Shown here: piece after piece, positions 1 through 64,000 of the stretch | Layout: every line of letters starts with the position of its first letter | Position numbering within the stretch: the first letter of the stretch is position 1 | NCBI RefSeq assembly: GCF_900116705.1 | Contig: NZ_FPBP01000008.1 | Location: 62,001 to 126,000, forward strand | Reading direction: 5' to 3' | Length of the DNA: 64,000 nucleotides | Source: Halomonas korlensis | Lineage (GTDB): Bacteria; Pseudomonadota; Gammaproteobacteria; Pseudomonadales; Halomonadaceae | Notes under the pieces: model-generated | What the model saw: only the letters and a program-made list of their open reading frames with translations | Database searches by the model: none | Told to the model about the DNA's origin: nothing | Translations under genes and position numbers: made by a program

Positions 1-1263
1 CTGAGCCTGCGTCAGGGCCTCCTCGGGTGTCATCTGGCCGGTCAGCGCCGCCTGCACGGCGTTGTCCAGCGCCCGGCGCACCCGACCGCCTTGATAAGTG
101 GCGAGCTCGGCGGTGCCATGCTCGAGCTGGTCGCGCGCCACCGCCGCGGGAGGGAACTCCTCGACGTAGCGCTGCAGCGCCTCGGTCTCGTAGGCCTCAG
201 GGCTCACGCCCATGTAGCCGGTCTCGATCGACCAGGCGGCGGCGCGCTCCGGCGAGGTCATCCAGCGAATGAAGGTCATGGCGGCTTGCTGCTCTTCCTC
301 GGTGGTGTCCTTGAACAGATAGAAATTGCCGCCACCAGTGGGGCTGCCGCGCTGGGTCTTCATGGGCAGCATCGCCACGCCGAAGTCGAAATCGGCATCA
401 TTGCGCACCGCGGTCAGGTTGCCGGTGCTGTGCCATATCATCGCCGTGGACTGCTCGAGGAAATTCTGGCGCAGCGTGCCCCATTCGATGGTGCCGTCGG
501 GCATCGCCGCGTGCTCGTCGGCCAGCGACACCCAGTATTCGAGCGCCTCGACCGCCGCTGGGTCATCGAAATAGACCTCGGTGCCGTCCTCGCTCATCAG
601 CCGATGGCCGTTCTGGAAGGCGAAGGCCTGGAACATCCAGTAAGGGTAACCGGTGGAAGGCACCATCACCCCCCACTGCTCGCCGCCGGAGGCCTCGCGC
701 ACAGCCGCTCCCATCTCGGCCATCTCTTCCCAGGTCTCGGGCGGCTGCTCGGGGTCAAGGCCGGCCACCTCGAAGGCGTCCTTGTTCCAGTACAGCACGA
801 TGGTCGAGCGCTGGAAGGGAATGCCGTAGGTCTGGCCGTCGAGCTGGCCGTTTTCCATCAGCCCGGGGTAGAAGCTGTCGAGCCAGGCCTGCTCCTCCTC
901 GGTCTCGACCAGGTCGTCGAAGGCAACGATGGCGTCCTGCTCGATCAGATCAAAAAGATCGATGGAAAACATCACCGACAGCTGCGGGGCATCGCCGGCC
1001 TCGATGGCCGACATGGCGCGCACCCGGGTGTCGTCATAGTTGCCGGCATAGATGGCCTCGACATCGATATCGGGATGTTCGGCCTCGAAGTCCTCGACCA
1101 GATCGTCGACCACATCGGTCAGGGCCCCGCCGACGGCGACCGGATAGTACATGGTCAGCTCGACCGGCTCGTCACCGGTCTGTGCGAGCGCCTGCCCGGC
1201 ACTCAACAGGCCGGCGGCCACTAGGCTAAAGCGCATGGGAACATTGGGTTTCAAAAAACGCAT
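1..1263 (-). CDS. UgpB-like ABC transporter substrate-binding protein (3' end beyond window)
   Basis: Periplasmic solute-binding protein of the sn-glycerol-3-phosphate/sugar (UgpB, family 1 extracellular binding protein) type. The frame is open from an ATG at 1263 to the window edge, giving 421 residues without a stop, so the C-terminus is missing. It starts with a short basic stretch and a hydrophobic signal ending near ALAQ, then a typical binding-protein sequence (YYPVAVGGALTDVVDDLV, YGIPFQRSTIVLYWNKDAF, PTGGGNFYLF). An in-frame ATG at 1236 is an alternative start that gives a shorter signal peptide. It lies 34 bases downstream of the ATPase gene on the same strand, so the two form an operon; permease genes would be expected beyond the left edge. 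The ligand is not determined by the sequence. Confidence 0.85.
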   Translation of the reverse strand, partial: MRFLKPNVPMRFSLVAAGLLSAGQALAQTGDEPVELTMYYPVAVGGALTDVVDDLVEDFEAEHPDIDVEAIYAGNYDDTRVRAMSAIEAGDAPQLSVMFSIDLFDLIEQDAIVAFDDLVETEEEQAWLDSFYPGLMENGQLDGQTYGIPFQRSTIVLYWNKDAFEVAGLDPEQPPETWEEMAEMGAAVREASGGEQWGVMVPSTGYPYWMFQAFAFQNGHRLMSEDGTEVYFDDPAAVEALEYWVSLADEHAAMPDGTIEWGTLRQNFLEQSTAMIWHSTGNLTAVRNDADFDFGVAMLPMKTQRGSPTGGGNFYLFKDTTEEEQQAAMTFIRWMTSPERAAAWSIETGYMGVSPEAYETEALQRYVEEFPPAAVARDQLEHGTAELATYQGGRVRRALDNAVQAALTGQMTPEEALTQAQ

Positions 1264-1277
1264 GGAACGACTCCTGG

Positions 1278-1297
1278 GTTATCGAGACCTACCTGAG

Positions 1298-1315
<18 letters not shown>
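1278..1315. repeat. 19-bp tandem direct repeat, two copies
   Basis: Two adjacent imperfect 19-base copies (GTTATCGAGACCTACCTGA at 1278-1296 and GTTATCGAGGACTGCCTGG at 1297-1315), with a possible third, more decayed copy at about 1260-1277. The repeat spans the stop codon of the ATPase gene and lies just before the UgpB-like start. Confidence 0.6.
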
Positions 1316-2506
<1,191 letters not shown>

Positions 2507-2539
2507 GTCTTCCTGCGACCCGTGGTGCACCTGTTGTTG

Positions 2540-2577
2540 TGGCTTGTCTTGGTGTGGCTTGTCATGGTGTGGCATGG
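2540..2577. repeat. 15-bp tandem direct repeat upstream of the ATPase gene
   Basis: Copies TGGCTTGTCTTGGTG (2540-2554), TGGCTTGTCATGGTG (2555-2569) and a partial TGGCATGG (2570-2577). If the ATPase used its most upstream ATG this would encode a His/Asp/Lys repeat, which is not part of the family, so I treat it as leader DNA. Confidence 0.5.
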
Positions 2578-2763
2578 CCCATCCGTTATTGCACTCTCTC
2601 TGATGAGCGTAGCCGTGTTTCGGAGTCCTGCAGACATCCTCGAACCAATGGATGACATGACGATGACATCGGCATGGCGGAGATGTGTCAACCGGAGGAC
2701 AGCCCAATCTCTCGCGGCACACATGCTAAACTGCGCTTTTCTCTTCCTGGGAAGCGAGGCGCC

Positions 2764-4350
2764 ATGTCACTCGACGATCTGCATCTGAATCTGCGCAACC
2801 TGACGCCGGATGACTACCCCCAACTCAAGTTGCTGATGGACAAGGTCTATCACGATATCGGCGGGTGCTGGCCCAAGCCCACCATCGACAAGCTGATCAA
2901 GGAGTTCCCCGATGGCCAGGTCATCATCGAGGATGACGAGACCATCGTCGGCGTGGCCCTGACCGCGCTGGTCGATTACGACACCTTCTCCAACCCCCAC
3001 ACCTACGATGACCTGATCGGCAAGAGCGAGACCATCCTCAACGAAGAGAACGGCGACGCCATGTACGGGCTGGATGTCTTGATCCACCCGGATTACCGCG
3101 GCTATCGCTTGGGGCGGCGTCTCTACGAGGCGCGCAAGGAGCTGTGCCGCTCCATGAACCTGAGGGCGATACTCGCCGGCGGGCGCATCCCCCAGTATCA
3201 CGAGTACTCGGCCGAACTCACGCCGGCCGAGTACATCGACAAGGTGTCGCGCAAGGAGATTCACGACCCGATTCTCTCCTTCCAGCTGGCCAACGACTTC
3301 CTGGTCAAGCGCCTGCTGCGCAAGTACCTGCCGGAAGACGAGAAGTCCCAGGGCTTCGCCACTCTGCTGGAGTGGAACAACATCCTATTCGAGCCCGCCG
3401 AGCGGGTGCTGGAAACGCGCCGCACCCAGGTGCGCGTCGGCGCCGTGCAATGGCAGATGCGCGAACTCCCCTCAGTCGAGGCGGTGCTCGAGCAGATCGA
3501 ATACTTCGTCGACGCGCTGTCGAGCTATCAGAGCGACTTCGCGGTGTTTCCGGAGCTGTTCAACGCCCCGCTGATGGGCCTGCAGGACCGCGCCGCGCAA
3601 CTCGACCAGCTCGCGGCGATCCGTTTCCTGTCCGGTTTCACCGCACGCTTCAAGACCGAGCTGTCGCGCATGGCGGTGGCCTACAATATCAACATCATCG
3701 CCGGCTCGATGATCGAGGAAGACGACGACGGCAAGCTCTACAACATCGCCTACCTGTGTCATCGAGACGGCTCCATCGAGCGCCAGGCCAAGCTGCACAT
3801 CACGCCTCAGGAGCGCCGCGATTGGGTGATCGAGGGCGGCGACGAGCTGCTGGTGTTCCAGACCGATGCCGGACGCGTGGGCATCCAGATCTGCTACGAC
3901 GTGGAATTCCCTGAACTCTCTAGGTTGCTGGCCGACCAGGACATGGACATTCTCTTCGTGCCCTTCTGGACCGACACCAAGAACGGTTATCTGCGCGTTC
4001 GCCACTGCGCCCAGGCGCGCGCCATCGAGAACGAGTGCTACGTGGTGCTGTGCGGCAGCGTCGGCAACGTGCCCTCGATCAAGAATCTCGACATCCAGTA
4101 CGCCCAGTCCTCGGTGTTCTCGCCCTCGGATTTCGCCTTTCCCCACGACGCGGTGCTCGCCGAGACCACGCCCAATACCGAGATGATCATGTTCTCGGAC
4201 CTGGATCTCACCCGGCTGACCGTGGTGCGCAGCGAAGGCTCGGTGACCAATCTCAAGGACCGCCGCAAGGACCTGTTCGATCTGCGCTGGCGCGACTGGT
4301 CATGGAAATCCGGGGGCCTGCCATCCGGGGCCAAGCAGGACGAGAATTGA
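2764..4350 (+). CDS. GNAT acetyltransferase-nitrilase (carbon-nitrogen hydrolase) fusion protein
   Basis: Two-domain cytoplasmic protein of 528 residues. The first about 220 residues are a RimI-like GNAT domain (GLDVLIHPDYRGYRLGRRLYEAR is its acetyl-CoA-binding region). The rest is a carbon-nitrogen hydrolase with the Glu-Lys-Cys triad visible as Glu264 (VFPELFN), Lys343 (AKLHI) and Cys377 (QICYDVEFPEL). It belongs to the nitrilase subgroup that carries an N-terminal RimI-like domain; the physiological reaction of that subgroup is, as far as I know, not established. The frame is open upstream to 2674, but the ATG at 2764 begins the homology. MtfA-like and TVP38-like genes follow almost without gaps, suggesting one transcript. 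Confidence 0.9.
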   Translation: MSLDDLHLNLRNLTPDDYPQLKLLMDKVYHDIGGCWPKPTIDKLIKEFPDGQVIIEDDETIVGVALTALVDYDTFSNPHTYDDLIGKSETILNEENGDAMYGLDVLIHPDYRGYRLGRRLYEARKELCRSMNLRAILAGGRIPQYHEYSAELTPAEYIDKVSRKEIHDPILSFQLANDFLVKRLLRKYLPEDEKSQGFATLLEWNNILFEPAERVLETRRTQVRVGAVQWQMRELPSVEAVLEQIEYFVDALSSYQSDFAVFPELFNAPLMGLQDRAAQLDQLAAIRFLSGFTARFKTELSRMAVAYNINIIAGSMIEEDDDGKLYNIAYLCHRDGSIERQAKLHITPQERRDWVIEGGDELLVFQTDAGRVGIQICYDVEFPELSRLLADQDMDILFVPFWTDTKNGYLRVRHCAQARAIENECYVVLCGSVGNVPSIKNLDIQYAQSSVFSPSDFAFPHDAVLAETTPNTEMIMFSDLDLTRLTVVRSEGSVTNLKDRRKDLFDLRWRDWSWKSGGLPSGAKQDEN

Positions 4351-4354
4351 ACCG

Positions 4355-5170
4355 ATGCTCGAGCGCCTGCGACGCTGGCGGGCGGCGCGCTTCGCCGCTC
4401 GTCATCCGTTTCCGCAACACCACTGGGCCGAGGCGCGGGCGCGCCTGCCGCTGCTGGCCGCGCTGGATGAGGACGAGGCCGCGCGGCTAGGCCAGCGTGC
4501 CTGGCAGTTCCTGCACGCAAAGCGGCTCTCCCTGCATCCCGAGCTCGCCGCGAGCACCCCCTTCGACCCGCCCGCCCGGCTGGGCCTGGCGGCGCAAGCC
4601 TGCCTGCTGACGCTGGGCTGGAATGACGCCGAGCATGAGGAGGCGTTCAGCGGACTTCGCGAAATCTTGATCCTCCCCGGCGCCTTCACCCGCCAGGTCG
4701 AGGAAATGGATGAGGCCGGCGTCATGCATGAATACGTCGACGAGCGGGCCGGCGAAACCTCCCACCAAGGGCCGGTGGTCGTGGCCTTTCCCGACCTGAT
4801 GGACAGCGGCGGCAACGACGGTTTCAACGTGGTGATCCATGAACTCGCGCACAAGCTCGACATGGGCAACTCGCTGGATATCGACGGTTTTCCGCCGCTG
4901 CCGCGCGAGATCGCCCCGGCGGAGTGGCACCGGGTGTTCATGGGCGTCTGGGAGGATCTTCAGGCAAGAGTTGCGCGCGGCGAGTCGACCCCGATCGACG
5001 ATTACGCCGCCACGCACCCGGGAGAGTGCTTTGCGGTCTGCTGCGAGGTGTTCTTCACCGCACCGGATCTGCTCCATGAGGCCTATCCTGACCTCTACGC
5101 CCTGCTCGCGCGCTACTTCCGCCAGGACCCACTAGCGCGGCTCGAGCCGTCCTCCGGTATCGTCCCATGA
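4355..5170 (+). CDS. mtfA: MtfA-family zinc metallopeptidase
   Basis: A 271-residue cytoplasmic protein of the MtfA (Mlc titration factor A) family. The HExxH zinc motif is His162-Glu163-Leu-Ala-His166 (VIHELAHKLD), and the following DFPPLP-like segment and FAVCCEVFF helix with a downstream Glu fit the family. In E. coli MtfA binds the glucose repressor Mlc and has peptidase activity; no Mlc or PTS gene is seen here, so the partner is unknown. It starts 4 bases after the preceding stop and its stop overlaps the next start (ATGA), so it is translationally coupled to the membrane protein gene. Confidence 0.88.
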   Translation: MLERLRRWRAARFAARHPFPQHHWAEARARLPLLAALDEDEAARLGQRAWQFLHAKRLSLHPELAASTPFDPPARLGLAAQACLLTLGWNDAEHEEAFSGLREILILPGAFTRQVEEMDEAGVMHEYVDERAGETSHQGPVVVAFPDLMDSGGNDGFNVVIHELAHKLDMGNSLDIDGFPPLPREIAPAEWHRVFMGVWEDLQARVARGESTPIDDYAATHPGECFAVCCEVFFTAPDLLHEAYPDLYALLARYFRQDPLARLEPSSGIVP

Positions 5171-5934
5171 GACGCCGCTGGGTGATTCCCGCCCTGCTGC
5201 TGGGCGCGCTGCTGGTAATGGGCGGGCTATGGCAGTGGCTCGCTATGCAGGACCTGCTGACGGTTGCCGCCCTCAAGCGCCTGGCCGCGGGCACGCTGGC
5301 CTGGCGCGACTCGCCGCTGGCCTTTGTGGTGGTGATGGGAATCTACGCCGCGGCCCTGCTGGTGATGTTCCCGCTGAGCCTGATGGTCGCCGTCACCGGC
5401 CTGATCTTCGGGCCGACCTGGGGCCTTGTCTATGCCACGCTGGGCACTCTGACCTCGTCCATGGTGTCCTACTGGGTAGGTCGCCGGCTCGGCCGCGACG
5501 CCCTGATGCACTATGGCGGCCGCCACCTCAAGGGCATGTCGCGCTACCTGGCCAAGCGCAGCATCCGCACCATGACACTGATCAATCTGCTGCCGCTGGC
5601 GCCCTTCACCCTCACCAACATGATGGCCGGCGCCTTTCACCTGCGCTTTCGCGATTACATGCTCGGCTCGTTGCTGGGCATCCTGCCCGGCCTTGTCGCC
5701 GTGACCCTGCTCGGCAGCCAGCTCGGGGAGCTGGTCACCGCCGAGAACCGCGGGGAGTTGCTGTGGTCGTTGGGCGGCCTGGCGCTGGGCATCGGCCTGC
5801 TGATCGGCCTCAGGGTCTTATCGCGGCGACGAGCCTCCCGCAAGCAAGTCCGCTCGGCCCAGCCCTCTCAGGCGTCTTCCGACAACCCGTCGACGAGCCA
5901 GTCCCAGAGCAGCGACGACTCCTCACGCGACTGA
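5167..5934 (+). CDS. TVP38/TMEM64 (DedA-like, SNARE-associated domain) membrane protein
   Basis: A 255-residue inner-membrane protein. It has an N-terminal membrane segment (residues about 6-22), then the family core with MFPLSLMVAVTGLIFGPTWG and SYWVGRRLGRD, and later hydrophobic segments (NLLPLAPFTLTNMMAGAFH; LLGILPGLVAVTLLG). DedA/TVP38 relatives are linked to lipid transport and membrane homeostasis; the specific role here is not known. The last about 30 residues are a Ser/Gln/Asp-rich tail encoded in the 67 bases that overlap the 3' end of the convergent LysR gene. The start overlaps the mtfA stop by 4 bases. Confidence 0.85.
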   Translation: MRRRWVIPALLLGALLVMGGLWQWLAMQDLLTVAALKRLAAGTLAWRDSPLAFVVVMGIYAAALLVMFPLSLMVAVTGLIFGPTWGLVYATLGTLTSSMVSYWVGRRLGRDALMHYGGRHLKGMSRYLAKRSIRTMTLINLLPLAPFTLTNMMAGAFHLRFRDYMLGSLLGILPGLVAVTLLGSQLGELVTAENRGELLWSLGGLALGIGLLIGLRVLSRRRASRKQVRSAQPSQASSDNPSTSQSQSSDDSSRD

Positions 5935-6743
5935 CGTCGGGCGGGACGCACCATCCAGAAGCGCTCAGCGCTCGGCACACTAAGCGTGAACGGCGCCACC
6001 AGATCATCGCGGCTTGCGAAGAGGCGTCGATGCGTCAGCGCGACACCGCCACCTTGGCTGGCGAGTGCCAGTGTCATCACCTGATTGTCGCAGGTCAACG
6101 CCGGGCCGCGCTCATCCAGGCCCGCCACGCCCGCCAGTTCCAGCCAGGTCGGCCAGCCCACGGCGAAGCCCGCCGCGTGCAGAAGCGTATGGTCGGCAAG
6201 ATCGGCCGGTTCGTGAAGCGTCGAGGCCAGTGACGGGCTGCATACCGGCAGCAGGCTTTCGTCGCCCAGGCAGACTCCCTCGACGCCGGACCAGTTACCC
6301 AATCCATAGCGAAGCTCGATATCGGCGCCTTCGGGGCCGAAGTCGTCCGGCCAGATCGCGCTGACCAGGCGCACGGCGAGGGCCGGGTGCGCGCGATGAA
6401 ACGCGATCAACCGCGGCGCCAGCCAGTTCTGCTGCATCACTGGCGTCGCGCGCAGCGTCACCGTGCGCTCCGCGGCGCTGCCGAAGACCTCCTGCGTGCC
6501 CTCGCCGATACGCGCGAAGCCGTCGAGGATGCTTGGCAGCCAGGCCTGCCCGGCCGGCGTCAACGAGAGGCTGCGCGGGTGGCGCACGAAGAGTTTCTGT
6601 CCCAGCCGGTCCTCGAGCAGGCGAATGCGCTGACTAATCGCCGCCTGGGTCACGCCGAGCTCGCGCCCCGCCGCGGTAAAGCTCAGGGTGCGCGCCGAGG
6701 CCTCGAAAGCCTGAAGCCATAACAAGGGGGGTAGCGATGACAT
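5868..6743 (-). CDS. LysR-family transcriptional regulator (GcvA-like)
   Basis: A 291-residue regulator with an N-terminal winged helix-turn-helix (LQAFEASARTLSFTAAGRELGVTQAAISQRIRLLEDRLG) and a LysR effector-binding domain. The opening PPLLWLQAFEA and the NWLAPRL segment are typical of the GcvA branch. It is divergent from the gamma-butyrobetaine dioxygenase gene, with 115 bases between the starts, so it probably controls that gene and the following binding-protein gene. The effector is inferred, not shown. Its 3' end overlaps the TVP38-like gene by 67 bases. Confidence 0.9.
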   Translation of the reverse strand: MSSLPPLLWLQAFEASARTLSFTAAGRELGVTQAAISQRIRLLEDRLGQKLFVRHPRSLSLTPAGQAWLPSILDGFARIGEGTQEVFGSAAERTVTLRATPVMQQNWLAPRLIAFHRAHPALAVRLVSAIWPDDFGPEGADIELRYGLGNWSGVEGVCLGDESLLPVCSPSLASTLHEPADLADHTLLHAAGFAVGWPTWLELAGVAGLDERGPALTCDNQVMTLALASQGGGVALTHRRLFASRDDLVAPFTLSVPSAERFWMVRPARRQSREESSLLWDWLVDGLSEDA

Positions 6744-6858
6744 GAAAAAGCCTACGATAAGCTGAGCTTGGGCATAGGGGCCAGATTAATCGTTTGTGAC
6801 TCGCCTGGCCAACCGCCATCCTGAAGTCGCTTTACCGATCGCTTATCAGGAGTTGCGC

Positions 6859-8052
6859 ATGAGCCAGGACACCGTTTCCGATATCGCCACCATGGATATC
6901 GCCCCGGCACCGCCGGTGGACATGCGTGAACTAACCCCCTACGAGGCAGCGCCGCAGCTGCGCGAGGCCAGGGTAGACGGCCATCGGGTCGTGCTCGAGT
7001 GGCAGGACGGCCAACAGGCCGAGTTCCCGCCGATCTGGCTGCGCGACCACTGCGCCTGCCCGGCCTGTCGCCATGCCCAGACCTTCGAGCGGCTGGTCTT
7101 CCCCATCGAGGGGATCGACATTGCACCCGAGGTGCAGGTTACGGACGGCCATCTGATGGTGAACTGGGCCGATGGCCACACGAGCCGCTTCGATGGTGGC
7201 TGGCTGCACCAGCGCCGCCCCGGAGAACCCAACCGCAACGTGACCCCCGAGCGTCTCCCCTGGCGCGACGACTTCTTTCCGCAGCGCGTCGCCCATGGCG
7301 ACTTCGTCGCCGGTGTCGAGGGCGAGCGCGCCTGGCTGACCGCGCTGCTGCGCGATGGCCTGGTCCTGCTCGACAACGGGCCGCTCGCCGACGAGGAAGT
7401 CAGCCGCCTGGCCAAGCGCATCGGCCCGCTGCGCTCGACCAACTTCGGCGCGCGCTTCGATGTGCGCTCCAAGCCCAACCCCAACAATGCCGCCTATACC
7501 GCGATCGGCCTGGCGCTGCATACCGACCTGCCCAACTGGCGCCAGCCGCCCGACATCCAGCTGCTCTACTGCCTGGAGAATGGCGCCGAGGGCGGTGGGT
7601 CGCTGTTTGCCGATGGCTTCCAGGTCGCCGAGGTGCTGCGCCGCGAGAATCCCGAGACCTTCCGCCTGCTCAGCGAGACGTCGATCGACTTCCGCTTCCA
7701 GGACGAGACCCAGGATATCGGCGTGCGAGCGCCCATCATCGAATGCGATGACGATGGCAAGGTGGTGGAGATTCGCTTCAACAACTGGATTCGCGACACC
7801 CTGCGCCTGCCTACGCAGACGATCGAAGCTTGGTACCGTGCCTACTACCGCTTCTGGCAGCTGCTCCACGAGCCGCGTCACCAGCTGGAGTTCAACCTGG
7901 CGCCGGGACAGATGATCGCCTTCGATAACCGTCGCGTGCTGCATGGCCGAGCCGCCTTCGACCCCAGCACCGGCGCCCGCCATCTGCAGGGCACCTACCT
8001 CGACCGCGACATGCTCGAATCGCGGCTGCGGGTGCTGGCGCGAGAGGACTAA
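6859..8052 (+). CDS. Gamma-butyrobetaine dioxygenase (2-oxoglutarate/Fe(II)-dependent)
   Basis: Oxygenase of 397 residues resembling gamma-butyrobetaine hydroxylase, which makes L-carnitine from gamma-butyrobetaine using O2 and 2-oxoglutarate. The N-terminal domain carries the zinc-binding pattern (RDHCACPACRH). The C-terminal TauD-like domain has the iron ligands His221-x-Asp223 (LHTDLPNW) and His362 (VLHGRAAF). The ATG at 6859 has AGGAG seven bases upstream; the open frame begins earlier, at 6796, but without a comparable site. The next gene is a betaine/carnitine-type binding protein, and a LysR regulator is divergent, which together point to carnitine metabolism for osmoprotection or carbon. 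A related trimethylamine substrate is possible. Confidence 0.88.
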   Translation: MSQDTVSDIATMDIAPAPPVDMRELTPYEAAPQLREARVDGHRVVLEWQDGQQAEFPPIWLRDHCACPACRHAQTFERLVFPIEGIDIAPEVQVTDGHLMVNWADGHTSRFDGGWLHQRRPGEPNRNVTPERLPWRDDFFPQRVAHGDFVAGVEGERAWLTALLRDGLVLLDNGPLADEEVSRLAKRIGPLRSTNFGARFDVRSKPNPNNAAYTAIGLALHTDLPNWRQPPDIQLLYCLENGAEGGGSLFADGFQVAEVLRRENPETFRLLSETSIDFRFQDETQDIGVRAPIIECDDDGKVVEIRFNNWIRDTLRLPTQTIEAWYRAYYRFWQLLHEPRHQLEFNLAPGQMIAFDNRRVLHGRAAFDPSTGARHLQGTYLDRDMLESRLRVLARED

Positions 8053-8099
8053 GCCGCTTGCAACACCATCACATGATCTTCACAAAACAAGGACTCTTC

Positions 8100-9050
8100 A
8101 TGAGCGTATCCCTGAATCGCCCATTACTGGCCCGCACCACATTGGCGCTGCCCCTCGCCCTGGGGCTTGTCGGCACCACCCAGGCCGATGACGCCACCCT
8201 GGACTTCGGCGTGCCCTCCTGGCCCGGCATCAAGGTCAAGACCCAGATCGCCGAGCAACTGCTCGAGCCCCTGGGCTACGCCACCAGCAGCCAGGAACTC
8301 GGCCTGCAGGTGATTTATCAGGGTATGGAAAGCGGCGATATCGACGTCTTTCTCGGCGGCTGGATGCCCGCGCAGCGCGACATGCTCGCCCCGCGCGAGG
8401 AAAGCGGCGCCATCGTCAACGTGGCCAATAACGTCGACGGCGCCCAGATGACGCTGGCCGTGCCCGAGACTCTCTATGACCAGGGCATCCAGAGCTTCGC
8501 CGACCTCGACGAGAACCGCGAGATGCTCGATGGCGAGATCCACAGCTTCGGCGCCGGCTCGGCGGCCAGCGAGATTCTCAACGCCGCCATCGACGAGGAC
8601 GCCTGGGGGCTGGGCGACTGGAGCCTGGTGGATACCAGCACCGTGGGCATGCTCAGCGCAGCGCAGGACGCCATTTCCCGCGAGGAGCCGATCGTCTGGG
8701 TCGGCTGGACCCCGCACTGGATGAACCTCGCCCTGCCGATGCGCTATCTCGAGGACTCCAAGGACCTGTTCGGCGAGAACAATGGCGAAAGCGAGGTGCT
8801 GACCCTGATGCGCGGCGACTATGCCGAGGCCAACCCCAACTTGGTGGCCTTCTTCGAGCAGTTCACCTTCAGCGCCGAAGAACAGAGCTGGATGATCCGC
8901 GAATTCGGTCAGGAGGAGCGCGATGCTGACGAGGTAGCGCAGGACTGGATCAACCAGAACGCCGAACGCGTCGAGGCGATGATCGAGGGTGTCACCCACC
9001 GTGACGGCGAGGCCGCCTGGCCGATCATCCAGGCCGGCCTGACCCGTTAA
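8100..9050 (+). CDS. Glycine betaine/choline/carnitine ABC transporter substrate-binding protein (OpuAC/ChoX-like)
   Basis: A 316-residue periplasmic protein with a signal peptide (hydrophobic segment ending TTQADD). The body matches OpuAC-type quaternary-amine binding proteins: LDFGVPSWPGIKVKTQ, MESGDIDVFLGGWMPAQRD, and PIVWVGWTPHWMN supplying aromatic residues that form a cage for trimethylammonium groups. The ATG at 8100 has AAGGA upstream; an earlier start at 8058 would lengthen the signal. It follows the gamma-butyrobetaine dioxygenase by 47 bases. No permease or ATPase gene is adjacent, so it must share a transporter encoded elsewhere. The ligand is probably betaine, choline or carnitine. 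Confidence 0.85.
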   Translation: MSVSLNRPLLARTTLALPLALGLVGTTQADDATLDFGVPSWPGIKVKTQIAEQLLEPLGYATSSQELGLQVIYQGMESGDIDVFLGGWMPAQRDMLAPREESGAIVNVANNVDGAQMTLAVPETLYDQGIQSFADLDENREMLDGEIHSFGAGSAASEILNAAIDEDAWGLGDWSLVDTSTVGMLSAAQDAISREEPIVWVGWTPHWMNLALPMRYLEDSKDLFGENNGESEVLTLMRGDYAEANPNLVAFFEQFTFSAEEQSWMIREFGQEERDADEVAQDWINQNAERVEAMIEGVTHRDGEAAWPIIQAGLTR

Positions 9051-9088
9051 GGCTCACCGCCCCGGTATATCGATCGCCATGACGACCT

Positions 9089-9123
9089 TGGCCCGGCACC
9101 CCTATCGAGGGAGTGCCGGGCCA
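9089..9123. terminator. Strong hairpin between convergent genes
   Basis: Arms TGGCCCGGCAC (9089-9099) and GTGCCGGGCCA (9113-9123) are perfectly complementary, and CCCT/AGGG extends the stem inside. It lies between the stops of the binding-protein gene and the glycosyltransferase gene. There is no T-run on either strand, so intrinsic termination is likely but not certain. Confidence 0.5.
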
Positions 9124-9140
9124 GTCGCGTCAGGGTAACG

Positions 9141-10463
9141 TCATTTCGGGGGCAGCTCGGCTTCGTCGTGATGGCCGGGCCACCACGAGGGACGCTCCTG
9201 CTCCCACTCCTCCTGCACCAGGTGGCGCAACAGCCGTCCGCGGTAGCAGAGCATCTGCCATTCGGCCCCCAGACGGCCCCGAACACGCTCCCAGCCACCG
9301 TCGTCGGCGTGGGTGAATGGGCCACCTCGGGCGATCGCCCGCCGATAGATCGCGACGCACCGCTCGGCGCAGCGGGCTTCATCGAAACGCGCCGCGGTTA
9401 CCCGCGCCTCCTGGCGCAAGGGGTCGCGCCGCGCCGTCTCGGCAAGCTCGATCAACGCCTCGGCCATCTGACCGACATCGTCCGCGGCCAACAGGCGGCC
9501 GTTAACGCCATCGCGTACCACTTCGCGCACTCCCGGGGCTGACACCGCGACCACCGGCAACCCCGTCGCCATGGCCTCGGCCACCACCATGCCCTGGGTC
9601 TCGCTGTGCGAAGCGAAGGCGAAGACGTCCATGGCGTGGTAGGCATCGATCAGTGCCTGGCCCTGCAGACGCCCCGTGAAGTGACATCGCGCGGCCACGC
9701 CGTGGGTCTCGGCGATATCCCGCATGGTCTGGCGGGCCTCGCCCTCCCCGACGACCAGAAAGTGGGCCTCGGGTAGCGCGACCAGGGCGCGACACACCGC
9801 CTCGGCCAGAAACGCCAGATTCTTCTCCTGGGCCAGCCGGCCGAGGTGGCCGATCACGTAGGCCCCGGCGGGAATGCCCAGCGACCCTCGCCAGCGTTTC
9901 CCCTCGCCTGCGGCAAAACGCGTCGTGTTCACACCGCTGGGCACCACACTGAGTGCGGGATTGGCGTTGCGCTCGAGCAGCAGGTCGCGAATGCTCTCGC
10001 TGGGGGCGATCACCTCGTCGCACAGCCAGGTGTACTGGGTCGCCAGGGCGATCGCGAATCGCTGCATGCGCGGCGAGTCCCCAGGCACATAGTGGGTGTA
10101 GTGCTCGTAGAGAGTGTGATGGGTGAACACCAGCGGCAGCCCGTAGGTTTCCGCGGCGCGGGCGGCGGTATCGCCCAGCAGGAAAGGGTGGTGCGAGTGC
10201 ACGATATCCGGCTCGAAAGCCTCGATATTGTCATAGAGCTGGCCGGGAATCGGGACCGGCAGCGAGAAGTCGCTGCCATTGAAATGCTGCACCGCCACCA
10301 CGCGCACCACGTCAGTTTCCTCACGTGGCTGGCCTTCGAGTCGCGGCGCGACGAGCAGCACCCGATGGCCCATCTCCTGCAAGCGCTGCTTCAGCCGCTG
10401 TACCGACTCGCTGACCCCGCCGACAATGGGCAGGTAGGTGTTGGTGAACATCAGCACGTTCAC
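9141..10463 (-). CDS. GT4-family glycosyltransferase
   Basis: A 440-residue retaining glycosyltransferase. The N-terminal half has the GT4 acceptor signature (FTNTYLPIVGGVSESVQRL), the C-terminal half the donor region (HLGRLAQEKNLAFL, then FAFASHSETQGMVVAEAMATGLPVVA, with the EAMA-type nucleotide-sugar contacts). It resembles bacterial diacylglycerol or phosphatidyl-inositol sugar transferases, but the acceptor cannot be read from sequence. The first codon is GTG at 10463, overlapping the upstream LysR stop as GTGA; an ATG at 10451 is an alternative. The tail after about residue 385 (RGRLLRHLVQEEWEQERPSW) is aromatic and charged and may be family-specific. Confidence 0.85.
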   Translation of the reverse strand: MNVLMFTNTYLPIVGGVSESVQRLKQRLQEMGHRVLLVAPRLEGQPREETDVVRVVAVQHFNGSDFSLPVPIPGQLYDNIEAFEPDIVHSHHPFLLGDTAARAAETYGLPLVFTHHTLYEHYTHYVPGDSPRMQRFAIALATQYTWLCDEVIAPSESIRDLLLERNANPALSVVPSGVNTTRFAAGEGKRWRGSLGIPAGAYVIGHLGRLAQEKNLAFLAEAVCRALVALPEAHFLVVGEGEARQTMRDIAETHGVAARCHFTGRLQGQALIDAYHAMDVFAFASHSETQGMVVAEAMATGLPVVAVSAPGVREVVRDGVNGRLLAADDVGQMAEALIELAETARRDPLRQEARVTAARFDEARCAERCVAIYRRAIARGGPFTHADDGGWERVRGRLGAEWQMLCYRGRLLRHLVQEEWEQERPSWWPGHHDEAELPPK

Positions 10464-11440
10464 GATGCGTCATCCTTCACGGCGACACTCCTTGTCAGTG
10501 GCTCTCCGAAACCTGAAACCGGGCTATTTTGCAGCGGCGGCACACGACTGGCCATCTCCTGTTCAAGATAGGCCACAAAGGCCCGGAGTCGAGACGGCAC
10601 ATGGCGACGCTGCTGGTAGACGGCATGGAAGTCGGCCCGCACGCCCTGCCACGCTGGCAGCAGCTCGACCAGGTCGCCCCGGGCGAGATGCTCATGCACG
10701 TCCCACCACGAGCGTAGGGCGATGCCGTGTCCATCCAGGGCCATCTGCATGATCACCTCGCCATCGTTGCTGGCGAGCGGCCCCGAAACCTTCACCGCCT
10801 GCTCCCGCTGGGGCGCGTCGCGACGATGGAAGCGCCAGACCGCGAAGTCGCTGTCGTTTTCGCGAAGCAGCAGACAGGCTTGACCGCCAAGCGCCGCGGG
10901 CGACTCGAGCGGCGGCATGCTCGCCAGGTAGCGTGGGGCGGCACACAGCACGCGACGATTGGTAAGAATGCGCCGGGCGACCAGCCGCGAGTCCGGCGGC
11001 TCGCCCACGCGAATGCCGATGTCGTACGCCTGATCGCCGAGGCTGAGCGGAAAATTGCTGAGCTCGAGCACCGCCTCGATCCCCGGGTGGCGGGTGCAGA
11101 ACGCCGAGAGCAGCGGCGCCACATGCCGCCGGCCGAAGCCGAAGCTGGCATTCACCCGCAGCGGCCCCGAAAGCTCCGTCTGATGGTCACCCAGCGTTTC
11201 TTCCAGCTCACTGAGTTCCTCGAGAATGGTGGCGCCACGTGTGAAGTAGCGCTCGCCCTCGGCGGTGAGCGTCAGGCGGCGCGTGGTACGGCTGGCCAGC
11301 TCCACGCCCAGGCGCGCCTCGAGCTGCTTGAGGCGCTTGCTCACCGCCGACAGCGACAATCCCAGCTCGCGAGCGGTCGCGGTCAGGCTGCCGGCATGGG
11401 CCAGACGCTGGAAGAACGCCAGGTCATCGAGATAGGCCAC
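10460..11440 (-). CDS. LysR-family transcriptional regulator (DmlR-like)
   Basis: Regulator of 326 residues with an N-terminal winged helix (FFQRLAHAGSLTATARELGLSLSAVSKRLKQLEARLG) and LysR substrate domain. I chose the GTG at 11440, which has GGAG five bases upstream; the open frame reaches a TTG at 11461. It is divergent from the tartrate/D-malate dehydrogenase gene, the same arrangement as dmlR-dmlA in E. coli, so it is probably that gene's activator with a dicarboxylate effector. The downstream glycosyltransferase overlaps it by 4 bases, so the regulator and a functionally unrelated gene share a transcript. Confidence 0.88.
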   Translation of the reverse strand: MAYLDDLAFFQRLAHAGSLTATARELGLSLSAVSKRLKQLEARLGVELASRTTRRLTLTAEGERYFTRGATILEELSELEETLGDHQTELSGPLRVNASFGFGRRHVAPLLSAFCTRHPGIEAVLELSNFPLSLGDQAYDIGIRVGEPPDSRLVARRILTNRRVLCAAPRYLASMPPLESPAALGGQACLLLRENDSDFAVWRFHRRDAPQREQAVKVSGPLASNDGEVIMQMALDGHGIALRSWWDVHEHLARGDLVELLPAWQGVRADFHAVYQQRRHVPSRLRAFVAYLEQEMASRVPPLQNSPVSGFGEPLTRSVAVKDDAS

Positions 11441-11460
11441 CCACTCTCCACTTTCGGTCA

Positions 11461-11477
11461 ATAATCAATTGAATTAT
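11461..11477. promoter_or_regulatory. Inverted repeat, candidate LysR operator
   Basis: ATAAT (11461-11465) and ATTAT (11473-11477) are inverted copies around CAATTGA, in the AT-rich gap between the divergent LysR and dehydrogenase genes. Position and symmetry suit a LysR-type autoregulatory site; binding is inferred. Confidence 0.4.
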
Positions 11478-11573
11478 AGGCCCATTATCCATCTTCATAG
11501 AAGGGCTAGACTGAGGGAGACGATGCCAGACCGAACCACTACCCCACCGAAGAATACAGAACAGGAGCACACC

Positions 11574-12647
11574 ATGACGCACAAGATCGCCGTGATTGCC
11601 GGTGACGGTATCGGCACCGAAGTCATGCCCGAAGGGGTACGCGCGCTACAAGCCGCCGCCAAGCGCTTCAACATCGACCTGAGCCTGGAGCACTTCGACT
11701 TCGCCTGCTGCGACTACTATCTCGAGCACGGCAAGATGCTGCCCGACGACTGGTTCGACCAGCTCAAGGACTTCGATGCCATCTTCTACGGCGCCGTGGG
11801 CTGGCCCGACAAGGTGCCCGATCACATCTCGCTGTGGGGCTCGCTGCTGCAGTTTCGCCGCCAGTTCGACCAATACGTCAACCTGCGCCCCTGCAAGCTG
11901 TTGCCGGGGATCAAGAGCCCGCTGGCGAACCGCAAGCCCGGTGACATCGACTTCTACGTGGTACGCGAGAACACCGAAGGCGAATACTCCAGCATCGGCG
12001 GCAAGATGTTCGAGGGCACCGACCGCGAGGTGGTCATCCAGGAAACCGTGATGACCCGCACCGGCGTCGACCGGGTGCTCAAGTACGCCTTTGACCTGGC
12101 CCAGACCCGTCCGCGGAAGAAGCTCACCTCGGCCACCAAGTCCAACGGCATCTCCATCACCATGCCCTGGTGGGACGAGCGCGTGAAGGCGATGTCCGGT
12201 AGTTACCCGGACGTCAGCGTCGACCAGTTCCATATCGACATCCTGACCGCCAACTTCGTCATGCACCCGGACTGGTTCGACGTGGTCGTGGCCAGCAACC
12301 TGTTCGGCGACATCCTCTCCGACCTGGGGCCGGCCTGTACCGGCACCATCGGCGTGGCACCCTCGGCCAACATCAATCCCGAGGGCAAGTTCCCCAGCCT
12401 GTTCGAGCCAGTGCATGGCAGCGCGCCGGATATCGCCGGCAAGGGCATCGCCAACCCCATCGGCCAGATCTGGTCCGGTGCGATGATGCTCGAGCACCTC
12501 GGCCACCACGAGGCCGGCCAGGCAATCGTCGACGCCTTCGAGGCGGTACTCGCCGAGGCCGACCCGTCGGTACTCACCGCCGATGCCGGCGGCAAGGGCA
12601 CCACCGAGAGCCTGGGCAAGGCTATCGCCGAGCGCATCGCCGGCTGA
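11574..12647 (+). CDS. dmlA: Tartrate dehydrogenase / D-malate dehydrogenase (decarboxylating)
   Basis: A 357-residue beta-decarboxylating dehydrogenase of the isocitrate/isopropylmalate dehydrogenase family. IAVIAGDGIGTEVMPEG opens the fold; the substrate loop is GSLLQFRRQFDQYVNLRPCKLLPG; ENTEGEYSSIGG and NLFGDILSDLGPACTG carry the metal and NAD contacts. The exact branch is TtuC/DmlA, which oxidises D-malate to pyruvate and CO2 and acts on tartrate. The ATG at 11574 has AGGAG seven bases upstream; the frame is open back to 11469. The divergent LysR gene is its probable regulator, and a good hairpin terminator follows. Confidence 0.92.
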   Translation: MTHKIAVIAGDGIGTEVMPEGVRALQAAAKRFNIDLSLEHFDFACCDYYLEHGKMLPDDWFDQLKDFDAIFYGAVGWPDKVPDHISLWGSLLQFRRQFDQYVNLRPCKLLPGIKSPLANRKPGDIDFYVVRENTEGEYSSIGGKMFEGTDREVVIQETVMTRTGVDRVLKYAFDLAQTRPRKKLTSATKSNGISITMPWWDERVKAMSGSYPDVSVDQFHIDILTANFVMHPDWFDVVVASNLFGDILSDLGPACTGTIGVAPSANINPEGKFPSLFEPVHGSAPDIAGKGIANPIGQIWSGAMMLEHLGHHEAGQAIVDAFEAVLAEADPSVLTADAGGKGTTESLGKAIAERIAG

Positions 12648-12682
12648 TCGCGAGCGCCTTGCGTGACGACAAGCAACACATG

Positions 12683-12715
12683 AAGGCCCGGCCGGAAAAA
12701 CCGGTCGGGCCTTTT
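12683..12715 (+). terminator. Rho-independent terminator after tartrate/D-malate dehydrogenase
   Basis: Stem AAGGCCCGGCCGG (12683-12695), loop AAAAA, stem CCGGTCGGGCCTT (12701-12713) with one G-T pair, then TT. It lies 36 bases past the stop codon. Confidence 0.85.
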
Positions 12716-12797
12716 ACATGCTACGTGTCACACGTCATATACCGCTTGTCGGTTCAATGATCGAAAGCTCATCTAGCGACGAGCGCGGCGCTCACGC

Positions 12798-13394
12798 TCA
12801 GGAGGCGAGTCGCGCGGCGATCCGCGCCACGTGTTCGCCTTGGAAGTGACAAATCGACAGCTCGCGACCATCGGGTTGGCGCGAGCCGTCGCCGCCGGCC
12901 AGGGTCGAGGCGCCATAGGCCGACCCGCCGCTGACCTGCGAGATATCGAACAGCTCCTTCGCGCCGTAGCCGATCGGCACGATCACCATGCCGTGGTGCG
13001 CCAGGGTGTTCCAGAACGAGGTGATGGTGGTCTCGTTGCCGCTACCGGTGCCGGTCGAGGTGAAGACGCTGGCCACCTTGCCCAGCAGCGAGCCATTGAC
13101 CCAGAGGCTACCGGTCTGGTCGAGGAAGGTGCGCATCTGACCCGACATGTTACCGAAACGCGTGGGCGTCCCGAAGATCACCGCGTCATAGTCGGCGAGT
13201 TCCTGCGGGCTGGCCTCGGGCGTATCGAACTGCTGGCCGCCGGCCTTGGCGAAGGCCTCATCATTCATGGTTTCGGGCACCCGCTTGAGGGTGACCTCAA
13301 CGCCATCGACCTTGCGTGCACCATCGGCCACTGCCTTGGCCAGGGTATCGATATGACCGTACATGGAATGATAAAGCACGAGAACCTTGGTCAT
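12798..13394 (-). CDS. wrbA: NAD(P)H:quinone oxidoreductase WrbA
   Basis: Flavodoxin-like FMN enzyme of 198 residues that reduces quinones by two electrons, protecting against redox cycling. The FMN phosphate loop is [13 protein letters not shown], the second FMN segment is [26 protein letters not shown], and [14 protein letters not shown] matches the WrbA-specific region. The ATG at 13394 has a perfect AAGGAGG six bases upstream, so the longer frame starting at 13418 is rejected. It is a monocistronic gene on the minus strand, divergent from astE. Confidence 0.95.
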
Positions 13395-13625
13395 GACTGC
13401 CTCCTTGTGGGTGATCACCGTAGTGATGAAAGAACGCCTCCAGTGTAGGCGACACAGGCGTGTAGAAAAGCGAAGGATTTCGTCCTTGCCGATCGATGGA
13501 ATCGATTCATTGGCATGTTCCTTCCGACTGAGGCGATGCTATATGCGTTTCACAAAATACTTGGGGAGGGCATCATGGTGGCGCCTTGCCTTGTTTCGAG
13601 AAAGGACATTTTCAGGAGTCATGTG

Positions 13626-14639
13626 ATGCTTGACCGGTGGCTGACGCTTGCCCTGGAGGATAAAGGGCCGAAGGCGCAGACGGGCGCTCTGCCGGGCGGC
13701 CACTTTCGACTGACCGCGCCCGGCGTACTCAAACTGATACCGGACGCCGTAGGCCCGCAGGCCCGGGCGGTCGTGCTCTCGGTCGGTATTCACGGCAACG
13801 AGACTGCACCCATCGAGCTGCTCGGCGATTGCCTGGCGCGGCTCGAGGCGGGGCTGTCGCGGCTGGGCGCCCCGGTGCTGGTGATACTGGGTAACCTCGA
13901 GGCGATACGCCACGGGACGCGCTATGTCACCACCAATCTCAACCGGCTGTTCCGACGCGAACTCGACGAGGCCGGCATGGAACCGGACCGTGCCCGCGAG
14001 CTGATGTCCGAGGTCGACGCCTTCTTCGCCCGCCACCCGGACCGCGAGAAGCTGCATTACGATCTGCATACGGCGATCCGCGACAGCCGCTATCCGCGCT
14101 TCGTGGTCGAACCCTACGGCGAGACTCCGACGCCGCTACAGCAGTGGCGGTGGATGGCGGCGGCCGACATTCAGGCCGTGCTGCACCAGCATCGGCATAG
14201 CTGGACCTTCTCCCACTACTCGAAGCACTACCATGGCGCCCAGACATTTACCCTGGAGCTGGGCCGCGCCCTGCCCTTCGGCGCCAACGACCTGCCCTCG
14301 CTGGCGCCGATGGGACGGCTGCTTGGCGCGCTGATCGACGGCCGCGAGCCACCCTCGGCCGACCCGTCGGGCATGGCGTTCTTTCGCGTCGAGCACGAAC
14401 TGATGCGCCAGAGCGAGGCGTTCCGGCTCTGCTTTGCCGACGACACGCCCAACTTCACTGAATTCGCTCCCGGCACGCGGCTGGCCGAAGGCAGCGCGGA
14501 TGATGGCTTTACCGTTGGCCAGCAGCCGTTGCGGGTGGTCTTCCCCAATGCCAATGTCGAGCTGGGCGCGCGGGCCGCGTTGCTGGTCAGCCCCGTGCCG
14601 CCACCGGACGCCGCACCAACCGACTCAGTGCACGACTAA
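13626..14639 (+). CDS. astE: Succinylglutamate desuccinylase AstE
   Basis: Zinc hydrolase of 337 residues that performs the last step of the arginine succinyltransferase pathway: N-succinylglutamate to succinate and glutamate. The zinc ligands are His56 and Glu59 (GIHGNETAP) and His148 (YDLHTAIRD). The start is the ATG at 13626, with AGGAG eight bases upstream; an ATG at 13621 is followed by a stop, and the open frame begins at 13515. The other ast genes are not in this window. An arginine/ornithine-type ABC importer follows on the same strand after 128 bases, which ties it to arginine catabolism. Confidence 0.9.
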   Translation: MLDRWLTLALEDKGPKAQTGALPGGHFRLTAPGVLKLIPDAVGPQARAVVLSVGIHGNETAPIELLGDCLARLEAGLSRLGAPVLVILGNLEAIRHGTRYVTTNLNRLFRRELDEAGMEPDRARELMSEVDAFFARHPDREKLHYDLHTAIRDSRYPRFVVEPYGETPTPLQQWRWMAAADIQAVLHQHRHSWTFSHYSKHYHGAQTFTLELGRALPFGANDLPSLAPMGRLLGALIDGREPPSADPSGMAFFRVEHELMRQSEAFRLCFADDTPNFTEFAPGTRLAEGSADDGFTVGQQPLRVVFPNANVELGARAALLVSPVPPPDAAPTDSVHD

Positions 14640-14767
14640 CGGCGAACCGCATCCGTCAGGCCGACCCTGCCGAACGCCGGGCGGACTGGTAGAATCGCTC
14701 CTTTTTCGCGCCGCGTCTGTCAGGGCGAGGCGCCCATGGCGACCTTATCTCACCCGGAGCCCGTTGC

Positions 14768-15538
14768 ATGGCCGATACCCCGATCCCGCTGGAAGTGCGT
14801 AACATCACCAAGCGCTTCGGCGACACCGAAGTGCTCAAGGGCCTGTCGCTCGAGGCCCGCAAGGGGGACGTGATCACCCTGATCGGGGCCTCCGGCTCCG
14901 GCAAGAGCACCTTCCTGCGCTGCATGAACCTGCTCGAGCAGCCCAACGAGGGCGAGCTGATCGTCCACGGCGAGCCGATTATCTTCAAGCAGACCCGCCA
15001 CGGCCGCGAGCCCGCCGACTGGAAACAGGTCGTGCGCATTCGCGCGAAGCTGTCGATGGTCTTTCAGAGCTTCAATCTCTGGGCGCACATGACGCTGCTG
15101 GAAAACGTCATCGAGGCGCCGGTGCATGTGCTGGGCAAACCCAAGAAGGAAGCCATCGAGCATGCCCGGGCGCTGCTCGAGCGGGTGGGACTCGCCGCGC
15201 ACGCCGATTACTATCCCGCGCAGATGTCGGGCGGCCAGCAGCAGCGCGGCGCCATCGCCCGGGCGCTGGCGATGGACCCCGAGGTGATGCTGTTCGACGA
15301 GCCGACCTCGGCGCTGGACCCGGAACTGGTCGGTGACGTGCTCAAGGTCATGCGCGACCTGGCCGAGGAAGGCCGCACCATGATCGTGGTCACCCACGAG
15401 ATGGCCTTCGCCCGCGACGTTTCCACCCAGGTGATCTACCTGCATCAAGGGCACGTCGAGGAAGCCGGCCCCCCCGATCAGGTGCTGGGCAACCCGCGCT
15501 CGGAGCGACTCAAGCAGTTCCTGGCGCCCAAGCATTGA
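14768..15538 (+). CDS. Basic amino acid ABC transporter ATP-binding protein (HisP/AotP-like)
   Basis: ATPase of 256 residues for a polar/basic amino acid importer. Walker A is GASGSGKST, Q-loop MVFQSFNLWAH, signature MSGGQQQRGAIARALA, Walker B VMLFDEPTSALDPE, H-loop VTHEMAFARD. The insertion IIFKQTRHGREPADW is typical of the HisP/AotP branch. The ATG has GGAG eight bases upstream. It is the first gene of an ATPase-permease-permease-binding protein operon (14768-17909), downstream of astE, so arginine, ornithine or histidine is the likely cargo. Confidence 0.9.
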   Translation: MADTPIPLEVRNITKRFGDTEVLKGLSLEARKGDVITLIGASGSGKSTFLRCMNLLEQPNEGELIVHGEPIIFKQTRHGREPADWKQVVRIRAKLSMVFQSFNLWAHMTLLENVIEAPVHVLGKPKKEAIEHARALLERVGLAAHADYYPAQMSGGQQQRGAIARALAMDPEVMLFDEPTSALDPELVGDVLKVMRDLAEEGRTMIVVTHEMAFARDVSTQVIYLHQGHVEEAGPPDQVLGNPRSERLKQFLAPKH

Positions 15539-15557
15539 TCCCCGGGAGGATACGCTC

Positions 15558-16262
15558 ATGATTGACCTGCACGGCTACGGCCCGCGACTGCTGGAAGGGG
15601 CCCTGGTGACCATCGAGCTGGCCCTGCTGTCGCTGGTACTCGCCATCGTGCTGGGACTGGTGACCGCCAGCGCCAAGATGTCGCGCAGCTGGCTGGCCCA
15701 TCGCATCGGCACGCTCTATACCACTATCATCCGCGGCGTGCCCGATCTCGTGCTGATGATGCTGATGTTCTTCGGCGGCCAGATCGGCATCAACCAGTTC
15801 ACCGACTGGCTCTACACCCAGTTCGCTATCGACATCTTCATCAACGTCAACGAGTTCGCCGCCGGGGTGATCACCATAGGCCTGATCTTCGGCGCCTACA
15901 TGGGCGAGACCTTCCGCGGCGCCTTCCTGGCCGTGGACAGTGGACAGATCGAGGCCGGGCGCGCCTACGGCATGAACCACTGGCTGGTGTTCCGGCGCAT
16001 CCGCTTCCCGCAGATGATGCGACATGCTATCCCGGGGCTCTCCAACAACTGGATGGTGCTGCTCAAGACCACCGCGCTGGTCTCGGTGATCGGGCTATCC
16101 GACATGGTGCGCATCGCCACCGAAGCCTCCAAGGCCACCCGTGAGCCTTTCACCTTCATGATCATCGTCGCGGCCATTTACCTGCTGATCGCCAGCGTCT
16201 CGGAATGGGGCTTCGCGCGGCTGCAGAAGCGCTACAACGTCGGCTACACGGAGGCGGACTGA
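15558..16262 (+). CDS. Basic amino acid ABC transporter permease (HisQ/AotQ-like)
   Basis: A 234-residue inner-membrane permease with about five transmembrane segments and the EAA loop (IEAGRAYGMNHWLVFRRIRFPQMMRHAIPGLSNNW) that docks onto the ATPase. The opening LHGYGPRLLEGALVTIELALLSLVLAIVLG is typical of HisQ. The start has GGGAGGA upstream. Its stop overlaps the next start by one base (TGATG), so the two permeases are translationally coupled and should form a heterodimer. Confidence 0.9.
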   Translation: MIDLHGYGPRLLEGALVTIELALLSLVLAIVLGLVTASAKMSRSWLAHRIGTLYTTIIRGVPDLVLMMLMFFGGQIGINQFTDWLYTQFAIDIFINVNEFAAGVITIGLIFGAYMGETFRGAFLAVDSGQIEAGRAYGMNHWLVFRRIRFPQMMRHAIPGLSNNWMVLLKTTALVSVIGLSDMVRIATEASKATREPFTFMIIVAAIYLLIASVSEWGFARLQKRYNVGYTEAD

Positions 16263-16993
16263 TGGAAGCCCTGATCACCTGGCTGGACAGCCGGCTCGCC
16301 GACAACAGCATCTTCACCCTGCAGACCCTCTCGTATTACGGCGAGGGCCTGGTCACCACCGTGCAGCTGGTGTTCCTGTCGCTGGTCCTCGGCCTGGTCG
16401 CGGCGGTACCGCTGGCCATCGGTCGCGGCGCGAAGCGGCGCTGGGTGAGGTTGCCGATCTTCCTTTACTGCTATGTGTTTCGCGGCACACCGCTGCTGGT
16501 GCAGCTCTACCTGATCTATTACGGGGTCGTCTTCGTCGAGGGCATCCAGGAAACCTGGCTATGGGTGATTCTCGAGAAGCCCTTCGTCCCGGCACTGATC
16601 GCCTTCACCCTCAATACCGCGGCCTATACCACCGAGATCTTCCATGGCGCCATCAAGGCCACGGCCAAGGGCGAGATCGAGGCGGCCCGCGCCTACGGCA
16701 TGTCGCAGCGGCTAATGATGCGCCGGATCATCATTCCCAGCGCCTTTCGCCGGGCATTGCCGGCCTACGGTAACGAGGTGATCTTCATGCTCCACGCCAG
16801 CGCCATCGCCAGTGTCGTAACGATCATGGACCTGACTGGCGCGGCCCGCTTCGTCTATGCCCGTTTCTATGCCCCCTTCGAGGCCTTCCTGTTCGTGGCG
16901 GCCATCTACCTGTGCCTCACCTTCGCTATCCTGTATCTGTTCCGCTACCTGGAAAAACGCCTGCTCGCGCACCTCAAGCCGGCCAGCGGCTGA
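16262..16993 (+). CDS. Basic amino acid ABC transporter permease (HisM/AotM-like)
   Basis: A 243-residue permease, partner of the preceding HisQ-like protein. It has five or so membrane segments, the FRGTPLLVQLYLIYYG motif and an EAA loop (IEAARAYGMSQRLMMRRIIIPSAFRRALPAYGNE). The ATG at 16262 overlaps the upstream stop; the frame is open back to 16205, inside the previous gene, so the shorter form is used. A 142-base gap follows before the binding-protein gene. Confidence 0.9.
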   Translation: MEALITWLDSRLADNSIFTLQTLSYYGEGLVTTVQLVFLSLVLGLVAAVPLAIGRGAKRRWVRLPIFLYCYVFRGTPLLVQLYLIYYGVVFVEGIQETWLWVILEKPFVPALIAFTLNTAAYTTEIFHGAIKATAKGEIEAARAYGMSQRLMMRRIIIPSAFRRALPAYGNEVIFMLHASAIASVVTIMDLTGAARFVYARFYAPFEAFLFVAAIYLCLTFAILYLFRYLEKRLLAHLKPASG

Positions 16994-17071
16994 GGCCGTG
17001 ACCAAGCATAAAACACACGTTGGGGACCAGTGTTTGAAAGCGGCCATCCGCCCTTCCGCCTTTCCCGACGA

Positions 17072-17085
17072 TCCACTATGGTGGA
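17072..17085. promoter_or_regulatory. Small inverted repeat upstream of the binding-protein gene
   Basis: TCCAC and GTGGA flank TATG in the 142-base gap before the binding-protein gene. It could be a regulatory site or a weak mRNA hairpin; no matching regulator is identifiable. Confidence 0.25.
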
Positions 17086-17135
17086 CTGGTCATCGCTCAC
17101 AAGGCGATACCACCAACAAGCACAGGGAACCACCC

Positions 17136-17909
17136 ATGACATTACGCACCACACTGAGTCTCGGCGTGCTCGGCGTCGCCATGATCGTCGGCACGGCCAA
17201 CGCCGAGGTCCGCGACATCCGCATCGCCGTCGACGTGCCCTACGAGCCGATGGAATATCGTACCCCCGAGGGGGAGCTGACCGGTTTCGACATCGATCTG
17301 GGCAACGCCCTGTGTGCCGAGATCGGCATCCAGTGCGAATGGGTCGTGCAGGGCTGGGACGGCATCATCCCAGGGCTGATGGCGCGCAAGTACGACGCCA
17401 TCATGTCGTCCATGACCATCAACGAGCAGCGTCGCGAGCAGGTATTGTTCTCCGACCCCTACATCACGCCGCCCTCCGCCTGGTTCGCACCCGCGGACGT
17501 CGAGATCGGCACGCCCTCCGAGGAGACGCTGGAAGGCATGACCATCGGCGTGCAGCGCGGGACCCTGCAGGACAACTACGTGACCGACATGTACGGCGAC
17601 GTGGCCGACGTCAATCGTTACGCCACCGCCGACGACATGGTGCTCGACATGGACTCCGGCCGACTCGACGCCGTCTTCCTCGACTTCCCGATCGGCAAGT
17701 CGACGTTGATCGACAGCGAGGCCGGCGACTACAAGGTCGTGGGCGAGATGATCACCGAACCGAAGGAGTATTTCGGCGAGGGCTTCGGCATCGCCTTCCG
17801 CCAGCGTGACCAGGAACTCGCCGATGCCTTCAACGAGGCACTGGCCGCCCTGCAGGAAGACGGCACCTACGACGAGATCTTCGAGGAATATTTCGGCGAG
17901 CAGGAGTAA
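17136..17909 (+). CDS. Basic amino acid ABC transporter substrate-binding protein (ArgT/HisJ/AotJ-like)
   Basis: A 257-residue periplasmic binding protein of the type II fold. A signal peptide ends near GTANAEV. The mature chain shows EPMEYRTPEGELTGFDIDLGNALC, then GLMARKYDAIMSSMTINEQRREQVLFSDPY, and GVQRGTLQDNYV, the arrangement of ArgT/HisJ proteins. Numerous acidic residues replace surface lysines, as in halophiles. The frame is open back to 16857 inside the upstream gene; the ATG at 17136 begins the signal peptide. Being last and separated by 142 bases, it may have extra transcription of its own, as is common for binding proteins. A strong terminator follows. Confidence 0.9.
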   Translation: MTLRTTLSLGVLGVAMIVGTANAEVRDIRIAVDVPYEPMEYRTPEGELTGFDIDLGNALCAEIGIQCEWVVQGWDGIIPGLMARKYDAIMSSMTINEQRREQVLFSDPYITPPSAWFAPADVEIGTPSEETLEGMTIGVQRGTLQDNYVTDMYGDVADVNRYATADDMVLDMDSGRLDAVFLDFPIGKSTLIDSEAGDYKVVGEMITEPKEYFGEGFGIAFRQRDQELADAFNEALAALQEDGTYDEIFEEYFGEQE

Positions 17910-17931
17910 ACCTCATCGAAGCATTATCCTC

Positions 17932-17956
17932 AACGCCCCGGCCAGCCGGGGCGTTT
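17932..17956. terminator. Rho-independent terminator between convergent operons
   Basis: Arms AACGCCCCGG (17932-17941) and CCGGGGCGTT (17946-17955) around CCAG, followed by TTG. The perfect stem sits between the amino acid importer operon and the long minus-strand operon and probably serves both. Confidence 0.85.
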
Positions 17957-17972
17957 GCGTTGCTGGCTGCGG

Positions 17973-18905
17973 CTATGCCAACCACAGCCCGATGCCCAAC
18001 AGCGCAAGTGTCGTTAGCAGAGTCGCAACATTGATGCTCAACACCCGGAGCATCAACTGTCGCTCCTCCAGGGCGTCAGGAAGTTGCCAAACCACCCACA
18101 GGGCGGCAGGAAACGTTGCCCAAGCCAGCCAGACCGCCATCGGCAAGGCCCCGCTCAGCTGACCCAGCGCAATCAACCCATAGGCGCCCAGCAACAGCAC
18201 CATCGCCAAGCGCGAAGCGAGTTTCAGCCCCAGCACGATGGGCAGGTGGCGGCGCCCGCTGCGCCGGTCGGCTTCCAGATCGGGAAACTGGTTGAGCAAC
18301 AGCAATTCGCTGACCAACGACAGGGAGACGCCCGCGATGGTCATGGCCGTCGCATCAACCTGCCCTCCCAGGGCCACCAGGGTACCCAGCACCATTACCG
18401 GACCGAAGCCCAAGCCCGGCGCCAGCAGGCATAGCCAGGGCCGGCGGGTAATCCAGCGGGTGTAGGCCAGCACCAGGCCCACCCCACCCAGGCCGATAAT
18501 CAGCATCGACCAGCCGCGCAGCCACAGGAAATAGACCCCGATCGCCATTACGCACGCCAGTGCTCCCAGCCCGGCCGCCAGCACCCAGGGGGCCGCCTGG
18601 GGCGTCTCCGGCAGCGCCCCGCTTCCCCCGGAAAAAGGCGTCCGACGCGTCAACAGGTCGAGACCCGAGCGGAAATCCTCGTATTCATTGAGCAGGTTGA
18701 CGGCCACATGCGCCAACAACCCGCCGACCAGCACCAGCACGATGTCATAGCCGGAAAGCATCACCGGCTGGCGAGCCGCCAACAGCACACCCAGCAACCC
18801 ACAGAGCGGCGCCAACACCAGAAAGTTGGGACGAGCGGCTCTCGCTAGGGCAATCGCCGACGTGGCTCTTCCAGCCAGCCTGTTGGCGCTAAATGAGCGA
18901 GGCAT
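17973..18905 (-). CDS. UbiA/MenA-family prenyltransferase
   Basis: Integral membrane protein of 310 residues with about nine hydrophobic segments. Both Asp-rich motifs of UbiA enzymes are present: NEYEDFRSGLD in the first half and NQFPDLEADRRSGRR in the second, which bind the prenyl diphosphate through Mg2+. The general look is closer to MenA than to UbiA. The aromatic substrate is not known, and no menaquinone gene is nearby. The ATG at 18905 overlaps the stop of the glutamine amidotransferase gene by 17 bases; an open frame continues to a TTG at 18956. It is the last gene of the minus-strand run starting at the TRAP genes, although its function has no obvious link to it. Confidence 0.8.
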   Translation of the reverse strand: MPRSFSANRLAGRATSAIALARAARPNFLVLAPLCGLLGVLLAARQPVMLSGYDIVLVLVGGLLAHVAVNLLNEYEDFRSGLDLLTRRTPFSGGSGALPETPQAAPWVLAAGLGALACVMAIGVYFLWLRGWSMLIIGLGGVGLVLAYTRWITRRPWLCLLAPGLGFGPVMVLGTLVALGGQVDATAMTIAGVSLSLVSELLLLNQFPDLEADRRSGRRHLPIVLGLKLASRLAMVLLLGAYGLIALGQLSGALPMAVWLAWATFPAALWVVWQLPDALEERQLMLRVLSINVATLLTTLALLGIGLWLA

Positions 18906-19638
18906 GGCCACCCGACGGACCGTTCCGACGCCTGATGGCCTGGCGCATGAAGCCAAGGATCCAGCGCACCATCAGGGTGTCATCGACCGGTGCCGACAGC
19001 GACGCCTCGCCCTGTCGCACTCGGTGCTCCCCGATCAGTTCCGCGCGCAGCGCCATCAGATCGCTCGAGTAGGCCTTGGTGAACTCGGGATGGCCCTGAA
19101 CGCCGAGGAAATGCTCGCCGAGCTGCATCAGGTAGCTGGGACAGAACTCACTGCCGGCCAGCACCCGCGCCTGCGACGGCAACCGCTCCACCTGGTCCTG
19201 GTGGCTGACCAGCAGGTCGAGCCCTGGTTGCCAAGGCGTCATCCAGTCAGCGCGCTCGGTCACGCGATTGAACGACAGTCCCACCCCCCAGCCCCGATCG
19301 CTCTTGGCTACCTCCCCGCCCAGCGCCCGAGCCATCAGTTGGTGCCCAAAGCAGATGCCCACCAGCGGCTTGCCCGCCTCCCAAAGGTCGCGAACGAAGT
19401 CTTCCAGCTCGGCGATCCAGGGCAGGTCGTCGTTGACCCCGAACTTCGAACCGGTAGTCAGCCAGGCATCCACCGCCTCGACATCGTCGGGAATCTCACC
19501 ATCCAGGCAGCGCCAGACGCGGAACTCGAGCGAGGGGTCGACGCGACGAAAGAGCGCCTCGAACATCTCGGGATAATTGCCGTGGGCCTCGCGCAGCTCC
19601 GGTGCCACATCGTCACACTGCAGAAGGCCGATACGCAT
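18889..19638 (-). CDS. Class I glutamine amidotransferase-like hydrolase
   Basis: Cytoplasmic triad-type amidotransferase of 249 residues. The nucleophile elbow is GICFGHQLMA, and the His-x-Glu pair is in VQGHPEFT. No synthase domain is attached, so it acts alone or on a gamma-glutamyl compound. The gene starts 2 bases after the alcohol dehydrogenase stop and sits in a block with a glutamine-synthetase-like ligase, an aldehyde dehydrogenase and an alcohol dehydrogenase. By analogy with PuuD in putrescine catabolism, the inferred job is to release glutamate from a gamma-glutamyl intermediate. Sequence alone would also allow a GMP-synthase-like amidotransferase of unknown role. Confidence 0.8.
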   Translation of the reverse strand: MRIGLLQCDDVAPELREAHGNYPEMFEALFRRVDPSLEFRVWRCLDGEIPDDVEAVDAWLTTGSKFGVNDDLPWIAELEDFVRDLWEAGKPLVGICFGHQLMARALGGEVAKSDRGWGVGLSFNRVTERADWMTPWQPGLDLLVSHQDQVERLPSQARVLAGSEFCPSYLMQLGEHFLGVQGHPEFTKAYSSDLMALRAELIGEHRVRQGEASLSAPVDDTLMVRWILGFMRQAIRRRNGPSGGHASLI

Positions 19639-19640
19639 GG

Positions 19641-20822
19641 TCAGACCCGCCCTTCCACTGCTGCCACGAAGATATCGCGGTACTGGTGGTCATTGAAGAC
19701 AATGGGGTTGGTCCCCGAGGAGGGATCGGCTACCGCCATGTGGCCGACCCTGTCGGCCTGGGCGGTGTCGATGCCAAGCTCGGCAAGCGTATGCGGTATG
19801 CCCTGTCCTTCGCGCAGCGAAAGCACCCAGTCGATCACCGCGGCCGTGCCGGGCTGGCGCAAGTCGAGATAGCGGCCCAGACGCACCATGGGCTCGCCGA
19901 TGGCACGCTCGTTGGCCCGCAGCACGTAGGGCATCAGGATGGCATTGAGGGTGCCGTGGTGGGCATCGAAGAGCGCGCCCAACGGGTGCGCCAGCGCGTG
20001 CATCGCCCCCAGCCCCCGCTGGAAGGCGGTGGCGCCCATGCTCGACGCCACCAGCATGTTCATGCGGGCCTCGAGGTCCTGGCCATCCGCGAAGGCGCGG
20101 GACAGGAAGTCGCGGACGCGGCGAATACCCTCCACGGCGATGCCCTCGGCCATGGGATGGTAGCGCGGCGAGCACCAGGCCTCCAGGCAGTGCGATAGCG
20201 CATCCATGCCGGTGGCCGCGGTGATCGCCGGCGGCAGACCGACCGTCAGTTCCGGGTCGAGTATCACCCGGGCCGGCAGCATGCTGGGGTGAAAGATGAT
20301 CCGCTTGACGTGGGCAGCCTCGTCGGTGATCACCGAGGCCCGCCCCACCTCGGAGCCGGTGCCGGCGGTGGTCGGTACCGCCACACAGGGCACGAGCGCC
20401 TCGGCATCGGCCTGTCGCCAGTTGTCTCCCACGTCCTCGAGCGCCCACAGCGACAGCCCCTCGCGCTGGCCGGCCATCAGCGCCACCGCCTTGGCGGCAT
20501 CCAGCCCCGAGCCACCGCCGAAGGCGATCACGCCGTCGTGGCCGCCACGATTGAACGCCGCCACGCCGTCCAGCACGTTCTTGCCGGTGGGGTTGCCCTT
20601 GATCGCGCTGAACACGGCAATGGCGAGCCCCTCGCCACTTGCCTGCTCGACAATGTCGCGCACCATCGGCAGGCCGGCAAGGCCGGGGTCGGTGATCAGC
20701 AGCGGCGCGGTCATACCCAGCTCACGGCACAGGCCGGGCAACTCGCGGATACGCCCGGGGCCGGTGAGGATCGGGGCCGGATAATTCCAGCCCATGCGGT
20801 AGTGGTCGGGATCGAAGCTCAT
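19641..20822 (-). CDS. Iron-containing alcohol dehydrogenase
   Basis: Group III NAD(P)-dependent alcohol dehydrogenase of 393 residues. The nucleotide loop is FGGGSGLDAAKAVALMAG, PTTAGTGSEVGRASVI follows, and metal-binding histidines appear in TGMDALSHCLEAW and in MHALAHPLGALFDAHHGT. The ATG at 20822 has GGAGG five bases upstream; the open frame to 20843 would overlap the aldehyde dehydrogenase. It lies 13 bases downstream of the aldehyde dehydrogenase and 2 bases before the amidotransferase gene. In this setting it would oxidise a gamma-glutamyl amino-alcohol to the aldehyde, or a free alcohol; this is inference. Confidence 0.88.
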   Translation of the reverse strand: MSFDPDHYRMGWNYPAPILTGPGRIRELPGLCRELGMTAPLLITDPGLAGLPMVRDIVEQASGEGLAIAVFSAIKGNPTGKNVLDGVAAFNRGGHDGVIAFGGGSGLDAAKAVALMAGQREGLSLWALEDVGDNWRQADAEALVPCVAVPTTAGTGSEVGRASVITDEAAHVKRIIFHPSMLPARVILDPELTVGLPPAITAATGMDALSHCLEAWCSPRYHPMAEGIAVEGIRRVRDFLSRAFADGQDLEARMNMLVASSMGATAFQRGLGAMHALAHPLGALFDAHHGTLNAILMPYVLRANERAIGEPMVRLGRYLDLRQPGTAAVIDWVLSLREGQGIPHTLAELGIDTAQADRVGHMAVADPSSGTNPIVFNDHQYRDIFVAAVEGRV

Positions 20823-20835
20823 GGGGCCTCCGCCG

Positions 20836-22221
20836 TCAGGCATGCTTGAGATGGAAGGACTTGGGCCGCGTCAGGGTCTCGTAGCCGAGCCGCGACAGCG
20901 AACAACCGCGCCCCGACTGCTTGACGCCGGTCCAGGCCAGTTCGGGGTCGAGATAATCGCAGCGGTTGGTGAAAACCGTCCCGGCCTCGAGCCGCTTGGC
21001 GATGGCCTCGCCAGCCGCCCGGTCGCGCGTGAACACCGCCGCCGTCAGGCCGAAGTCGCTGTCGTTCATCAGCGCCACGGCCTCCTCGTCGTCGGCCACC
21101 GGCATGATGCCGACCACCGGGCCGAAACTCTCCTCGGACATTACCCGCATCGAGTGATCGACCCCCGTCAACAGCTGGGGCGCGAGATAGGCGCTACCCG
21201 GCGTGGAGAGCGGATAGTCGCCGGGGTCGATCCAGGCCTTGGCGCCGGCCGCGACCGCGTCTTCGATCTGGCCGCGCACGAAGTCCGCCGCGGCCGGCTT
21301 GACCAGCGGGCCAAGGGTGGTCGTGGGGTCGGTGGGGTTGCCGAGCCTGAGCTGGCGCGCCCAGGTCACCGCGCGAGCGACAAAGGCGTCGAGGATGTCC
21401 TGATGAACGTAGATTCGCTCAATCCCGCAGCAGCTCTGGCCGGAGTTGAAGAAGGCGCCGTCCATCACGCCCGCCACGGCTTCGTCGAGGTCGACATCGG
21501 CACGAATATAGGCGGGGTCCTTGCCGCCGAGTTCCAGCCCGGTGGCGATGAAGCGCCCGGCGGCATTACGCTCGACCCGCTCGCCACCGGCCACCGAACC
21601 GGTGAAGGAGACGTGGTGGATTCGCGGGTCACGGATCAAGGCCTCGGTATCCTCATGCGAGAGATGCAGGTACTGGAAGACGCCCTCGGGCAGACCCGCC
21701 TCGTCGAAGGCTTCCTGCAGGCGCTCGGCGCACAGCGGTGTCTGCGCCGAGTGTTTCAGGATCACCGTATTGCCGGCCATGATCGCCGGGACCAGCGCAT
21801 TCACGGCGGTCATGAAGGGGAAGTTCCAGGGCGCGACGATCAGCGACACACCCAGCGGCTCGCGGGTAATGTAGCGGGTGAAGCCGGGCTTGTCGGCCAG
21901 GCGCAGCGGGGCCAGCGCCTCCTCGGCCAGGGCGACCATGGTGCGCGCGCGCTCCTCGAAGCCGCTGATCTCGCCGCCCGCCACCGCAATGGGGCGCCCC
22001 ATCTGCCAGGTCAGTTCCTCGGCCAGTGCATCGCGGCGCGCCACGATCGCCTCGACCATGCGCAGGCAGAAGCGTGCGCGCTCCGCCAACGCCGTCTCGC
22101 GCCAGGCGCGCTGCGCCGCCACCGCCCGCGTCAGCGCCGCCTCGATGGCTTCGGCGTCGGCCTGTTCCCGCTCCACGTAGACCGACCCGTCCACCGGAGA
22201 GATCGTTTTCTGTATGGCCAT
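20836..22221 (-). CDS. NAD(P)-dependent aldehyde dehydrogenase
   Basis: A 461-residue aldehyde dehydrogenase. The cofactor region reads IVAPWNFPFMTAVNALVPAI, the general base is in LELGGKDPAYI, and the catalytic cysteine is in FFNSGQSCCGIERIYV. The catalytic Cys is followed by another Cys. It belongs to the succinate-semialdehyde/gamma-aminobutyraldehyde-like set. The gene lies 10 bases downstream of the glutamine-synthetase-like ligase and just before the alcohol dehydrogenase, suggesting it oxidises a gamma-glutamyl aldehyde to the acid. The precise substrate is open. Confidence 0.9.
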   Translation of the reverse strand: MAIQKTISPVDGSVYVEREQADAEAIEAALTRAVAAQRAWRETALAERARFCLRMVEAIVARRDALAEELTWQMGRPIAVAGGEISGFEERARTMVALAEEALAPLRLADKPGFTRYITREPLGVSLIVAPWNFPFMTAVNALVPAIMAGNTVILKHSAQTPLCAERLQEAFDEAGLPEGVFQYLHLSHEDTEALIRDPRIHHVSFTGSVAGGERVERNAAGRFIATGLELGGKDPAYIRADVDLDEAVAGVMDGAFFNSGQSCCGIERIYVHQDILDAFVARAVTWARQLRLGNPTDPTTTLGPLVKPAAADFVRGQIEDAVAAGAKAWIDPGDYPLSTPGSAYLAPQLLTGVDHSMRVMSEESFGPVVGIMPVADDEEAVALMNDSDFGLTAAVFTRDRAAGEAIAKRLEAGTVFTNRCDYLDPELAWTGVKQSGRGCSLSRLGYETLTRPKSFHLKHA

Positions 22222-22231
22222 GGTCGTTTCC

Positions 22232-23611
22232 TCAGATGATCTCGAAATATCGGTCTAACTCCCAATCCGTGATGTGTCGCCGGAACTGTCTCTCTTCCCA
22301 CTCGCGGGTCGCCGCGAAGTGATCAACGAAGGCGTCCCCGAACAGCTCGCGCGCGGGCCCCGAGGCCTTGAGTCGCTGGGCGGCGTCCCAGAGCGTGCGT
22401 GGCAGCGCCTGATGCTCGGGGTGCTCGAGGGCGTAGGCATTGCCTTCGATCGGCGCCTCCGGCTCCAGCCGGTGTTCGATCCCGTAGAGCCCCGAGGCGA
22501 TGGCCGCCGCCATGGCCAGGTAGGGGTTGGCGTCGGCGCTGCCCAGACGGTACTCGACACGCTGCGACTTGGCGCTGCCCGGGATCACCCGCAGCGCCGT
22601 GGTACGATTCTCGATGCCCCAGGTGGCATCGGTGGGCGCCCAGAAACCGGGGATCAGCCGGGTGTAGCTGTTGATGGTGGGCGCGAACATCGCCAGCAGC
22701 TCCGGCATCAGCTGTTGCTGGCCGGCCACGAAGTGACGCTGCAGGTCGCTCATCCCGTGGGGCTTGTCGGCAGCGAAGAACGCCGACTCGCCGCTGTCGG
22801 TATGGTTCAGCGACAGATGGATATGGCCGCTCTGGCCGGGATAGTCCGGCGACCACTTGGCCATGAAGGTGGCCATCAGGCCGCGACGCTGCGCCCATAC
22901 CTTGGTGAAGGACTTGAACAGCACGCCCTTGTCGGCGGCGGCCAGGGCCTCGTCCACGCCGATGGCCGCCTCGAGCACACCGGGGCCGGTCTCGGTGTGC
23001 AGCCCCTCGATGGGAAAATCCATCGCCTCGGCAAGCGCCAGCAGGTCGTGATAGAGCTCGCCATGCACCGAGCTTCTCAGCATTGAATAACCCATCATGT
23101 CCGGCGTCAGCGGCTTGAGGTGGCGAAAGCCCTTCTTGCGGATCGATTCGGGAGTTTCCTGAAAGACGAAGAACTCGTACTCCAGGGCGGCGCGAGCCGT
23201 GAAGCCCATCGTCTCGGCCCGGGCCAGCACCCGTCTCAGCAGGCCTCGCGGGCAGATCGCCTCGGCGGGACCCTCAAACTCGGCGAGAAACAGCAGCATG
23301 TCGCCCTCGGCCGGCACATCACGGCAGCTTGCCGGCAGGATGCGCAGCGTGGCATCCGGGTAGCCAGTGTGCCATCCGGTGTAGCTGACGTTGTCGTAGA
23401 GTTCGTCCTTACTGTCCCAGCCCAGCACCACGTTGCAGAAGGCGAAGCCCTCCTCGAGAGCGTGGAAAAACTTGTCACGGTGCATGTACTTGCCGAGCAT
23501 CACGCCGTCGATGTCGACCATCCCCACCTTGACGTGGCTGAGCCCGCGCTCCTCGACGATGCATCGCGCGTCCTCGTGGCTCTGGACCTTTCTTGCCTGC
23601 AATCGGCTCAT
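22232..23611 (-). CDS. Glutamine-synthetase-family gamma-glutamyl ligase (PuuA/IpuC-like)
   Basis: ATP-dependent ligase of 459 residues in the GlnA superfamily. The metal sites (ALEYEFFVF, ETGPGVLEAAIG), the ATP/ammonia region (GQSGHIHLSL, FAPTINSYTRLIPGFWAP) and the arginine loop (ENRTTALRV) are all present. The adenylylation-site motif of true type I glutamine synthetase is absent (NPYLAMAAAIASG instead of NLYDLPPE), which fits enzymes that glutamylate amines such as putrescine, ethanolamine or isopropylamine. The ATG has GGAGG six bases upstream. It starts the enzyme part of the block, 102 bases downstream of the TRAP binding-protein gene, and is followed closely by the aldehyde and alcohol dehydrogenases. 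Amine specificity cannot be read from sequence. Confidence 0.88.
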   Translation of the reverse strand: MSRLQARKVQSHEDARCIVEERGLSHVKVGMVDIDGVMLGKYMHRDKFFHALEEGFAFCNVVLGWDSKDELYDNVSYTGWHTGYPDATLRILPASCRDVPAEGDMLLFLAEFEGPAEAICPRGLLRRVLARAETMGFTARAALEYEFFVFQETPESIRKKGFRHLKPLTPDMMGYSMLRSSVHGELYHDLLALAEAMDFPIEGLHTETGPGVLEAAIGVDEALAAADKGVLFKSFTKVWAQRRGLMATFMAKWSPDYPGQSGHIHLSLNHTDSGESAFFAADKPHGMSDLQRHFVAGQQQLMPELLAMFAPTINSYTRLIPGFWAPTDATWGIENRTTALRVIPGSAKSQRVEYRLGSADANPYLAMAAAIASGLYGIEHRLEPEAPIEGNAYALEHPEHQALPRTLWDAAQRLKASGPARELFGDAFVDHFAATREWEERQFRRHITDWELDRYFEII

Positions 23612-23713
23612 GGCACCTCCTTATCCGGCTTATCCGGCCAGGTTCGCGACACCGCCGCCATGGCGGCGGCAACCCGGGGCGGGCGGCTGTTGCCGCGCCG
23701 CCCGTCAACCGGC

Positions 23714-24775
23714 TCAGGAATAGCGGTAGGGAGGCCCGGCATCCTGCATGGTCTGGCGGTAGTTCTTGAGGATCTGCACCAGCTTGGCGCTGCGCTCGCT
23801 CTCCTGGGCGATCTCGTCCCAGAACGACAGCGCCTCGTCCTCGATGGTCTGCCACTCCTCCTCAGGGATCGAGGTCAGTTCCAGCTTGCCGCCGGTGGTG
23901 CGGTAGTGCGCCTCGCCCCACCAGTACCAGTGCTGGCGGTAGTAGTGGGAGCTGTCCATGCAGAGGCGGAACAGCGTCTTCAAGTGCTCGGGCAGCTCCT
24001 CCCAGCGCTCGGTGTTGGCGAAGTAGGAGCCCGACCAGGCGCCGGAGATGTTGTTGGTCAGGTAGTAGTTGCTGACATCCGCCCAGCCGACCGTATAGGC
24101 CTCGGTAATCCCCGCCCAGGCGATGCCGTCGAGCTCGCGGGTCTGCATGGCGACCTCGATGTCCTCCCAGGGCAGCGTCACCGGCACCACGCCGAATCGC
24201 TCGAGGAAACGCCCCGCCGTCGGGAAGGTGAAGACTCGCTTGCCCTCCAGGTCCTTGATGCTGCGGATCGGATCACGGGTGACGAAGTTGCAGGGGTCCC
24301 AGGAGCCCGATCCCAGCCAGGTCACGCCCTCGACCTCGCCGTAGGCCTCCTCCCAGATCTCCTTGAGCCCGTAATGATGGAAGAGTGCCGGCACGTCGAG
24401 GCTGTAGCGCGAGGCGAAGGGAAAGTAGCCGCCGAACACCGAGACGTCCACCGGCGCGTTGATGGAGTCGTCATCGCTCTGCACGGCATCGATGGTGCCG
24501 CGCTGCATGGCGCGAAACAGCTCGCCGGTGGGCACCAGCTGGTCGGCGTAGTAGAGCTCGATCTCCATCTCGCCGTTGGCCGCCTTGTTGAAGGCATCGA
24601 TGGAGGGCTTGATGACATGCTCGGCGAGCGCCGGGCCGGCGTAGGTCTGCAGGCGCCAGCGGATGGGGCCCGACTGAGCATGCACGTAGGGCGCGCCGAC
24701 GCTGGCGGCCCCGACCGTGGCGGCGGTGGCCACCCCGGCCTTCTTGAGAAAATCGCGGCGATTGCGGTTGGTCAT
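23714..24775 (-). CDS. TRAP transporter substrate-binding protein (DctP family)
   Basis: Periplasmic binding protein of 353 residues. It has a Tat-type signal (RRDFLKKAG, then AATVGAASVGAPYVHAQ). The DctP fold is seen in the spine PLxxxHVIKPSIDAFNKAANGEMEIELYYADQLVPTGELF and in KDLEGKRVFTFPTAGRFLERFGVVPVTLPWEDIEVAMQ. Most TRAP ligands are organic acids and bind a conserved Arg; the arginine of GKRVFTF is a plausible counterpart. AGGAG lies eight bases before the ATG. The membrane partners DctM and DctQ are upstream on the same strand, and the gamma-glutamylation enzymes follow, so the imported compound may feed them. Confidence 0.88.
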   Translation of the reverse strand: MTNRNRRDFLKKAGVATAATVGAASVGAPYVHAQSGPIRWRLQTYAGPALAEHVIKPSIDAFNKAANGEMEIELYYADQLVPTGELFRAMQRGTIDAVQSDDDSINAPVDVSVFGGYFPFASRYSLDVPALFHHYGLKEIWEEAYGEVEGVTWLGSGSWDPCNFVTRDPIRSIKDLEGKRVFTFPTAGRFLERFGVVPVTLPWEDIEVAMQTRELDGIAWAGITEAYTVGWADVSNYYLTNNISGAWSGSYFANTERWEELPEHLKTLFRLCMDSSHYYRQHWYWWGEAHYRTTGGKLELTSIPEEEWQTIEDEALSFWDEIAQESERSAKLVQILKNYRQTMQDAGPPYRYS

Positions 24776-24885
24776 GATCTCGACTCCTGCGGTTGTGGTT
24801 GTTGTGCAGCCAGGCAGGTCGTCTCTCGTCCTGCCATCTCCGTGAAGACGCTAGGCGTCCCGATGGATTCGTATGCGTGTCGTGG

Positions 24886-26208
24886 TCAATACCCTCGATA
24901 GAGCTCCGGCAGCCAGAGCGCCAGTTGCGGGAAGGCGGTGATCAGCGCCAGCCCCACCAGCATGATGCCGACGAACGGCCAGACGCTGCGGTAGATATCG
25001 CCCAGCGAGATCTCCGGCGGCGCCATGGCGCGCATCAGGAACAGGTTGTAGCCGAAGGGCGGCGTCATGTAGGCGATCTGCACGGTGATGGTGTAGAGCA
25101 CCCCGTACCAGATCGGGTCGAACCCCAGGCTGATCACCAGCGGCACATAGAGCGGCGCGACGATCACCAGCATGGCGGTGTCGTCGAGAAACATGCCCAG
25201 CAGGATGTATGAGAGCTGCATCATCACAAGTATCTGCCAGGGCGTCATGCCGATACGATCGAGGAAGACGTCCTCGATGGCGCGCACCGCCCCCAGGCCA
25301 TCGAAGACCGCGCCGAAACACAGCGCGGCGAGGATGATCCACATGAACATGCAGCTGATGCCCAGCGTCTGGCGCAGCGTGCTCTCGATCACCGCCATGT
25401 TCAGCCGGCCCTTGGCCAGCGCCGCCAGGGTCGCCGACAGCGCCCCCACCGCCGAGCTCTCCACCAGGCTGGTCACGCCCATCAGGAAGAGCCCGGTCAT
25501 GAAGAAGAAGATCAGCAGCGGCAGCAGGCCGGCGCGCAGCAGCTTGAGCTTTTCGGCCATCGACATGTTGCGCTCCTCGGGCGGCAGCGTCGGCCCCAGG
25601 TGCGGCTGGAAGTGGCAGCGAATGACGATATAGAGCACGAACAGCCCGGCCAGGATCAACCCGGGGATGGCCCCCGCCAGCCACAGCTGGCTGACCGGCT
25701 GGCGGGCGATCATGCCGTAGAGCACCAGCACCACGCTGGGCGGCACCAGGATGCCCAGCGAACTGCCGGCCTGGATCACCCCGGTGACCATGATCTTGTC
25801 GTAACCGCGACGCAGCAGCTCCGGCAGGGCGATGGTGGCGCCGATCGCCATGCCCGCCACGCTCAGGCCGTTCATCGCCGACACCACCACCATCAGGCCG
25901 ATGGTGCCGACTGCCAAGCCACCCTTGAGCGAGCCCATCCAGACGTGAAACATCTCGTAGAGCTCGCCGGCGATGCCCGACTCCGAGAGCATGTAGCCCA
26001 TGTAGATGAACAGCGGCAGGGTCAACAGCGGGTACCAGTTCATCAGCTGGATCGCCGCGGTGAAGGGCATCTCCACGCCGCCCGTGCCCCACAGCAGCAG
26101 CGCCGATGCGGCCCCGACGAAGCCGATGACCCCGAACACCCGCTGCCCGGTGAGCAGCAACAGCATCATGGTCGAGAACATCAGCAGGGCTATCGTCTGG
26201 TAGGTCAT
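24886..26208 (-). CDS. TRAP transporter large permease (DctM family)
   Basis: A 440-residue membrane protein with about 12 hydrophobic segments that carries substrate using the sodium or proton gradient. Typical parts are LPLFIYMGYMLSESGIAGELYEMFHVWMGSLKGGLAV near the N-terminus and VAPLYVPLVISLGFDPIWYGVLYTITVQIAYMTPPFGYNLFLM near the end. The ATG at 26208 overlaps the DctQ stop as ATGA; the longer frame starting at 26262 is inside dctQ and has no homology. A 110-base gap separates it from the binding-protein gene. Confidence 0.9.
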   Translation of the reverse strand: MTYQTIALLMFSTMMLLLLTGQRVFGVIGFVGAASALLLWGTGGVEMPFTAAIQLMNWYPLLTLPLFIYMGYMLSESGIAGELYEMFHVWMGSLKGGLAVGTIGLMVVVSAMNGLSVAGMAIGATIALPELLRRGYDKIMVTGVIQAGSSLGILVPPSVVLVLYGMIARQPVSQLWLAGAIPGLILAGLFVLYIVIRCHFQPHLGPTLPPEERNMSMAEKLKLLRAGLLPLLIFFFMTGLFLMGVTSLVESSAVGALSATLAALAKGRLNMAVIESTLRQTLGISCMFMWIILAALCFGAVFDGLGAVRAIEDVFLDRIGMTPWQILVMMQLSYILLGMFLDDTAMLVIVAPLYVPLVISLGFDPIWYGVLYTITVQIAYMTPPFGYNLFLMRAMAPPEISLGDIYRSVWPFVGIMLVGLALITAFPQLALWLPELYRGY

Positions 26209-26735
26209 TCGATGACCACCCCGCGGATCCGGGCGATGTCCTTGAAGAAGGTCGAGAGGCACTGCAGCAGCATCAACAGGACGCCGGTGGTCATGATGAT
26301 CTTGATCGGCGCCAGCGGTGGCCCCCAGGTGGTGTAGCTGGTCTCGTCGTAGCGCAGCGCATAGCCGGTGCTGGAGATCCCGCCGAACAGCAGCGCGCCC
26401 AGAAACACGAACAGCAGCAGCATGGTCATCACGTCGACCAGCGCCCGGGTACGGTCGGACCAGCGCGTATAGAAGAGATCCATGCGCACGTGGGAATCCA
26501 TCTGCAGGGAATAGGCGCCACCCAGCAGGTAATAGGCCGCCATGAGAAACTGGGAGACTTCGATGCCCCAGACCAGCGGGCTGTTGAACAGGCTGCGCGA
26601 GAGCGAGCCGTAGAGCAGCACCCCCATCATCACGAAGATCAACAGCATGACCAGGCGCCCCACCTTGCGGTTGAAGGCATCCACCCAGCGTACGTAGCAG
26701 ACGATGACTTTCGGCATGATGTTGTGATTGTCCAT
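26205..26735 (-). CDS. TRAP transporter small permease (DctQ family)
   Basis: A 176-residue inner-membrane protein with four membrane segments, the size and arrangement of DctQ. Recognisable parts are SRSLFNSPLVWGIEVSQFLMAAYYLLGGAYSLQMDSHVRMDLFY and the final helix preceding the cytoplasmic end. It is the first gene of the TRAP set and overlaps dctM by 4 bases. It is the partner of the large permease in the complex. The upstream gap (26736-26900) carries a perfect inverted repeat that may be the LysR operator. Confidence 0.88.
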   Translation of the reverse strand: MDNHNIMPKVIVCYVRWVDAFNRKVGRLVMLLIFVMMGVLLYGSLSRSLFNSPLVWGIEVSQFLMAAYYLLGGAYSLQMDSHVRMDLFYTRWSDRTRALVDVMTMLLLFVFLGALLFGGISSTGYALRYDETSYTTWGPPLAPIKIIMTTGVLLMLLQCLSTFFKDIARIRGVVIE

Positions 26736-26819
26736 TGGCCGACGTTATTCACAAGCTATTTGAAGTCTTGGCAGTCCATCGGCATTGCCGCAAGAAGCAT
26801 CAGTATTGATGACGCTTTA

Positions 26820-26840
26820 ACTATCGACAAAACCGATAGT
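26820..26840. promoter_or_regulatory. Perfect 7-bp inverted repeat, probable LysR operator for the TRAP operon
   Basis: Arms ACTATCG (26820-26826) and CGATAGT (26834-26840) with a 7-base AT-rich centre. Inside it reads ATC-N9-GAT, the classical LysR half-site spacing. It lies 85 bases upstream of the dctQ start and just past the LysR gene. Confidence 0.6.
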
Positions 26841-26900
26841 GCACGCCAACGAGGCAGGCAACGGAAGGCTCGCGCCATGGGAGGGCAGGACTTGCCGGTA

Positions 26901-27860
26901 TCAGCCGCCAAGACGCAAGGTATCGGCCAGCCAGGGCAGTTCGCGGGTAATCTCGGCGACGAAACGACGCTCCAGCAGGCGGCGGCTGTCGGCGGCCAAC
27001 CGTGCCGGCAGGTCACCGAGCTCGTCGCGGCGCGCGACCAGGGTCAGCTGACGGGCCAGCGGTTCGGTGGGCAACGGCGCCACCTTGACGCGCAGGCCGG
27101 GCAAGCCGGCCTGGTAGAGGCACAGCGGCGTGGTGATCGCCCAGCCCACCCCCGCGCTGACCAGTCGCAACAACGCGAAGGTGTTGTCCAGGTGCAGGCG
27201 CGCCGGCAGCTCCAGCCGGCTCAGCCGCAGGTGTCGCTCGATTGCCTGACCGATCAGCGACTGGGGGGTATAGCGCATGAAATCGAGCTGGCGGGCCAGC
27301 CAGCGCATATTGTCCAGCGGGCCGGCGAAGCCCTCCGGCACCACCAGCACGAAAGGCTCGCCCAGCACGCCGTGGCGCTCCAGGCCGTCGTAGTTCTCCA
27401 GGCGATCATCGGAAATGATGATATCCACGTGGCGGGTAAGCAGCGCATGGCCATGCATGTGCGAGAGTCCGGTGGTCAGGGTGTAGTCGCGGGTGTGACG
27501 GCGGATGACCTCGATCAGCGGCTGGCCGACGGCGGTGGCCAGCGAGTCGACCAGCGCCACGCGCACCTGATGCAGATGCCCACCCTCCCCCGAGAGCAGC
27601 TCGCGGCGCGTGGCCCGGGCCTCCTCGAGCATCCTCCTGGCCCGGTCGTGGAACAGGCGCCCGGCGCTGGTGGGCTCCAGCGGCCGACTATGGCGCTTGA
27701 AGAGGGCGACGCCCAGCGCATGCTCGAGATTCGCCAGGCTCTGCGATACCGACGACTGCTTGAGCCCGAGCCGCCGGGCGGCGGCACTCTGGCTGCCCTG
27801 CTCGAGGGTTTCGACGAAGATCTCCATGCTGCGCAGGTCGAACCCGAAACCGTTTCGCAT
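26901..27860 (-). CDS. LysR-family transcriptional regulator
   Basis: Regulator of 319 residues: N-terminal helix-turn-helix (FVETLEQGSQSAAARRLGLKQSSVSQSLANLEHALG) and a LysR substrate-binding domain. It lies upstream of, and in the same direction as, the TRAP transporter and gamma-glutamylation genes, with the inverted repeat at 26820-26840 between them. It is therefore the likely activator of that operon, with the imported amine or a gamma-glutamyl intermediate as effector; this is inference. The start ATG at 27860 is preceded by GGAAGA, a weak ribosome site. Confidence 0.9.
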   Translation of the reverse strand: MRNGFGFDLRSMEIFVETLEQGSQSAAARRLGLKQSSVSQSLANLEHALGVALFKRHSRPLEPTSAGRLFHDRARRMLEEARATRRELLSGEGGHLHQVRVALVDSLATAVGQPLIEVIRRHTRDYTLTTGLSHMHGHALLTRHVDIIISDDRLENYDGLERHGVLGEPFVLVVPEGFAGPLDNMRWLARQLDFMRYTPQSLIGQAIERHLRLSRLELPARLHLDNTFALLRLVSAGVGWAITTPLCLYQAGLPGLRVKVAPLPTEPLARQLTLVARRDELGDLPARLAADSRRLLERRFVAEITRELPWLADTLRLGG

Positions 27861-28020
27861 TCTTCCTTCCTGTCTGTTGTTATTCTTCTTTGGGAGCGTG
27901 GCGTTTGCGGCCGAACGCAGCGGTTCCTCGGGTTCATGGCTATGTCGCTCAGGCGCGACAGGGAACTTAAGCCAATGTCTGCCGGTCGACCCCTTCCGTC
28001 AATGTCTCAATGAGGTTCCG

Positions 28021-28836
28021 ATGACCGATGTGGCACCCGCCCGTGCCGGGGTTGACCGCACGCGCCCTTCCTCTGCCTGGACCGGCTGGGGACAGTGGCT
28101 CGCCCTGATTACCATGACCACGGACCACCTGAGCCGTTATCTGCTGCCAGCTAGCTGGGAAATGGGCTGGGCCGGCTCTTCGATCGGCCGTATCGCCTTT
28201 CCGCTGTTCGCCGCCATGGTCGCCTGGCACGGGCTCTTCAATACTCGAAACCCGCTGCGCTACGCCCGCCGCATCCTGGTCATCGGTCTGGTCGCCCAGT
28301 TGCCCTACATGTTGATGCCGCGCGCCTCCGATGCACTCATCCTTAACATCTGCTTCACGCTGTCGTTGGGGCTGACGGGAGGCAGTTGGCTGCAGGGCCT
28401 GCCGACGCGGATTGCCACCGGCACGCTCGGCCAGGGACGCCTGGTCGCCGAGGTCGCGGCGGCACTGGGCCTCTGGTGGCTGGCTGGGTTCTGGGTCGAG
28501 TACGAACATTATGGGCTGCTGCTGATTCCGTTGTACATGCTGGCCATGCAGCGCCTGCATCTGGCCGGCGAGTCACTGCCCGAGCGGCTACAGGCCGCGG
28601 CACTGGCCCTTCCCGTGCTGGTCGTTGCCGGTCTGATGAACAGCTCCGACATGGCCAAGTCATTCACCGTCGCCACTTGCCTGGCCATGCTGTTGCTGGC
28701 TGCCGGCGCCCACAAGGCCATGCCCGCCGTACCCACCGCGATGCCACGCCGACTGTGGCTCGCCTGGTACCCCGCTCACTTCGTCGCGATCGCGCTCTGG
28801 CTATGGGTTGACGGGAGGTTGGCGGCCGGCGTGTGA
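28021..28836 (+). CDS. TraX-like integral membrane protein
   Basis: A 271-residue membrane protein of the TraX family, with about seven to eight hydrophobic segments. TMTTDHLSRYLLP and GRIAFPLFAAMVAWHGLFNTRNPLRYARRILVIGLVAQLPYML are the family hallmarks. In F plasmids TraX acetylates pilin; chromosomal members are stand-alone acyltransferase-3-like proteins of unknown target. No conjugation gene is near, so I do not infer a plasmid origin. The ATG at 28021 has GAGG five bases upstream; the frame is open further upstream inside the divergent LysR gene. A long hairpin follows. Confidence 0.85.
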   Translation: MTDVAPARAGVDRTRPSSAWTGWGQWLALITMTTDHLSRYLLPASWEMGWAGSSIGRIAFPLFAAMVAWHGLFNTRNPLRYARRILVIGLVAQLPYMLMPRASDALILNICFTLSLGLTGGSWLQGLPTRIATGTLGQGRLVAEVAAALGLWWLAGFWVEYEHYGLLLIPLYMLAMQRLHLAGESLPERLQAAALALPVLVVAGLMNSSDMAKSFTVATCLAMLLLAAGAHKAMPAVPTAMPRRLWLAWYPAHFVAIALWLWVDGRLAAGV

Positions 28837-28848
28837 TCCCGTTGCGCG

Positions 28849-28874
28849 CCAGGCCGTCGTTAGCAACGGCCTGG
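28849..28874 (+). terminator. Hairpin after the TraX-like gene
   Basis: Arms CCAGGCCGT (28849-28857) and ACGGCCTGG (28866-28874), 8-base loop, just past the stop. No T-run follows, so the terminator call is tentative. Confidence 0.4.
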
Positions 28875-28963
28875 CCGTCATCGAAACGCCTTCGTTCGTT
28901 CACAGCGCTGCAACCTGGCCTGCCCAGTCTGGAATGCCATGACACTCCTCTCTCCAGCGAGGC

Positions 28964-30988
28964 ATGACCATGACCCAGCATCAGCATCCCGGGCACGTCG
29001 ACCCGGTCCTCGCCGCCGGCGATGAACCCCTGAGCAACCCTTCTACCAACGATACCTTCGGCGATGTTCTCGATGCGCGCATCAGTCGTCGCGGCCTGCT
29101 ACGCGGCAGCTTGGCCGCAGCGGTGGCCGGTGCCATGGCCACTGCCCTGCCCTTCGGCTCGGTCCTGGCGGGGCAGGTCGCTCCGTCACGGCTTCTCGGC
29201 TTCAAGGCGGTACCGACCAGTGTCGGCGACGACGTCGTGGTGCCCGATGGCTACCGGGTGCAGAACTTGATCCCCTGGGGGACCCCGATTACCGGCGATT
29301 ACCCGGCCTTCGCCCCTGACGGCAGTGGCGAGGCGCAGGGCCAGCAGGTGGGCAGCCATCATGACGGCATGCACTTCTTCCCCCTCGACGGCAGCGCCGG
29401 CGACGGCCTGCTGGTGCTCAACCACGAGTACGTCGAGCCGCGCTTTCTGCACGGCGCAGCTGCGGGCCTGGCGCTCGACTCAAGCGGCTTTCCCTGCCAG
29501 CAGGATGGGTCCCGCGACACCGACCAGGTACTCAAGGAGCTCAACGCTCATGGGATCTCCATCGTGCGAATCCGCCGGGGCGATGCGGGGCAGTGGCAGG
29601 TCGTACGCGACGAGCGCAACCGCCGGGTGACCGCTCTCACCCCCGTTCGCCTGGCCGGCCCGGTAGCAAGCACCGAACACGTACAGACGCGTTACAGCCC
29701 CGACGGCACCATGACCCGCGGCACCCTCAGCAACTGCGCAAGCGGTGCCACGCCATGGCAGACCTACCTGGCCGCCGAGGAGAACTGGGCTGGCTACTTT
29801 GCCAATCAGGACACCGAGATCGACCGCCGCCAGGCGCGCTATGGCATCGCCACACGCGATACCAGTCGCTATCAATGGCATCGCGCCGTGGGCGGCGCCG
29901 ACGCGTTCGTGCGCTTCGATGCCAGCGCCCGGGGCGCCTCGGCGCGGGATGACTACCGTAATGAGCCCCATGCCTTCGGCTGGATGGTCGAGATCGACCC
30001 CATGGATCCCGCCTCCGTGCCGGTCAAGCGTACCCACCTGGGACGTTTCGCCCACGAGGGGGTGGTCTTCGCTCCCGCCGTGGAGGGCGAGCCGGTGGTC
30101 TGCTATTCCGGTGACGATGCTGCCTTCGAGTACATCTACAAGTTCGTCTCGCGCCGGCCCTACCACGCCGCCAGCGCCGATGGGTCGCTGCTCGACGAAG
30201 GCACCCTGTATGTGGCCCGCTTCCACGGCGATGGCGAGGGCGAATGGCTGGCCCTGGCGCCTGGCCGCAACGGCCTGACCGCGGAGAACGGCTTTGCTGA
30301 TCTCGCTGACATCCTGGTCAATACCCGGAGTGCCGCCGACGCCGTTGGGGCCACCAGGATGGATCGCCCCGAGTGGGGCGCCGTGGACCCCCACACTGGC
30401 CGGGTCTATTTCACCCTGACCAAGAACCCGCAACGCGAAATCGAAGAGGTGAATGCTGCCAATCCGCGTCCAGGCAACGACCTGGGCCACATCATCTGCT
30501 GGCAAGAGGATGGCACCCACGCCGCCGAGCGCTTCACCTGGGACCTGTTCGTGCTGGCCGGCGACCAGCACGGCAGCCGTGATCCAAACGGAGAGCCGCT
30601 GGACCAGGACGCCATCCTCGCCAACCCCGACGGACTCTGGATCGACCCCGACCGCCGCGTCTGGATCCAGACCGACATCAGTGAGTCGACACTCAATACC
30701 GGTATCCACGAGGTGTTCGGCAACAACCAGATGCTGGCTGCCGACCCGGAAACCGGCGAGATTCGACGCTTCCTCACCGGCCCCGTGGGTCAGGAGATCA
30801 CTGGTATTGCCATCACGCCGGACCAGCGCAGCATGTTCGTCAATATCCAGCACCCCGGGGCCACCACCACCGCCGAGGCCTTCGCCGAGGGGCGCCTTGC
30901 CAGCCACTGGCCGGAGTGGAACAACGCCATTCCACGCTCGGCCACTCTGGTGATCACCCGCGAGGACGGTGGCATCATCGGTGCTTGA
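28964..30988 (+). CDS. phoX: PhoX-family phosphatase (DUF839, Tat-exported)
   Basis: A 674-residue exported enzyme of the PhoX family, which hydrolyses phosphate esters using Fe and Ca. The Tat signal reads SRRGLLRGSLAAAVAG, about 40 residues in, a long n-region typical for PhoX. Inside are conserved segments: PVRLAGPVASTEHVQTRYSPDG, GTLSNCASGATPWQTYLAAEENWAGYF, RPEWGAVDPHTGRVYFTLTKN and DGLWIDPDRRVWIQTD. No Pho box could be recognised upstream. An ATG six bases downstream (28970) is a possible alternative start. It is convergent with the antiporter gene, 39 bases apart. Confidence 0.9.
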   Translation: MTMTQHQHPGHVDPVLAAGDEPLSNPSTNDTFGDVLDARISRRGLLRGSLAAAVAGAMATALPFGSVLAGQVAPSRLLGFKAVPTSVGDDVVVPDGYRVQNLIPWGTPITGDYPAFAPDGSGEAQGQQVGSHHDGMHFFPLDGSAGDGLLVLNHEYVEPRFLHGAAAGLALDSSGFPCQQDGSRDTDQVLKELNAHGISIVRIRRGDAGQWQVVRDERNRRVTALTPVRLAGPVASTEHVQTRYSPDGTMTRGTLSNCASGATPWQTYLAAEENWAGYFANQDTEIDRRQARYGIATRDTSRYQWHRAVGGADAFVRFDASARGASARDDYRNEPHAFGWMVEIDPMDPASVPVKRTHLGRFAHEGVVFAPAVEGEPVVCYSGDDAAFEYIYKFVSRRPYHAASADGSLLDEGTLYVARFHGDGEGEWLALAPGRNGLTAENGFADLADILVNTRSAADAVGATRMDRPEWGAVDPHTGRVYFTLTKNPQREIEEVNAANPRPGNDLGHIICWQEDGTHAAERFTWDLFVLAGDQHGSRDPNGEPLDQDAILANPDGLWIDPDRRVWIQTDISESTLNTGIHEVFGNNQMLAADPETGEIRRFLTGPVGQEITGIAITPDQRSMFVNIQHPGATTTAEAFAEGRLASHWPEWNNAIPRSATLVITREDGGIIGA

Positions 30989-31027
30989 CCCAGGCCGTCC
31001 ACAACCATCGAGGCTCCGCAAGGACCG

Positions 31028-32230
31028 TCAGCCGAGCACCCGCCTGACCAGCAGCGGCCCGAGAACTTCGAAGACCACGGTCGAGGCCACCACCGCCGAG
31101 AGCAGCACCGGGCCGTGCTCGGGAAAACGTTCGGCAGCGAGCAACGCCATACCCATCGCGACCCCCGCTTGGGGGGTCAGCGCCAGACCGAGGTTCCCCG
31201 GCAGCTCGGCCTGGCGCTCCCGGGCGAGGCGAACGCCGAGCATGCCGCCTAGATAGCGCCCCGCCAGGCGCAGCAGGATGTAGGCCAGGGTCAGGCCGAG
31301 CGCCTCGTCCAGGTGGTAGAGGTCGATGCTGGCGCCCGAGAGCACGAAGAAAAACACCAGGAAGGGCCACTCGATATGCTCTATCTCGTTGAACGAGCGG
31401 GTGTGGTGGCTAGAGAGATTGGCCACCAGGGCCCCAGCGAGCATGGCGGCCAGCAGCGACGAGACCCCCAGCCAGGCGGAGCTCCCGGCCAGCAGCAGGA
31501 TCAGCGCAATGGCCTCGACCTGGGTCGGCTCCCCCGGGCGCAGCCGGCCGGTCAGCCAGGCAGCCGGCAGCCCGATCGCGGCTCCCAGCAGTATTGCCCC
31601 GCCCAACTCCCAGGTCGCATGCAGCAGTGCCATTCCCCCATCGCCCGACAGCCACCAGCCGAGCAGCGCCATGGCCAGGCCAAAGGCCAGGATGCCCCAA
31701 CCGTCGTCGATCGCGACGATTCCCAGTAGTAGTCGGGCGCGCAGCCGGCTGTCGCCGCTCTCATGGATCGTTTCGCTGACCGCCGCCGGGTCGGTGGCCA
31801 CGGAGATGGCGGCCAGCGACACCGCCACCGCCAGCGGGAATCCCAGCGCCAGCAGGCCGAGGCCGACGGACAGCACCCCGGCCAGGATCACCGACAGCGA
31901 GACGATCAGGATCAGCGAGCCGGTGCTGCGCAGACGATCCAGCGTCAGCTCGCCGCCGAGCAGGAAGGCCACCATCACCAGTGCCACCTGGATCAGCGGC
32001 TCGGCCACGCCATCCAGCGGCCGCGCATCGGGCTGGCTCAGGCCCCATTGCTGGATGACCGCCACCCCGACGCCCACCAGCACTAGCAGCGAGATGCGCG
32101 GCAGGCGAGTTCGGCTGGCTACCACGTCGGCGAGGATACTCGTGGAGAGGATCACCCCCAGCATCACCAGGCTGGCCGCGGCAAAACTCGGCTCGACGGG
32201 CAGCCAGGAGAGTGTGTCGGGGAGAGTCAC
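31028..32230 (-). CDS. Cation:proton antiporter (CPA family, NhaP/KefB-like)
   Basis: A 400-residue membrane protein with about 12 hydrophobic segments and the two discontinuous-helix signatures of Na+/H+ exchangers: ISVATDPAAVSETI and LGIVAIDDGWGILAFGLA, the latter carrying the paired aspartates. It lacks the C-terminal TrkA domains of KefB. It would exchange Na+ or K+ for protons and fits a halotolerant lifestyle. The start codon is GTG at 32230, with a weak ribosome site. The gene downstream on the minus strand is absent; PhoX is convergent. Confidence 0.88.
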   Translation of the reverse strand: MTLPDTLSWLPVEPSFAAASLVMLGVILSTSILADVVASRTRLPRISLLVLVGVGVAVIQQWGLSQPDARPLDGVAEPLIQVALVMVAFLLGGELTLDRLRSTGSLILIVSLSVILAGVLSVGLGLLALGFPLAVAVSLAAISVATDPAAVSETIHESGDSRLRARLLLGIVAIDDGWGILAFGLAMALLGWWLSGDGGMALLHATWELGGAILLGAAIGLPAAWLTGRLRPGEPTQVEAIALILLLAGSSAWLGVSSLLAAMLAGALVANLSSHHTRSFNEIEHIEWPFLVFFFVLSGASIDLYHLDEALGLTLAYILLRLAGRYLGGMLGVRLARERQAELPGNLGLALTPQAGVAMGMALLAAERFPEHGPVLLSAVVASTVVFEVLGPLLVRRVLG

Positions 32231-32297
32231 CTTGACGTTTCCTCATCGGTCTGGGGCCTGGCGTAAAGCCCCCAGCCAAGCATGGGGACGCAACCGC

Positions 32298-32651
32298 CTA
32301 GTCGACCAGCCGCCCTACCCGGAAGCGCTCCAGCATGCCCTCGGCGAAGCTGCTGTGGGGCCGGCCGGGGCGCTTGTTGTCCCAGGCCTCGCTGGCATCA
32401 CGGCCGCACCACTCGAGCATCACCGCCGCGGGAGTCGGATGGTCGGCGATGAAACCGGTGACGTCATAGACCGTACCGTGGATGGCCTTCCAGCAGCTCT
32501 CGGCGCTATCGTGCCGGGCCAGCTCCTCACGGGTGATGCCCTCAGGGTCGCTGGGGACGACCGCATCCGGCGAGGAAAGTGCATTGACCGAGACCAGGGT
32601 CAGCACGCTGGAAAGGAAAGCGATGAAGGCAGTGTAGGCAACGGTATTCAC
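32298..32651 (-). CDS. Cytochrome b5-like heme-binding protein, membrane-anchored or exported
   Basis: A 117-residue protein with an N-terminal hydrophobic signal or anchor (residues 5-25) and a cytochrome b5-like domain. The axial histidines are those of ADHPTPAAVMLEWCG, where the usual HPGG has become HPTP, and GRPHSSFAEG. The start GTG at 32651 overlaps the stop of the ferric-reductase-like gene by 4 bases. The pair probably form an electron-transfer unit in which the flavoprotein reduces the heme, but the final acceptor is not known. The domain is short and somewhat divergent. Confidence 0.8.
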   Translation of the reverse strand: MNTVAYTAFIAFLSSVLTLVSVNALSSPDAVVPSDPEGITREELARHDSAESCWKAIHGTVYDVTGFIADHPTPAAVMLEWCGRDASEAWDNKRPGRPHSSFAEGMLERFRVGRLVD

Positions 32652-33940
32652 AGGAAATCGAGAACCTCGCTATGGATGCGTGAGCGCGGCACTCCCTGGC
32701 CGGTGAGCAGCCGCATCAGATGAGCGTTCATGGCCGGCGGGCCACAGAGGTGTATCTCCCGCTCGGCGAAGCCGGGGCAGTGCTCGACGAGGAAGGCCAC
32801 ATCAAGGGCTCCCCTCTCAAGATAGTCGTGCACCACCACCGAGAAACCCGCCAGCCGCTCGGCGATCGACTCAAGCTCGTCCAGGTAGTAGGCCCGCTCC
32901 CGACGGTTGGTCAGGTAGATCAGTAACACCTGCGCTGCCACCACCCCGCGGGCCACCAAATCGCGGGCGCCGCCGACGAAGGGCGTGATGCCGATGCCCC
33001 CGCCAAGCCAGAGCCGGTGGCGCCCCGATGGATGACGACCATAGAAGTCACCGTAGGGGCCCTCGACCCGCGCTATCGAGCCCGGCGTCACTGTCTGCAG
33101 GGCGTGGCTGGCATCGCCCAGATCCTTGATGCCGATGCGCAGGCGGTCATCGGCCGGGGCCGAGGTAATGGTATAGGGATGCTCCTCGCCGCGACCGGCC
33201 GCCAGCGTCTTGTCCAACGGGGTCAGGTAGAGGAATTGCCCGGGCTCGTGGACCAGCCGTCGCCCCTGCGGGGCGAGCACCAGTTCCACCACCCCGCGGG
33301 CCAGAGGCTCCACCGCCTCGATGCGGTAGGCCAGCCGCGCCTGGCGCGAACCCAACTTGCGCCAGGCGATAGCCGCGAGGCCAGCCATCCCCAGCAGCCA
33401 CCAGGGCCAGGTCTCCCCCGCCAGCGGCAGGGCGTGAGCCAGGGCCAGCAGTAGGGCAACGGCTGACACTAGGTGAAGACGCTTCCAGGCCTGGTAGCGG
33501 GGCCGGCCGAAGAAGCCGAACGTGGGGGCGAGGAAGAGCACCATCGCCAGCCATGCCAGCCAGCCGAGCCAGATGACACCCCGAGAAAACGGCGGGAAGA
33601 GCACCTCCACCGCCACCGGCAGCCCCAGTGGCACCGCCGCCAGCGCCAGCGCCAGAGCGTGGACCATTAGCAGCACGAAGGCGCCAAAGCCCAGCCCGTG
33701 GTGCAACCGCCAGAGCCGGGCCAGCCCCCCGAAGGGACGATCCCAACCCGGCACCCGGATGCTGATCGCCGCCGCCAGCAGCAACATGGCGAGCCCCAGG
33801 ATCCCCGTGACGCGGCCGGTCCAGGCCAGCCAGTCGCCGGCTTCGTTGGCGGGCCAGCCCAGCCGTGGCAGGGCTACCACCAGCGGCAGCAGCACGGCCG
33901 CCGCCAAGGCAAGATCGCCCGCCCTCGGATGGTATCGCAT
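32648..33940 (-). CDS. Ferric reductase-like transmembrane and FAD/NAD(P)-binding oxidoreductase
   Basis: A 430-residue membrane flavoprotein. The N-terminal half has about six hydrophobic helices with spaced histidines (LWRLHHGLGF, LLMVHALALAL, WKRLHLVSAVALLLALAHALPL) that can hold two hemes, as in NADPH-oxidase-like proteins. The C-terminal half is a ferredoxin-NADP-reductase domain with HPYTITSAP (FAD), VEGPYGDFYG, GGGIGITPFVGGARDL and LCGPPAMNAHLM (NAD(P)H). The ATG at 33940 has GGAG five bases upstream; the open frame starts at 33970. It is coupled to the downstream b5-like gene by a 4-base overlap. The electron acceptor (iron, oxygen or the b5-like protein) is undetermined. Confidence 0.85.
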   Translation of the reverse strand: MRYHPRAGDLALAAAVLLPLVVALPRLGWPANEAGDWLAWTGRVTGILGLAMLLLAAAISIRVPGWDRPFGGLARLWRLHHGLGFGAFVLLMVHALALALAAVPLGLPVAVEVLFPPFSRGVIWLGWLAWLAMVLFLAPTFGFFGRPRYQAWKRLHLVSAVALLLALAHALPLAGETWPWWLLGMAGLAAIAWRKLGSRQARLAYRIEAVEPLARGVVELVLAPQGRRLVHEPGQFLYLTPLDKTLAAGRGEEHPYTITSAPADDRLRIGIKDLGDASHALQTVTPGSIARVEGPYGDFYGRHPSGRHRLWLGGGIGITPFVGGARDLVARGVVAAQVLLIYLTNRRERAYYLDELESIAERLAGFSVVVHDYLERGALDVAFLVEHCPGFAEREIHLCGPPAMNAHLMRLLTGQGVPRSRIHSEVLDFL

Positions 33941-34054
33941 CTCCTCTCCCCTGCACCGTGATCCCCTCACTTTGTTGCCCTGCCAGTACCGGGATCAATG
34001 AAAAGCGTCACGAGTCAACGCTTCCTTGATCCCGGTCAGATGGGGCCCGGAAAC

Positions 34055-34086
34055 GCCGAAGGCCCCGAACATGCGGGGCCTTCGGC
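34055..34086 (-). terminator. Terminator downstream of purK
   Basis: Perfect 13-bp stem: GCCGAAGGCCCCG (34055-34067) and CGGGGCCTTCGGC (34074-34086), with a 6-base loop and GTTT beyond on the minus strand. It ends the purEK transcript 22 bases past the purK stop. Confidence 0.75.
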
Positions 34087-34108
34087 ATTCAGGGGGGACG
34101 AGCCGTTT

Positions 34109-35221
34109 CTACTCGAAGCTGAAGCGCGGCGCCGGGGCGTCGGGCAACAGGGCCGCGCAGGCGCGTACCTTCCCCAGCAGCTCGCCGTGGGTTGGCGCCA
34201 ACAGATTGACGTGGCCCAGCTTGCGCCCGGCCCGCTCGCTCTTGTCGTAGCGATGCAGGTGGGCGTCCTCGATGGCGAGTATCTGCGCGGGGTCGCCCTC
34301 GCGGCCGATCACGTTGACCATGCAGGTGGGCATGCGCGCCGAGGTATCGCCCAGCGGTAACCCTTGGATGGCACGCAGGTGGTTCTCGAACTGGCTGGTC
34401 ACCGCGCCGTCGATCGACCAGTGGCCCGAGTTGTGTACGCGGGGCGCCATCTCGTTGGCCAGCAGGCTGCCATCGGCGCACTGGAAGAGCTCCAGGGTCA
34501 GCACGCCCACGTAGTCGAGCTCGTCGAGCAGGGCACGGATGTAGCCATCCGCGATCTGCTCGACCCCCTCGTCCAGGTCCGGCAGGGGCGCGATGGAGTA
34601 GCGCAGGATGCCGTCCACGTGCTGGTTCTCGGCCATCGGATAGAAAACCACCTCGCCGTCACGACCGCGCACGGCGATGATCGACACCTCGCGCACGAAG
34701 TCGACAAAGGCCTCCACGACCAGCCGCGGGTGGTTGATCGCGCGCCAGGCGTCATGGGCCTCGCCGGGGTCCTTGAGCACCGCCTGGCCCTTGCCGTCAT
34801 AGCCCTCAGTGACCGACTTGGCCACCACCGGGCAGCCCAGCTCGCGGGCCGCGGCCTCCAGCTCGTCGGCATGCTCCACCAAGCGGTAGGCCGGAGTGGG
34901 GATGCCCAGGCGGTCGAACAGCGCCTTCTCCTCGGCACGGTTCTGGCAGACACGGATCGCCTCGCTGGAGGGATAGACCGGCCTGACCTCCTCAATGGCC
35001 TGCACCAGCGAGACCGGCAGGTGCTCGAACTCGTAAGTGACGAGATCCACCTTATCCAGGAAGGCCTCGAGGTGCTTCCTGTCGGTATCGATGATCACAT
35101 CACCGATGCCGGCGCTGGGGTGGCCGGTGGTGTCGAGGAAGGTAAAGCGGTTGGCCAGGGGATAGCCGGCGAGTGCCAGCATGCGGCCAAGCTGGCCGGC
35201 ACCCAGGATGCCAATGTTCAT
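34109..35221 (-). CDS. purK: N5-carboxyaminoimidazole ribonucleotide synthase PurK
   Basis: ATP-grasp enzyme of 370 residues that converts AIR and bicarbonate to N5-CAIR in purine synthesis. It starts with the nucleotide-binding [16 protein letters not shown], has [16 protein letters not shown] for the ATP-grasp loop, and [43 protein letters not shown] carrying the metal-binding and substrate residues. It lies 24 bases downstream of purE, the standard order, and the products act consecutively. Confidence 0.95.
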   Translation of the reverse strand: [370 protein letters not shown]

Positions 35222-35245
35222 GTCGTCTCTCCTGTCGCTCGGCTA

Positions 35246-35752
35246 TCACTCGCCCCGGGGGTCGGGATTGTCGAGTACCTTGCGGGTCTGCTCGGCGCGA
35301 AAGGCGTCGACCGCGGCACGCACCCCGGCATCCTGCAGCGCAATGATCTGGGCGGCCAGCAGGCCGGCGTTAGTCGCCCCGGGTTTGCCGATGGCGAGCG
35401 TGCCCACGGCGATCCCCCCGGGCATCTGGGCGATCGAGAGCAGGGAGTCGAGTCCCTTGAGCGACTTGGACTCCACTGGCACGCCAAGCACCGGCAGCGG
35501 CGTCTGGGATGCCACCATACCCGGTAGATGGGCCGCCCCGCCGGCCCCGGCGATGATCACCTGCAGGCCCCGCCCGGCGGCGCCCTTGGCGTAATCGAAA
35601 AGCAGGTCCGGCGTGCGATGAGCGGAGACCACGCGTGTCTCGAAGGCCACGCCCAATTGCTCGAGCATCGCCACAGCATGTTCCATGACCGGCCAATCGG
35701 ATTTTGACCCCATGATCACGCCAACCCGTGGCGCCTGGTGCGACGACTGCAT
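35246..35752 (-). CDS. purE: N5-carboxyaminoimidazole ribonucleotide mutase PurE (class I)
   Basis: Small mutase of 168 residues that converts N5-CAIR to CAIR, next to PurK in the pathway. [17 protein letters not shown] and [37 protein letters not shown] are the class I hallmarks, with the catalytic His in SAHRT. The ATG at 35752 with GGAG upstream gives the usual length; the frame is open to 35866, an upstream extension without homology. It is the first gene of the purEK operon. Confidence 0.95.
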
Positions 35753-35879
35753 GGACAACTCTCCCGATGATGATGTCGCGACACGCAACGACGGCCCGAC
35801 AACACAAGCATAGCCGCCCGAAAACCGCGCAGCATACCGCCTCCCGCGGGCCGTGGAAAGCCTCACTGCCTGTCGCTGT

Positions 35880-35897
35880 CGTTGTCAGGCGACAACG
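35880..35897. promoter_or_regulatory. 7-bp inverted repeat between purE and the lipoprotein gene
   Basis: Arms CGTTGTC (35880-35886) and GACAACG (35891-35897) separated by AGGC. It lies in the divergent gap 106 bases before the lipoprotein start. It could be an operator or an RNA hairpin; no regulator can be named. Confidence 0.3.
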
Positions 35898-36002
35898 CTT
35901 GCACCCTTGTTGCGCCCTCTCGGGACGACTATCCCTTAGTCTTGGGCAATGAAACGTCGCTCGTGAATCCTCACGAGCCTTATCCCGGGAAGGAGACACA
36001 AC

Positions 36003-36479
36003 ATGACGCGTTCCATGATTCTGATCGCTGCACTCGCCAGTACCCTGGCGCTGGCCGGCTGTGACAACGCCGACGAAGAGACAATAGACACCACCGACCA
36101 GGCCACCGAGACCACGGCCGACGAGGCCACGGCCGACGAGGCCGGCGACTTCGAGGCCGGGGCGCCGGAGGACGAGGCGGCGGCCGACGACGAAGGGGCC
36201 GCGGACGAAGGGGCCGCGGACGAGGACCTCCAGGGCTCCCAGGAATCCATGCTGGAAGAAGAGGCCGAAGCGGGCACCGACTCCTCCGATACCGCTCTTG
36301 AGGCCGAGAACGAGGCTGAGAACGAGGCCGACACCGCCATCGAGGCCAATGCCGAGGCCACGGAGACCGACGAGATGCCCGAAGAAGGCGACGCCATGGA
36401 CGCGGAGGACGAGCCCATGACAGACGACGCGGAAGCATCCACGGAAACGACCGAAGACAGCGGCGACGACGAGCAGTAA
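36003..36479 (+). CDS. Extremely acidic predicted lipoprotein, function unknown
   Basis: A 158-residue protein with a lipoprotein signal peptide ending in the lipobox LALAGC (Cys20). By hand count the mature chain of 139 residues contains about 58 Asp/Glu (42%) and no Lys, Arg or His; the only basic residue of the whole protein is Arg3 in the signal. There is one aromatic residue (a Phe), and the rest is mostly Ala, Thr and Gly, so it is expected to be disordered. GAADE is repeated in the centre and EAENEAENEA later. AAGGAG lies nine bases before the ATG. I recognise no domain. A role at the envelope of a halotolerant cell (cation binding, surface charge) is inference. A hairpin terminator follows. 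Confidence 0.75.
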   Translation: MTRSMILIAALASTLALAGCDNADEETIDTTDQATETTADEATADEAGDFEAGAPEDEAAADDEGAADEGAADEDLQGSQESMLEEEAEAGTDSSDTALEAENEAENEADTAIEANAEATETDEMPEEGDAMDAEDEPMTDDAEASTETTEDSGDDEQ

Positions 36480-36500
36480 GGGCTCGGACAGCCTGACCTC

Positions 36501-36534
36501 GAAGCCCAGCAGGCCATGCCCGCTGGGCTTCTTC
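36501..36534. terminator. Terminator after the acidic lipoprotein gene
   Basis: Stem GAAGCCCAGC (36501-36510) and GCTGGGCTTC (36522-36531) with an 11-base loop and TTC after it. It lies between convergent genes and may serve both. Confidence 0.7.
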
Positions 36535-36550
36535 TGCTCGAGGACCGCAC

Positions 36551-38557
36551 TCAGCCGGCAGTCTGCGCCTGGCGCCGGCTGGCCAACCAGTTGCCGGCTA
36601 GTGCTAGAGCCATCACCGCCGCCCCCACGATCTCGACCATCAGGTTGGGGTAGAACACCGCCACGATCGCCGGCAGCAGCACCAGGCGTATCGGCGCCGA
36701 CATCCGGGTGAACAGGTACCCTTCGAGTGAGGCGGCGAACGCCCCCAGCGCCAGGAAGCCGGTCAACACGGTCCAGGCCACCAGCGGCACCGGCCCGCCC
36801 ATGATCAGCTCCGGGTTGTAGACCATGAACAGCGGGATCAGATAGAGCCCCTTGGCGAACTTCCAGGCCTGGAAGCCGGTTTCCATGGGCTTGCTGCCGG
36901 CGATCGCCGCCCCGGCGAAGGCGGCCAGCGCAATAGGCGGCGTGACGTTGGAGTCCTGCGAGTACCAGAACACCACCAGGTGGGCGATCAGCAGCGGCAC
37001 CCCGAACTCGGCCGTCAGGGCCGGGCCCACCAGCACGATCAGCACGATATAGCTCGCGGTCACCGGTAGGCCCATGCCCAGTACCAGGCTTGCCAGCAGC
37101 ACCATCACCAGCGCGAGCAGCAGGTTGCCACCGGAAAACGCCATCATCATCGAGGAGAACTTCAGCCCCAGACCTGTCAGGCCCACCACCCCAACGATGA
37201 TGCCGGCCACGGCGCAGGCCATCGAGACCGCCACGGCATTGCGCGCGCCCAGCTCCAGCGCCTCCACCAGCTTGATCAGGCCGTTGCGCACGACCACGCG
37301 CAACGAATCGGCGGTAACCGACTGCCCTTCACGAGGCGCCATGAAGAAGAACCACACCGCAAAGCGCAGCACCGCCACGGCGAGCATGGTGAGAATTGCG
37401 TAGAAGCCCACCCGTGTCGGCGAGATGCTCATCGCCAGCAACCACACCAGGACCGCCAGCGGCAGCAGGAAGTGCCAGCCCGAGCGCATCACATCGCGCA
37501 TCTGCGGCAGCTCCGAGCGTGCCATGCCCTGCATGCCCTCCTTGAGCGCGATGATATGCACGAACAGGTAGACGGTGGAGAAGTACATCATCGCGGGCAC
37601 GATGCTGACCTTGACCACGTCGAGATAGGGCATGCGCGTGTATTCGGCGATAAGGAAGGCACCGGCGCCCATCAGCGGCGGCATGATCTGTCCGCCGGTG
37701 GAGGCCGCCGCCTCGATACCGCCGGCCTGATGGGGCTTGTAGCCCAGGCGCTTCATCAGGGGGATGGTGAAGGCTCCGGTGGTCACTACGTTGGCGATGG
37801 CGCTGCCCGAGATCGAGCCCATGCCGGCGGAGGCGATGACCGCCGCCTTGGCCGGCCCCCCGCGCTGACGGCCGGTGGCGGCATAGGCCAGCTCGATGAA
37901 GAACTTGCCGGCCCCGGTGATTTCCAGGAAGGCGCCGAACAGCACGAAGATGAAGATATAGGTCGCTGCGACCCCCAGTGGTAAACCGAAGATCCCCTCC
38001 TGCCCGAGATAAAGCTGGCCCACCAGGCGATCGAGATTGTAGCCGCGATGCTCGAGTATCCCCGGCAGGAACTGGCCCAGCCAGGGCAGATCGCCGCGCG
38101 GTCCGGCCAACGCATAAAGAAGCGCTACTACCCCGATGATCGTCATCCCCAGCCCCACCGAGCGGCGGGCGGCCTCAAGCACGGTCACCGTGGCGATCAT
38201 GCCGACCATGATATCGGTCTCGTTCCAGAAGCCGGCACGATTGATGATCTCGTCGAGAAAGAGCACCAGATAACCGCCGGTGATCAACGCACCGACGAAG
38301 AACGCCAGGTCGATCAGGCCGCTGATCGGGCCGCGGGCCCGGTGGGGCCCTAGCAGAGGATACATCAGGAAAGCCAGCATCATGATCAGCATCAAGTGAA
38401 TGCTGCGCTGGTAGAAAAGGCCCAGCGGCTGGATGCCGGCGGAGTAGAGCTGGAACAGCGACAGCCCTACCGCCAGCAGGGTGATCAACCACAACACCGG
38501 GCGAGGATGCTTCGCCTGGCTGCCGGGAATGACGGGGGAGACTCCCGAATCGCTCAT
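36551..38557 (-). CDS. TRAP transporter permease, fused DctQM (TAXI type)
   Basis: A 668-residue membrane protein with 4TM and 12TM TRAP parts fused in one chain, the form used with TAXI binding proteins. The middle has FVLFGAFLEITGAGKFFIELAYAATGRQRGGPAKAAVIASAGMGSISGSAIANVVTTG and GGIEAAASTGGQIMPPLMGAGAFLIAEYT, the family's signature regions, and later VTASYIVLIVLVGPAL and DSNVTPPIALAAFAGAAIAG. It lies 25 bases downstream of the DUF1850 gene, which follows the TAXI binding-protein gene. Confidence 0.92.
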   Translation of the reverse strand: MSDSGVSPVIPGSQAKHPRPVLWLITLLAVGLSLFQLYSAGIQPLGLFYQRSIHLMLIMMLAFLMYPLLGPHRARGPISGLIDLAFFVGALITGGYLVLFLDEIINRAGFWNETDIMVGMIATVTVLEAARRSVGLGMTIIGVVALLYALAGPRGDLPWLGQFLPGILEHRGYNLDRLVGQLYLGQEGIFGLPLGVAATYIFIFVLFGAFLEITGAGKFFIELAYAATGRQRGGPAKAAVIASAGMGSISGSAIANVVTTGAFTIPLMKRLGYKPHQAGGIEAAASTGGQIMPPLMGAGAFLIAEYTRMPYLDVVKVSIVPAMMYFSTVYLFVHIIALKEGMQGMARSELPQMRDVMRSGWHFLLPLAVLVWLLAMSISPTRVGFYAILTMLAVAVLRFAVWFFFMAPREGQSVTADSLRVVVRNGLIKLVEALELGARNAVAVSMACAVAGIIVGVVGLTGLGLKFSSMMMAFSGGNLLLALVMVLLASLVLGMGLPVTASYIVLIVLVGPALTAEFGVPLLIAHLVVFWYSQDSNVTPPIALAAFAGAAIAGSKPMETGFQAWKFAKGLYLIPLFMVYNPELIMGGPVPLVAWTVLTGFLALGAFAASLEGYLFTRMSAPIRLVLLPAIVAVFYPNLMVEIVGAAVMALALAGNWLASRRQAQTAG

Positions 38558-38582
38558 CTTGGTTTTCTCGCAGGGTTGTCAT

Positions 38583-39101
38583 TTAATCGGATGAGGAGGA
38601 AGGGACTGCCAGGCGAATGGTCACGCGTCGATCGGCTGCCAGTGCGCTCAGACTGACACGCGAGCTATCGGTGACCAGGCGGTGATCGACGTTCATCGAC
38701 CCGACCCGCAGCCGATAGGCATTGCCCGGTACAGGCTCGTCGATGTCCTCGATCCAGTAGCCGCCCTCGCCGTCGGAGACCTGGCGGCCGCGCCCGGGGA
38801 TATGATCGAGCCCGGCGGCGAAGTCCGGCATATGGCTACGCTGCAATACCATCCGGCCGTCGCGATGACGATAGCAGTCTAGTACCGCGAAGCCCGCCAC
38901 GGAATGGTTCCACTCCAGGCACCAGCCGGCGCCTTTCGGCATGGGGATCGCCAGCAGGCGCTCGCCCTGGACGTCAAGCACTTCGAGAACGGTCGCGTCA
39001 TCGGCCTCGAGCGGTGCCGCGGGGACGCTGCCCAGCAGTCCTGCAAAAAACAGCAGGGCGGGCAGCAAGGCCCGCCCTGACGTGAGGCGTAGTAAAGTCA
39101 T
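38583..39101 (-). CDS. DUF1850 domain protein associated with TAXI-TRAP
   Basis: Small protein of 172 residues with an N-terminal hydrophobic segment (residues about 9-28) that is a signal peptide or membrane anchor. WCLEWNHSVAGFAVLDCYRHRDGRMVLQRSHMPDFAAGLDHIPGRG is the DUF1850 core. DUF1850 genes are repeatedly found between TAXI binding protein and fused TRAP permease genes, as here (6 bases after the former, 25 before the latter); its function in transport is unknown. Confidence 0.85.
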   Translation of the reverse strand: MTLLRLTSGRALLPALLFFAGLLGSVPAAPLEADDATVLEVLDVQGERLLAIPMPKGAGWCLEWNHSVAGFAVLDCYRHRDGRMVLQRSHMPDFAAGLDHIPGRGRQVSDGEGGYWIEDIDEPVPGNAYRLRVGSMNVDHRLVTDSSRVSLSALAADRRVTIRLAVPSSSSD

Positions 39102-39107
39102 ACCGCC

Positions 39108-40067
39108 TCAGGGACGAAGGTGGTCGGGAATCTCCGCCTCGACCTCCTCGAAGTAGCGGATCGCACCGGGGTGCAGCGGCACCGGAGTGGATTCCATGGT
39201 GAACTCCACGGTGGTGTCATTGGCCGCCGGGTGCACGTCGATCAGCTCATCGGTGCGCTCGAACAACAGTTGGGTCAACTGGTAGGCCAGCTCCTCGTCC
39301 ATGTCGGCGTTGACCACCAGGACGTTGGGTATGCCGATGGTCTGGACATCCTCGTCCATGCCCTCGTAGAGGCCCTCTTCCAAGGTATAGGGCGCGAACA
39401 CCGACTCCTCTTCCCGGGCGTTCTCGACCTCCTCGTCGGAAAGGCCGATCAGGCGGATGTCGCGGGTGGTGGCCAGGTTCATGATCGAACTGGTGGGCGG
39501 CCCGACACTCCAGAAGCCGGCATCAATGTCGCCGTCGCGGATCGCGTCGGCGGTCTCGTTGAAGTTCAGGCGCTGGGGCTCGAAGTCGTCGTAGGTGATG
39601 CCGTTGGCTTCGAGCAGGGCTTGGACGTTGAGCTCGGTACCGCTGCCGGGAGCGCCCACGGAGACCCGCTTGCCTTCCAGGTCGGAAAGCGACTCGATGT
39701 CAGAATCGGCCAGGGTGACCAGCTGCACGGCGTTGGGATAAACCGAGGCCAGGGCACGTGTGTTCTCGACCTGGCGACCTTCAAAATCCCCGCTGCCCTC
39801 ATAGGCCTGATAAGCGGTGTCGGCCAGCACCAGAGCCAGGTCGGCGTCGCCGCGCATGATCAGGCCCATGTTCTCCACCGAGGCACCGGTAACTTCAGCG
39901 GTGGCCTCATAGCCTTCAATGTGCTTGTTGATCATCTCTGCCAGACCGCCGCCGATCGGGTAGTAGACCCCGCCGGTGCCGCCGGTGGCGATAGAGATCT
40001 GCTGGGCAGCGGCCAACGGGGCCGTGACCAGCAGTGAGGCGGCAACAGCATATTTCAGAGTTCGCAT
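39108..40067 (-). CDS. TAXI family TRAP transporter solute-binding protein
   Basis: Periplasmic binding protein of 319 residues. The signal peptide (MRTLKYAVAASLLVTAPLAAAQ) is followed by the TAXI opening ISIATGGTGGVYYPIGGGLAEMINK and by VTGASVENMGLIMRGDADLALVLADTAYQAY. Acidic residues are frequent in the C-terminal half. GGAGG lies six bases before the ATG at 40067; the open frame begins at 40244 but has no homology there. The ligand is unknown; a glutamate or 2-oxoacid is a guess based on TAXI relatives and on the nearby lhgO. Confidence 0.9.
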   Translation of the reverse strand: MRTLKYAVAASLLVTAPLAAAQQISIATGGTGGVYYPIGGGLAEMINKHIEGYEATAEVTGASVENMGLIMRGDADLALVLADTAYQAYEGSGDFEGRQVENTRALASVYPNAVQLVTLADSDIESLSDLEGKRVSVGAPGSGTELNVQALLEANGITYDDFEPQRLNFNETADAIRDGDIDAGFWSVGPPTSSIMNLATTRDIRLIGLSDEEVENAREEESVFAPYTLEEGLYEGMDEDVQTIGIPNVLVVNADMDEELAYQLTQLLFERTDELIDVHPAANDTTVEFTMESTPVPLHPGAIRYFEEVEAEIPDHLRP

Positions 40068-40273
40068 GGCATTCCTCCGGTCCTGGGAACCAGGTTTGTT
40101 GTGTGGTGTGGAGACGCTTCCTTGCAAGAGAGTGATCGAGCGCCTACAGGTGAAACTAGCACGGTCGCTGCGTGAGAGACCAATCGAGCAATTTCTACGT
40201 TTTGAATGATATTCGCCAATCCGCGCATGGTCGACTGCCGCCATGCCCGGCTCGCATGCCCGGCCCGGACGGC

Positions 40274-41470
40274 CTATTCCTCGACCAGCGCCTTGACCTT
40301 TTCGACGATGTGCGCGCCGATGGGAATCGCCGAGGTCGCCGCCGGGGACGGTGCGTTACCCACGTTCACCGTGCGCGGCGTATTGACGAACAGGAAGTCG
40401 TCCACCAGTTTGCCGTCGCGCGACACCGCCTGGGCACGCACCCCCGCCGGATAGGGCTCGAGGTCATCGAGTTGCAGGCTCGGGCAATACTTGCGCACCA
40501 GCTCCAGGTAACTCTTGCGTGACAGCGAATGGCGCATCTCGGCGAGCCCGGGGCGCAGGTTCTTGCCCAGCACCTTGAGGATACCCGGGTTGGTGAACAT
40601 CCGGGACATGTCGAGCAGCGACACATCGCGCTTGCGATAGCCCTCGCGCTTGAGCGCCAGCACCGCATTGGGACCCACGGTGACCGAACCATCGATCATT
40701 CGCGTCAGATGCACCCCGAGAAACGGCATGGAAGGATCGGGAATCGGGTAGATGAGATGGTTGACGATACGATTGTGGCGCTCTGGCAACCGGTAATATT
40801 CGCCCCGAAACGGGCAGATGGTGAACCCGGGTTTCTGGCCAAGCATGTGTATCACCCGATCGGCCATCAGCCCCGAACAGGTGACCAGATAGCGGCTGCT
40901 CACCTCACCCTGCGAGGTCGTCACCAACACTTCCTGACGGCGCTCCTCCAGTGCCGTGACCGACCACTCGTAGCGGATCTCGCCGCCCATGCGCTCGAAT
41001 TCGGCGGCCATGGCGCGGGTGACCTCGGCGTAATCGACGATACCGCTGGAGGGCACCAGGATGCCGCCGATGCCGACGATGTTGGGCTCGCGTTCGCGCA
41101 GGGCACCGGCCGACAGCCACTCGCGCTCCAGGCCGTTGGCCGCCGTGCGTTCCCACAACGCCTCCATGCGTTGCATTTCCTCGTCATCCGTTGCCACCAG
41201 CAGCTTGCCGCAGATGTCGTAGGGAATCTTGTGGGTATCGCAGAACTCACGGGTGGCCCGGTTGCCGGCCAGGCAGAATCGCGCCTTGAGGCTACCCGGG
41301 GCGTAGTACACGCCGGCATGTATCACGCCGCTGTTGTGGCCGGACTGGTGCCTGGCGGGGCCCGACTCCTTTTCCAGCAGCAGCATGCGGCGGTCCGGGT
41401 AGGCCTGCTTGAGCTGCATGGCGGTGGACATGCCAAGGATCCCGCCGCCGATGATGATGAAGTCGTACAT
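40274..41470 (-). CDS. lhgO: L-2-hydroxyglutarate oxidase LhgO
   Basis: FAD-dependent dehydrogenase/oxidase of 398 residues that converts L-2-hydroxyglutarate to 2-oxoglutarate and passes electrons to the quinone pool. The FAD fold opens with FIIIGGGILGMSTAMQL and then LLEKESGPARHQSGHNSGVIHAGVYYAPGSLKARFC. Other conserved parts are FRGEYYRLPERHNRIVNHLIYPIPDPSMPFLGVHLTRMIDG and the C-terminal NVGNAPSPAATSAIPIGAHI. It lies 206 bases downstream of the TAXI binding-protein gene on the same strand. It also appears in lysine/glutarate breakdown, but csiD is not nearby. Confidence 0.93.
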   Translation of the reverse strand: MYDFIIIGGGILGMSTAMQLKQAYPDRRMLLLEKESGPARHQSGHNSGVIHAGVYYAPGSLKARFCLAGNRATREFCDTHKIPYDICGKLLVATDDEEMQRMEALWERTAANGLEREWLSAGALREREPNIVGIGGILVPSSGIVDYAEVTRAMAAEFERMGGEIRYEWSVTALEERRQEVLVTTSQGEVSSRYLVTCSGLMADRVIHMLGQKPGFTICPFRGEYYRLPERHNRIVNHLIYPIPDPSMPFLGVHLTRMIDGSVTVGPNAVLALKREGYRKRDVSLLDMSRMFTNPGILKVLGKNLRPGLAEMRHSLSRKSYLELVRKYCPSLQLDDLEPYPAGVRAQAVSRDGKLVDDFLFVNTPRTVNVGNAPSPAATSAIPIGAHIVEKVKALVEE

Positions 41471-41694
41471 GACTTGCCCCGCAGTCGGTGAACGATTGCC
41501 ACGCCGGCATCAGCGTGACCGTCAAGAAACTCTTCACAGCGTTAGAGTACGCCACCGACAGCATACGCGAAGGGCGGCAGTTCAACGTCACGCTGATGGC
41601 ATCTACCATGACGTAAAACATCATCAAATTGCCACTGGAAAACCCGCGCTAAAGTGACCATGATGTCGGTGTCGCAATCGTTCACTGGAGCCAC

Positions 41695-41973
41695 ATGAAC
41701 ACGGCACGTCACACCGCACACGCGGAATGCCTCGATCCTCCGCGAAGCAGCCCTGACCTCGACGTCAGGGACCTGGAACAACGTACACGCCTCATGCGTA
41801 TCGTCACTCGGCTGATCGCCGTCTCGGATCTCGGCAGCAGGGAGATCGCCCGCCGCGCCGGGTTGCCAATGCAGAAGATCAGCGACCTGCTCTCGGGCCG
41901 GCTCGAACACCTCTCCGTCGACGAGCTACGCCTCGTCTACCGCAGCATCGAATCGCAGCTTACTCCACCCTAG
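41695..41973 (+). CDS. Small XRE-family helix-turn-helix protein (HigA-like), orphan
   Basis: A 92-residue protein with a helix-turn-helix of the XRE/HigA type: LIAVSDLGSREIARRAGLPMQKISDLLSGRLEHLSVDELRLV. The preceding about 30 residues are variable. It resembles antitoxins of type II systems, but there is no adjacent toxin gene; the nearest genes are lhgO and the Ttr operon. It could regulate either neighbour or act elsewhere. The ATG has GGAG five bases upstream. A very strong terminator follows, so it is a single-gene transcript. Confidence 0.75.
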   Translation: MNTARHTAHAECLDPPRSSPDLDVRDLEQRTRLMRIVTRLIAVSDLGSREIARRAGLPMQKISDLLSGRLEHLSVDELRLVYRSIESQLTPP

Positions 41974-41998
41974 CGCGCCAGCCGATCGTTCGAACAAC

Positions 41999-42037
41999 AA
42001 ACGCCCTGCCGGTCTTCCGGCGGGGCGTTTTTTTTAC
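41999..42037 (+). terminator. Strong rho-independent terminator
   Basis: Stem of 14 bases, AAACGCCCTGCCGG (41999-42012) and CCGGCGGGGCGTTT (42017-42030) with one G-T pair, tetraloop TCTT, then a run of T. It insulates the HTH gene from the operon starting at 42225. Confidence 0.92.
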
Positions 42038-42119
42038 CTGCCTGATATCCCGAGACCCCTAGGCACCTCAACGACTTGCCGAAACATTAAGCGAGAATTA
42101 AGAGCTTGCTAACGTTCTC

Positions 42120-42133
42120 TTGATCAATGTCAA
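42120..42133 (+). promoter_or_regulatory. FNR/ANR box upstream of ttrBCA
   Basis: TTGATCAATGTCAA matches TTGAT-N4-GTCAA, the two-fold symmetric consensus for anaerobic regulators FNR and ANR. Its centre is 98 bases before the ttrB ATG. A TAGCCT (42156-42161) lies at the distance expected of a -10 for a class II site. This implies induction without oxygen. Confidence 0.7.
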
Positions 42134-42224
42134 GCGCCTAGGCCTTGGTCGCAGGTAGCCTCCCGGTATCGCCTTGACCCCAACATGCGGAACATTCCCG
42201 CTCAACCAGGCCACCGGAGGCGCC

Positions 42225-43001
42225 ATGGACCCCATTCGCCGCACCCTTCTCGGCCAGCTGGCCCGCCTCAGCGCGGGTGCCGCCCTGATACCGCTCCCCA
42301 GCGTTGCCAGCGCCGGCATCAACCAGCAGCCACTTCGTCGCGAAGGCGATCCCAGCAAGCGCTACGGCATGCTTATCGACCTGCGCCAGTGCATCGGCTG
42401 CCAGGCCTGCACCGTGTCGTGCCATATCGAGAACGCCGCCCCGCTGGGCAGCTTCCGCACCACCGTCTCCCAGTACGAGGTGGAGCACCAGGAGACCGGT
42501 GAGGTCGCCACCTTCATGCTGCCGCGCCTGTGCAACCACTGCGAGAACCCGCCCTGCGTGCCGGTTTGCCCGGTGGAGGCCACCTTCCAGCGACAGGACG
42601 GCATCGTGGTGGTCGACAGCGACCGCTGCGTGGGCTGCGCCTACTGCGTCAACGCCTGCCCCTACGACGCCCGCTTCATCAACGAGCGTACCCAGACCGC
42701 CGACAAGTGCACCTTCTGCGCCCATCGGCTGGAAGCCGGCCTGCTGCCGGCCTGCGTGGAGAGCTGCGTGGGTGGCGCACGGATCATCGGCGACATGCGT
42801 GATCCGGAGAGCCAGATCAGCCGCATGATCGCCGAGCACCGCGACGAGCTGATGGTGCTGCAGCCGGAAAAGAACACCCTGCCCCAGGTCTTCTACCTCG
42901 GCATGGACGAGCGCTTCGTGACTCGCCCCGACGCCGAGCCGGTCGCCCTGGAAGTCCTCGATCCCCACGGCCAGGAGATGGGCTATGAATTCCGCCATTG
43001 A
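42225..43001 (+). CDS. ttrB: Tetrathionate-reductase-type iron-sulfur subunit TtrB
   Basis: Exported electron-transfer subunit of 258 residues with a Tat-like signal (IRRTLLGQLARLSAG) and four [4Fe-4S] clusters: CIGCQACTVSC, CNHCENPPCVPVC, CVGCAYCVNAC and CTFCAHRLEAGLLPACVESC. This is the DmsB/NrfC/TtrB pattern. GGAGG lies five bases before the ATG at 42225; the frame is open back to 42174. It passes electrons from the quinone-oxidising membrane subunit to the molybdenum subunit. Order B-C-A matches ttrBCA of Salmonella and also the selenate reductase operon srdBCA of Bacillus, so the symbol is provisional. Confidence 0.85.
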   Translation: MDPIRRTLLGQLARLSAGAALIPLPSVASAGINQQPLRREGDPSKRYGMLIDLRQCIGCQACTVSCHIENAAPLGSFRTTVSQYEVEHQETGEVATFMLPRLCNHCENPPCVPVCPVEATFQRQDGIVVVDSDRCVGCAYCVNACPYDARFINERTQTADKCTFCAHRLEAGLLPACVESCVGGARIIGDMRDPESQISRMIAEHRDELMVLQPEKNTLPQVFYLGMDERFVTRPDAEPVALEVLDPHGQEMGYEFRH

Positions 43002-44193
43002 GCTGCTCGCCCCGCGCTACGACATCGCCTGGTACCCCTGGGCGGTGCAGTACTTCTTCATGATCGCGCTGTCCTACGCCACCCTGTGGCTGGCCGCCCC
43101 GGCGCTGGTGTTCGGCAAGCAGCGCTGGCTGCCCACCGCACGCCTGGCGCTGCTCGCCTGCCTCACCACCACCCTGGTGGCGCCGGTGGCGCTGCTCGCC
43201 GACCTGCACCAGCCGCTGCGCTTCTGGCACTTCTATGCCTACGCCAACAGCCACTCCTGGATGTCCGTCGGCAGTCTGGTGTTGCCCCTCTACGTGGTCG
43301 GCGTGATCGTGCTGGCCTGGCTCGCCTGGCGCCCGGCGCTGCAGGCCCATCGCCAGGCCCCCGGCATCGCCGGTTTCGTGGCCCGCTGGCTATCGCTGGG
43401 CGACGCCCCTACCCCGCGCGCCCTGGTGGTGCTGGTGGGCCTCGGTACCCTGGCCCTCTCCACCGGCATCATGCTCTATACCGGCGCCGAGGTGGCCATC
43501 GTCAAGGCCCGTCCGCTGTGGCACACCGTGTGGCTGCCGCCGATGTTCGTGGCCACCGGCTTCATCGCCGCCACCGGCCTGATCCTGGTGCTCAACCGCG
43601 TGGCCGGTGAACGCAGCACCACGGTCAGCCGCCAGATGCTCAAGGTGATGCTGGGGGCCTGCCTGGTCGCCGGACTCGTCGCCGGCAGCTGGTTCCTCGA
43701 CGGCATCAACGCCAGCGTCGGCTCGGTGGCCGCGGCCATGGAGTCCGTGCGCGGCAGCGCCGAGTGGCGCAGCACCGCTCTGTGGGGCGGCCTCACCGGC
43801 GTGGTGCTGTTCGGCGCCGTGCTCTACCTGCTGACTCGCCCCGCCTCACGTCGCCCGGCACTCTATGCCTGGGCCTGGGTGCTCGGCCTGGTGGCCCTGC
43901 ACGTCGGCTGGATGTTCCGCTGGGTGGTGCTGATGGACGTGCAGACCGTGGCCCGCCACAGCGCCGGCTTCCACCACTACGGCATTCCCGCCGGCTCTTC
44001 CGGCATCCTCGGCATCGTCGGCACCTTCGGCCTGTGGCTAGCCGCCATCCTGCTGATCGACCTCTTCGTGCCGTGGCGCCAGGCCCGCCAGGGCGGCAGC
44101 GCCGCCGACCTTTCACCTGCAAACTCCGCCCCTGCACACCCCGACGCCCAGAGCGCTGCGGAAACCACTGAAGGAGCCCCCAGCCATGGCTAA
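42985..44193 (+). CDS. ttrC: NrfD/TtrC-type quinol-oxidising membrane subunit
   Basis: Membrane anchor of 402 residues with about nine to ten hydrophobic helices, in the NrfD family. It starts with IAWYPWAVQYFFMIALSYATLWLAAPALVF and the end reads LRW..., then VGTFGLWLAAILLIDLFVPW. It takes electrons from quinol and hands them to TtrB. The N-terminus overlaps the ttrB 3' end by 17 bases and its 3' end overlaps ttrA by 8, so all three are coupled. The last about 35 residues (SAADLSPANSAPAHPDAQSAAETT) are a low-complexity hydrophilic tail. Confidence 0.85.
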   Translation: MNSAIELLAPRYDIAWYPWAVQYFFMIALSYATLWLAAPALVFGKQRWLPTARLALLACLTTTLVAPVALLADLHQPLRFWHFYAYANSHSWMSVGSLVLPLYVVGVIVLAWLAWRPALQAHRQAPGIAGFVARWLSLGDAPTPRALVVLVGLGTLALSTGIMLYTGAEVAIVKARPLWHTVWLPPMFVATGFIAATGLILVLNRVAGERSTTVSRQMLKVMLGACLVAGLVAGSWFLDGINASVGSVAAAMESVRGSAEWRSTALWGGLTGVVLFGAVLYLLTRPASRRPALYAWAWVLGLVALHVGWMFRWVVLMDVQTVARHSAGFHHYGIPAGSSGILGIVGTFGLWLAAILLIDLFVPWRQARQGGSAADLSPANSAPAHPDAQSAAETTEGAPSHG

Positions 44194-47100
44194 GTCCCCC
44201 GTCGATTCCTTACGCCGCCGCTTCATGAAGGGGGCCGTCGCCGCCGGTGGTGCCGCCACCTTCGCCGCCGGCTACTCCGACCCGCTGATCAAGATGGGCA
44301 AGGGCGTCACCGGCAGCGCCGGCGAGAAGCCCGAGCACCGCATCCACGGCAACTCCCTGGCGCCGGAGTACACCGTCGACCCCGAGAGCGGCGAGCTGAC
44401 CCTCAACCCCGACCAGCGCGTGGCCTTCACCGTCTGCTACGGCTGCACCACCAAGTGTGGGGTGCGGGTGCGCGTCGACAATGACACCGACCAGGTGCTG
44501 CGCGTCTCCGGTAACCCCTACCACCCGCTCTCCGCCGACGAGCACCTGCCCATGCGCACCCCGGTGGTCGAGGCCCTGCGCGGGCTGAGCGCCTATGGCG
44601 ACCAGGGCCAGCAGAACCGCTCCACCGCCTGCGCCCGCGGCAACGCCATGATGGCGCAGATCGACAGCCCCTTCCGCGTCACTCACTGCCTCAAGCGGGT
44701 CGGCGAGCGTGGCGGCCGCGAATGGCAGAAGATCAGCTTCGAGCAGCTGATCGAGGAGATCTGCGAGGGCGGCGACCTGTTCGGCGAGGGTGCAGTGGAC
44801 GGCCTGCGCGCCATCCATGACCACGACACCCTGATCGACCCCGAGAACCCCGAGTACGGCCCGAAGGCCAACCAGCTGATGGTGATGGAGGCCACCGATT
44901 ACGGCCGCTCCGCGCTGCTCAAGCGCTTCACCATGAACGCCTTCGCCACCCGCAACTATGGCCACCACGGCTCCTACTGCGGCTTGGCCTATCGCATGGG
45001 CTCCGGCGCGGTGATGGACGATCTGGCCAAGAACGCCCATACCAAGCCGGACATCCAGAACGCCCGCTTCATCCTCTACGTGGGCACCGCCCCCAGCCAG
45101 GCCGGCAACCCCTTCAAGCGCCAGGGCCGCCTGATCGCCCAGGCCCGCGCCGAGGGCAGCCTGGAGTACGTGGTGGTCGACCCGGGCCTCAACGCCTCGG
45201 CCTCGCATGCCGCCGACCACAACCGCTGGGTACCGATCCGCCCGGGCAGCGACAGCGCCCTGGCCATGGGCATGATCCAGTGGCTGCTCGACAACGGGGG
45301 CTACGCCAAGGAGTTCCTGGAGCTTCCCGGCCAGCCCGCCGCCGAGGCCGCCGGGGAGGCGACCCACACCAACGCCAGCCACCTGGTGATCACGAACGAT
45401 GAGCACCCGCGCCGCGGCCGCTTCCTGCGCGCCAGCGACCTAGGCCAGGCCGAGGCCGGCAGCGACGCCGACGTGCCCATGGTGGTGGCCGACGGAGAAC
45501 TGGCACAGGGCAACGCGGTGATGGCCGCCGAGCTGTTCGTCGACCGCGAGGTGGAGCTCGCCGACGGAGAGAGCGTGCGGGTAAAGAGCAGCATGACCCT
45601 GCTGCGCGAGTCCGCCAACGAGTACAGCCTGGCCGAGTATGCCGAACACTGCGGCATCCCCGAGGCCACCATCGTCGACCTGGCCACCCGCTTCGCCCGC
45701 CACGGCCGTCGCGCAGTGGCCAACTCCCATGGCGGCATGATGTCCGGCAACGGCTTCTACGCCGCCTTCGGCATGCAGATGCTCAACGTGCTGGCCGGCA
45801 ACCACAACCGCAAGGGCGGCAGCGCCGCTGGCGGCGGCCAGTTCAACGGCGTCGGCACCGGTCCCCGCTACGACCTGGCCAACTTCCCCGGCAAGCGCGG
45901 CCCTCAGGGGGTCTTTCTCTCCCGCTCGCGCTTCCCCTACGAGAAGTCCTCCGAGTACCAGCGCAAGGTGTCCGCCGGCGAGAATCCCTACCCGGCCCGC
46001 GCCCCCTGGCGTTCGCTGGCGCCGCCCACCCTCACCGAGCACCTGCCCTCGGCGCTGGACGGCTACCCCTACCCGATCAAGGCGCTGATCGGCTGCATGG
46101 CCAACCCCATCTACGGCCAGGCGGGCCTCGAGACGCTGATCGCCGAGAAGATCAAGGACCCCAAGCGCCTGGGGCTGTTCGTGGCCATCGACGGTTTCCT
46201 CAACGAGACCAACCGCTACGCCGACTACATCGTGCCCGACTCGGTGATGTATGAGGTGTGGGGCTTCACCGGCGCCTGGAAAGGCACCCTGGGCAAGATG
46301 ACCACCGCCTGCTGGCCGGTGGTGGAGCCGCGCCAGCAGAAGACCGAAGAAGGCGAGCCGGTCTCCATGGAGAGCTTCTTCATCGCCACCGCCAAGCGCC
46401 TGGGCCTGGCCGGTTTCGGCGACGAGGCGATCCCCGACGCCGACGGCAACCTGCACCCGCTCAACCGTGCCGAGGACTTCTTCCTGAGCGCCGCCGCCAA
46501 CGTGGCCATGCAGGGTGAAGCGCTGCCCGCGGCCGACGAGAGCGACATCGCCCACGCCGGCCTGGCCCCGCTGCTGCCCAGGCTGGAGCGCACCCTCAAG
46601 CCCGAGGAGCGCGGCCCGGTGGCCTACCTCTACGCCCGCGGCGGGCGCTTCGAGGACTTCAAGGACCACTTCAAGGGCGAGAACCTCACCAGCGTCTGGA
46701 AGCGCACCCTGTGCGTCTACAACGAGCAGGTGGGCACCAGCATCAACACCCAGAGTGGCCAGCCCAACCGCGGCGTGCCCTGCCACGGCCTGCCACCACT
46801 GGCCGACGGCCGCAGCATGCGCGAGGTGTTCACCGAGGAGGAGTGGCCGCTGCTGGCGTTCTCGTTCAAGTCCAACCTGATGAACTCCTACGCCATCGGC
46901 CTCGAGCGGCTGCGCATGATCAAGCCCTACAACCCGGTGATGATGCACCGCCAGGACGCCGAGCGCTTCGGCATCCAGCACGGCGACACCATCCGCATCG
47001 AGAGCCCCGGCGGCAGCGTAGTGGGCCTGGCGTTGATCGGCGAGGGTGTGATGCCGGGAGCACTGGGCATCGAGCACGGCTACGGCCACCGCGACCTGGG

Positions 47101-47287
47101 GGCCACTCCCCACGTGATTGACGGCGAGTCCCAGCCCGATCTCGAGTGGCTTCGCGCCGGTATCAACATCAACGACCTGGGCTTCAAGGATCCCACTCGC
47201 AGCGTGGACGGCACTTGGCTGGAGCCTATCAGCGGCGCCGCCGTGCGCCAGGGTCTGCCAATTCGGGTAACCCGTATAGATACCTGA
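44186..47287 (+). CDS. ttrA: TtrA-type molybdopterin oxidoreductase (tetrathionate or selenate reductase catalytic subunit)
   Basis: A 1033-residue catalytic subunit with Tat signal RRRFMKGAVAAGG. One [4Fe-4S] cluster is bound by Cys84, Cys87 and Cys91 (CYGCTTKC) with a fourth Cys in STACARGNA. HHGSYCGLAYRMGSGAV is the segment around the molybdenum, with a candidate Cys ligand. The beginning GYSDPLIKMGKGVTGSAGEKPEHRIHGNSLAPEY matches TtrA. Tetrathionate is the reference substrate, selenate is an alternative because srdA has the same type and order and selenium genes are next. No ttrSR two-component pair is near; an FNR box precedes the operon. AAGGAG lies upstream of the ATG. It converges with egtD after 13 bases. 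Confidence 0.85.
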   Translation: MAKSPVDSLRRRFMKGAVAAGGAATFAAGYSDPLIKMGKGVTGSAGEKPEHRIHGNSLAPEYTVDPESGELTLNPDQRVAFTVCYGCTTKCGVRVRVDNDTDQVLRVSGNPYHPLSADEHLPMRTPVVEALRGLSAYGDQGQQNRSTACARGNAMMAQIDSPFRVTHCLKRVGERGGREWQKISFEQLIEEICEGGDLFGEGAVDGLRAIHDHDTLIDPENPEYGPKANQLMVMEATDYGRSALLKRFTMNAFATRNYGHHGSYCGLAYRMGSGAVMDDLAKNAHTKPDIQNARFILYVGTAPSQAGNPFKRQGRLIAQARAEGSLEYVVVDPGLNASASHAADHNRWVPIRPGSDSALAMGMIQWLLDNGGYAKEFLELPGQPAAEAAGEATHTNASHLVITNDEHPRRGRFLRASDLGQAEAGSDADVPMVVADGELAQGNAVMAAELFVDREVELADGESVRVKSSMTLLRESANEYSLAEYAEHCGIPEATIVDLATRFARHGRRAVANSHGGMMSGNGFYAAFGMQMLNVLAGNHNRKGGSAAGGGQFNGVGTGPRYDLANFPGKRGPQGVFLSRSRFPYEKSSEYQRKVSAGENPYPARAPWRSLAPPTLTEHLPSALDGYPYPIKALIGCMANPIYGQAGLETLIAEKIKDPKRLGLFVAIDGFLNETNRYADYIVPDSVMYEVWGFTGAWKGTLGKMTTACWPVVEPRQQKTEEGEPVSMESFFIATAKRLGLAGFGDEAIPDADGNLHPLNRAEDFFLSAAANVAMQGEALPAADESDIAHAGLAPLLPRLERTLKPEERGPVAYLYARGGRFEDFKDHFKGENLTSVWKRTLCVYNEQVGTSINTQSGQPNRGVPCHGLPPLADGRSMREVFTEEEWPLLAFSFKSNLMNSYAIGLERLRMIKPYNPVMMHRQDAERFGIQHGDTIRIESPGGSVVGLALIGEGVMPGALGIEHGYGHRDLGATPHVIDGESQPDLEWLRAGININDLGFKDPTRSVDGTWLEPISGAAVRQGLPIRVTRIDT

Positions 47288-47300
47288 TAGGTAGGGTTGT

Positions 47301-48296
47301 TCAGCGAACTAGGCGGCTTGAATATGCGACCGCCTGTTCGCTCAATAAATAATGAACGCTGAACAGCGCCTGCGGATCGGTCCACACCGCCGTCGGGGCA
47401 AAGCCGGCGCGTTGCGCCAGCGCCTGGAACCCTTCGACGCTGTACTTGCACGAATTCTCGGTATGCAGCGTTTCGCCCGCCGCAAGCATAAAGTCCCGCC
47501 CTCCGACGCGGATCGCCTGTTCGCGCAGGCTCTCCAGGTGCATCTCGATGCGCGACGCCGCCTCGTGATAAAACGCCAGGTGCCGGAAACCTGCCGGGAC
47601 GAGTTCGGCGCCGAGTTCATCGCGCAGGCGCTTGAGCAGGTTCAGGTTGAACGCCGCCGTCACGCCCGCGGCGTCGTTGTAGGCCGCCTCGAGGATGTCG
47701 CGATGCTTGATCAGGTCGACCCCGATCAAAAGCCCGCTACCCTTCGGCAGCAGACGATGCAGCCCGGCCAGGAAGGCCTCGGCCGCCACCGGTTCGAAGT
47801 TGCCGATGCTCGACCCGGGGAAGAAAGCCACCGCACGTCCCCCGCTCACTCCTTGAGGCAAGGACAGGCGTCGTGAAAAGTCTGCCCAGACGGCATGCAC
47901 CTCGAGCCAAGGGTAATCAGCGGCGAGACGCCGCGTGCTTTCCAGCAGGAACTCGCGTGAGATATCGACGCCCAGATAGCGCGCCGGCTGCATCGCCTCG
48001 AGCAGCAAGCGGACCTTGCGACTCGCCCCGCTGCCAAGCTCGACCAGCAGCGACTCGGGGCCGGCAAGCTCGGCGATCTCGGCGGTGGCCGCGGCGAGAA
48101 TCTGCTCCTCGGTGCGGGTCAGGTAATACTCGGGCTGGGTGCAGATGCGCTCGAAGAGCGCCGAACCCCGCCGGTCATAGAAGTATTTCGGCGACAATGC
48201 CTTGGGTCGGGCGCTCAGGCCTGACATCACGTCATCGAGAAAGGACGGATCGGCGTCGTCAACATGCTGATCGTGAAAGCGCACGGCCTGGGTCAT
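47301..48296 (-). CDS. egtD: L-histidine N-alpha-methyltransferase EgtD
   Basis: SAM-dependent enzyme of 331 residues that trimethylates histidine to hercynine, the backbone of ergothioneine and selenoneine. The opening SPKYFYDRRGSALFERICTQPEYYLTRTEEQIL is diagnostic. LVELGSGASRKVRLLLEA is the SAM site and AFFPGSSIGNFEP the family core. GAGG lies eight bases before the ATG. It is divergent from the flavin/SelD fusion gene (87 bases between starts) and followed by convergent ttrA. No egtA, egtC or egtE gene is present nearby, which disfavours the usual mycobacterial ergothioneine set. Confidence 0.95.
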   Translation of the reverse strand: MTQAVRFHDQHVDDADPSFLDDVMSGLSARPKALSPKYFYDRRGSALFERICTQPEYYLTRTEEQILAAATAEIAELAGPESLLVELGSGASRKVRLLLEAMQPARYLGVDISREFLLESTRRLAADYPWLEVHAVWADFSRRLSLPQGVSGGRAVAFFPGSSIGNFEPVAAEAFLAGLHRLLPKGSGLLIGVDLIKHRDILEAAYNDAAGVTAAFNLNLLKRLRDELGAELVPAGFRHLAFYHEAASRIEMHLESLREQAIRVGGRDFMLAAGETLHTENSCKYSVEGFQALAQRAGFAPTAVWTDPQALFSVHYLLSEQAVAYSSRLVR

Positions 48297-48303
48297 GGCG
48301 TAT

Positions 48304-48348
48304 CCTCGTGAGCACTGTCCTCATGAACACTGTCTTCGTGAACACTGC
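48304..48348. repeat. 15-bp tandem direct repeat, three copies, in the egtD/selD gap
   Basis: CCTCGTGAGCACTGT, CCTCATGAACACTGT and CTTCGTGAACACTGC lie head to tail, with 1-3 differences between neighbours. They fill most of the gap between the divergent egtD and selD-fusion starts, where promoters should be. Confidence 0.75.
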
Positions 48349-48383
48349 TGAGCGTGATCCTTCAATCTAGAGAGAGTCTTCCC

Positions 48384-50717
48384 ATGCAGCAACCGGATTC
48401 CCCGGTATTGCGCGATATCGTGCTGGTCGGCGGCGGTCACAGTCATGTCGGTGTCCTCAAGCGCTTTGCCATGCGGCCCGAACCCGGTGTGCGCCTGACG
48501 CTGATCTGCCGCGACACCCACACGCCCTATTCCGGCATGCTGCCGGGCTATGTGGCCGGGCATTACACCTACGACCAGGTGCATATCGACCTGCGTCGAC
48601 TCGCCCAGTACGCTGGGGCCCGCTTCTTCAGCGACGAGGCCTTGGGCATCGACCACGACGCGCGAACCGTGCTGTGCCGGTCGCGCCCGCCGGTGCCCTT
48701 CGACCAGCTATCGATCAACATCGGCTCGACGCCGCGGGTCGATGCGGTGCGGGGCGCCGGCGAGCATGCCGTGCCGGTCAAGCCCATCCACCAGTTCAAC
48801 GACCGCTGGCAGGCGCTCATCGAGCGACTTACGCACCATCACCCAAGGCACCATCCCGGCAGGACCCGCGTGGCGGTGGTCGGCGGTGGCGCGGGCGGGG
48901 TCGAACTGCTGCTGGCCATGCAGACCCGGTTGCGTGGCGAGCTTGCCCGCCAAGGGCGCGACCCCGACGAACTGGTGTTCGCGCTCTACACTCGGGGCAG
49001 CCAGATCCTGCCGACCCACAATGCCCGCGTGCGCGAGCATTTCCAGCGCACCCTCACCGAGCGCCGCGTCGAGCTGCACACCGCGACCGAGGTGGTCGCC
49101 GTCGAGGCGGGCCGGCTGCAGAGCGCCTCAGGCGACTGGCACAACGCCGACGAGATCGTCTGGGTCACCAACGCCGGCGGCGCGGCCTGGCTGCGCGAGA
49201 CGCGCCTGGTGCTGGACGACGACGGTTTCATCCAGGTCGGCGACACCCTGCAGTCGCTGAGCGACCCCGGCATCTTCGCCGCCGGCGATATCGCCAGCCA
49301 GGTCAACCATTCCCGCGAGAAGGCCGGCGTGTTCGCCGTGCGTCAGGGCCGTCCGCTGGCCGACAACCTGCGCGCCGCCATCACCGGCCGGCCACTCAGG
49401 CCCTATCGCCCCCAGCGCCGCTGGCTGGCCCTGATCAGCACCGGCGACCAGTCTGCCGTGGCCTCGCGCGGCGACCTGTATCTGGCCGGCGACTGGGTCT
49501 GGCGCTGGAAGGATTGGATCGACCGGCGCTTCATGGCCCGATTCACGACCCAGCTCAACGACCTGCTCCCCATGCCAGCGCACCAGGGCAAGACGGCGAA
49601 ACCCAGCCGGGTGGCGCTCGACGAGGAAGAGAGCGCCCAGGCGATCTCGGCGATCGCCATGCGCTGCGGCGGCTGTGGCGCCAAGGTCGGCGCCTCGGTG
49701 CTGTCGCGGGCGCTGTCGACGCTTGAGCCCTTCCCGCGCGAAGAGATACTGGTCGGTCTGCACGCCCCGGACGACGCTGCGGTGGTGCGCGTCCCGCCGG
49801 GCAAGGACATGGTGCACACGGTTGATTTCTTTCGCGCCTTCATCGACGACCCCTATGTGTTCGGCAAGGTCGCGGCCAATCATGCGCTGGGTGACATCTT
49901 CGCCATGGGCGCCGAGGCGCAGACCGCCACCGCCGTGGCCACCGTGCCGCAGGGGCTCGAGGCCAAGGTCGAGGATACGGTGTACCAGATGATGCGCGGC
50001 GCCCTGGAGGTGCTGAACGAGGCCGGCTGCTCGCTGGTCGGCGGACACACCGGCGAGGGCCAGGAGCTGGCACTCGGGTTCGCAGTCAACGGCCTGATCG
50101 ATGCCGGCGGCGATAGCGCCCTGACCGATTCCATACTGACTAAGGGCGGCCTGCGTCCCGGCCAGGCGCTGATCCTCACCAAGCCCATCGGCACCGGTAC
50201 CCTGTTCGCCGCCCACGCCCGGCTGGGCGCCAAGGGGCGTTGGATCGACGCCGCGCTCACGCACATGTGCCAGTCCAATCGCCAGGGCGCGGCCTGCCTG
50301 CGCGAGCATGGGGCCACCGCCTGCACCGATCTCACCGGCTTCGGCCTGCTGGGGCACCTGGTCGAGATGACCCGCCCCTCGGGCGTCGATGCCGAACTCG
50401 ACCTCGCCGCCCTGCCGCTTCTCGATGGCGCGGAGGAGACCGTCGCCGCAGGCATTCTCAGCTCCTTGCAGCCGGCTAACGTGCGCCTGCGCCGGGCCAT
50501 CCACGATCAGGCGGCGTGGGTCGACCACCCCCGTTATCCGCTGCTGTTCGACCCGCAGACCGCCGGCGGCCTGCTGGCCAGCGTCCCCGCCGAGCGCGCG
50601 GCGGCCTGCCTGAGCGCCCTGCACGCTCTCGGCTACGGCCAGGCGGCGATCATCGGTCAGGTTCACGCCTCGGGTGAGGCGCTGGAACCCATCCGCCTGA
50701 CCGATGGCAGTCGATAG
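48384..50717 (+). CDS. selD: Selenide, water dikinase (SelD) with N-terminal FAD/NAD(P) oxidoreductase domain
   Basis: Two-domain protein of 777 residues. Residues 1 to about 400 are an NDH-2/pyridine-nucleotide-disulfide-type flavoprotein: DIVLVGGGHSHVGVL (FAD), RVAVVGGGAGGVELLLAM (NAD(P)H), and PGIFAAGDIA. Residues about 425-777 are SelD, which makes selenophosphate from selenide and ATP. The catalytic region is RCGGCGAKVG with Cys431 as nucleophile and Ala433 at the site of the second E. coli cysteine. LVGGHTGEG and DLTGFGLLGHL are further conserved parts. The flavin domain may supply reducing equivalents to make selenide; that is inference. The start used is the ATG at 48384; a GTG at 48354 is an alternative. 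By context this is the SenC of a selenoneine pathway. Confidence 0.92.
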   Translation: MQQPDSPVLRDIVLVGGGHSHVGVLKRFAMRPEPGVRLTLICRDTHTPYSGMLPGYVAGHYTYDQVHIDLRRLAQYAGARFFSDEALGIDHDARTVLCRSRPPVPFDQLSINIGSTPRVDAVRGAGEHAVPVKPIHQFNDRWQALIERLTHHHPRHHPGRTRVAVVGGGAGGVELLLAMQTRLRGELARQGRDPDELVFALYTRGSQILPTHNARVREHFQRTLTERRVELHTATEVVAVEAGRLQSASGDWHNADEIVWVTNAGGAAWLRETRLVLDDDGFIQVGDTLQSLSDPGIFAAGDIASQVNHSREKAGVFAVRQGRPLADNLRAAITGRPLRPYRPQRRWLALISTGDQSAVASRGDLYLAGDWVWRWKDWIDRRFMARFTTQLNDLLPMPAHQGKTAKPSRVALDEEESAQAISAIAMRCGGCGAKVGASVLSRALSTLEPFPREEILVGLHAPDDAAVVRVPPGKDMVHTVDFFRAFIDDPYVFGKVAANHALGDIFAMGAEAQTATAVATVPQGLEAKVEDTVYQMMRGALEVLNEAGCSLVGGHTGEGQELALGFAVNGLIDAGGDSALTDSILTKGGLRPGQALILTKPIGTGTLFAAHARLGAKGRWIDAALTHMCQSNRQGAACLREHGATACTDLTGFGLLGHLVEMTRPSGVDAELDLAALPLLDGAEETVAAGILSSLQPANVRLRRAIHDQAAWVDHPRYPLLFDPQTAGGLLASVPAERAAACLSALHALGYGQAAIIGQVHASGEALEPIRLTDGSR

Positions 50718-50747
50718 TGGATAGTGGATAGTGGATAGTGGATAGTG
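50713..50747. repeat. GATAGTG heptamer repeated five times
   Basis: Five perfect head-to-tail copies of GATAGTG. The first copy contains the selD stop codon (TAG), and the array ends one base before the stop of the convergent SenB-like gene, so it fills the whole gap. Copy number changes would not alter either protein. Confidence 0.92.
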
Positions 50748-51740
50748 TTAAAGGGTGAGGCCGCAGGCGGCGATGACCCGCGCCAACCCCGCGCGTTCGG
50801 CATCGGGATGAAACAGCGGTGCTCGTGCCTGAACCTGGCGGCGCAGCCCCTCGACGAAGGCGGGCTCCGCCTCGGCGCGCAGCAGGCCCTCGCGCAACGC
50901 CTGGGTATCGGCCACCGCAAAGTAGCCGGCGTAGTCCTCGCCGAGCAGGCCGCGGTTGCCGGCAATGTCGGAGGCCAGCACCGGCAGCCCTGCCACGCAG
51001 GCCTCGCTAACCACGTTGGCGCCGCCCTCCATGCGCGAGCTGATCACCATCAGCCGCGCCCTGGCCATCCAGCGGCGCACCTGCCAATGGGGCAGGTCGC
51101 CGAGCCAACGGTAACGCGGATTGCGCGCCATCTCGTCACGGGCATTTTCAGCCCATGTCTCGTCGTGAACGCCCCCCAGCTGGATGACCCGCAGGCGCGA
51201 CGCCGCCGGCAGCTCGCGCACGGCCAGTGCGGCACGCAGCGAGTCCTTCTCCTCGCGCAGATGGCCGGCTACCAGCACCTCGTAGTGGCCCTTGATCGGC
51301 CCCGGCGCGCCTGGCGGCAAGGGCAATGCCGATTGATGCACGACATGCAGACGCGCATGAAAGCACGGCGGGATATCCGCTTTCACCTCGTCGTGCAGGC
51401 CCACCAGCGCGTCGGCCGACGTGAGACTCTCGAGAAACGCCTCGGGGTGGCTGTGCTGGAAGCGGTAGATATCGGTGCCGGTGAGCGCCACGGCCAGCGG
51501 GGTGTTCGCGAAGGCCTCGCGGCAAGCGCGAATGGCCGCGTGGCTGCGCAGGGCGTGCAACGCCACCACCAGGTCCGGCGGCCTGCCATCGAGGCGGCAC
51601 GCATCGGCGTCTTCGTCGGAGCCGACCACCCGCACCCGGCAGCCTAGCTCGCGCAGCAGCCTTGCCCAGCGCGTCGCCGTAGCACGATTGCCGGCACGCG
51701 AGCCTCGACCCGCCGGGGTGATCAGCGCTATTTTCACCAC
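50748..51740 (-). CDS. senB: Selenosugar synthase-like glycosyltransferase SenB
   Basis: GT4-fold glycosyltransferase of 330 residues. IALITPAGRGSRAGNRATATRWARLLRELG opens the protein; ISSRMEGGANVVSEACVAGLPVLASDIAGNRGLLG is the nucleotide-sugar part with the conserved Glu. Family members located beside selD and EgtB-like genes are SenB, which joins selenophosphate to a UDP-sugar and makes a selenosugar. The start is GTG at 51740, with AGGAG eight bases upstream. It is divergent from the SenA-like gene with only 26 bases between the starts, and convergent with selD. Confidence 0.88.
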   Translation of the reverse strand: MVKIALITPAGRGSRAGNRATATRWARLLRELGCRVRVVGSDEDADACRLDGRPPDLVVALHALRSHAAIRACREAFANTPLAVALTGTDIYRFQHSHPEAFLESLTSADALVGLHDEVKADIPPCFHARLHVVHQSALPLPPGAPGPIKGHYEVLVAGHLREEKDSLRAALAVRELPAASRLRVIQLGGVHDETWAENARDEMARNPRYRWLGDLPHWQVRRWMARARLMVISSRMEGGANVVSEACVAGLPVLASDIAGNRGLLGEDYAGYFAVADTQALREGLLRAEAEPAFVEGLRRQVQARAPLFHPDAERAGLARVIAACGLTL

Positions 51741-51766
51741 TGGCGTTTCTCCTCGACGAGGTCGGC

Positions 51767-53131
51767 ATGCTCTCTACCACCTTCAGCACACCCCCCACAC
51801 CCCCGCGCGCCGCCGACGATCTGGCGGCCATGCTCACCGATGCCCGCCAACGCAGCCTGGCGCTGATGCATGACACTCTGGACGCCCGCGAGCTCGGCCC
51901 GCGGCTCGCCATCGTCAATCCACCGCTGTGGGAGCTGGGTCATCTTGGGTTCTTCCACGATTATTTCGCCCTGCGCGGGCTCTACGCGCTGCCGGACTAT
52001 CAACTTGCCGATGCCGACCGGTTGTTTGATTCGAGCAGCATCGCCCACGACGACCGTTGGGCGCTACCGCTGCCGGCGTGCGAGACGACGCTGGACTATC
52101 TGTCGCGCGTCGAGCAGGCCATGCTCGAGCGACTGCCCGAGGGCCAGGCGAGCGCGGCGCAGAGTTACGTCTACCAGCTCACCACCCTGCACGAGGACAT
52201 GCACGGCGAGGCGTTTCTCTACACCCGCCAGACCCTCGGCGACCCCGCGCCCGAGCTGGGCAAGCCACCGCCGGACCAGCGTCCCGGCGAGATGGCCACC
52301 GGTCCGCTGCCCAGCGACGTCGCCATTCCCGGCGGGCGCCACCTGCTGGGCTCCGATGACAGCGTGCCCTTTCGCTTTGATAACGAGAAGCCGCCGATGA
52401 CCGTCGAGGTCGCCCCCTTCCGGATCGCCCGCGCGCCGGTGACCAACGCCGAGTTCGCCGCCTTCGTCGCCGACGAGGGGTATGAACGGCGCGAGCTGTG
52501 GAGCGAGGCGGGATGGCAATGGCGCACGTCTGTGGACCTGCACGCCCCGGGCGACTGGCGAAAGACCCAGGCGGGAATCCCTGGCGCCAATGGCTGGGAG
52601 GAGCGCCACTTCGACCGCTGGCTGCCCCTGGCGCCGCATCAGCCGGTGGCGCATGTCAGCTGGCACGAGGCCCAGGCCTGGTGCCAGTGGGCCGGGCGAC
52701 GGCTGCCCACGGAGGCCGAATGGGAGGTCGCCGCCAGCCGCGTGCCGACGGACGACGGAAAATCGCTGGCACCCGGCAAGCGTCGCTATCCCTGGGGCGA
52801 GGCACCACCCGATGCCCGCCGGGCCAACCTGGACGCCTGGCGCCTGGGGCGCGTCGATGTCGCCGCCTTCGCCGACGGTGACAGCGCCTTCGGCTGTCGG
52901 CAGATGCTGGGCAATGTCTGGGAGTGGACGGCCTCGACCTTCGGGCCCTTCCCCGGGTTTTCCCCTGATCTCTACCGCGACTACTCGGCCCCCTGGTTCC
53001 CGGAAGGCCGCCGCGTCCAGCGTGGCGGCGCCTGGGCGACACGCTCGCGGCTGATCCATAATGGCTATCGCAATTTCTTCATGCCCGACCGCCGCGATGT
53101 TCTGGCGGGGTTTCGCACCTGTGCGCGCTGA
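51767..53131 (+). CDS. senA: Selenoneine synthase SenA / EgtB-like non-heme iron enzyme
   Basis: A 454-residue enzyme in the EgtB family: an N-terminal DinB-like domain and a C-terminal formylglycine-generating-enzyme-like fold. The iron ligands fit His59 (WELGHLGFF) and His142/His146 (HEDMH), matching EgtB's three-His site. RMPTEAEWE-type motif appears as RRLPTEAEWEVAAS and GNVWEWTASTF later. EgtB joins a thiol to hercynine; SenA does the same with a selenosugar. Sequence alone cannot separate them, but neighbouring selD, SenB and the absence of egtA/C/E argue for SenA. The transporter genes follow after 64 bases, so one operon is plausible. Confidence 0.88.
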   Translation: MLSTTFSTPPTPPRAADDLAAMLTDARQRSLALMHDTLDARELGPRLAIVNPPLWELGHLGFFHDYFALRGLYALPDYQLADADRLFDSSSIAHDDRWALPLPACETTLDYLSRVEQAMLERLPEGQASAAQSYVYQLTTLHEDMHGEAFLYTRQTLGDPAPELGKPPPDQRPGEMATGPLPSDVAIPGGRHLLGSDDSVPFRFDNEKPPMTVEVAPFRIARAPVTNAEFAAFVADEGYERRELWSEAGWQWRTSVDLHAPGDWRKTQAGIPGANGWEERHFDRWLPLAPHQPVAHVSWHEAQAWCQWAGRRLPTEAEWEVAASRVPTDDGKSLAPGKRRYPWGEAPPDARRANLDAWRLGRVDVAAFADGDSAFGCRQMLGNVWEWTASTFGPFPGFSPDLYRDYSAPWFPEGRRVQRGGAWATRSRLIHNGYRNFFMPDRRDVLAGFRTCAR

Positions 53132-53195
53132 CATCGGAAACCCGGCGGCTTTTGGGTAACATGGCGCCTTTATCCCACCCTGCAAGGATCGCCTC

Positions 53196-54068
53196 ATGCT
53201 CGGACGCTTGTCTCTAGTGTTGTCGGTTGCGCTGCCACTGCTGCTTGCCACCTCAATCGCCGGGGCCAGCCCCTTCGTCTTCACCGCCATTCCCGACGAG
53301 GACGAGACGCGCCTGCAGCAGCGCTTCCAGAAAGTCGCCGATTATCTCGCGGACGAGCTCGAGGTCGAGGTGCGCTTCGTGCCGGTAAAGTCCTACGCCG
53401 CGGCGGTCACCGCCTTTCGCAACGATCAGGTGCAACTGGCCTGGTTCGGGGGTCTCTCCGGCGTGCAGGCGCGCCAGCGCGTGCCCGGCTCGCAGGCCAT
53501 CGCCCAGGGCGTGGAGGACCCCGACTACAAGAGCTATGTCATCGCCCATCGCGACAGCGGTCTGACCCCGGTCGAGGGCGACAGTGCGCCGGAGGCGCTG
53601 CGCGGCCTGACGTTCAGCTTCGGCTCCAAGAGCTCCACCTCCGGCCGGCTGATGCCCGAGTATTTCCTGCGCAACGATTTCGGCGCGGCGCCGGAAGAGA
53701 TCTTCGAACGCGTCGGCTTCAGCGGCAACCACAGCCGCACCATCTCGCTGGTCGCCTCCGGCGCCTATCAGGCCGGCGTGGTCAGCTACAAGGCCTGGGA
53801 GAACGAGGTCGCCGCCGGCAACGTGGATACCGATGCGGTGCAGGTCGTCTGGGAGACGCCGCCCTATCCCGACTATCAATGGACGATTCGCGGCGATGTC
53901 GACGCGCGCTTCGGCGACGGCTTCAGCGAGCGAGTCCAGCAGGCGCTGCTCGACATGGACGATCCGGCACTGCTCGAGAGCTTCCCGCGCTCGGGCTTCA
54001 TCCCGGTGGATAACGACGACTACGAGATTATCCACCAAGTCGGCCAGCAGCTCGACATCCTCGATTGA
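53196..54068 (+). CDS. PhnD-like ABC transporter substrate-binding protein (putative selenium oxyanion binding)
   Basis: Periplasmic binding protein of 290 residues. The signal peptide ends near SIAGASPF; the chain starts with FVFTAIPDEDETRLQQRFQKVADYLADELEVEVRFVPVKSYAAAVTAFRNDQVQLAWFGGLSGVQAR, the phosphonate/phosphite (PhnD) layout, and continues with SFGSKSSTSGRLMPEYFLR. AAGGA lies before the ATG. Position next to selD, senA and senB suggests the ligand is selenate or selenite, as proposed for a PhnD-like subfamily that co-occurs with selD; phosphonate or phosphite uptake remains possible. It is translationally coupled to the ATPase gene (TGATG). Confidence 0.82.
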   Translation: MLGRLSLVLSVALPLLLATSIAGASPFVFTAIPDEDETRLQQRFQKVADYLADELEVEVRFVPVKSYAAAVTAFRNDQVQLAWFGGLSGVQARQRVPGSQAIAQGVEDPDYKSYVIAHRDSGLTPVEGDSAPEALRGLTFSFGSKSSTSGRLMPEYFLRNDFGAAPEEIFERVGFSGNHSRTISLVASGAYQAGVVSYKAWENEVAAGNVDTDAVQVVWETPPYPDYQWTIRGDVDARFGDGFSERVQQALLDMDDPALLESFPRSGFIPVDNDDYEIIHQVGQQLDILD

Positions 54069-54721
54069 TGACCTCGCTCGCCCTCACCGACGTGGTGGCC
54101 AATTACGGCGGCGCGCGCGTGCTCGGTCCGCTCAACCTGACGCTGGCGCACGGCGAGCGGGTGGCCCTGGTGGGCAGAAGCGGGGCCGGGAAATCGACGC
54201 TGCTGAGCATCATGCAGCAGCACTGGCAGGCAAGTGGCGCGGCCCTGATGCCCCAGGAGCTGGGTCTGGTGCCCTCGCTGAGCGTCTTTCACAACGTTTA
54301 TATGGGCGGGCTCGCCAGGCGACCCAGCTGGTACAACCTGGCCAGCCTGGTGCGCCCCTTCCGCCGCGATATCGACGCCATCACGCCGCTGCTCGAGCGG
54401 CTCGGCATCGCCGACAAATGCTGGGCCGCGGCCGGCGAGCTCTCGGGTGGCCAGAGCCAGCGCGTCGCCGCGGCGCGGGCGATTTACCAGCAAGGCGACC
54501 TGCTGCTGGCCGACGAGCCGGTCTCGGCCCTCGACGGGCCACTGGCCGAACTGGTCATGGCGGCCTTGACCGAGGCCTACCCCACCGCAGTGTTGGCCAT
54601 GCACGACGTGGAGCTGGCCCTGCGCTTCACCGACCGGGTCGTGGGCATCGCCGATGGTGCGATCGCCCTGGACGAGCCCAGCCGCCGGCTCAGTGTCCAG
54701 GATCTGCTGGTGCTGTACTGA
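54068..54721 (+). CDS. PhnC-like ABC transporter ATP-binding protein, short form
   Basis: ATPase of 217 residues. Walker A is GRSGAGKST, signature LSGGQSQRVAAARAI, Walker B LLLADEPVSALD, H-loop AMHDVEL. The region between Walker A and the Q-loop (MPQELGLV) is only about 18 residues, much shorter than the usual about 40, which accounts for its small size compared with PhnC (about 250 residues). The ATG at 54068 overlaps the binding-protein stop. The fused permease gene starts one base after its stop. Together they form a complete importer. Confidence 0.88.
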   Translation: MTSLALTDVVANYGGARVLGPLNLTLAHGERVALVGRSGAGKSTLLSIMQQHWQASGAALMPQELGLVPSLSVFHNVYMGGLARRPSWYNLASLVRPFRRDIDAITPLLERLGIADKCWAAAGELSGGQSQRVAAARAIYQQGDLLLADEPVSALDGPLAELVMAALTEAYPTAVLAMHDVELALRFTDRVVGIADGAIALDEPSRRLSVQDLLVLY

Positions 54722-54722
54722 C

Positions 54723-56210
54723 ATGTGGCGCTCGGCGACCGTTCGTACCAGCCTCGGCTTCGTGGTGCTGGCCATCGCCTGTGTATTCGTCGCCGACTTC
54801 GAGATCAGCGCCCACGCGCCCTGGGCGGAACTGGGTCGCCTGTTCCTGGGGCTGGTGCAGCCGGATTTCGAGGCGGTGGACTATCTCGGTGAGGCGATCG
54901 TACGCACCTTGGCCTTCGCCTTCGTCGGCGTGGGGCTGGGAGCGGCAGCGGGCCTGTTGCTGGCGCTGGTGTTTCGCCATCTGGTGGTGCGCACCAGCTG
55001 TGCCTTCGTGCGCGCCATACACGAGCTGTTCTGGGCGCTGATCTTCCTGCAGTTCTTCGGCCTGCACCCGCTGACCGGGGTGCTCGCCATTGCCATTCCC
55101 TATGCCGGCATCTTCGCCAAGGTGTATGCCGAGATCCTCGACGAGAGCGACCCAAGCCCATCGAAGGTGATTCCCCACGGCACCGGCCTGGTCTCGGCAC
55201 TCGCCTATACCCGCTTCAGCCAGGCCTGGCCGCACCTGGTTACCTACACCGCCTACCGGCTCGAGTGTGGCCTGCGCTCCAGCGCCGTGTTGGGCTTCGT
55301 GGGCATGCCCACCCTGGGGTTCTACCTGGAATCCTCGTTTGCCCAGGGCCAGTACGCCACGGTGGGTGCGCTGTTGTTGCTGTTCTATGCGCTGATCGCC
55401 ACGCTCAGACTCTGGGCACGCCCGCGCCTGCTGCCGTTCTACCTGCTGGCCGCACCCTTCCTGCTCGGCGACGGCCTGCCAATTCGCTGGCAGAACGTCT
55501 CGCGGTTCTTCACCGAAGACATCGTTCCCGAACCGCTGCGCCAGGGCGAAGGGCTCGCGGGGCTCGTGCCCTGGCTGGGCGACCTGCTCGCCAACGAGGC
55601 GCTGCCGGGCATCTGGAACACCCTGGTACTGACCCAGATCGCGCTGGTGGCGACTGGCCTTCTGACGCTCGCGCTGTATCCGCTGGTTTCTCATCATTTC
55701 ACGGGGCGCCACTTCACCGGCCGGGTGCGCGGTGCGCTGGGCCACGGCGTACTGGTGGTGATGCGCTCGACCCCGGAGTACCTGCTGGCCTTCATTCTGC
55801 TGCAGCTCTGGGGGCCATCGATGCTGCCGGCGGTGGTGGCGCTGGCGATCCACAACGGCGGCATCATCGGCCATCTGATCGGGCGGCGCAGCAACGAGGT
55901 GTCGCTTCGCCCCGATGCGCCACGCGGCATCGAGCGCTACGCCTTCGAGCTCACCCCGCGTCTCTACGGTCCCTTCCTGGCCTTCCTGTTCTACCGCTGG
56001 GAAATCATCATGCGCGAGACCGCCATCCTCGGCATTCTCGGCATCGCCACCCTGGGGTTCTACGTCGACAGCGCGATCCAGGAGATCCGCTTCGACCGGG
56101 CCATGGTCTTGATCGTGATCACCGCCCTTCTCAATATTGGTGTGGACATCCTCGCTCGCCGTCTGCGCAACCGCCTGCGCCTGCGACATACCGCTCAGAG
56201 CGAACCATGA
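54723..56210 (+). CDS. PhnE-like ABC transporter permease, two permease domains fused
   Basis: A 495-residue inner-membrane protein. It has two tandem permease domains, each with about five to six helices and an EAA-type loop (the first near EILDESDPSPSKVIPHGTGLVSALAYTRF, the second near RPDAPRGIERYAFELTPRLYGPFLAF); each ends with a matching TLGFY motif (GMPTLGFYLES and GIATLGFYVDS). So both halves of the permease dimer are one chain. The ATG at 54723 follows the ATPase stop by one base; the open frame to 54654 is inside that gene. Cargo as for the binding protein: probably a selenium oxyanion, possibly a phosphonate. Confidence 0.85.
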   Translation: MWRSATVRTSLGFVVLAIACVFVADFEISAHAPWAELGRLFLGLVQPDFEAVDYLGEAIVRTLAFAFVGVGLGAAAGLLLALVFRHLVVRTSCAFVRAIHELFWALIFLQFFGLHPLTGVLAIAIPYAGIFAKVYAEILDESDPSPSKVIPHGTGLVSALAYTRFSQAWPHLVTYTAYRLECGLRSSAVLGFVGMPTLGFYLESSFAQGQYATVGALLLLFYALIATLRLWARPRLLPFYLLAAPFLLGDGLPIRWQNVSRFFTEDIVPEPLRQGEGLAGLVPWLGDLLANEALPGIWNTLVLTQIALVATGLLTLALYPLVSHHFTGRHFTGRVRGALGHGVLVVMRSTPEYLLAFILLQLWGPSMLPAVVALAIHNGGIIGHLIGRRSNEVSLRPDAPRGIERYAFELTPRLYGPFLAFLFYRWEIIMRETAILGILGIATLGFYVDSAIQEIRFDRAMVLIVITALLNIGVDILARRLRNRLRLRHTAQSEP

Positions 56211-56340
56211 TGGCCGAGTGTGCCGATACACAAGCTGGCGCATCGTCGGTTCATTGCAACAATCATTGACCTAAAGACAAGGCGAGCGTGGCGATGCCTT
56301 TCCACAGTGACAATGTCTTTATACCAAGAGGAGAAATCGT

Positions 56341-57129
56341 ATGGATCTAGGAATCGCAGGACGCTGGGCCGTGGTATGCGCCGCCAGCAAGGGATTAGGT
56401 AAGGGTTGCGCCAAGGCATTGGCAGTGGAAGGCGCCAATCTGGTCATCAATGCCCGTGGGAAGGCCGACCTGGAAGACGCAGCGCAGGAGTTTCGCGCCT
56501 GTAACCCGAACATCGAGGTGCATGTCGTCGCGGGCGACATCGGCACCGAGGCCGTACGCTCGGCCATGCTGTTGGCCTGCCCGCGCGTGGATATTCTGGT
56601 CAACAACAACGGCGGGCCACCCCCGGGGGATTTTCGCGACTGGAGTCGTGACGACTGGCTCAAGGCGGTGGACGCCAACATGGTCACCCCGATCGAGCTG
56701 ATCAAGGCCACCGTGGATAGCATGGCCGACAACGGCTTCGGGCGCGTCGTGAACATCACCTCGGGGGCAGTGAAGGCGCCCATCGATATCCTGGGACTCT
56801 CCAACGGCGCTCGAAGTGGCCTGACCGGTTTCATCGCCGGCCTGGCCCGCCAGCCGAGCCTGGCGGCGAACAACGTCACAATCAACAACTTGTTGCCAGG
56901 CGCCTTCGACACTGAGCGACTGCGAAATAATCTCTCCACCACAGCGCAGAAAACCAACCAGGACCTGAACCTATTACGCGAACAACGTGTCCAGGGGATA
57001 CCCTCGCGCAGATTCGGCACAGCAGATGAGTTCGGTGCCTTTTGCGCCTTTCTTTGCAGCGAGCAGGCCGGCTATATGACGGGACAGAACCTGCTGCTCG
57101 ATGGCGGCAGCTATCCCGGCACGTTCTAG
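56341..57129 (+). CDS. SDR-family protein lacking the canonical catalytic Tyr/Lys
   Basis: A 262-residue protein of the short-chain dehydrogenase/reductase fold. The N-terminal nucleotide region is CAASKGLGKGCAKALAVEGANLVI, somewhat different from the usual TGxxxGxG. NNNGGPPPGDFRDW and VVNITSGAVKAPIDILGLSNGARSGLTGF follow. The position of the catalytic Tyr is Leu153 and that of the Lys is Ala157 (LSNGAR); the nearby Ser is present. It is thus of the 3-oxoacyl-ACP-reductase-like group in which the tetrad is incomplete, and its reaction is unknown. AGAGGAG lies seven bases before the ATG. It stands alone between the transporter and a convergent FAD oxidase. Confidence 0.85.
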   Translation: MDLGIAGRWAVVCAASKGLGKGCAKALAVEGANLVINARGKADLEDAAQEFRACNPNIEVHVVAGDIGTEAVRSAMLLACPRVDILVNNNGGPPPGDFRDWSRDDWLKAVDANMVTPIELIKATVDSMADNGFGRVVNITSGAVKAPIDILGLSNGARSGLTGFIAGLARQPSLAANNVTINNLLPGAFDTERLRNNLSTTAQKTNQDLNLLREQRVQGIPSRRFGTADEFGAFCAFLCSEQAGYMTGQNLLLDGGSYPGTF

Positions 57130-57254
57130 CGAAACCCAACTCGGCTTCTATCTGGAATTCTGGTCAGGTGAGCCGAGCATTCCAGGTGACTCTCGAGCAA
57201 GCCAATGCCACCCGTATTGACGGGCGGCATTGGACCCTTCTCTTGCTGACTTCG

Positions 57255-58667
57255 TTACAGACCGGATGCCAGGGACGGTTCGTGGGCCGGCTGGATGTTC
57301 TGGTTCATCCTGAACAGGTTGGTCGGGTCGTAGCGGCCCTTGAGCTCTACCAGCCGCTGATAGGTAGCCCCATAGGCGAACTCGATGCGGTCGGCCTCTT
57401 CCTCGGTGAGAAAATTGATATAGGCCCCGCCACTGGCAAACGGCTGTGTCCTGGCGAAGAAGTCCCGCGCCCAGCCGATGCACTTTTCATCTCCCTCCGG
57501 GGTTTCCCAACGGGCATGCACGTTCATCACGTAGTTGGCATCACGGCTCGAATAGGCCATCGCCTCGGGTGACGGCCGGGTCGTCTGGCCCCCGATGGTG
57601 CCGACGAAGATCTCGCAGTGCGGCGAGGGCAGCGTGTCGACGTATTCGATGATGGCATCGATGGCGCCGGCTTCGAGCTGCGTGAAGTTATGCGACTTCC
57701 AGTAGTTGCGTGCACCCGGCGCCAGCAGCGGGTCGAAGGCCTGTTGCCAGGCAACGTAAGGCTGCACGCCGACATGCTCGCCGAGCACCGTGCCGAAACG
57801 ACGCAGCGGCTCGATCAGCTGCGCGCCGGTGTCGGGGTCGCCGGCATAACACAGGGCGAGAGCGACGATCGGCGTGCCGTGCACCTGGTCGGGCAAGAAG
57901 GACAACGGCGGCGCCTGGCGCGTCACCATCCAGACGTTGAGCTCCTCGGGCATGGTCTGGGTGAAATCGGCAAATTTCTGGATCACCGCGCCGGCCTGCT
58001 CGAACGGGAAGACGATAAGCCCGCTGAGCACCTCCGGCCCGACGGGGTGCAGCTGGAACTCGAAGCGGGTGACGATACCGAAGTTTCCGCCGCCGCCGCG
58101 CAGTCCCCAGAAGAGATCGGGGTTTTCCGACTCGCTGGCGTGTATCTGCCGGCTGTCCGCCGTGACGACATCCGCGCCCAGCAGGTTGTCGATGGTCATG
58201 CCGTACTTGCGGCTCAACCAGCCGAAGCCGCCGCCGAGCGTCAGGCCGGCCACACCAGTGGTCGAGTTGATCCCCAGGGGCGTGGCCAGGCCGTGCTCCT
58301 GCGCGGCCACATCGAAGTCGGCCAGGGTACAGCCCGGCTCGACGCTGGCACGCCGGGTCTCGGGGTCAATACGCACCTGCTTCATCAACGAAAGGTCGAT
58401 CAACAGCCCATCATTGCAGACCGCATTGCCGGCGATGTTATGGCCGCCGCCGCGAACAGACGCGATCAGGTCGTGCTCGCGCGTGAAATCAACGGCGCGC
58501 ATCACATCGTCGGCCGAGCTACAGCGGGCGATGAGCGCGGGCCGGCGGTCGATCATGGCGTTCCAGATCTGGCGGATGTCGTCGTAGTTGTCATCGTCGG
58601 GCGTCAGCACCTCACCTGCGAAGTGCGCTCTGAACGCGTCGATGGCGGTTGGGGGAAGTGTTTTCAT
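57255..58667 (-). CDS. FAD-linked oxidase (berberine-bridge/6-hydroxynicotine oxidase type)
   Basis: A 470-residue oxidoreductase of the VAO/PCMH flavoprotein fold. The FAD domain has IARCSSADDVMRAVDF, then SVRGGGHNIAG, where the His is the likely covalent FAD attachment, and GINSTTGVAGLTLGGGFGWLSRKYGMTIDNLLGADVVTA. The C-terminal end YQRLVELKGRYDPTNLFRMNQNI is the berberine-bridge (BBE) motif. GGAGG lies five bases before the ATG at 58667; the frame is open to 58739. The substrate (an alcohol, sugar or alkaloid-like compound) is undetermined. A promoter-like sequence is upstream at 58807-58835. Confidence 0.88.
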   Translation of the reverse strand: MKTLPPTAIDAFRAHFAGEVLTPDDDNYDDIRQIWNAMIDRRPALIARCSSADDVMRAVDFTREHDLIASVRGGGHNIAGNAVCNDGLLIDLSLMKQVRIDPETRRASVEPGCTLADFDVAAQEHGLATPLGINSTTGVAGLTLGGGFGWLSRKYGMTIDNLLGADVVTADSRQIHASESENPDLFWGLRGGGGNFGIVTRFEFQLHPVGPEVLSGLIVFPFEQAGAVIQKFADFTQTMPEELNVWMVTRQAPPLSFLPDQVHGTPIVALALCYAGDPDTGAQLIEPLRRFGTVLGEHVGVQPYVAWQQAFDPLLAPGARNYWKSHNFTQLEAGAIDAIIEYVDTLPSPHCEIFVGTIGGQTTRPSPEAMAYSSRDANYVMNVHARWETPEGDEKCIGWARDFFARTQPFASGGAYINFLTEEEADRIEFAYGATYQRLVELKGRYDPTNLFRMNQNIQPAHEPSLASGL

Positions 58668-58806
58668 GGTTGCCTCCGTGGCTCGTGCCCCCGTTCGCCA
58701 GGCCGAAGCAGGGAAGCCGCCGGCCAGCGAGGCGGGCAATAAGGTCGAACGGGCCGGCGATCTTTACCGGCCCTGCCGTTAGTTCCAAGCACGCAGATGG
58801 TGATTG

Positions 58807-58835
58807 GCCATATCAGTGTAGGAACAACGAGTCAA
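58807..58835 (-). promoter_or_regulatory. Sigma-70-like promoter for the FAD oxidase gene
   Basis: On the minus strand TTGACT (58830-58835) is 17 bases from TATGGC (58807-58812), with TGA just before, resembling an extended -10. It is 140 bases upstream of the oxidase ATG at 58667. Confidence 0.4.
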
Positions 58836-58938
58836 CACCCCGCTATACCGATTTCGCCTAGACAAAGTTCGGCATCGAATAATGTGTTTTCACCTCCCCT
58901 CGCCGGCCTCTCCTCGGTGTGACTGAAAAGCTCGCCAT

Positions 58939-58971
58939 GAAAAACGTCCCGCCGGGAACCGACGGGACGTT
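58939..58971 (-). terminator. Terminator downstream of ilvD
   Basis: Stem AACGTCCCGCCGG (58943-58955) and CCGACGGGACGTT (58959-58971) with one G-T pair and a 3-base loop; on the minus strand TTTT follows. It lies 42 bases past the ilvD stop. Confidence 0.85.
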
Positions 58972-59013
58972 GTCTTGCGGCTGAATGTCAGCCATTGCCG
59001 CACGGGGCCGGCG

Positions 59014-60702
59014 TTACTCCGGCAGGTCGGTCACCGCCCCCAGGGAGGCGGAACTGACGGTTCTGGCGTACTTGGCCAGCACGCCGCGGGCATAGCGCGG
59101 CGCCGGCTGCTGCCAGGCCGCCCGGCGACGCATCAGGGTGTCGTTGTCGATGTTGACCTCGATGATATCCGCCTCGGCATCGATGGTAATGATGTCTCCG
59201 TCCTCGACCAGCGCCAGGGGCCCGCCGTCGAAGGCTTCGGGGGTCACATGGCCGACCACGAAGCCGTGGCTGCCCCCCGAGAAGCGCCCGTCGGTGATCA
59301 GCGCCACCTCGCTGCCGAGTCCGCGCCCCATGATCGCCGAGGTCGGCGTGAGCATCTCGCGCATGCCCGGGCCGCCCTTGGGGCCTTCGTAGCGGATCAC
59401 CACCACGTCGCCGGCCACCACGGTGCCGTCGTTGATGCGCGCCTGAGCCTCCTCCTCGGAGCCGAACACCCGGGCGCTGCCGGTGAAGTGGGTACCTTCC
59501 TTGCCGGTGATCTTGGCCACCGCGCCCTCGGGCGCCAGGTTGCCGTAGAGCATGCGCAGGTGGCTTTCGGCCTTCACCGGCGCGTCCAGCGGCGAGATGA
59601 TCTTCTGCCCGTCGGGATACGGGGCCACCTCGGCGAGGTTGTCGGCCAGGGTCTTGCCGGTCACCGTCAGGCAGTCTCCATGCAGCATGCCGGCATCAAG
59701 CAGCATCTTCATCATCGGCTGGATGCCGCCGATCTCGACCAGCTCACTCATCATGTAGTGGCCGCTGGGCCGCAGGTCGGCGAGCACCGGCACCCGCTTG
59801 CCAAGGCGAGTAAAGTCATCGAGCGAGAGCTCCACGTCGATGGTGCTGGCCATGGCGATCAGATGCAGCACCGCATTGGTCGAGCCGCCGAGCGCAATCA
59901 CTACGGTGATGGCATTCTCGAAGGCCTCGCGGGTCATGATGTCCGAGGGCTTGATGTCGCGCGCCAGCAACTCGAGTACGGCCTCGCCCGCCGCATGACA
60001 GTCATCGCTCTTGGCCTGGGAGACGGCGTTCTGCGCCGAACTGCCGGGCAGGCTCATGCCCAGCGCCTCAATGGCCGAGGCCATGGTGTTGGCGGTGTAC
60101 ATGCCGCCGCAGGAGCCGGGGCCGGGAATCGCCGTCTCCTCGATCTGCTTGACCTGAATGAGGTCGAGATCGCCGCGGCTGTGGGCGCCCATGGCCTCGA
60201 ACACCGAGACGATGTCGGTGTGGCCCTTGCCCGGCAGGATGGTGCCGCCGTAAACGAAGACGCTGGGACGGTTCAGGCGCGCCAGCCCCATCATGCAGCC
60301 CGGCATGTTCTTGTCGCAGCCGCCGATCGCGACCACCCCGTCGAAGCCTTCGCACGCGGTCACCGTCTCGATGGAGTCGGCGATCACTTCCCGCGACACC
60401 AGCGAGTACTTCATGCCCTCGGTGCCGTTGGCGATGCCGTCGGAAATGGTGATGGTGTTGAAGATGACCCCCTTGCCGCCGGCGGCATCGGCGCCGTCGC
60501 TCGCACGCCGCGCCAGCTCATCGATGTGGCTGTTGCAGGGCGTGAGGTTGCTCCAGGTCGAGGCAATGCCGACCTGCGGCTTGGTGAAATCCTCGTCGGT
60601 AAAGCCCACCGCCCGCAGCATGGAGCGGCTGGCGGCCTTGCCGGGGCCATCCACTACCTGGGACGAATGACGACGACGGGAATCCTGGGGGGTATCGGAC
60701 AT
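59014..60702 (-). CDS. ilvD: Dihydroxy-acid dehydratase IlvD
   Basis: Iron-sulfur enzyme of 562 residues that makes the 2-oxoacid precursors of valine and isoleucine. [31 protein letters not shown] and [32 protein letters not shown] carry cluster cysteines, with a third in [30 protein letters not shown]. The ATG at 60702 has GAGGAG nine bases upstream. The upstream region contains the direct repeats at 60731-60841. The operon contains only this gene, followed by a terminator. Confidence 0.95.
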
Positions 60703-60730
60703 GGGGCGCTCTCCTCTTCTTGTCCTGCAA

Positions 60731-60841
60731 CTTGCAATGACACGGTTTCTTGTAATGACAATGTGTTTTTTACAAAGACACGGTCATCGAACGTTATCGT
60801 TTTGCTGAAATGGTTTTGCTGTAAGGGTCTTGCTGGAATAG
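60731..60841. repeat. Direct repeats upstream of ilvD
   Basis: Two 12-base copies CTTGCAATGACA (60731-60742) and CTTGTAATGACA (60749-60760) start 18 bases apart, and three imperfect 14-base units TTTTGCTGAAATGG, TTTTGCTGTAAGGG and TCTTGCTGGAATAG fill 60800-60841 head to tail. They lie 28 to 139 bases before the ilvD start and may hold regulatory sites. Confidence 0.6.
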
Positions 60842-60975
60842 TCTCGCCATAGAGTACCCGCTGTCGGTGCCTGACGGAACGCTTTGGGTGACTCGGTGGC
60901 GTGTCAGTGGTTCAAAAAGGCGAGGCGAGGCGCCGATGAGCAGCCTGGCCCTCGCCAATGTTCAGCCTGAAAAGT

Positions 60976-61674
60976 TCAGCCCGAATAGACGGCGTCGTGA
61001 AACGCCCGCTCCCGCGCTACCGTCTCGTGAAAACGCTCGACCATGCGGGCGAACTCGGTTTCATCGAGCGTCTCGGCGATCTCCTCGAGACGGCGACGCA
61101 GCCAGGCAACGAAGGTCTGAAAGGCCTGACTGTCGTGCAGGCCGACCCACTCGTCGTACAACGGATGCAATATCTCGCCCCGGGTGATGCGCGTGGCCCA
61201 GCCAAGGTAGAGCCACTCGGTGACCACCAGCACCGCGAGCATCTGCGCGTAGCTCTCGCTGGCCCCCGTCTCGCGCAGCAGTTGCTGGAAGGACGCGGTG
61301 GCCGGCAGATATTCCGGAGCGTTGCGGTCGGTCTCCGGCACGCCGAAGGTCTCGAAGGTGCGCTGGAAGACGCTGTTCTCGTCGCTGGTCAGCATCCCCA
61401 CAAACTGACCCAACACCACGCGGTCCGCCATTCCCGGCGCATGACCGATGGCATGGCCGAGCAAGGCGGTGAAGGGGTCGACGAAGCCGTAGTCCTGCAC
61501 CATGTAGTCGGCGAAGGCCTCACCGGGGAGGCTGCCCTCCGCCAGCGCATCGAACAGCGGATGGTTCACCACCGCCGACCAGTCGGGCTCGCTGGTCTCG
61601 CGCAGCCAGTCGGTGAGGCGTGGCGCGCTGCGTTCGGCGGCCCAGGCCGCGTAGTCGGTTCGGGGCATCGACAT
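60976..61674 (-). CDS. tenA: TenA-family thiamine-salvage protein (TenA_E-like)
   Basis: All-helical protein of 232 residues of the TenA/thiaminase II family, which hydrolyses aminopyrimidine breakdown products of thiamine to give HMP. Family features are HPLFDALAEGSLPGEAFADYMVQDYGFV and LTSDENSVFQRTF. At the place of the catalytic Cys in TenA_C (typically LPCYWSY), this protein has VVTEWLYLGWA, so no Cys is there. It thus resembles the TenA_E type that uses other residues. It lies 4 bases downstream of the riboswitch-controlled transporter, so it is under the same thiamine control. Confidence 0.88.
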   Translation of the reverse strand: MSMPRTDYAAWAAERSAPRLTDWLRETSEPDWSAVVNHPLFDALAEGSLPGEAFADYMVQDYGFVDPFTALLGHAIGHAPGMADRVVLGQFVGMLTSDENSVFQRTFETFGVPETDRNAPEYLPATASFQQLLRETGASESYAQMLAVLVVTEWLYLGWATRITRGEILHPLYDEWVGLHDSQAFQTFVAWLRRRLEEIAETLDETEFARMVERFHETVARERAFHDAVYSG

Positions 61675-61678
61675 GGCG

Positions 61679-63103
61679 TCAGCTCCGCTCTGTGGTGGAA
61701 TTAGGGGTGCTGGAATGAAGAACGACGGATTGAGGGGCGGGTCGCCACCAGGCGATCAGCAGGCTGACCAGGGTCGAGGCCAGCAAGGCGCCCAGAAACG
61801 GCGCGAGCGTCGGCACGCCGGCCGGAAAGCTCGCCGCCAGCACGCCGGCGCCAAGACTGCCCTGGGCGATCCAACCGGGCAGGATGGCGCCCAGCATACC
61901 CGCCACGCCGCCCGCCACCGCGGCCAGCGGGCTCATGCGCGGCCAGAGCCCCAGCAATACCGGCACGATGATGGCGGCACAGAGCAGATCGGCGATCAGG
62001 AAGAGTCGCAGCACCGAGTGGCCCTGCAGCGCCACGATCACCACCGGGATCATCAGCACCACCGTGGCCAGGCGGGCTGCGGTGATCGACAGACCCCGCT
62101 TGCCGGAGCTCGCCACCACCAGCGAGGCGATGCCGCTCTGCAAGCTGTCGACGCTCGAGACCACCAGCGAGACCGCCAGCACCAGCGCCGGCAAGGCCAG
62201 CCACTCGGGCGCCGCGGCCAGCAGGGCGAAGAAGGGAATCGGTGGCTCGCCCAAGGCCAGGCCGCTCATCGCGGCGAGCATGCCGAGGCCCCCGACCACT
62301 GCCACCACCACCACGGTAATGCCGCTGCCCAGCCAGGCCCCGTGCGCCAGCGCACGGTCGTCGCGCGCCGCCCAGACGCGCTGCCAGTAGCCCTGGTGAA
62401 AGAGGTTGGCCGCGGTGACGGCGATCACCAGCGTCAACGCCACACTTAGCGCGCTGCCCACGGGGATCGACGGCATGGTGACGTCCGCCGGCATCGCCGG
62501 CAGCCGGGTCAGCGCCACGCCGCCGACCAGCGCCAGCAGGGCCAGCAACAGCCAGGCCTGCCAACGGTCGGTCGCCAGACTCGCGCGCAGACCGCCGATT
62601 GCCGTATAGACCAGCGTGGTCAAGGCGACCCCAATGACCACCAGCGACGGCGGTACATCAGAGAGCAGCGCGGTAATCGAGCCGATGGCGGTGAGCTCCG
62701 CGGTTAAAAAGCACGCCATGTAGAGGACCGAGACCAGCGACACCCAGCGGCGCACCCCGGCGCCGTAGCACGCCTCGGAAAACTCACCGATGCTGCGTCC
62801 TTCGGGCAGATGACGGCGGATGGCGGGACCGTAGCGGGCCAGCACCAGCAGTGGCAACGCCGAGCCGATGGCGTAGCCGGCCAGCGCCAGCGGGCCGACG
62901 AAGGCACCGATCTCGGGCGGCGCGAAGAGGATCCAGGCCCCCATGCCGGAGGCCAGGAACGATAGCCCCAGGGTCGAGGCGCTCTGGGAGTTGCGGGCGG
63001 TGATGTAATCGTCGAGGGGGCCATCGGCCCGGCGGGCCTTGAGGCCCAGGAAAGCAAAGCACAGCAGCGCCGCGCCGAGCACGGCAGACGTCAGGTAAGG
63101 CAT
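61679..63103 (-). CDS. thiV: Sodium:solute symporter, probable thiamine-precursor transporter ThiV
   Basis: SSS-family membrane protein of 474 residues with about 13 hydrophobic segments. It has LDDYITARNSQSASTLGLSFLASGMGAWILFAPPEIGAFVGPLALAGYAIG in the first part, GRSIGEFSEACYGAGVRRWVSLVSVLYMACFLTAELTAIG next, and a terminal hydrophilic tail. A TPP riboswitch lies directly in front and tenA directly behind, the context that defines ThiV, which imports thiamine or HMP with Na+. The ATG has GGAGGAA seven bases upstream. Confidence 0.9.
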   Translation of the reverse strand: MPYLTSAVLGAALLCFAFLGLKARRADGPLDDYITARNSQSASTLGLSFLASGMGAWILFAPPEIGAFVGPLALAGYAIGSALPLLVLARYGPAIRRHLPEGRSIGEFSEACYGAGVRRWVSLVSVLYMACFLTAELTAIGSITALLSDVPPSLVVIGVALTTLVYTAIGGLRASLATDRWQAWLLLALLALVGGVALTRLPAMPADVTMPSIPVGSALSVALTLVIAVTAANLFHQGYWQRVWAARDDRALAHGAWLGSGITVVVVAVVGGLGMLAAMSGLALGEPPIPFFALLAAAPEWLALPALVLAVSLVVSSVDSLQSGIASLVVASSGKRGLSITAARLATVVLMIPVVIVALQGHSVLRLFLIADLLCAAIIVPVLLGLWPRMSPLAAVAGGVAGMLGAILPGWIAQGSLGAGVLAASFPAGVPTLAPFLGALLASTLVSLLIAWWRPAPQSVVLHSSTPNSTTERS

Positions 63104-63116
63104 GTCGCACTTCCTC

Positions 63117-63209
63117 CGCCGGTATGAACCGGATCAGGTTCCAGGGTCGGCGCCTTGCGGCACCCTCTCAGCCCCCCTCGTCATGCGACGAGGCGGGACT
63201 CCCCTGGCG
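63117..63209 (-). promoter_or_regulatory. TPP riboswitch (THI element)
   Basis: On the minus strand: CGCCAGGGG, then GGCTGAGAGGGTGCC containing the CTGAGA core, GACCCTGGAACCTGATCCGG as the second core, and CATACCGGCGGAGGA. P1 is formed by CGCC (63206-63209) and GGCG (63117-63120). The ribosome site GGAGG of thiV (63113-63117) touches the 3' side of P1, which suggests translational repression by thiamine pyrophosphate. Confidence 0.95.
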
Positions 63210-63456
63210 ACAATGAATGGATTGTGGGATTGAAGCTCACGTTGCGGCCAGCGGGGCCGACATAACGTTCAATCCATGAGGATGATATACCAACGCCCGC
63301 CCATGAACGACCACCGGCGCCGGAAAACTCTCGCCGCCCTATACCTAAGCCAAGGAATATGCCTTGGGCAACCAGTCCGTCAGAAAGGAATTCTCGTTAA
63401 AAAGAGGGCTGGTGAGCATGGTTCATGCCGTTGTGATCATTTGGACCGCACCTGAA

Positions 63457-64000
63457 CTATGCCGGCCTCGCCTCCTCGAAAAGCTCTGCAGGTATTGGAT
63501 ACTCGAGCTCCCAGGTCATGGCGATGGGGCGGTCTCCCTGATAGCTCTTCAGCGCCTTGGCCGGTCCCAAGAAAATAAAAGGCGCCGTCTCTCCATCGAT
63601 ACGCTTGGTGAGCCGAGCGAAGAACAAGATGGTATAGCCGCGCTCTTCGAAATGGAGATAGTTTTGGCCGGTACCGCTGAACTGAGTGGTATTCGACTGG
63701 CTCTCCCAGTGCAGCAGCGTTCGGCTAATGGGGTAGTCGCGATAGCGCGTGGTGGGAGAAAAATCACGCTCGTCCTTCTGGAAGGTTACCAAGTGAATGT
63801 AGGTGCGAAGTTCGCTAGCGTGAATCACACCCAGCCCGGTCGACCCTGGCTTCTCCAGGCTGGCCAGGCCTAAAGCCGCCTTGATCTCGGCGGTGCCGTA
63901 GTCAGCATGTAGCTGAAGCCCGCAGTCGAACGGTAGATCGTCGAGAGAATGTAGCGGCACCCGCTGATGGGCTCGCCGCCAGACGGCAATCTCTGCAGCA
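63457..64000 (-). CDS. DUF3427 domain protein, C-terminal part (5' end beyond window)
   Basis: The minus-strand frame is open from the stop at 63457 to the window edge; the first 13 visible codons read AAEIAVWRRAHQR, before a GTG at 63960, so the gene continues to the right. The visible part is about 180 residues and matches the DUF3427 domain, with LHADYGTAEIKAALGLAS, TLLHWESQSNTTQFSGTGQNYLHF and PFIFLGPAKALKSYQGDRPIAMTWELEYPIPAELF. In full-length proteins, DUF3427 is the C-terminus of DEAD/DEAH-box helicase-like proteins, often with a phospholipase-D-like nuclease, and may belong to defence or restriction. No terminator is apparent in the 63210-63456 gap. Confidence 0.8.
   Translation of the reverse strand, partial: AAEIAVWRRAHQRVPLHSLDDLPFDCGLQLHADYGTAEIKAALGLASLEKPGSTGLGVIHASELRTYIHLVTFQKDERDFSPTTRYRDYPISRTLLHWESQSNTTQFSGTGQNYLHFEERGYTILFFARLTKRIDGETAPFIFLGPAKALKSYQGDRPIAMTWELEYPIPAELFEEARPA

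Follow-up and report, generated by a model that had tools for sequence, protein, structure and literature searches.

A very probable selenoneine biosynthesis locus with its own egtD gene in a Halomonas-type bacterium

Does a compact group of genes for a histidine methyltransferase, a selenophosphate synthetase fusion, a glycosyltransferase and an EgtB-like iron enzyme serve the synthesis of selenoneine, or is its product ovoselenol or the sulfur compound ergothioneine? This question is raised by the window, the whole stretch of 64,000 nucleotides of Halomonas korlensis DNA that was analysed. An earlier interpretation made from the DNA alone (the sequence-only reading) had placed egtD, a SelD fusion, senB and senA together at 47301-53131, and all four genes are indeed located there. 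According to published descriptions (PMC9814287, PMC10891094, PMC10702425), the sen cluster of Variovorax paradoxus consists of SenA, SenB and SenC. Here, the evidence is discussed that the window, from a Halomonas-type bacterium, very probably holds a locus for the biosynthesis of selenoneine.

Gene content and layout of the locus

The features of the locus and its flanks are listed below, with bit scores and family cut-offs.

42174-43001, plus strand: ttrB (TtrB, 405 bits, cut-off 416)
42985-44193, plus strand: ttrC (TtrC, 195 bits, cut-off 314)
44186-47287, plus strand: ttrA (TtrA, 1319 bits, cut-off 1750)
47301-48296, minus strand: egtD, histidine N-alpha-trimethyltransferase, predicted hercynine supply (TIGR03438, 401 bits, cut-off 291)
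48303-48347, no strand: 15-bp tandem repeat, three copies, in the egtD/ndh-selD gap
48384-50717, plus strand: ndh-selD fusion in a predicted SenC role, NADH-dehydrogenase-like oxidoreductase plus selenophosphate synthetase (start ATG 48384, open reading frame from 48354)
50709-50747: 7-bp tandem repeat AGTGGAT, 5.6 copies, at and after the ndh-selD 3' end and before the senB 3' end
50748-51740, minus strand: senB, selenosugar synthase (Se-glycosyltransferase; TIGR04348, 385 bits, cut-off 300)
51767-53131, plus strand: senA, predicted selenoneine synthase (non-haem iron selenoxide synthase; NF041186, 497 bits, cut-off 420)
53196-54068, plus strand: substrate-binding protein of a putative selenate ABC transporter (TIGR04553, 391 bits, cut-off 250)
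54065-54721, plus strand: ABC transporter ATPase, PhnC-like (best NCBIfam match TIGR02315, under cut-off)
54723-56210, plus strand: ABC transporter permease, PhnE-like (TIGR01097 in two stretches, 196 bits, cut-off 217; start placed from 495-aa relatives)

The layout was compared among the loci of the best 80 of 414 SenB relatives, a sample whose counts lean to close relatives. In this sample, senA and senB are divergent in 62 of the 63 SenA-type loci, and senB and selD are convergent in 48 of the 49 SenA-type loci where selD was also detected; the alternating orientation, previously described as unusual, is therefore the usual layout. EgtD is present in 32 of these 63 loci and in none of the seven loci of the OvsA (ovoselenol) type (Fisher p 0.013, kinship ignored), and in the other 31 SenA-type loci no EgtD was found within the stretch examined. 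EgtD can be missed in loci truncated by contig ends, and at loci of at least 18 kb the counts are 25 of 35 and 0 of 5, respectively. At one site of conserved synteny, the three genes egtD, senB and senA are found all together or not at all, though ndh-selD lies between them; the exception is L059, in which the contig ends 1.9 kb past senB.

The gaps between the genes were also inspected. A shared regulatory motif was looked for in the two divergent gaps, and alignments of 8 and 20 of 25 loci (those with the anchor motif) showed little conservation beyond the start regions. A sigma-70 scan returned no promoter-like sites, the predicted RNA fold of the egtD/ndh-selD gap is ordinary (z -1.03), and the 15-bp repeat shows no conservation across the eight aligned loci, L051 being similar.

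The methylase of the cluster is EgtD. It aligns over residues 13-314 with 4uy7, which we take to be an EgtD of the M. smegmatis type, and the Tyr, Asn and Glu/Ser positions, presumably the substrate residues of that enzyme, are kept. In the EgtD tree, from which L033-L035, L037-L042, L060, L134 and EgtD fragments of at most 250 aa were omitted, the cluster EgtD falls in a 23-row clade of sen-linked Halomonadaceae proteins (SH-aLRT 96), and sen-linked EgtDs from outside the Halomonadaceae do not form one clade with these.

The Ndh part of the fusion reaches 502 bits on TIGR03169 (cut-off 310) and the SelD part 293 bits on TIGR00476 (cut-off 125), and the start codon is conserved in all eight loci aligned. 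The SelD domain keeps a CxxC motif (C438/C441) and K444; in the alignment with 3u0o, the counterparts of C441 and K444 are chain residues C17 and K20, presumably its catalytic Cys and Lys. A CxxC motif in the SelD domain has been described for Ndh-SelD fusions (PMC2398784).

The glycosyltransferase, previously called SenB-like, is SenB: it scores 384.6 bits on TIGR04348, against a cut-off of 300, and the eleven residues studied by mutagenesis in V. paradoxus SenB (N20, T23, H58, R61, T83, T85, D86, R155, K158, E231 and E239; PMC10891094) are all conserved, as N18, T21, H62, R65, T87, T89, D90, R162, K165, E238 and E246. Its PDB matches are 8k5u, 8jjn, 8jjq and 8fbx (E 4e-45 to 2e-44). Some related SenB loci have no SenA or OvsA nearby, and a new selenometabolite was considered for these; the idea is mostly superseded: in 9 of the 10 genomes, a full-length match of the SenA or OvsA type lies on a different stretch or contig (8 of them over the SenA cut-off, one at 419.1 of 420). 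The tenth genome (L123) has no such match.

Flanking transporter and Ttr-like reductase

A three-gene ABC transporter (53196-56210) directly follows senA and, by analogy with characterised relatives, probably imports a selenium oxyanion. The word selenate in its annotation is the name of a database family (TIGR04553), and the substrate is putative.

The genes ttrB, ttrC and ttrA encode a TtrBCA-like molybdoenzyme, of which all three subunits score under their curated cut-offs (values listed above); the TtrB-like subunit also passes the DsrO cut-off (242 versus 200 bits). This reductase is probably an incidental neighbour and no part of the cluster. The idea that it is a component of the system, with the task of reducing a selenium oxyanion, is one we consider unlikely; it draws on co-location: among 37 genomes of the genus, the present one included, ttrA and ndh-selD share one site in all seven genomes having both (Fisher p 0.018 for co-occurrence, kinship ignored), with the two genes adjacent in G011 and G027, where egtD, senB and senA are missing, and egtD alone between them in the other five. 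However, of the 11 genomes that carry this ttrA, four have neither ndh-selD nor sen genes, ttrA and senA are not associated in the genus (p 0.24), and ttrA occurs in just 9 of the 63 SenA-type loci among the best 80 of 414 SenB relatives. In the Fisher tests on ttr and sen genes, the partial SenA of G003 was scored as present, and "EgtB" denotes proteins matching the SenA model at about 345-360 bits. In addition, the best family of the enzyme is tetrathionate reductase, and its Tat-type N-terminus (read by eye) points to the periplasm, whereas selenophosphate synthesis is cytoplasmic. A role as a required partner is weakened by the sites with only ttr and those with only sen genes.

It is similarly improbable that the entire site is a full selenium module, in which the TtrBCA-like enzyme would act on oxyanions, the ABC transporter would import them, Ndh-SelD would activate selenide, and egtD, senB and senA would be an exchangeable product cassette that is missing in sister lineages, with other Halomonadaceae running ovoselenol enzymes on the same SenB, Ndh-SelD and transporter chassis. 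If this were true, the Halomonadaceae would provide natural exchange experiments on selenoneine function.

The SenA enzyme and the product

The EgtB-like enzyme carries the three iron histidines noticed by the sequence-only reading (H59, H142 and H146), and these ligands are identical in 70 of 70 SenA-family proteins from the best 80 of 414 SenB relatives. Its score on the SenA model NF041186 says little by itself, and the SenA name alone leaves the product unsettled, because the model also admits the ovoselenol enzyme OvsA (the OvsA-type protein of L043 reaches 436 bits, over the same cut-off).

The pocket of the window SenA is of the hercynine type. Its triad Y406/N436/F437 is that of V. paradoxus SenA, unlike the histidine-type triad M/Q/A of OvsA, and PDB entry 8ux5 is titled "OvsA M401Y/Q430N/A431F from Halomonas utahensis, a hercynine-binding variant with selenoneine-biosynthetic activity". 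The triad varies among SenA-type enzymes, with Y/N/Y in 15 of the 70 proteins counted (best 80 of 414 SenB relatives) and Y/T/Y in L036, where egtD is also present.

A phylogeny, which had been proposed as a check on the EgtB-like protein, places it outside EgtB. SenA and OvsA form a clade without EgtB (support 99/99), OvsA is a single clade (100/100) with the window SenA outside it, and the window SenA lies inside a 35-row SenA clade (99/98). V. paradoxus SenA has a long branch (2.86), left open at the base of the tree, and the SenA rows need two changes on that tree. We know of no assayed enzyme in the clade of the window SenA. The tree omits L033-L035 and L037-L042 (nine loci duplicating named ones at identical scores) and members shorter than 380 aa, L016, L019 and the weaker L024-L031 were left out as EgtB rows, and rows longer than 520 aa were trimmed to their last 460 aa.

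An AF2 model of the window SenA (mean pLDDT 90.4) has EgtB, OvsA and SenA as its best folds, with structural Z values of 47.3 for EgtB 4x8b (rmsd 2.3, 418 aligned), 46.2 for OvsA (rmsd 2.0, 417 aligned) and 41.0 for SenA (rmsd 1.9, 371 aligned). OvsA is ranked first by Foldseek and is also the top PDB sequence match (315 bits versus 247 bits for SenA), and the OvsA loci of related Halomonadaceae (L078, L081) are built on the same SenB, Ndh-SelD and ABC chassis. These observations fit an OvsA that places selenium onto histidine, with ovoselenol or a related 5-selenohistidine as the product of the cluster. This is nevertheless very unlikely, and the reading was rejected on the triad, the partner methyltransferase and the tree. 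The cluster contains EgtD, and no protein of the genome reaches the cut-off for an OvoA-C-terminal methyltransferase (TIGR04345, best 21.7 versus 170 bits), whereas the one OvsA locus tested (L081) encodes such a protein at 277 bits and the OvsA loci L078, L079 and L098 encode one that resembles it by eye. Selenoneine is therefore favoured over ovoselenol, because of the Y/N/F triad, EgtD as the methylase and the place outside the EgtB and OvsA clades.

That the genes form a sulfur (ergothioneine) cluster merely resembling sen, as the fold and iron site common to EgtB and SenA, the leading Z of 4x8b and 301 bits on the EgtB model TIGR03440 might suggest, is scarcely credible and was rejected by cut-offs and tree: the EgtB cut-off of 360 is missed and the SenA cut-off passed, the motif is HEDMH and not HExQH, Met stands where the EgtB alignment rows (4x8b, L044, L015-L023) carry Gln, Phe replaces the Asp of 4x8b at position 438 (an Asp also absent from the EgtB on contig C13), the protein lies outside the EgtB clade, SenB and SelD adjoin its gene, and a separate EgtB-EgtD pair is already in the genome.

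This pair, on contig C13, consists of a sulfur-type EgtB (TIGR03440, 571 bits, cut-off 360) and a second EgtD (62.8% identical to the cluster EgtD), and the sen cluster is thus not the sole hercynine system of the genome. The reported absence of egtA and egtC held genome-wide, with no EgtA match at E 0.001 and no EgtC over the cut-off (best 42.7 versus 218.65 bits), in searches of undemonstrated sensitivity that likewise gave no positive in 14 control genomes. Two genes that had been suggested for a check, selA and mnmH, are both present, with a tRNA-Sec about 2 kb from selA and a stand-alone selD beside mnmH. An orphan SelD without other selenium use is ruled out by selA, tRNA-Sec, mnmH and the second SelD.

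For the selenoneine reading, a route can be proposed by analogy with characterised relatives. EgtD would methylate histidine to hercynine, and Ndh-SelD would convert reduced selenium and ATP to selenophosphate, with the Ndh half possibly providing the reduced selenium. SenB would combine selenophosphate and a UDP-sugar to a 1-selenosugar, after which SenA, using non-haem iron and oxygen, would transfer the selenium of the selenosugar onto the imidazole of hercynine, and collapse of the selenoxide would yield selenoneine. Neither outcome that the sequence-only reading had named as refuting, an EgtB-like protein inside EgtB or a glycosyltransferase outside SenB, was observed, and what it had recognised, the SenABC gene set plus its own EgtD, is supported.

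Comparison with known systems

The locus points to salt-tolerant bacteria, with related species in culture, as makers of selenoneine that have their own source of hercynine and a likely transporter. The same genome carries genes for selenocysteine (selA, tRNA-Sec), selenouridine (mnmH) and ergothioneine (EgtB-EgtD). Among related species, some have the cassette and others lack it at one and the same chromosomal site, and their comparison would allow tests of what selenoneine, a compound of little-known physiological role, does for the cell. Selenoneine and ovoselenol enzymes are not told apart by the public SenA family model, whereas three residues and the accompanying methyltransferase seem to distinguish them. 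A literature search of partial coverage returned no report linking Halomonas and selenoneine, from which nothing is concluded.

The sen cluster of V. paradoxus was reportedly described by Kayrouz et al. in 2022, and the ovs (ovoselenol) locus of Vreelandella/Halomonas utahensis, with OvsA as PDB 8u41/8u42, reportedly by Kayrouz et al. in 2024. With the former, the window cluster has in common the checked SenB residues, the SenA-type iron site, the hercynine triad and a selenophosphate synthetase. Unlike it, the window cluster has its own egtD inside and a selenate-type ABC transporter attached, and the SenA and SenB proteins are distant (phmmer 247 and 156 bits, respectively). The window SelD is fused to an Ndh domain. 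The ovs locus belongs to the same enzyme family and chassis (as seen in L078 and L081), but has M/Q/A for Y/N/F and an OvoA-C-terminal methyltransferase for EgtD.

The Ndh-SelD fusions described earlier (PMC2398784, PMC4561486, PMC2432076) have the same domain order and the CxxC in the SelD domain; in contrast, the window copy is tied to selenoneine genes, and a second, stand-alone SelD is encoded next to mnmH. The ergothioneine pair on C13 has EgtD and the EgtB fold in common with the sen cluster, but its EgtB has the motif HEQQH and is over the EgtB cut-off, unlike the window SenA, and no SenB or SelD was seen in the gene neighbourhood of the pair (L044). The selenoneine pathway is already known, and it is well supported that the Halomonas-type cluster is a further example of it and no new kind of system.

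The selenoneine cluster and its enzymes

The selenoneine cluster was correctly recognized by the sequence-only reading and is sound: egtD, ndh-selD, senB and senA lie where that reading had placed them, and all four exceed the curated NCBIfam cut-offs.

Features of the cluster and its surroundings (scores as bits/curated NCBIfam cut-off)
42174-47287: TtrBCA-like molybdoenzyme ahead of egtD, divergent from known tetrathionate reductase
47301-48296, minus strand: egtD, EgtD 401/291
48303-48347: 15-bp repeat, 3 copies, in the egtD/ndh-selD gap
48354-50717 (conserved start ATG 48384), plus strand: ndh-selD, SelD domain 293/125, Ndh domain 502/310
50709-50747: 7-bp repeat, 5.6 copies, between the convergent 3' ends of ndh-selD and senB
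50748-51740, minus strand: senB, SenB 385/300
51767-53131, plus strand: senA, SenA 497/420
Directly after senA: ABC transporter (binding protein, ATPase, PhnE-like permease)

In the characterised pathway, selenophosphate is converted to a selenosugar, then to a hercynine adduct and finally to selenoneine (PMC9814287; likewise PMC10702425). In the window, the selenophosphate synthetase would provide selenophosphate, from which SenB would form the selenosugar, and SenA would couple this to hercynine supplied by EgtD, with sugar loss and reduction leading to selenoneine. The Ndh half of the fusion may prepare the SelD substrate, as was suggested earlier for an NADH dehydrogenase (PMC2432076). Selenoneine as the product is what we infer, as are the substrate of the transporter and the dedication of each paralogue.

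The enzymes appear intact. All 11 SenB residues checked against the mutagenesis described in PMC10891094 keep their identity, and nine of them are invariant throughout 80 related loci (the best 80 of 414 SenB relatives, all from named genomes). The three iron histidines noticed earlier in the EgtB-like protein are confirmed as H59, H142 and H146 of SenA and are identical in the 70 family members from these loci. EgtD aligns over its full length to the solved EgtD 4uy7 and retains the substrate positions. The SelD domain retains C441 and K444, aligned with C17 and K20 of 3u0o, and also a CxxC motif, which is known from Ndh-SelD fusions (PMC2398784). The transporter binding protein passes a putative selenate transporter model (391 bits, cut-off 250); the ATPase and permease score under the cut-offs of their best-scoring families. 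Within the genus, 33 of 37 genomes have a member of this transporter family above cut-off, whether or not they carry sen genes.

Discrimination between SenA and OvsA

Whether the EgtB-like enzyme is SenA or OvsA, the ovoselenol enzyme, is the real question for this cluster. Ranking against PDB sequences favors OvsA (315 bits) over Variovorax paradoxus SenA (247) and EgtB (241). The NCBIfam SenA model NF041186 is of no help in this choice, since with a cut-off of 420 it admits an OvsA (L043:9361-10716, 436 bits) and falls just short of accepting the Vreelandella utahensis OvsA (L081:11021-12352, 419.8 bits); 'selenoneine synthase' annotations can therefore be ovoselenol enzymes. The pocket triad stands against OvsA: wild-type OvsA (8u41, identical in the tree to the V. 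utahensis protein) has M/Q/A, whereas Y/N/F occurs both in V. paradoxus SenA and in the window protein (Y406, N436 and F437 of the latter). Entry 8ux5 is, by its title, 'OvsA M401Y/Q430N/A431F from Halomonas utahensis, a hercynine-binding variant with selenoneine-biosynthetic activity', so that, going by this title, these substitutions shift OvsA to the natural state of the window enzyme. As a sequence criterion, the triad decides for SenA. It is not rigid among SenA-family proteins: the 70 members from the best 80 of 414 SenB loci comprise 44 Y/N/F, 15 Y/N/Y, 6 M/Q/A and 5 incomplete. A SenA-type protein adjoined by egtD (L036:6051-7460) has Y/T/Y.

Phylogeny, proposed earlier as a check, places the protein outside EgtB. 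In a careful tree of 84 rows, OvsA forms a single clade (100/100) and EgtB is separate from the rest (99/99), while the window SenA falls in a Halomonadaceae clade of 26 rows (100/100) nested in a SenA clade of 35 rows (99/98). The SenA rows overall are not monophyletic, and the branch leading to V. paradoxus SenA is long. The best fold matches of the AF2 model (mean pLDDT 90.4) are EgtB (Z 47.3; rmsd 2.3 over 418 residues), OvsA (46.2; 2.0 over 417) and SenA (41.0; 1.9 over 371), a comparison that does not separate the three.

Partner methyltransferase and the syntenic site

The best 80 of 414 SenB loci comprise 63 SenA-type, 7 OvsA-type and 10 with neither gene in the stretch examined. EgtD is present in 32/63, 0/7 and 0/10 of these, respectively (SenA-type versus OvsA-type, Fisher p 0.013, uncorrected for relatedness). 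Among the Halomonadaceae SenA-type loci of this sample, 23 of 24 have EgtD; the contig of the exception (L059) stops 1.9 kb past senB. A methyltransferase-like protein near OvsA looked alike in all four loci inspected by eye (L078, L079, L081 and L098), and the one scored (L081) belongs to the OvoA C-terminal type, with 277 bits against a cut-off of 170. In the window genome, no such methyltransferase exceeds this cut-off (best 21.7 bits). A quick tree groups the Halomonadaceae EgtDs linked to sen genes in one clade (23 rows, SH-aLRT 96), apart from EgtB-linked EgtDs, including the one on contig C13 of the same genome (62.8% identical to the cluster EgtD); sen-linked EgtDs of other groups are placed elsewhere.

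Four of the ten genomes with neither gene beside senB (among the best 80 of 414) carry both types on another contig or stretch, with SenA-type (Y/N/F or Y/N/Y) and OvsA-type (M/Q/A) genes no more than about 1.2 kb apart (L147/L155 in the genome of L094, L149/L157 of L090, L150/L156 of L100 and L151/L163 of L093). One selenosugar supply may therefore feed both selenoneine and ovoselenol.

The alternating gene orientation, earlier considered unusual, is in fact the rule: in the same 80 of 414 loci, senA and senB diverge in 62/63 of the SenA type; where selD was also detected in these, senB and selD converge in 48/49. The 15-bp repeat is not conserved across aligned related loci. In Halomonadaceae, the locus occupies one syntenic site, from TRAP/TAXI-lhgO genes to ilvD, with varying gene content.

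Gene content of the syntenic site (L, locus; G, genome)
ttr, egtD, ndh-selD, senBA, ABC: window, L041, L053
ttr, egtD, ndh-selD, senBA, without ABC: L034, L039, L040
egtD, ndh-selD, senBA, ABC, without ttr: L033, L035, L037, L042
ttr, ndh-selD, ABC: G027, L132
ttr, ndh-selD: G011, L131
ttr, ABC: G004, L137
ttr alone: G007 and G008, L138 and L139

From these contents, egtD, senB and senA are gained or lost jointly despite the intervening ndh-selD, and this links EgtD with SenA and SenB in one product cassette. One MAG (L038/L055) has egtD, senB and senA without ndh-selD, egtD directly following senB. In this region (L038:11749-12926, likewise L055), ndh-selD appears reduced to a 5' remnant, through a deletion or an assembly fault. 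Genome G001 (L140) has ttr without ilvD or the remaining site genes. The gene ttrA occurs in 11 of 58 genomes searched (own included), in seven at the ndh-selD site; four lack ndh-selD, and Ttr is therefore treated as a neighbor and not as part of the cluster. All three window Ttr subunits score under the curated tetrathionate reductase cut-offs.

Genome context and relation to the known pathway

A check for further selenium and ergothioneine genes, proposed in the sequence-only reading, found selA (tRNA-Sec about 2 kb away), mnmH with a second, stand-alone selD adjoining, and a separate sulfur EgtB-EgtD pair. EgtA gave no match in the genome and EgtC nothing over cut-off, in searches where no control genome exceeded the cut-off either. 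Within the genus, selA and EgtB-type proteins are confined to the same 7 of 37 genomes (own included), which are probably one clade; among these, SenA is present in the window genome alone. Judged by the nearest SenB loci, the host is of the Halomonas type (nearest among the best 80 of 414 relatives: H. jincaotanensis, 88%).

The selenoneine pathway was described before, and SenA and SenB are already named by models in public family collections. The present analysis adds the SenA/OvsA discrimination, a clade of its own for the sen-linked EgtDs of Halomonadaceae, the adjoining transporter, the behavior of egtD, senB and senA as a cassette at one site, and the occurrence of a sen cluster alongside selenocysteine, selenouridine and ergothioneine genes.
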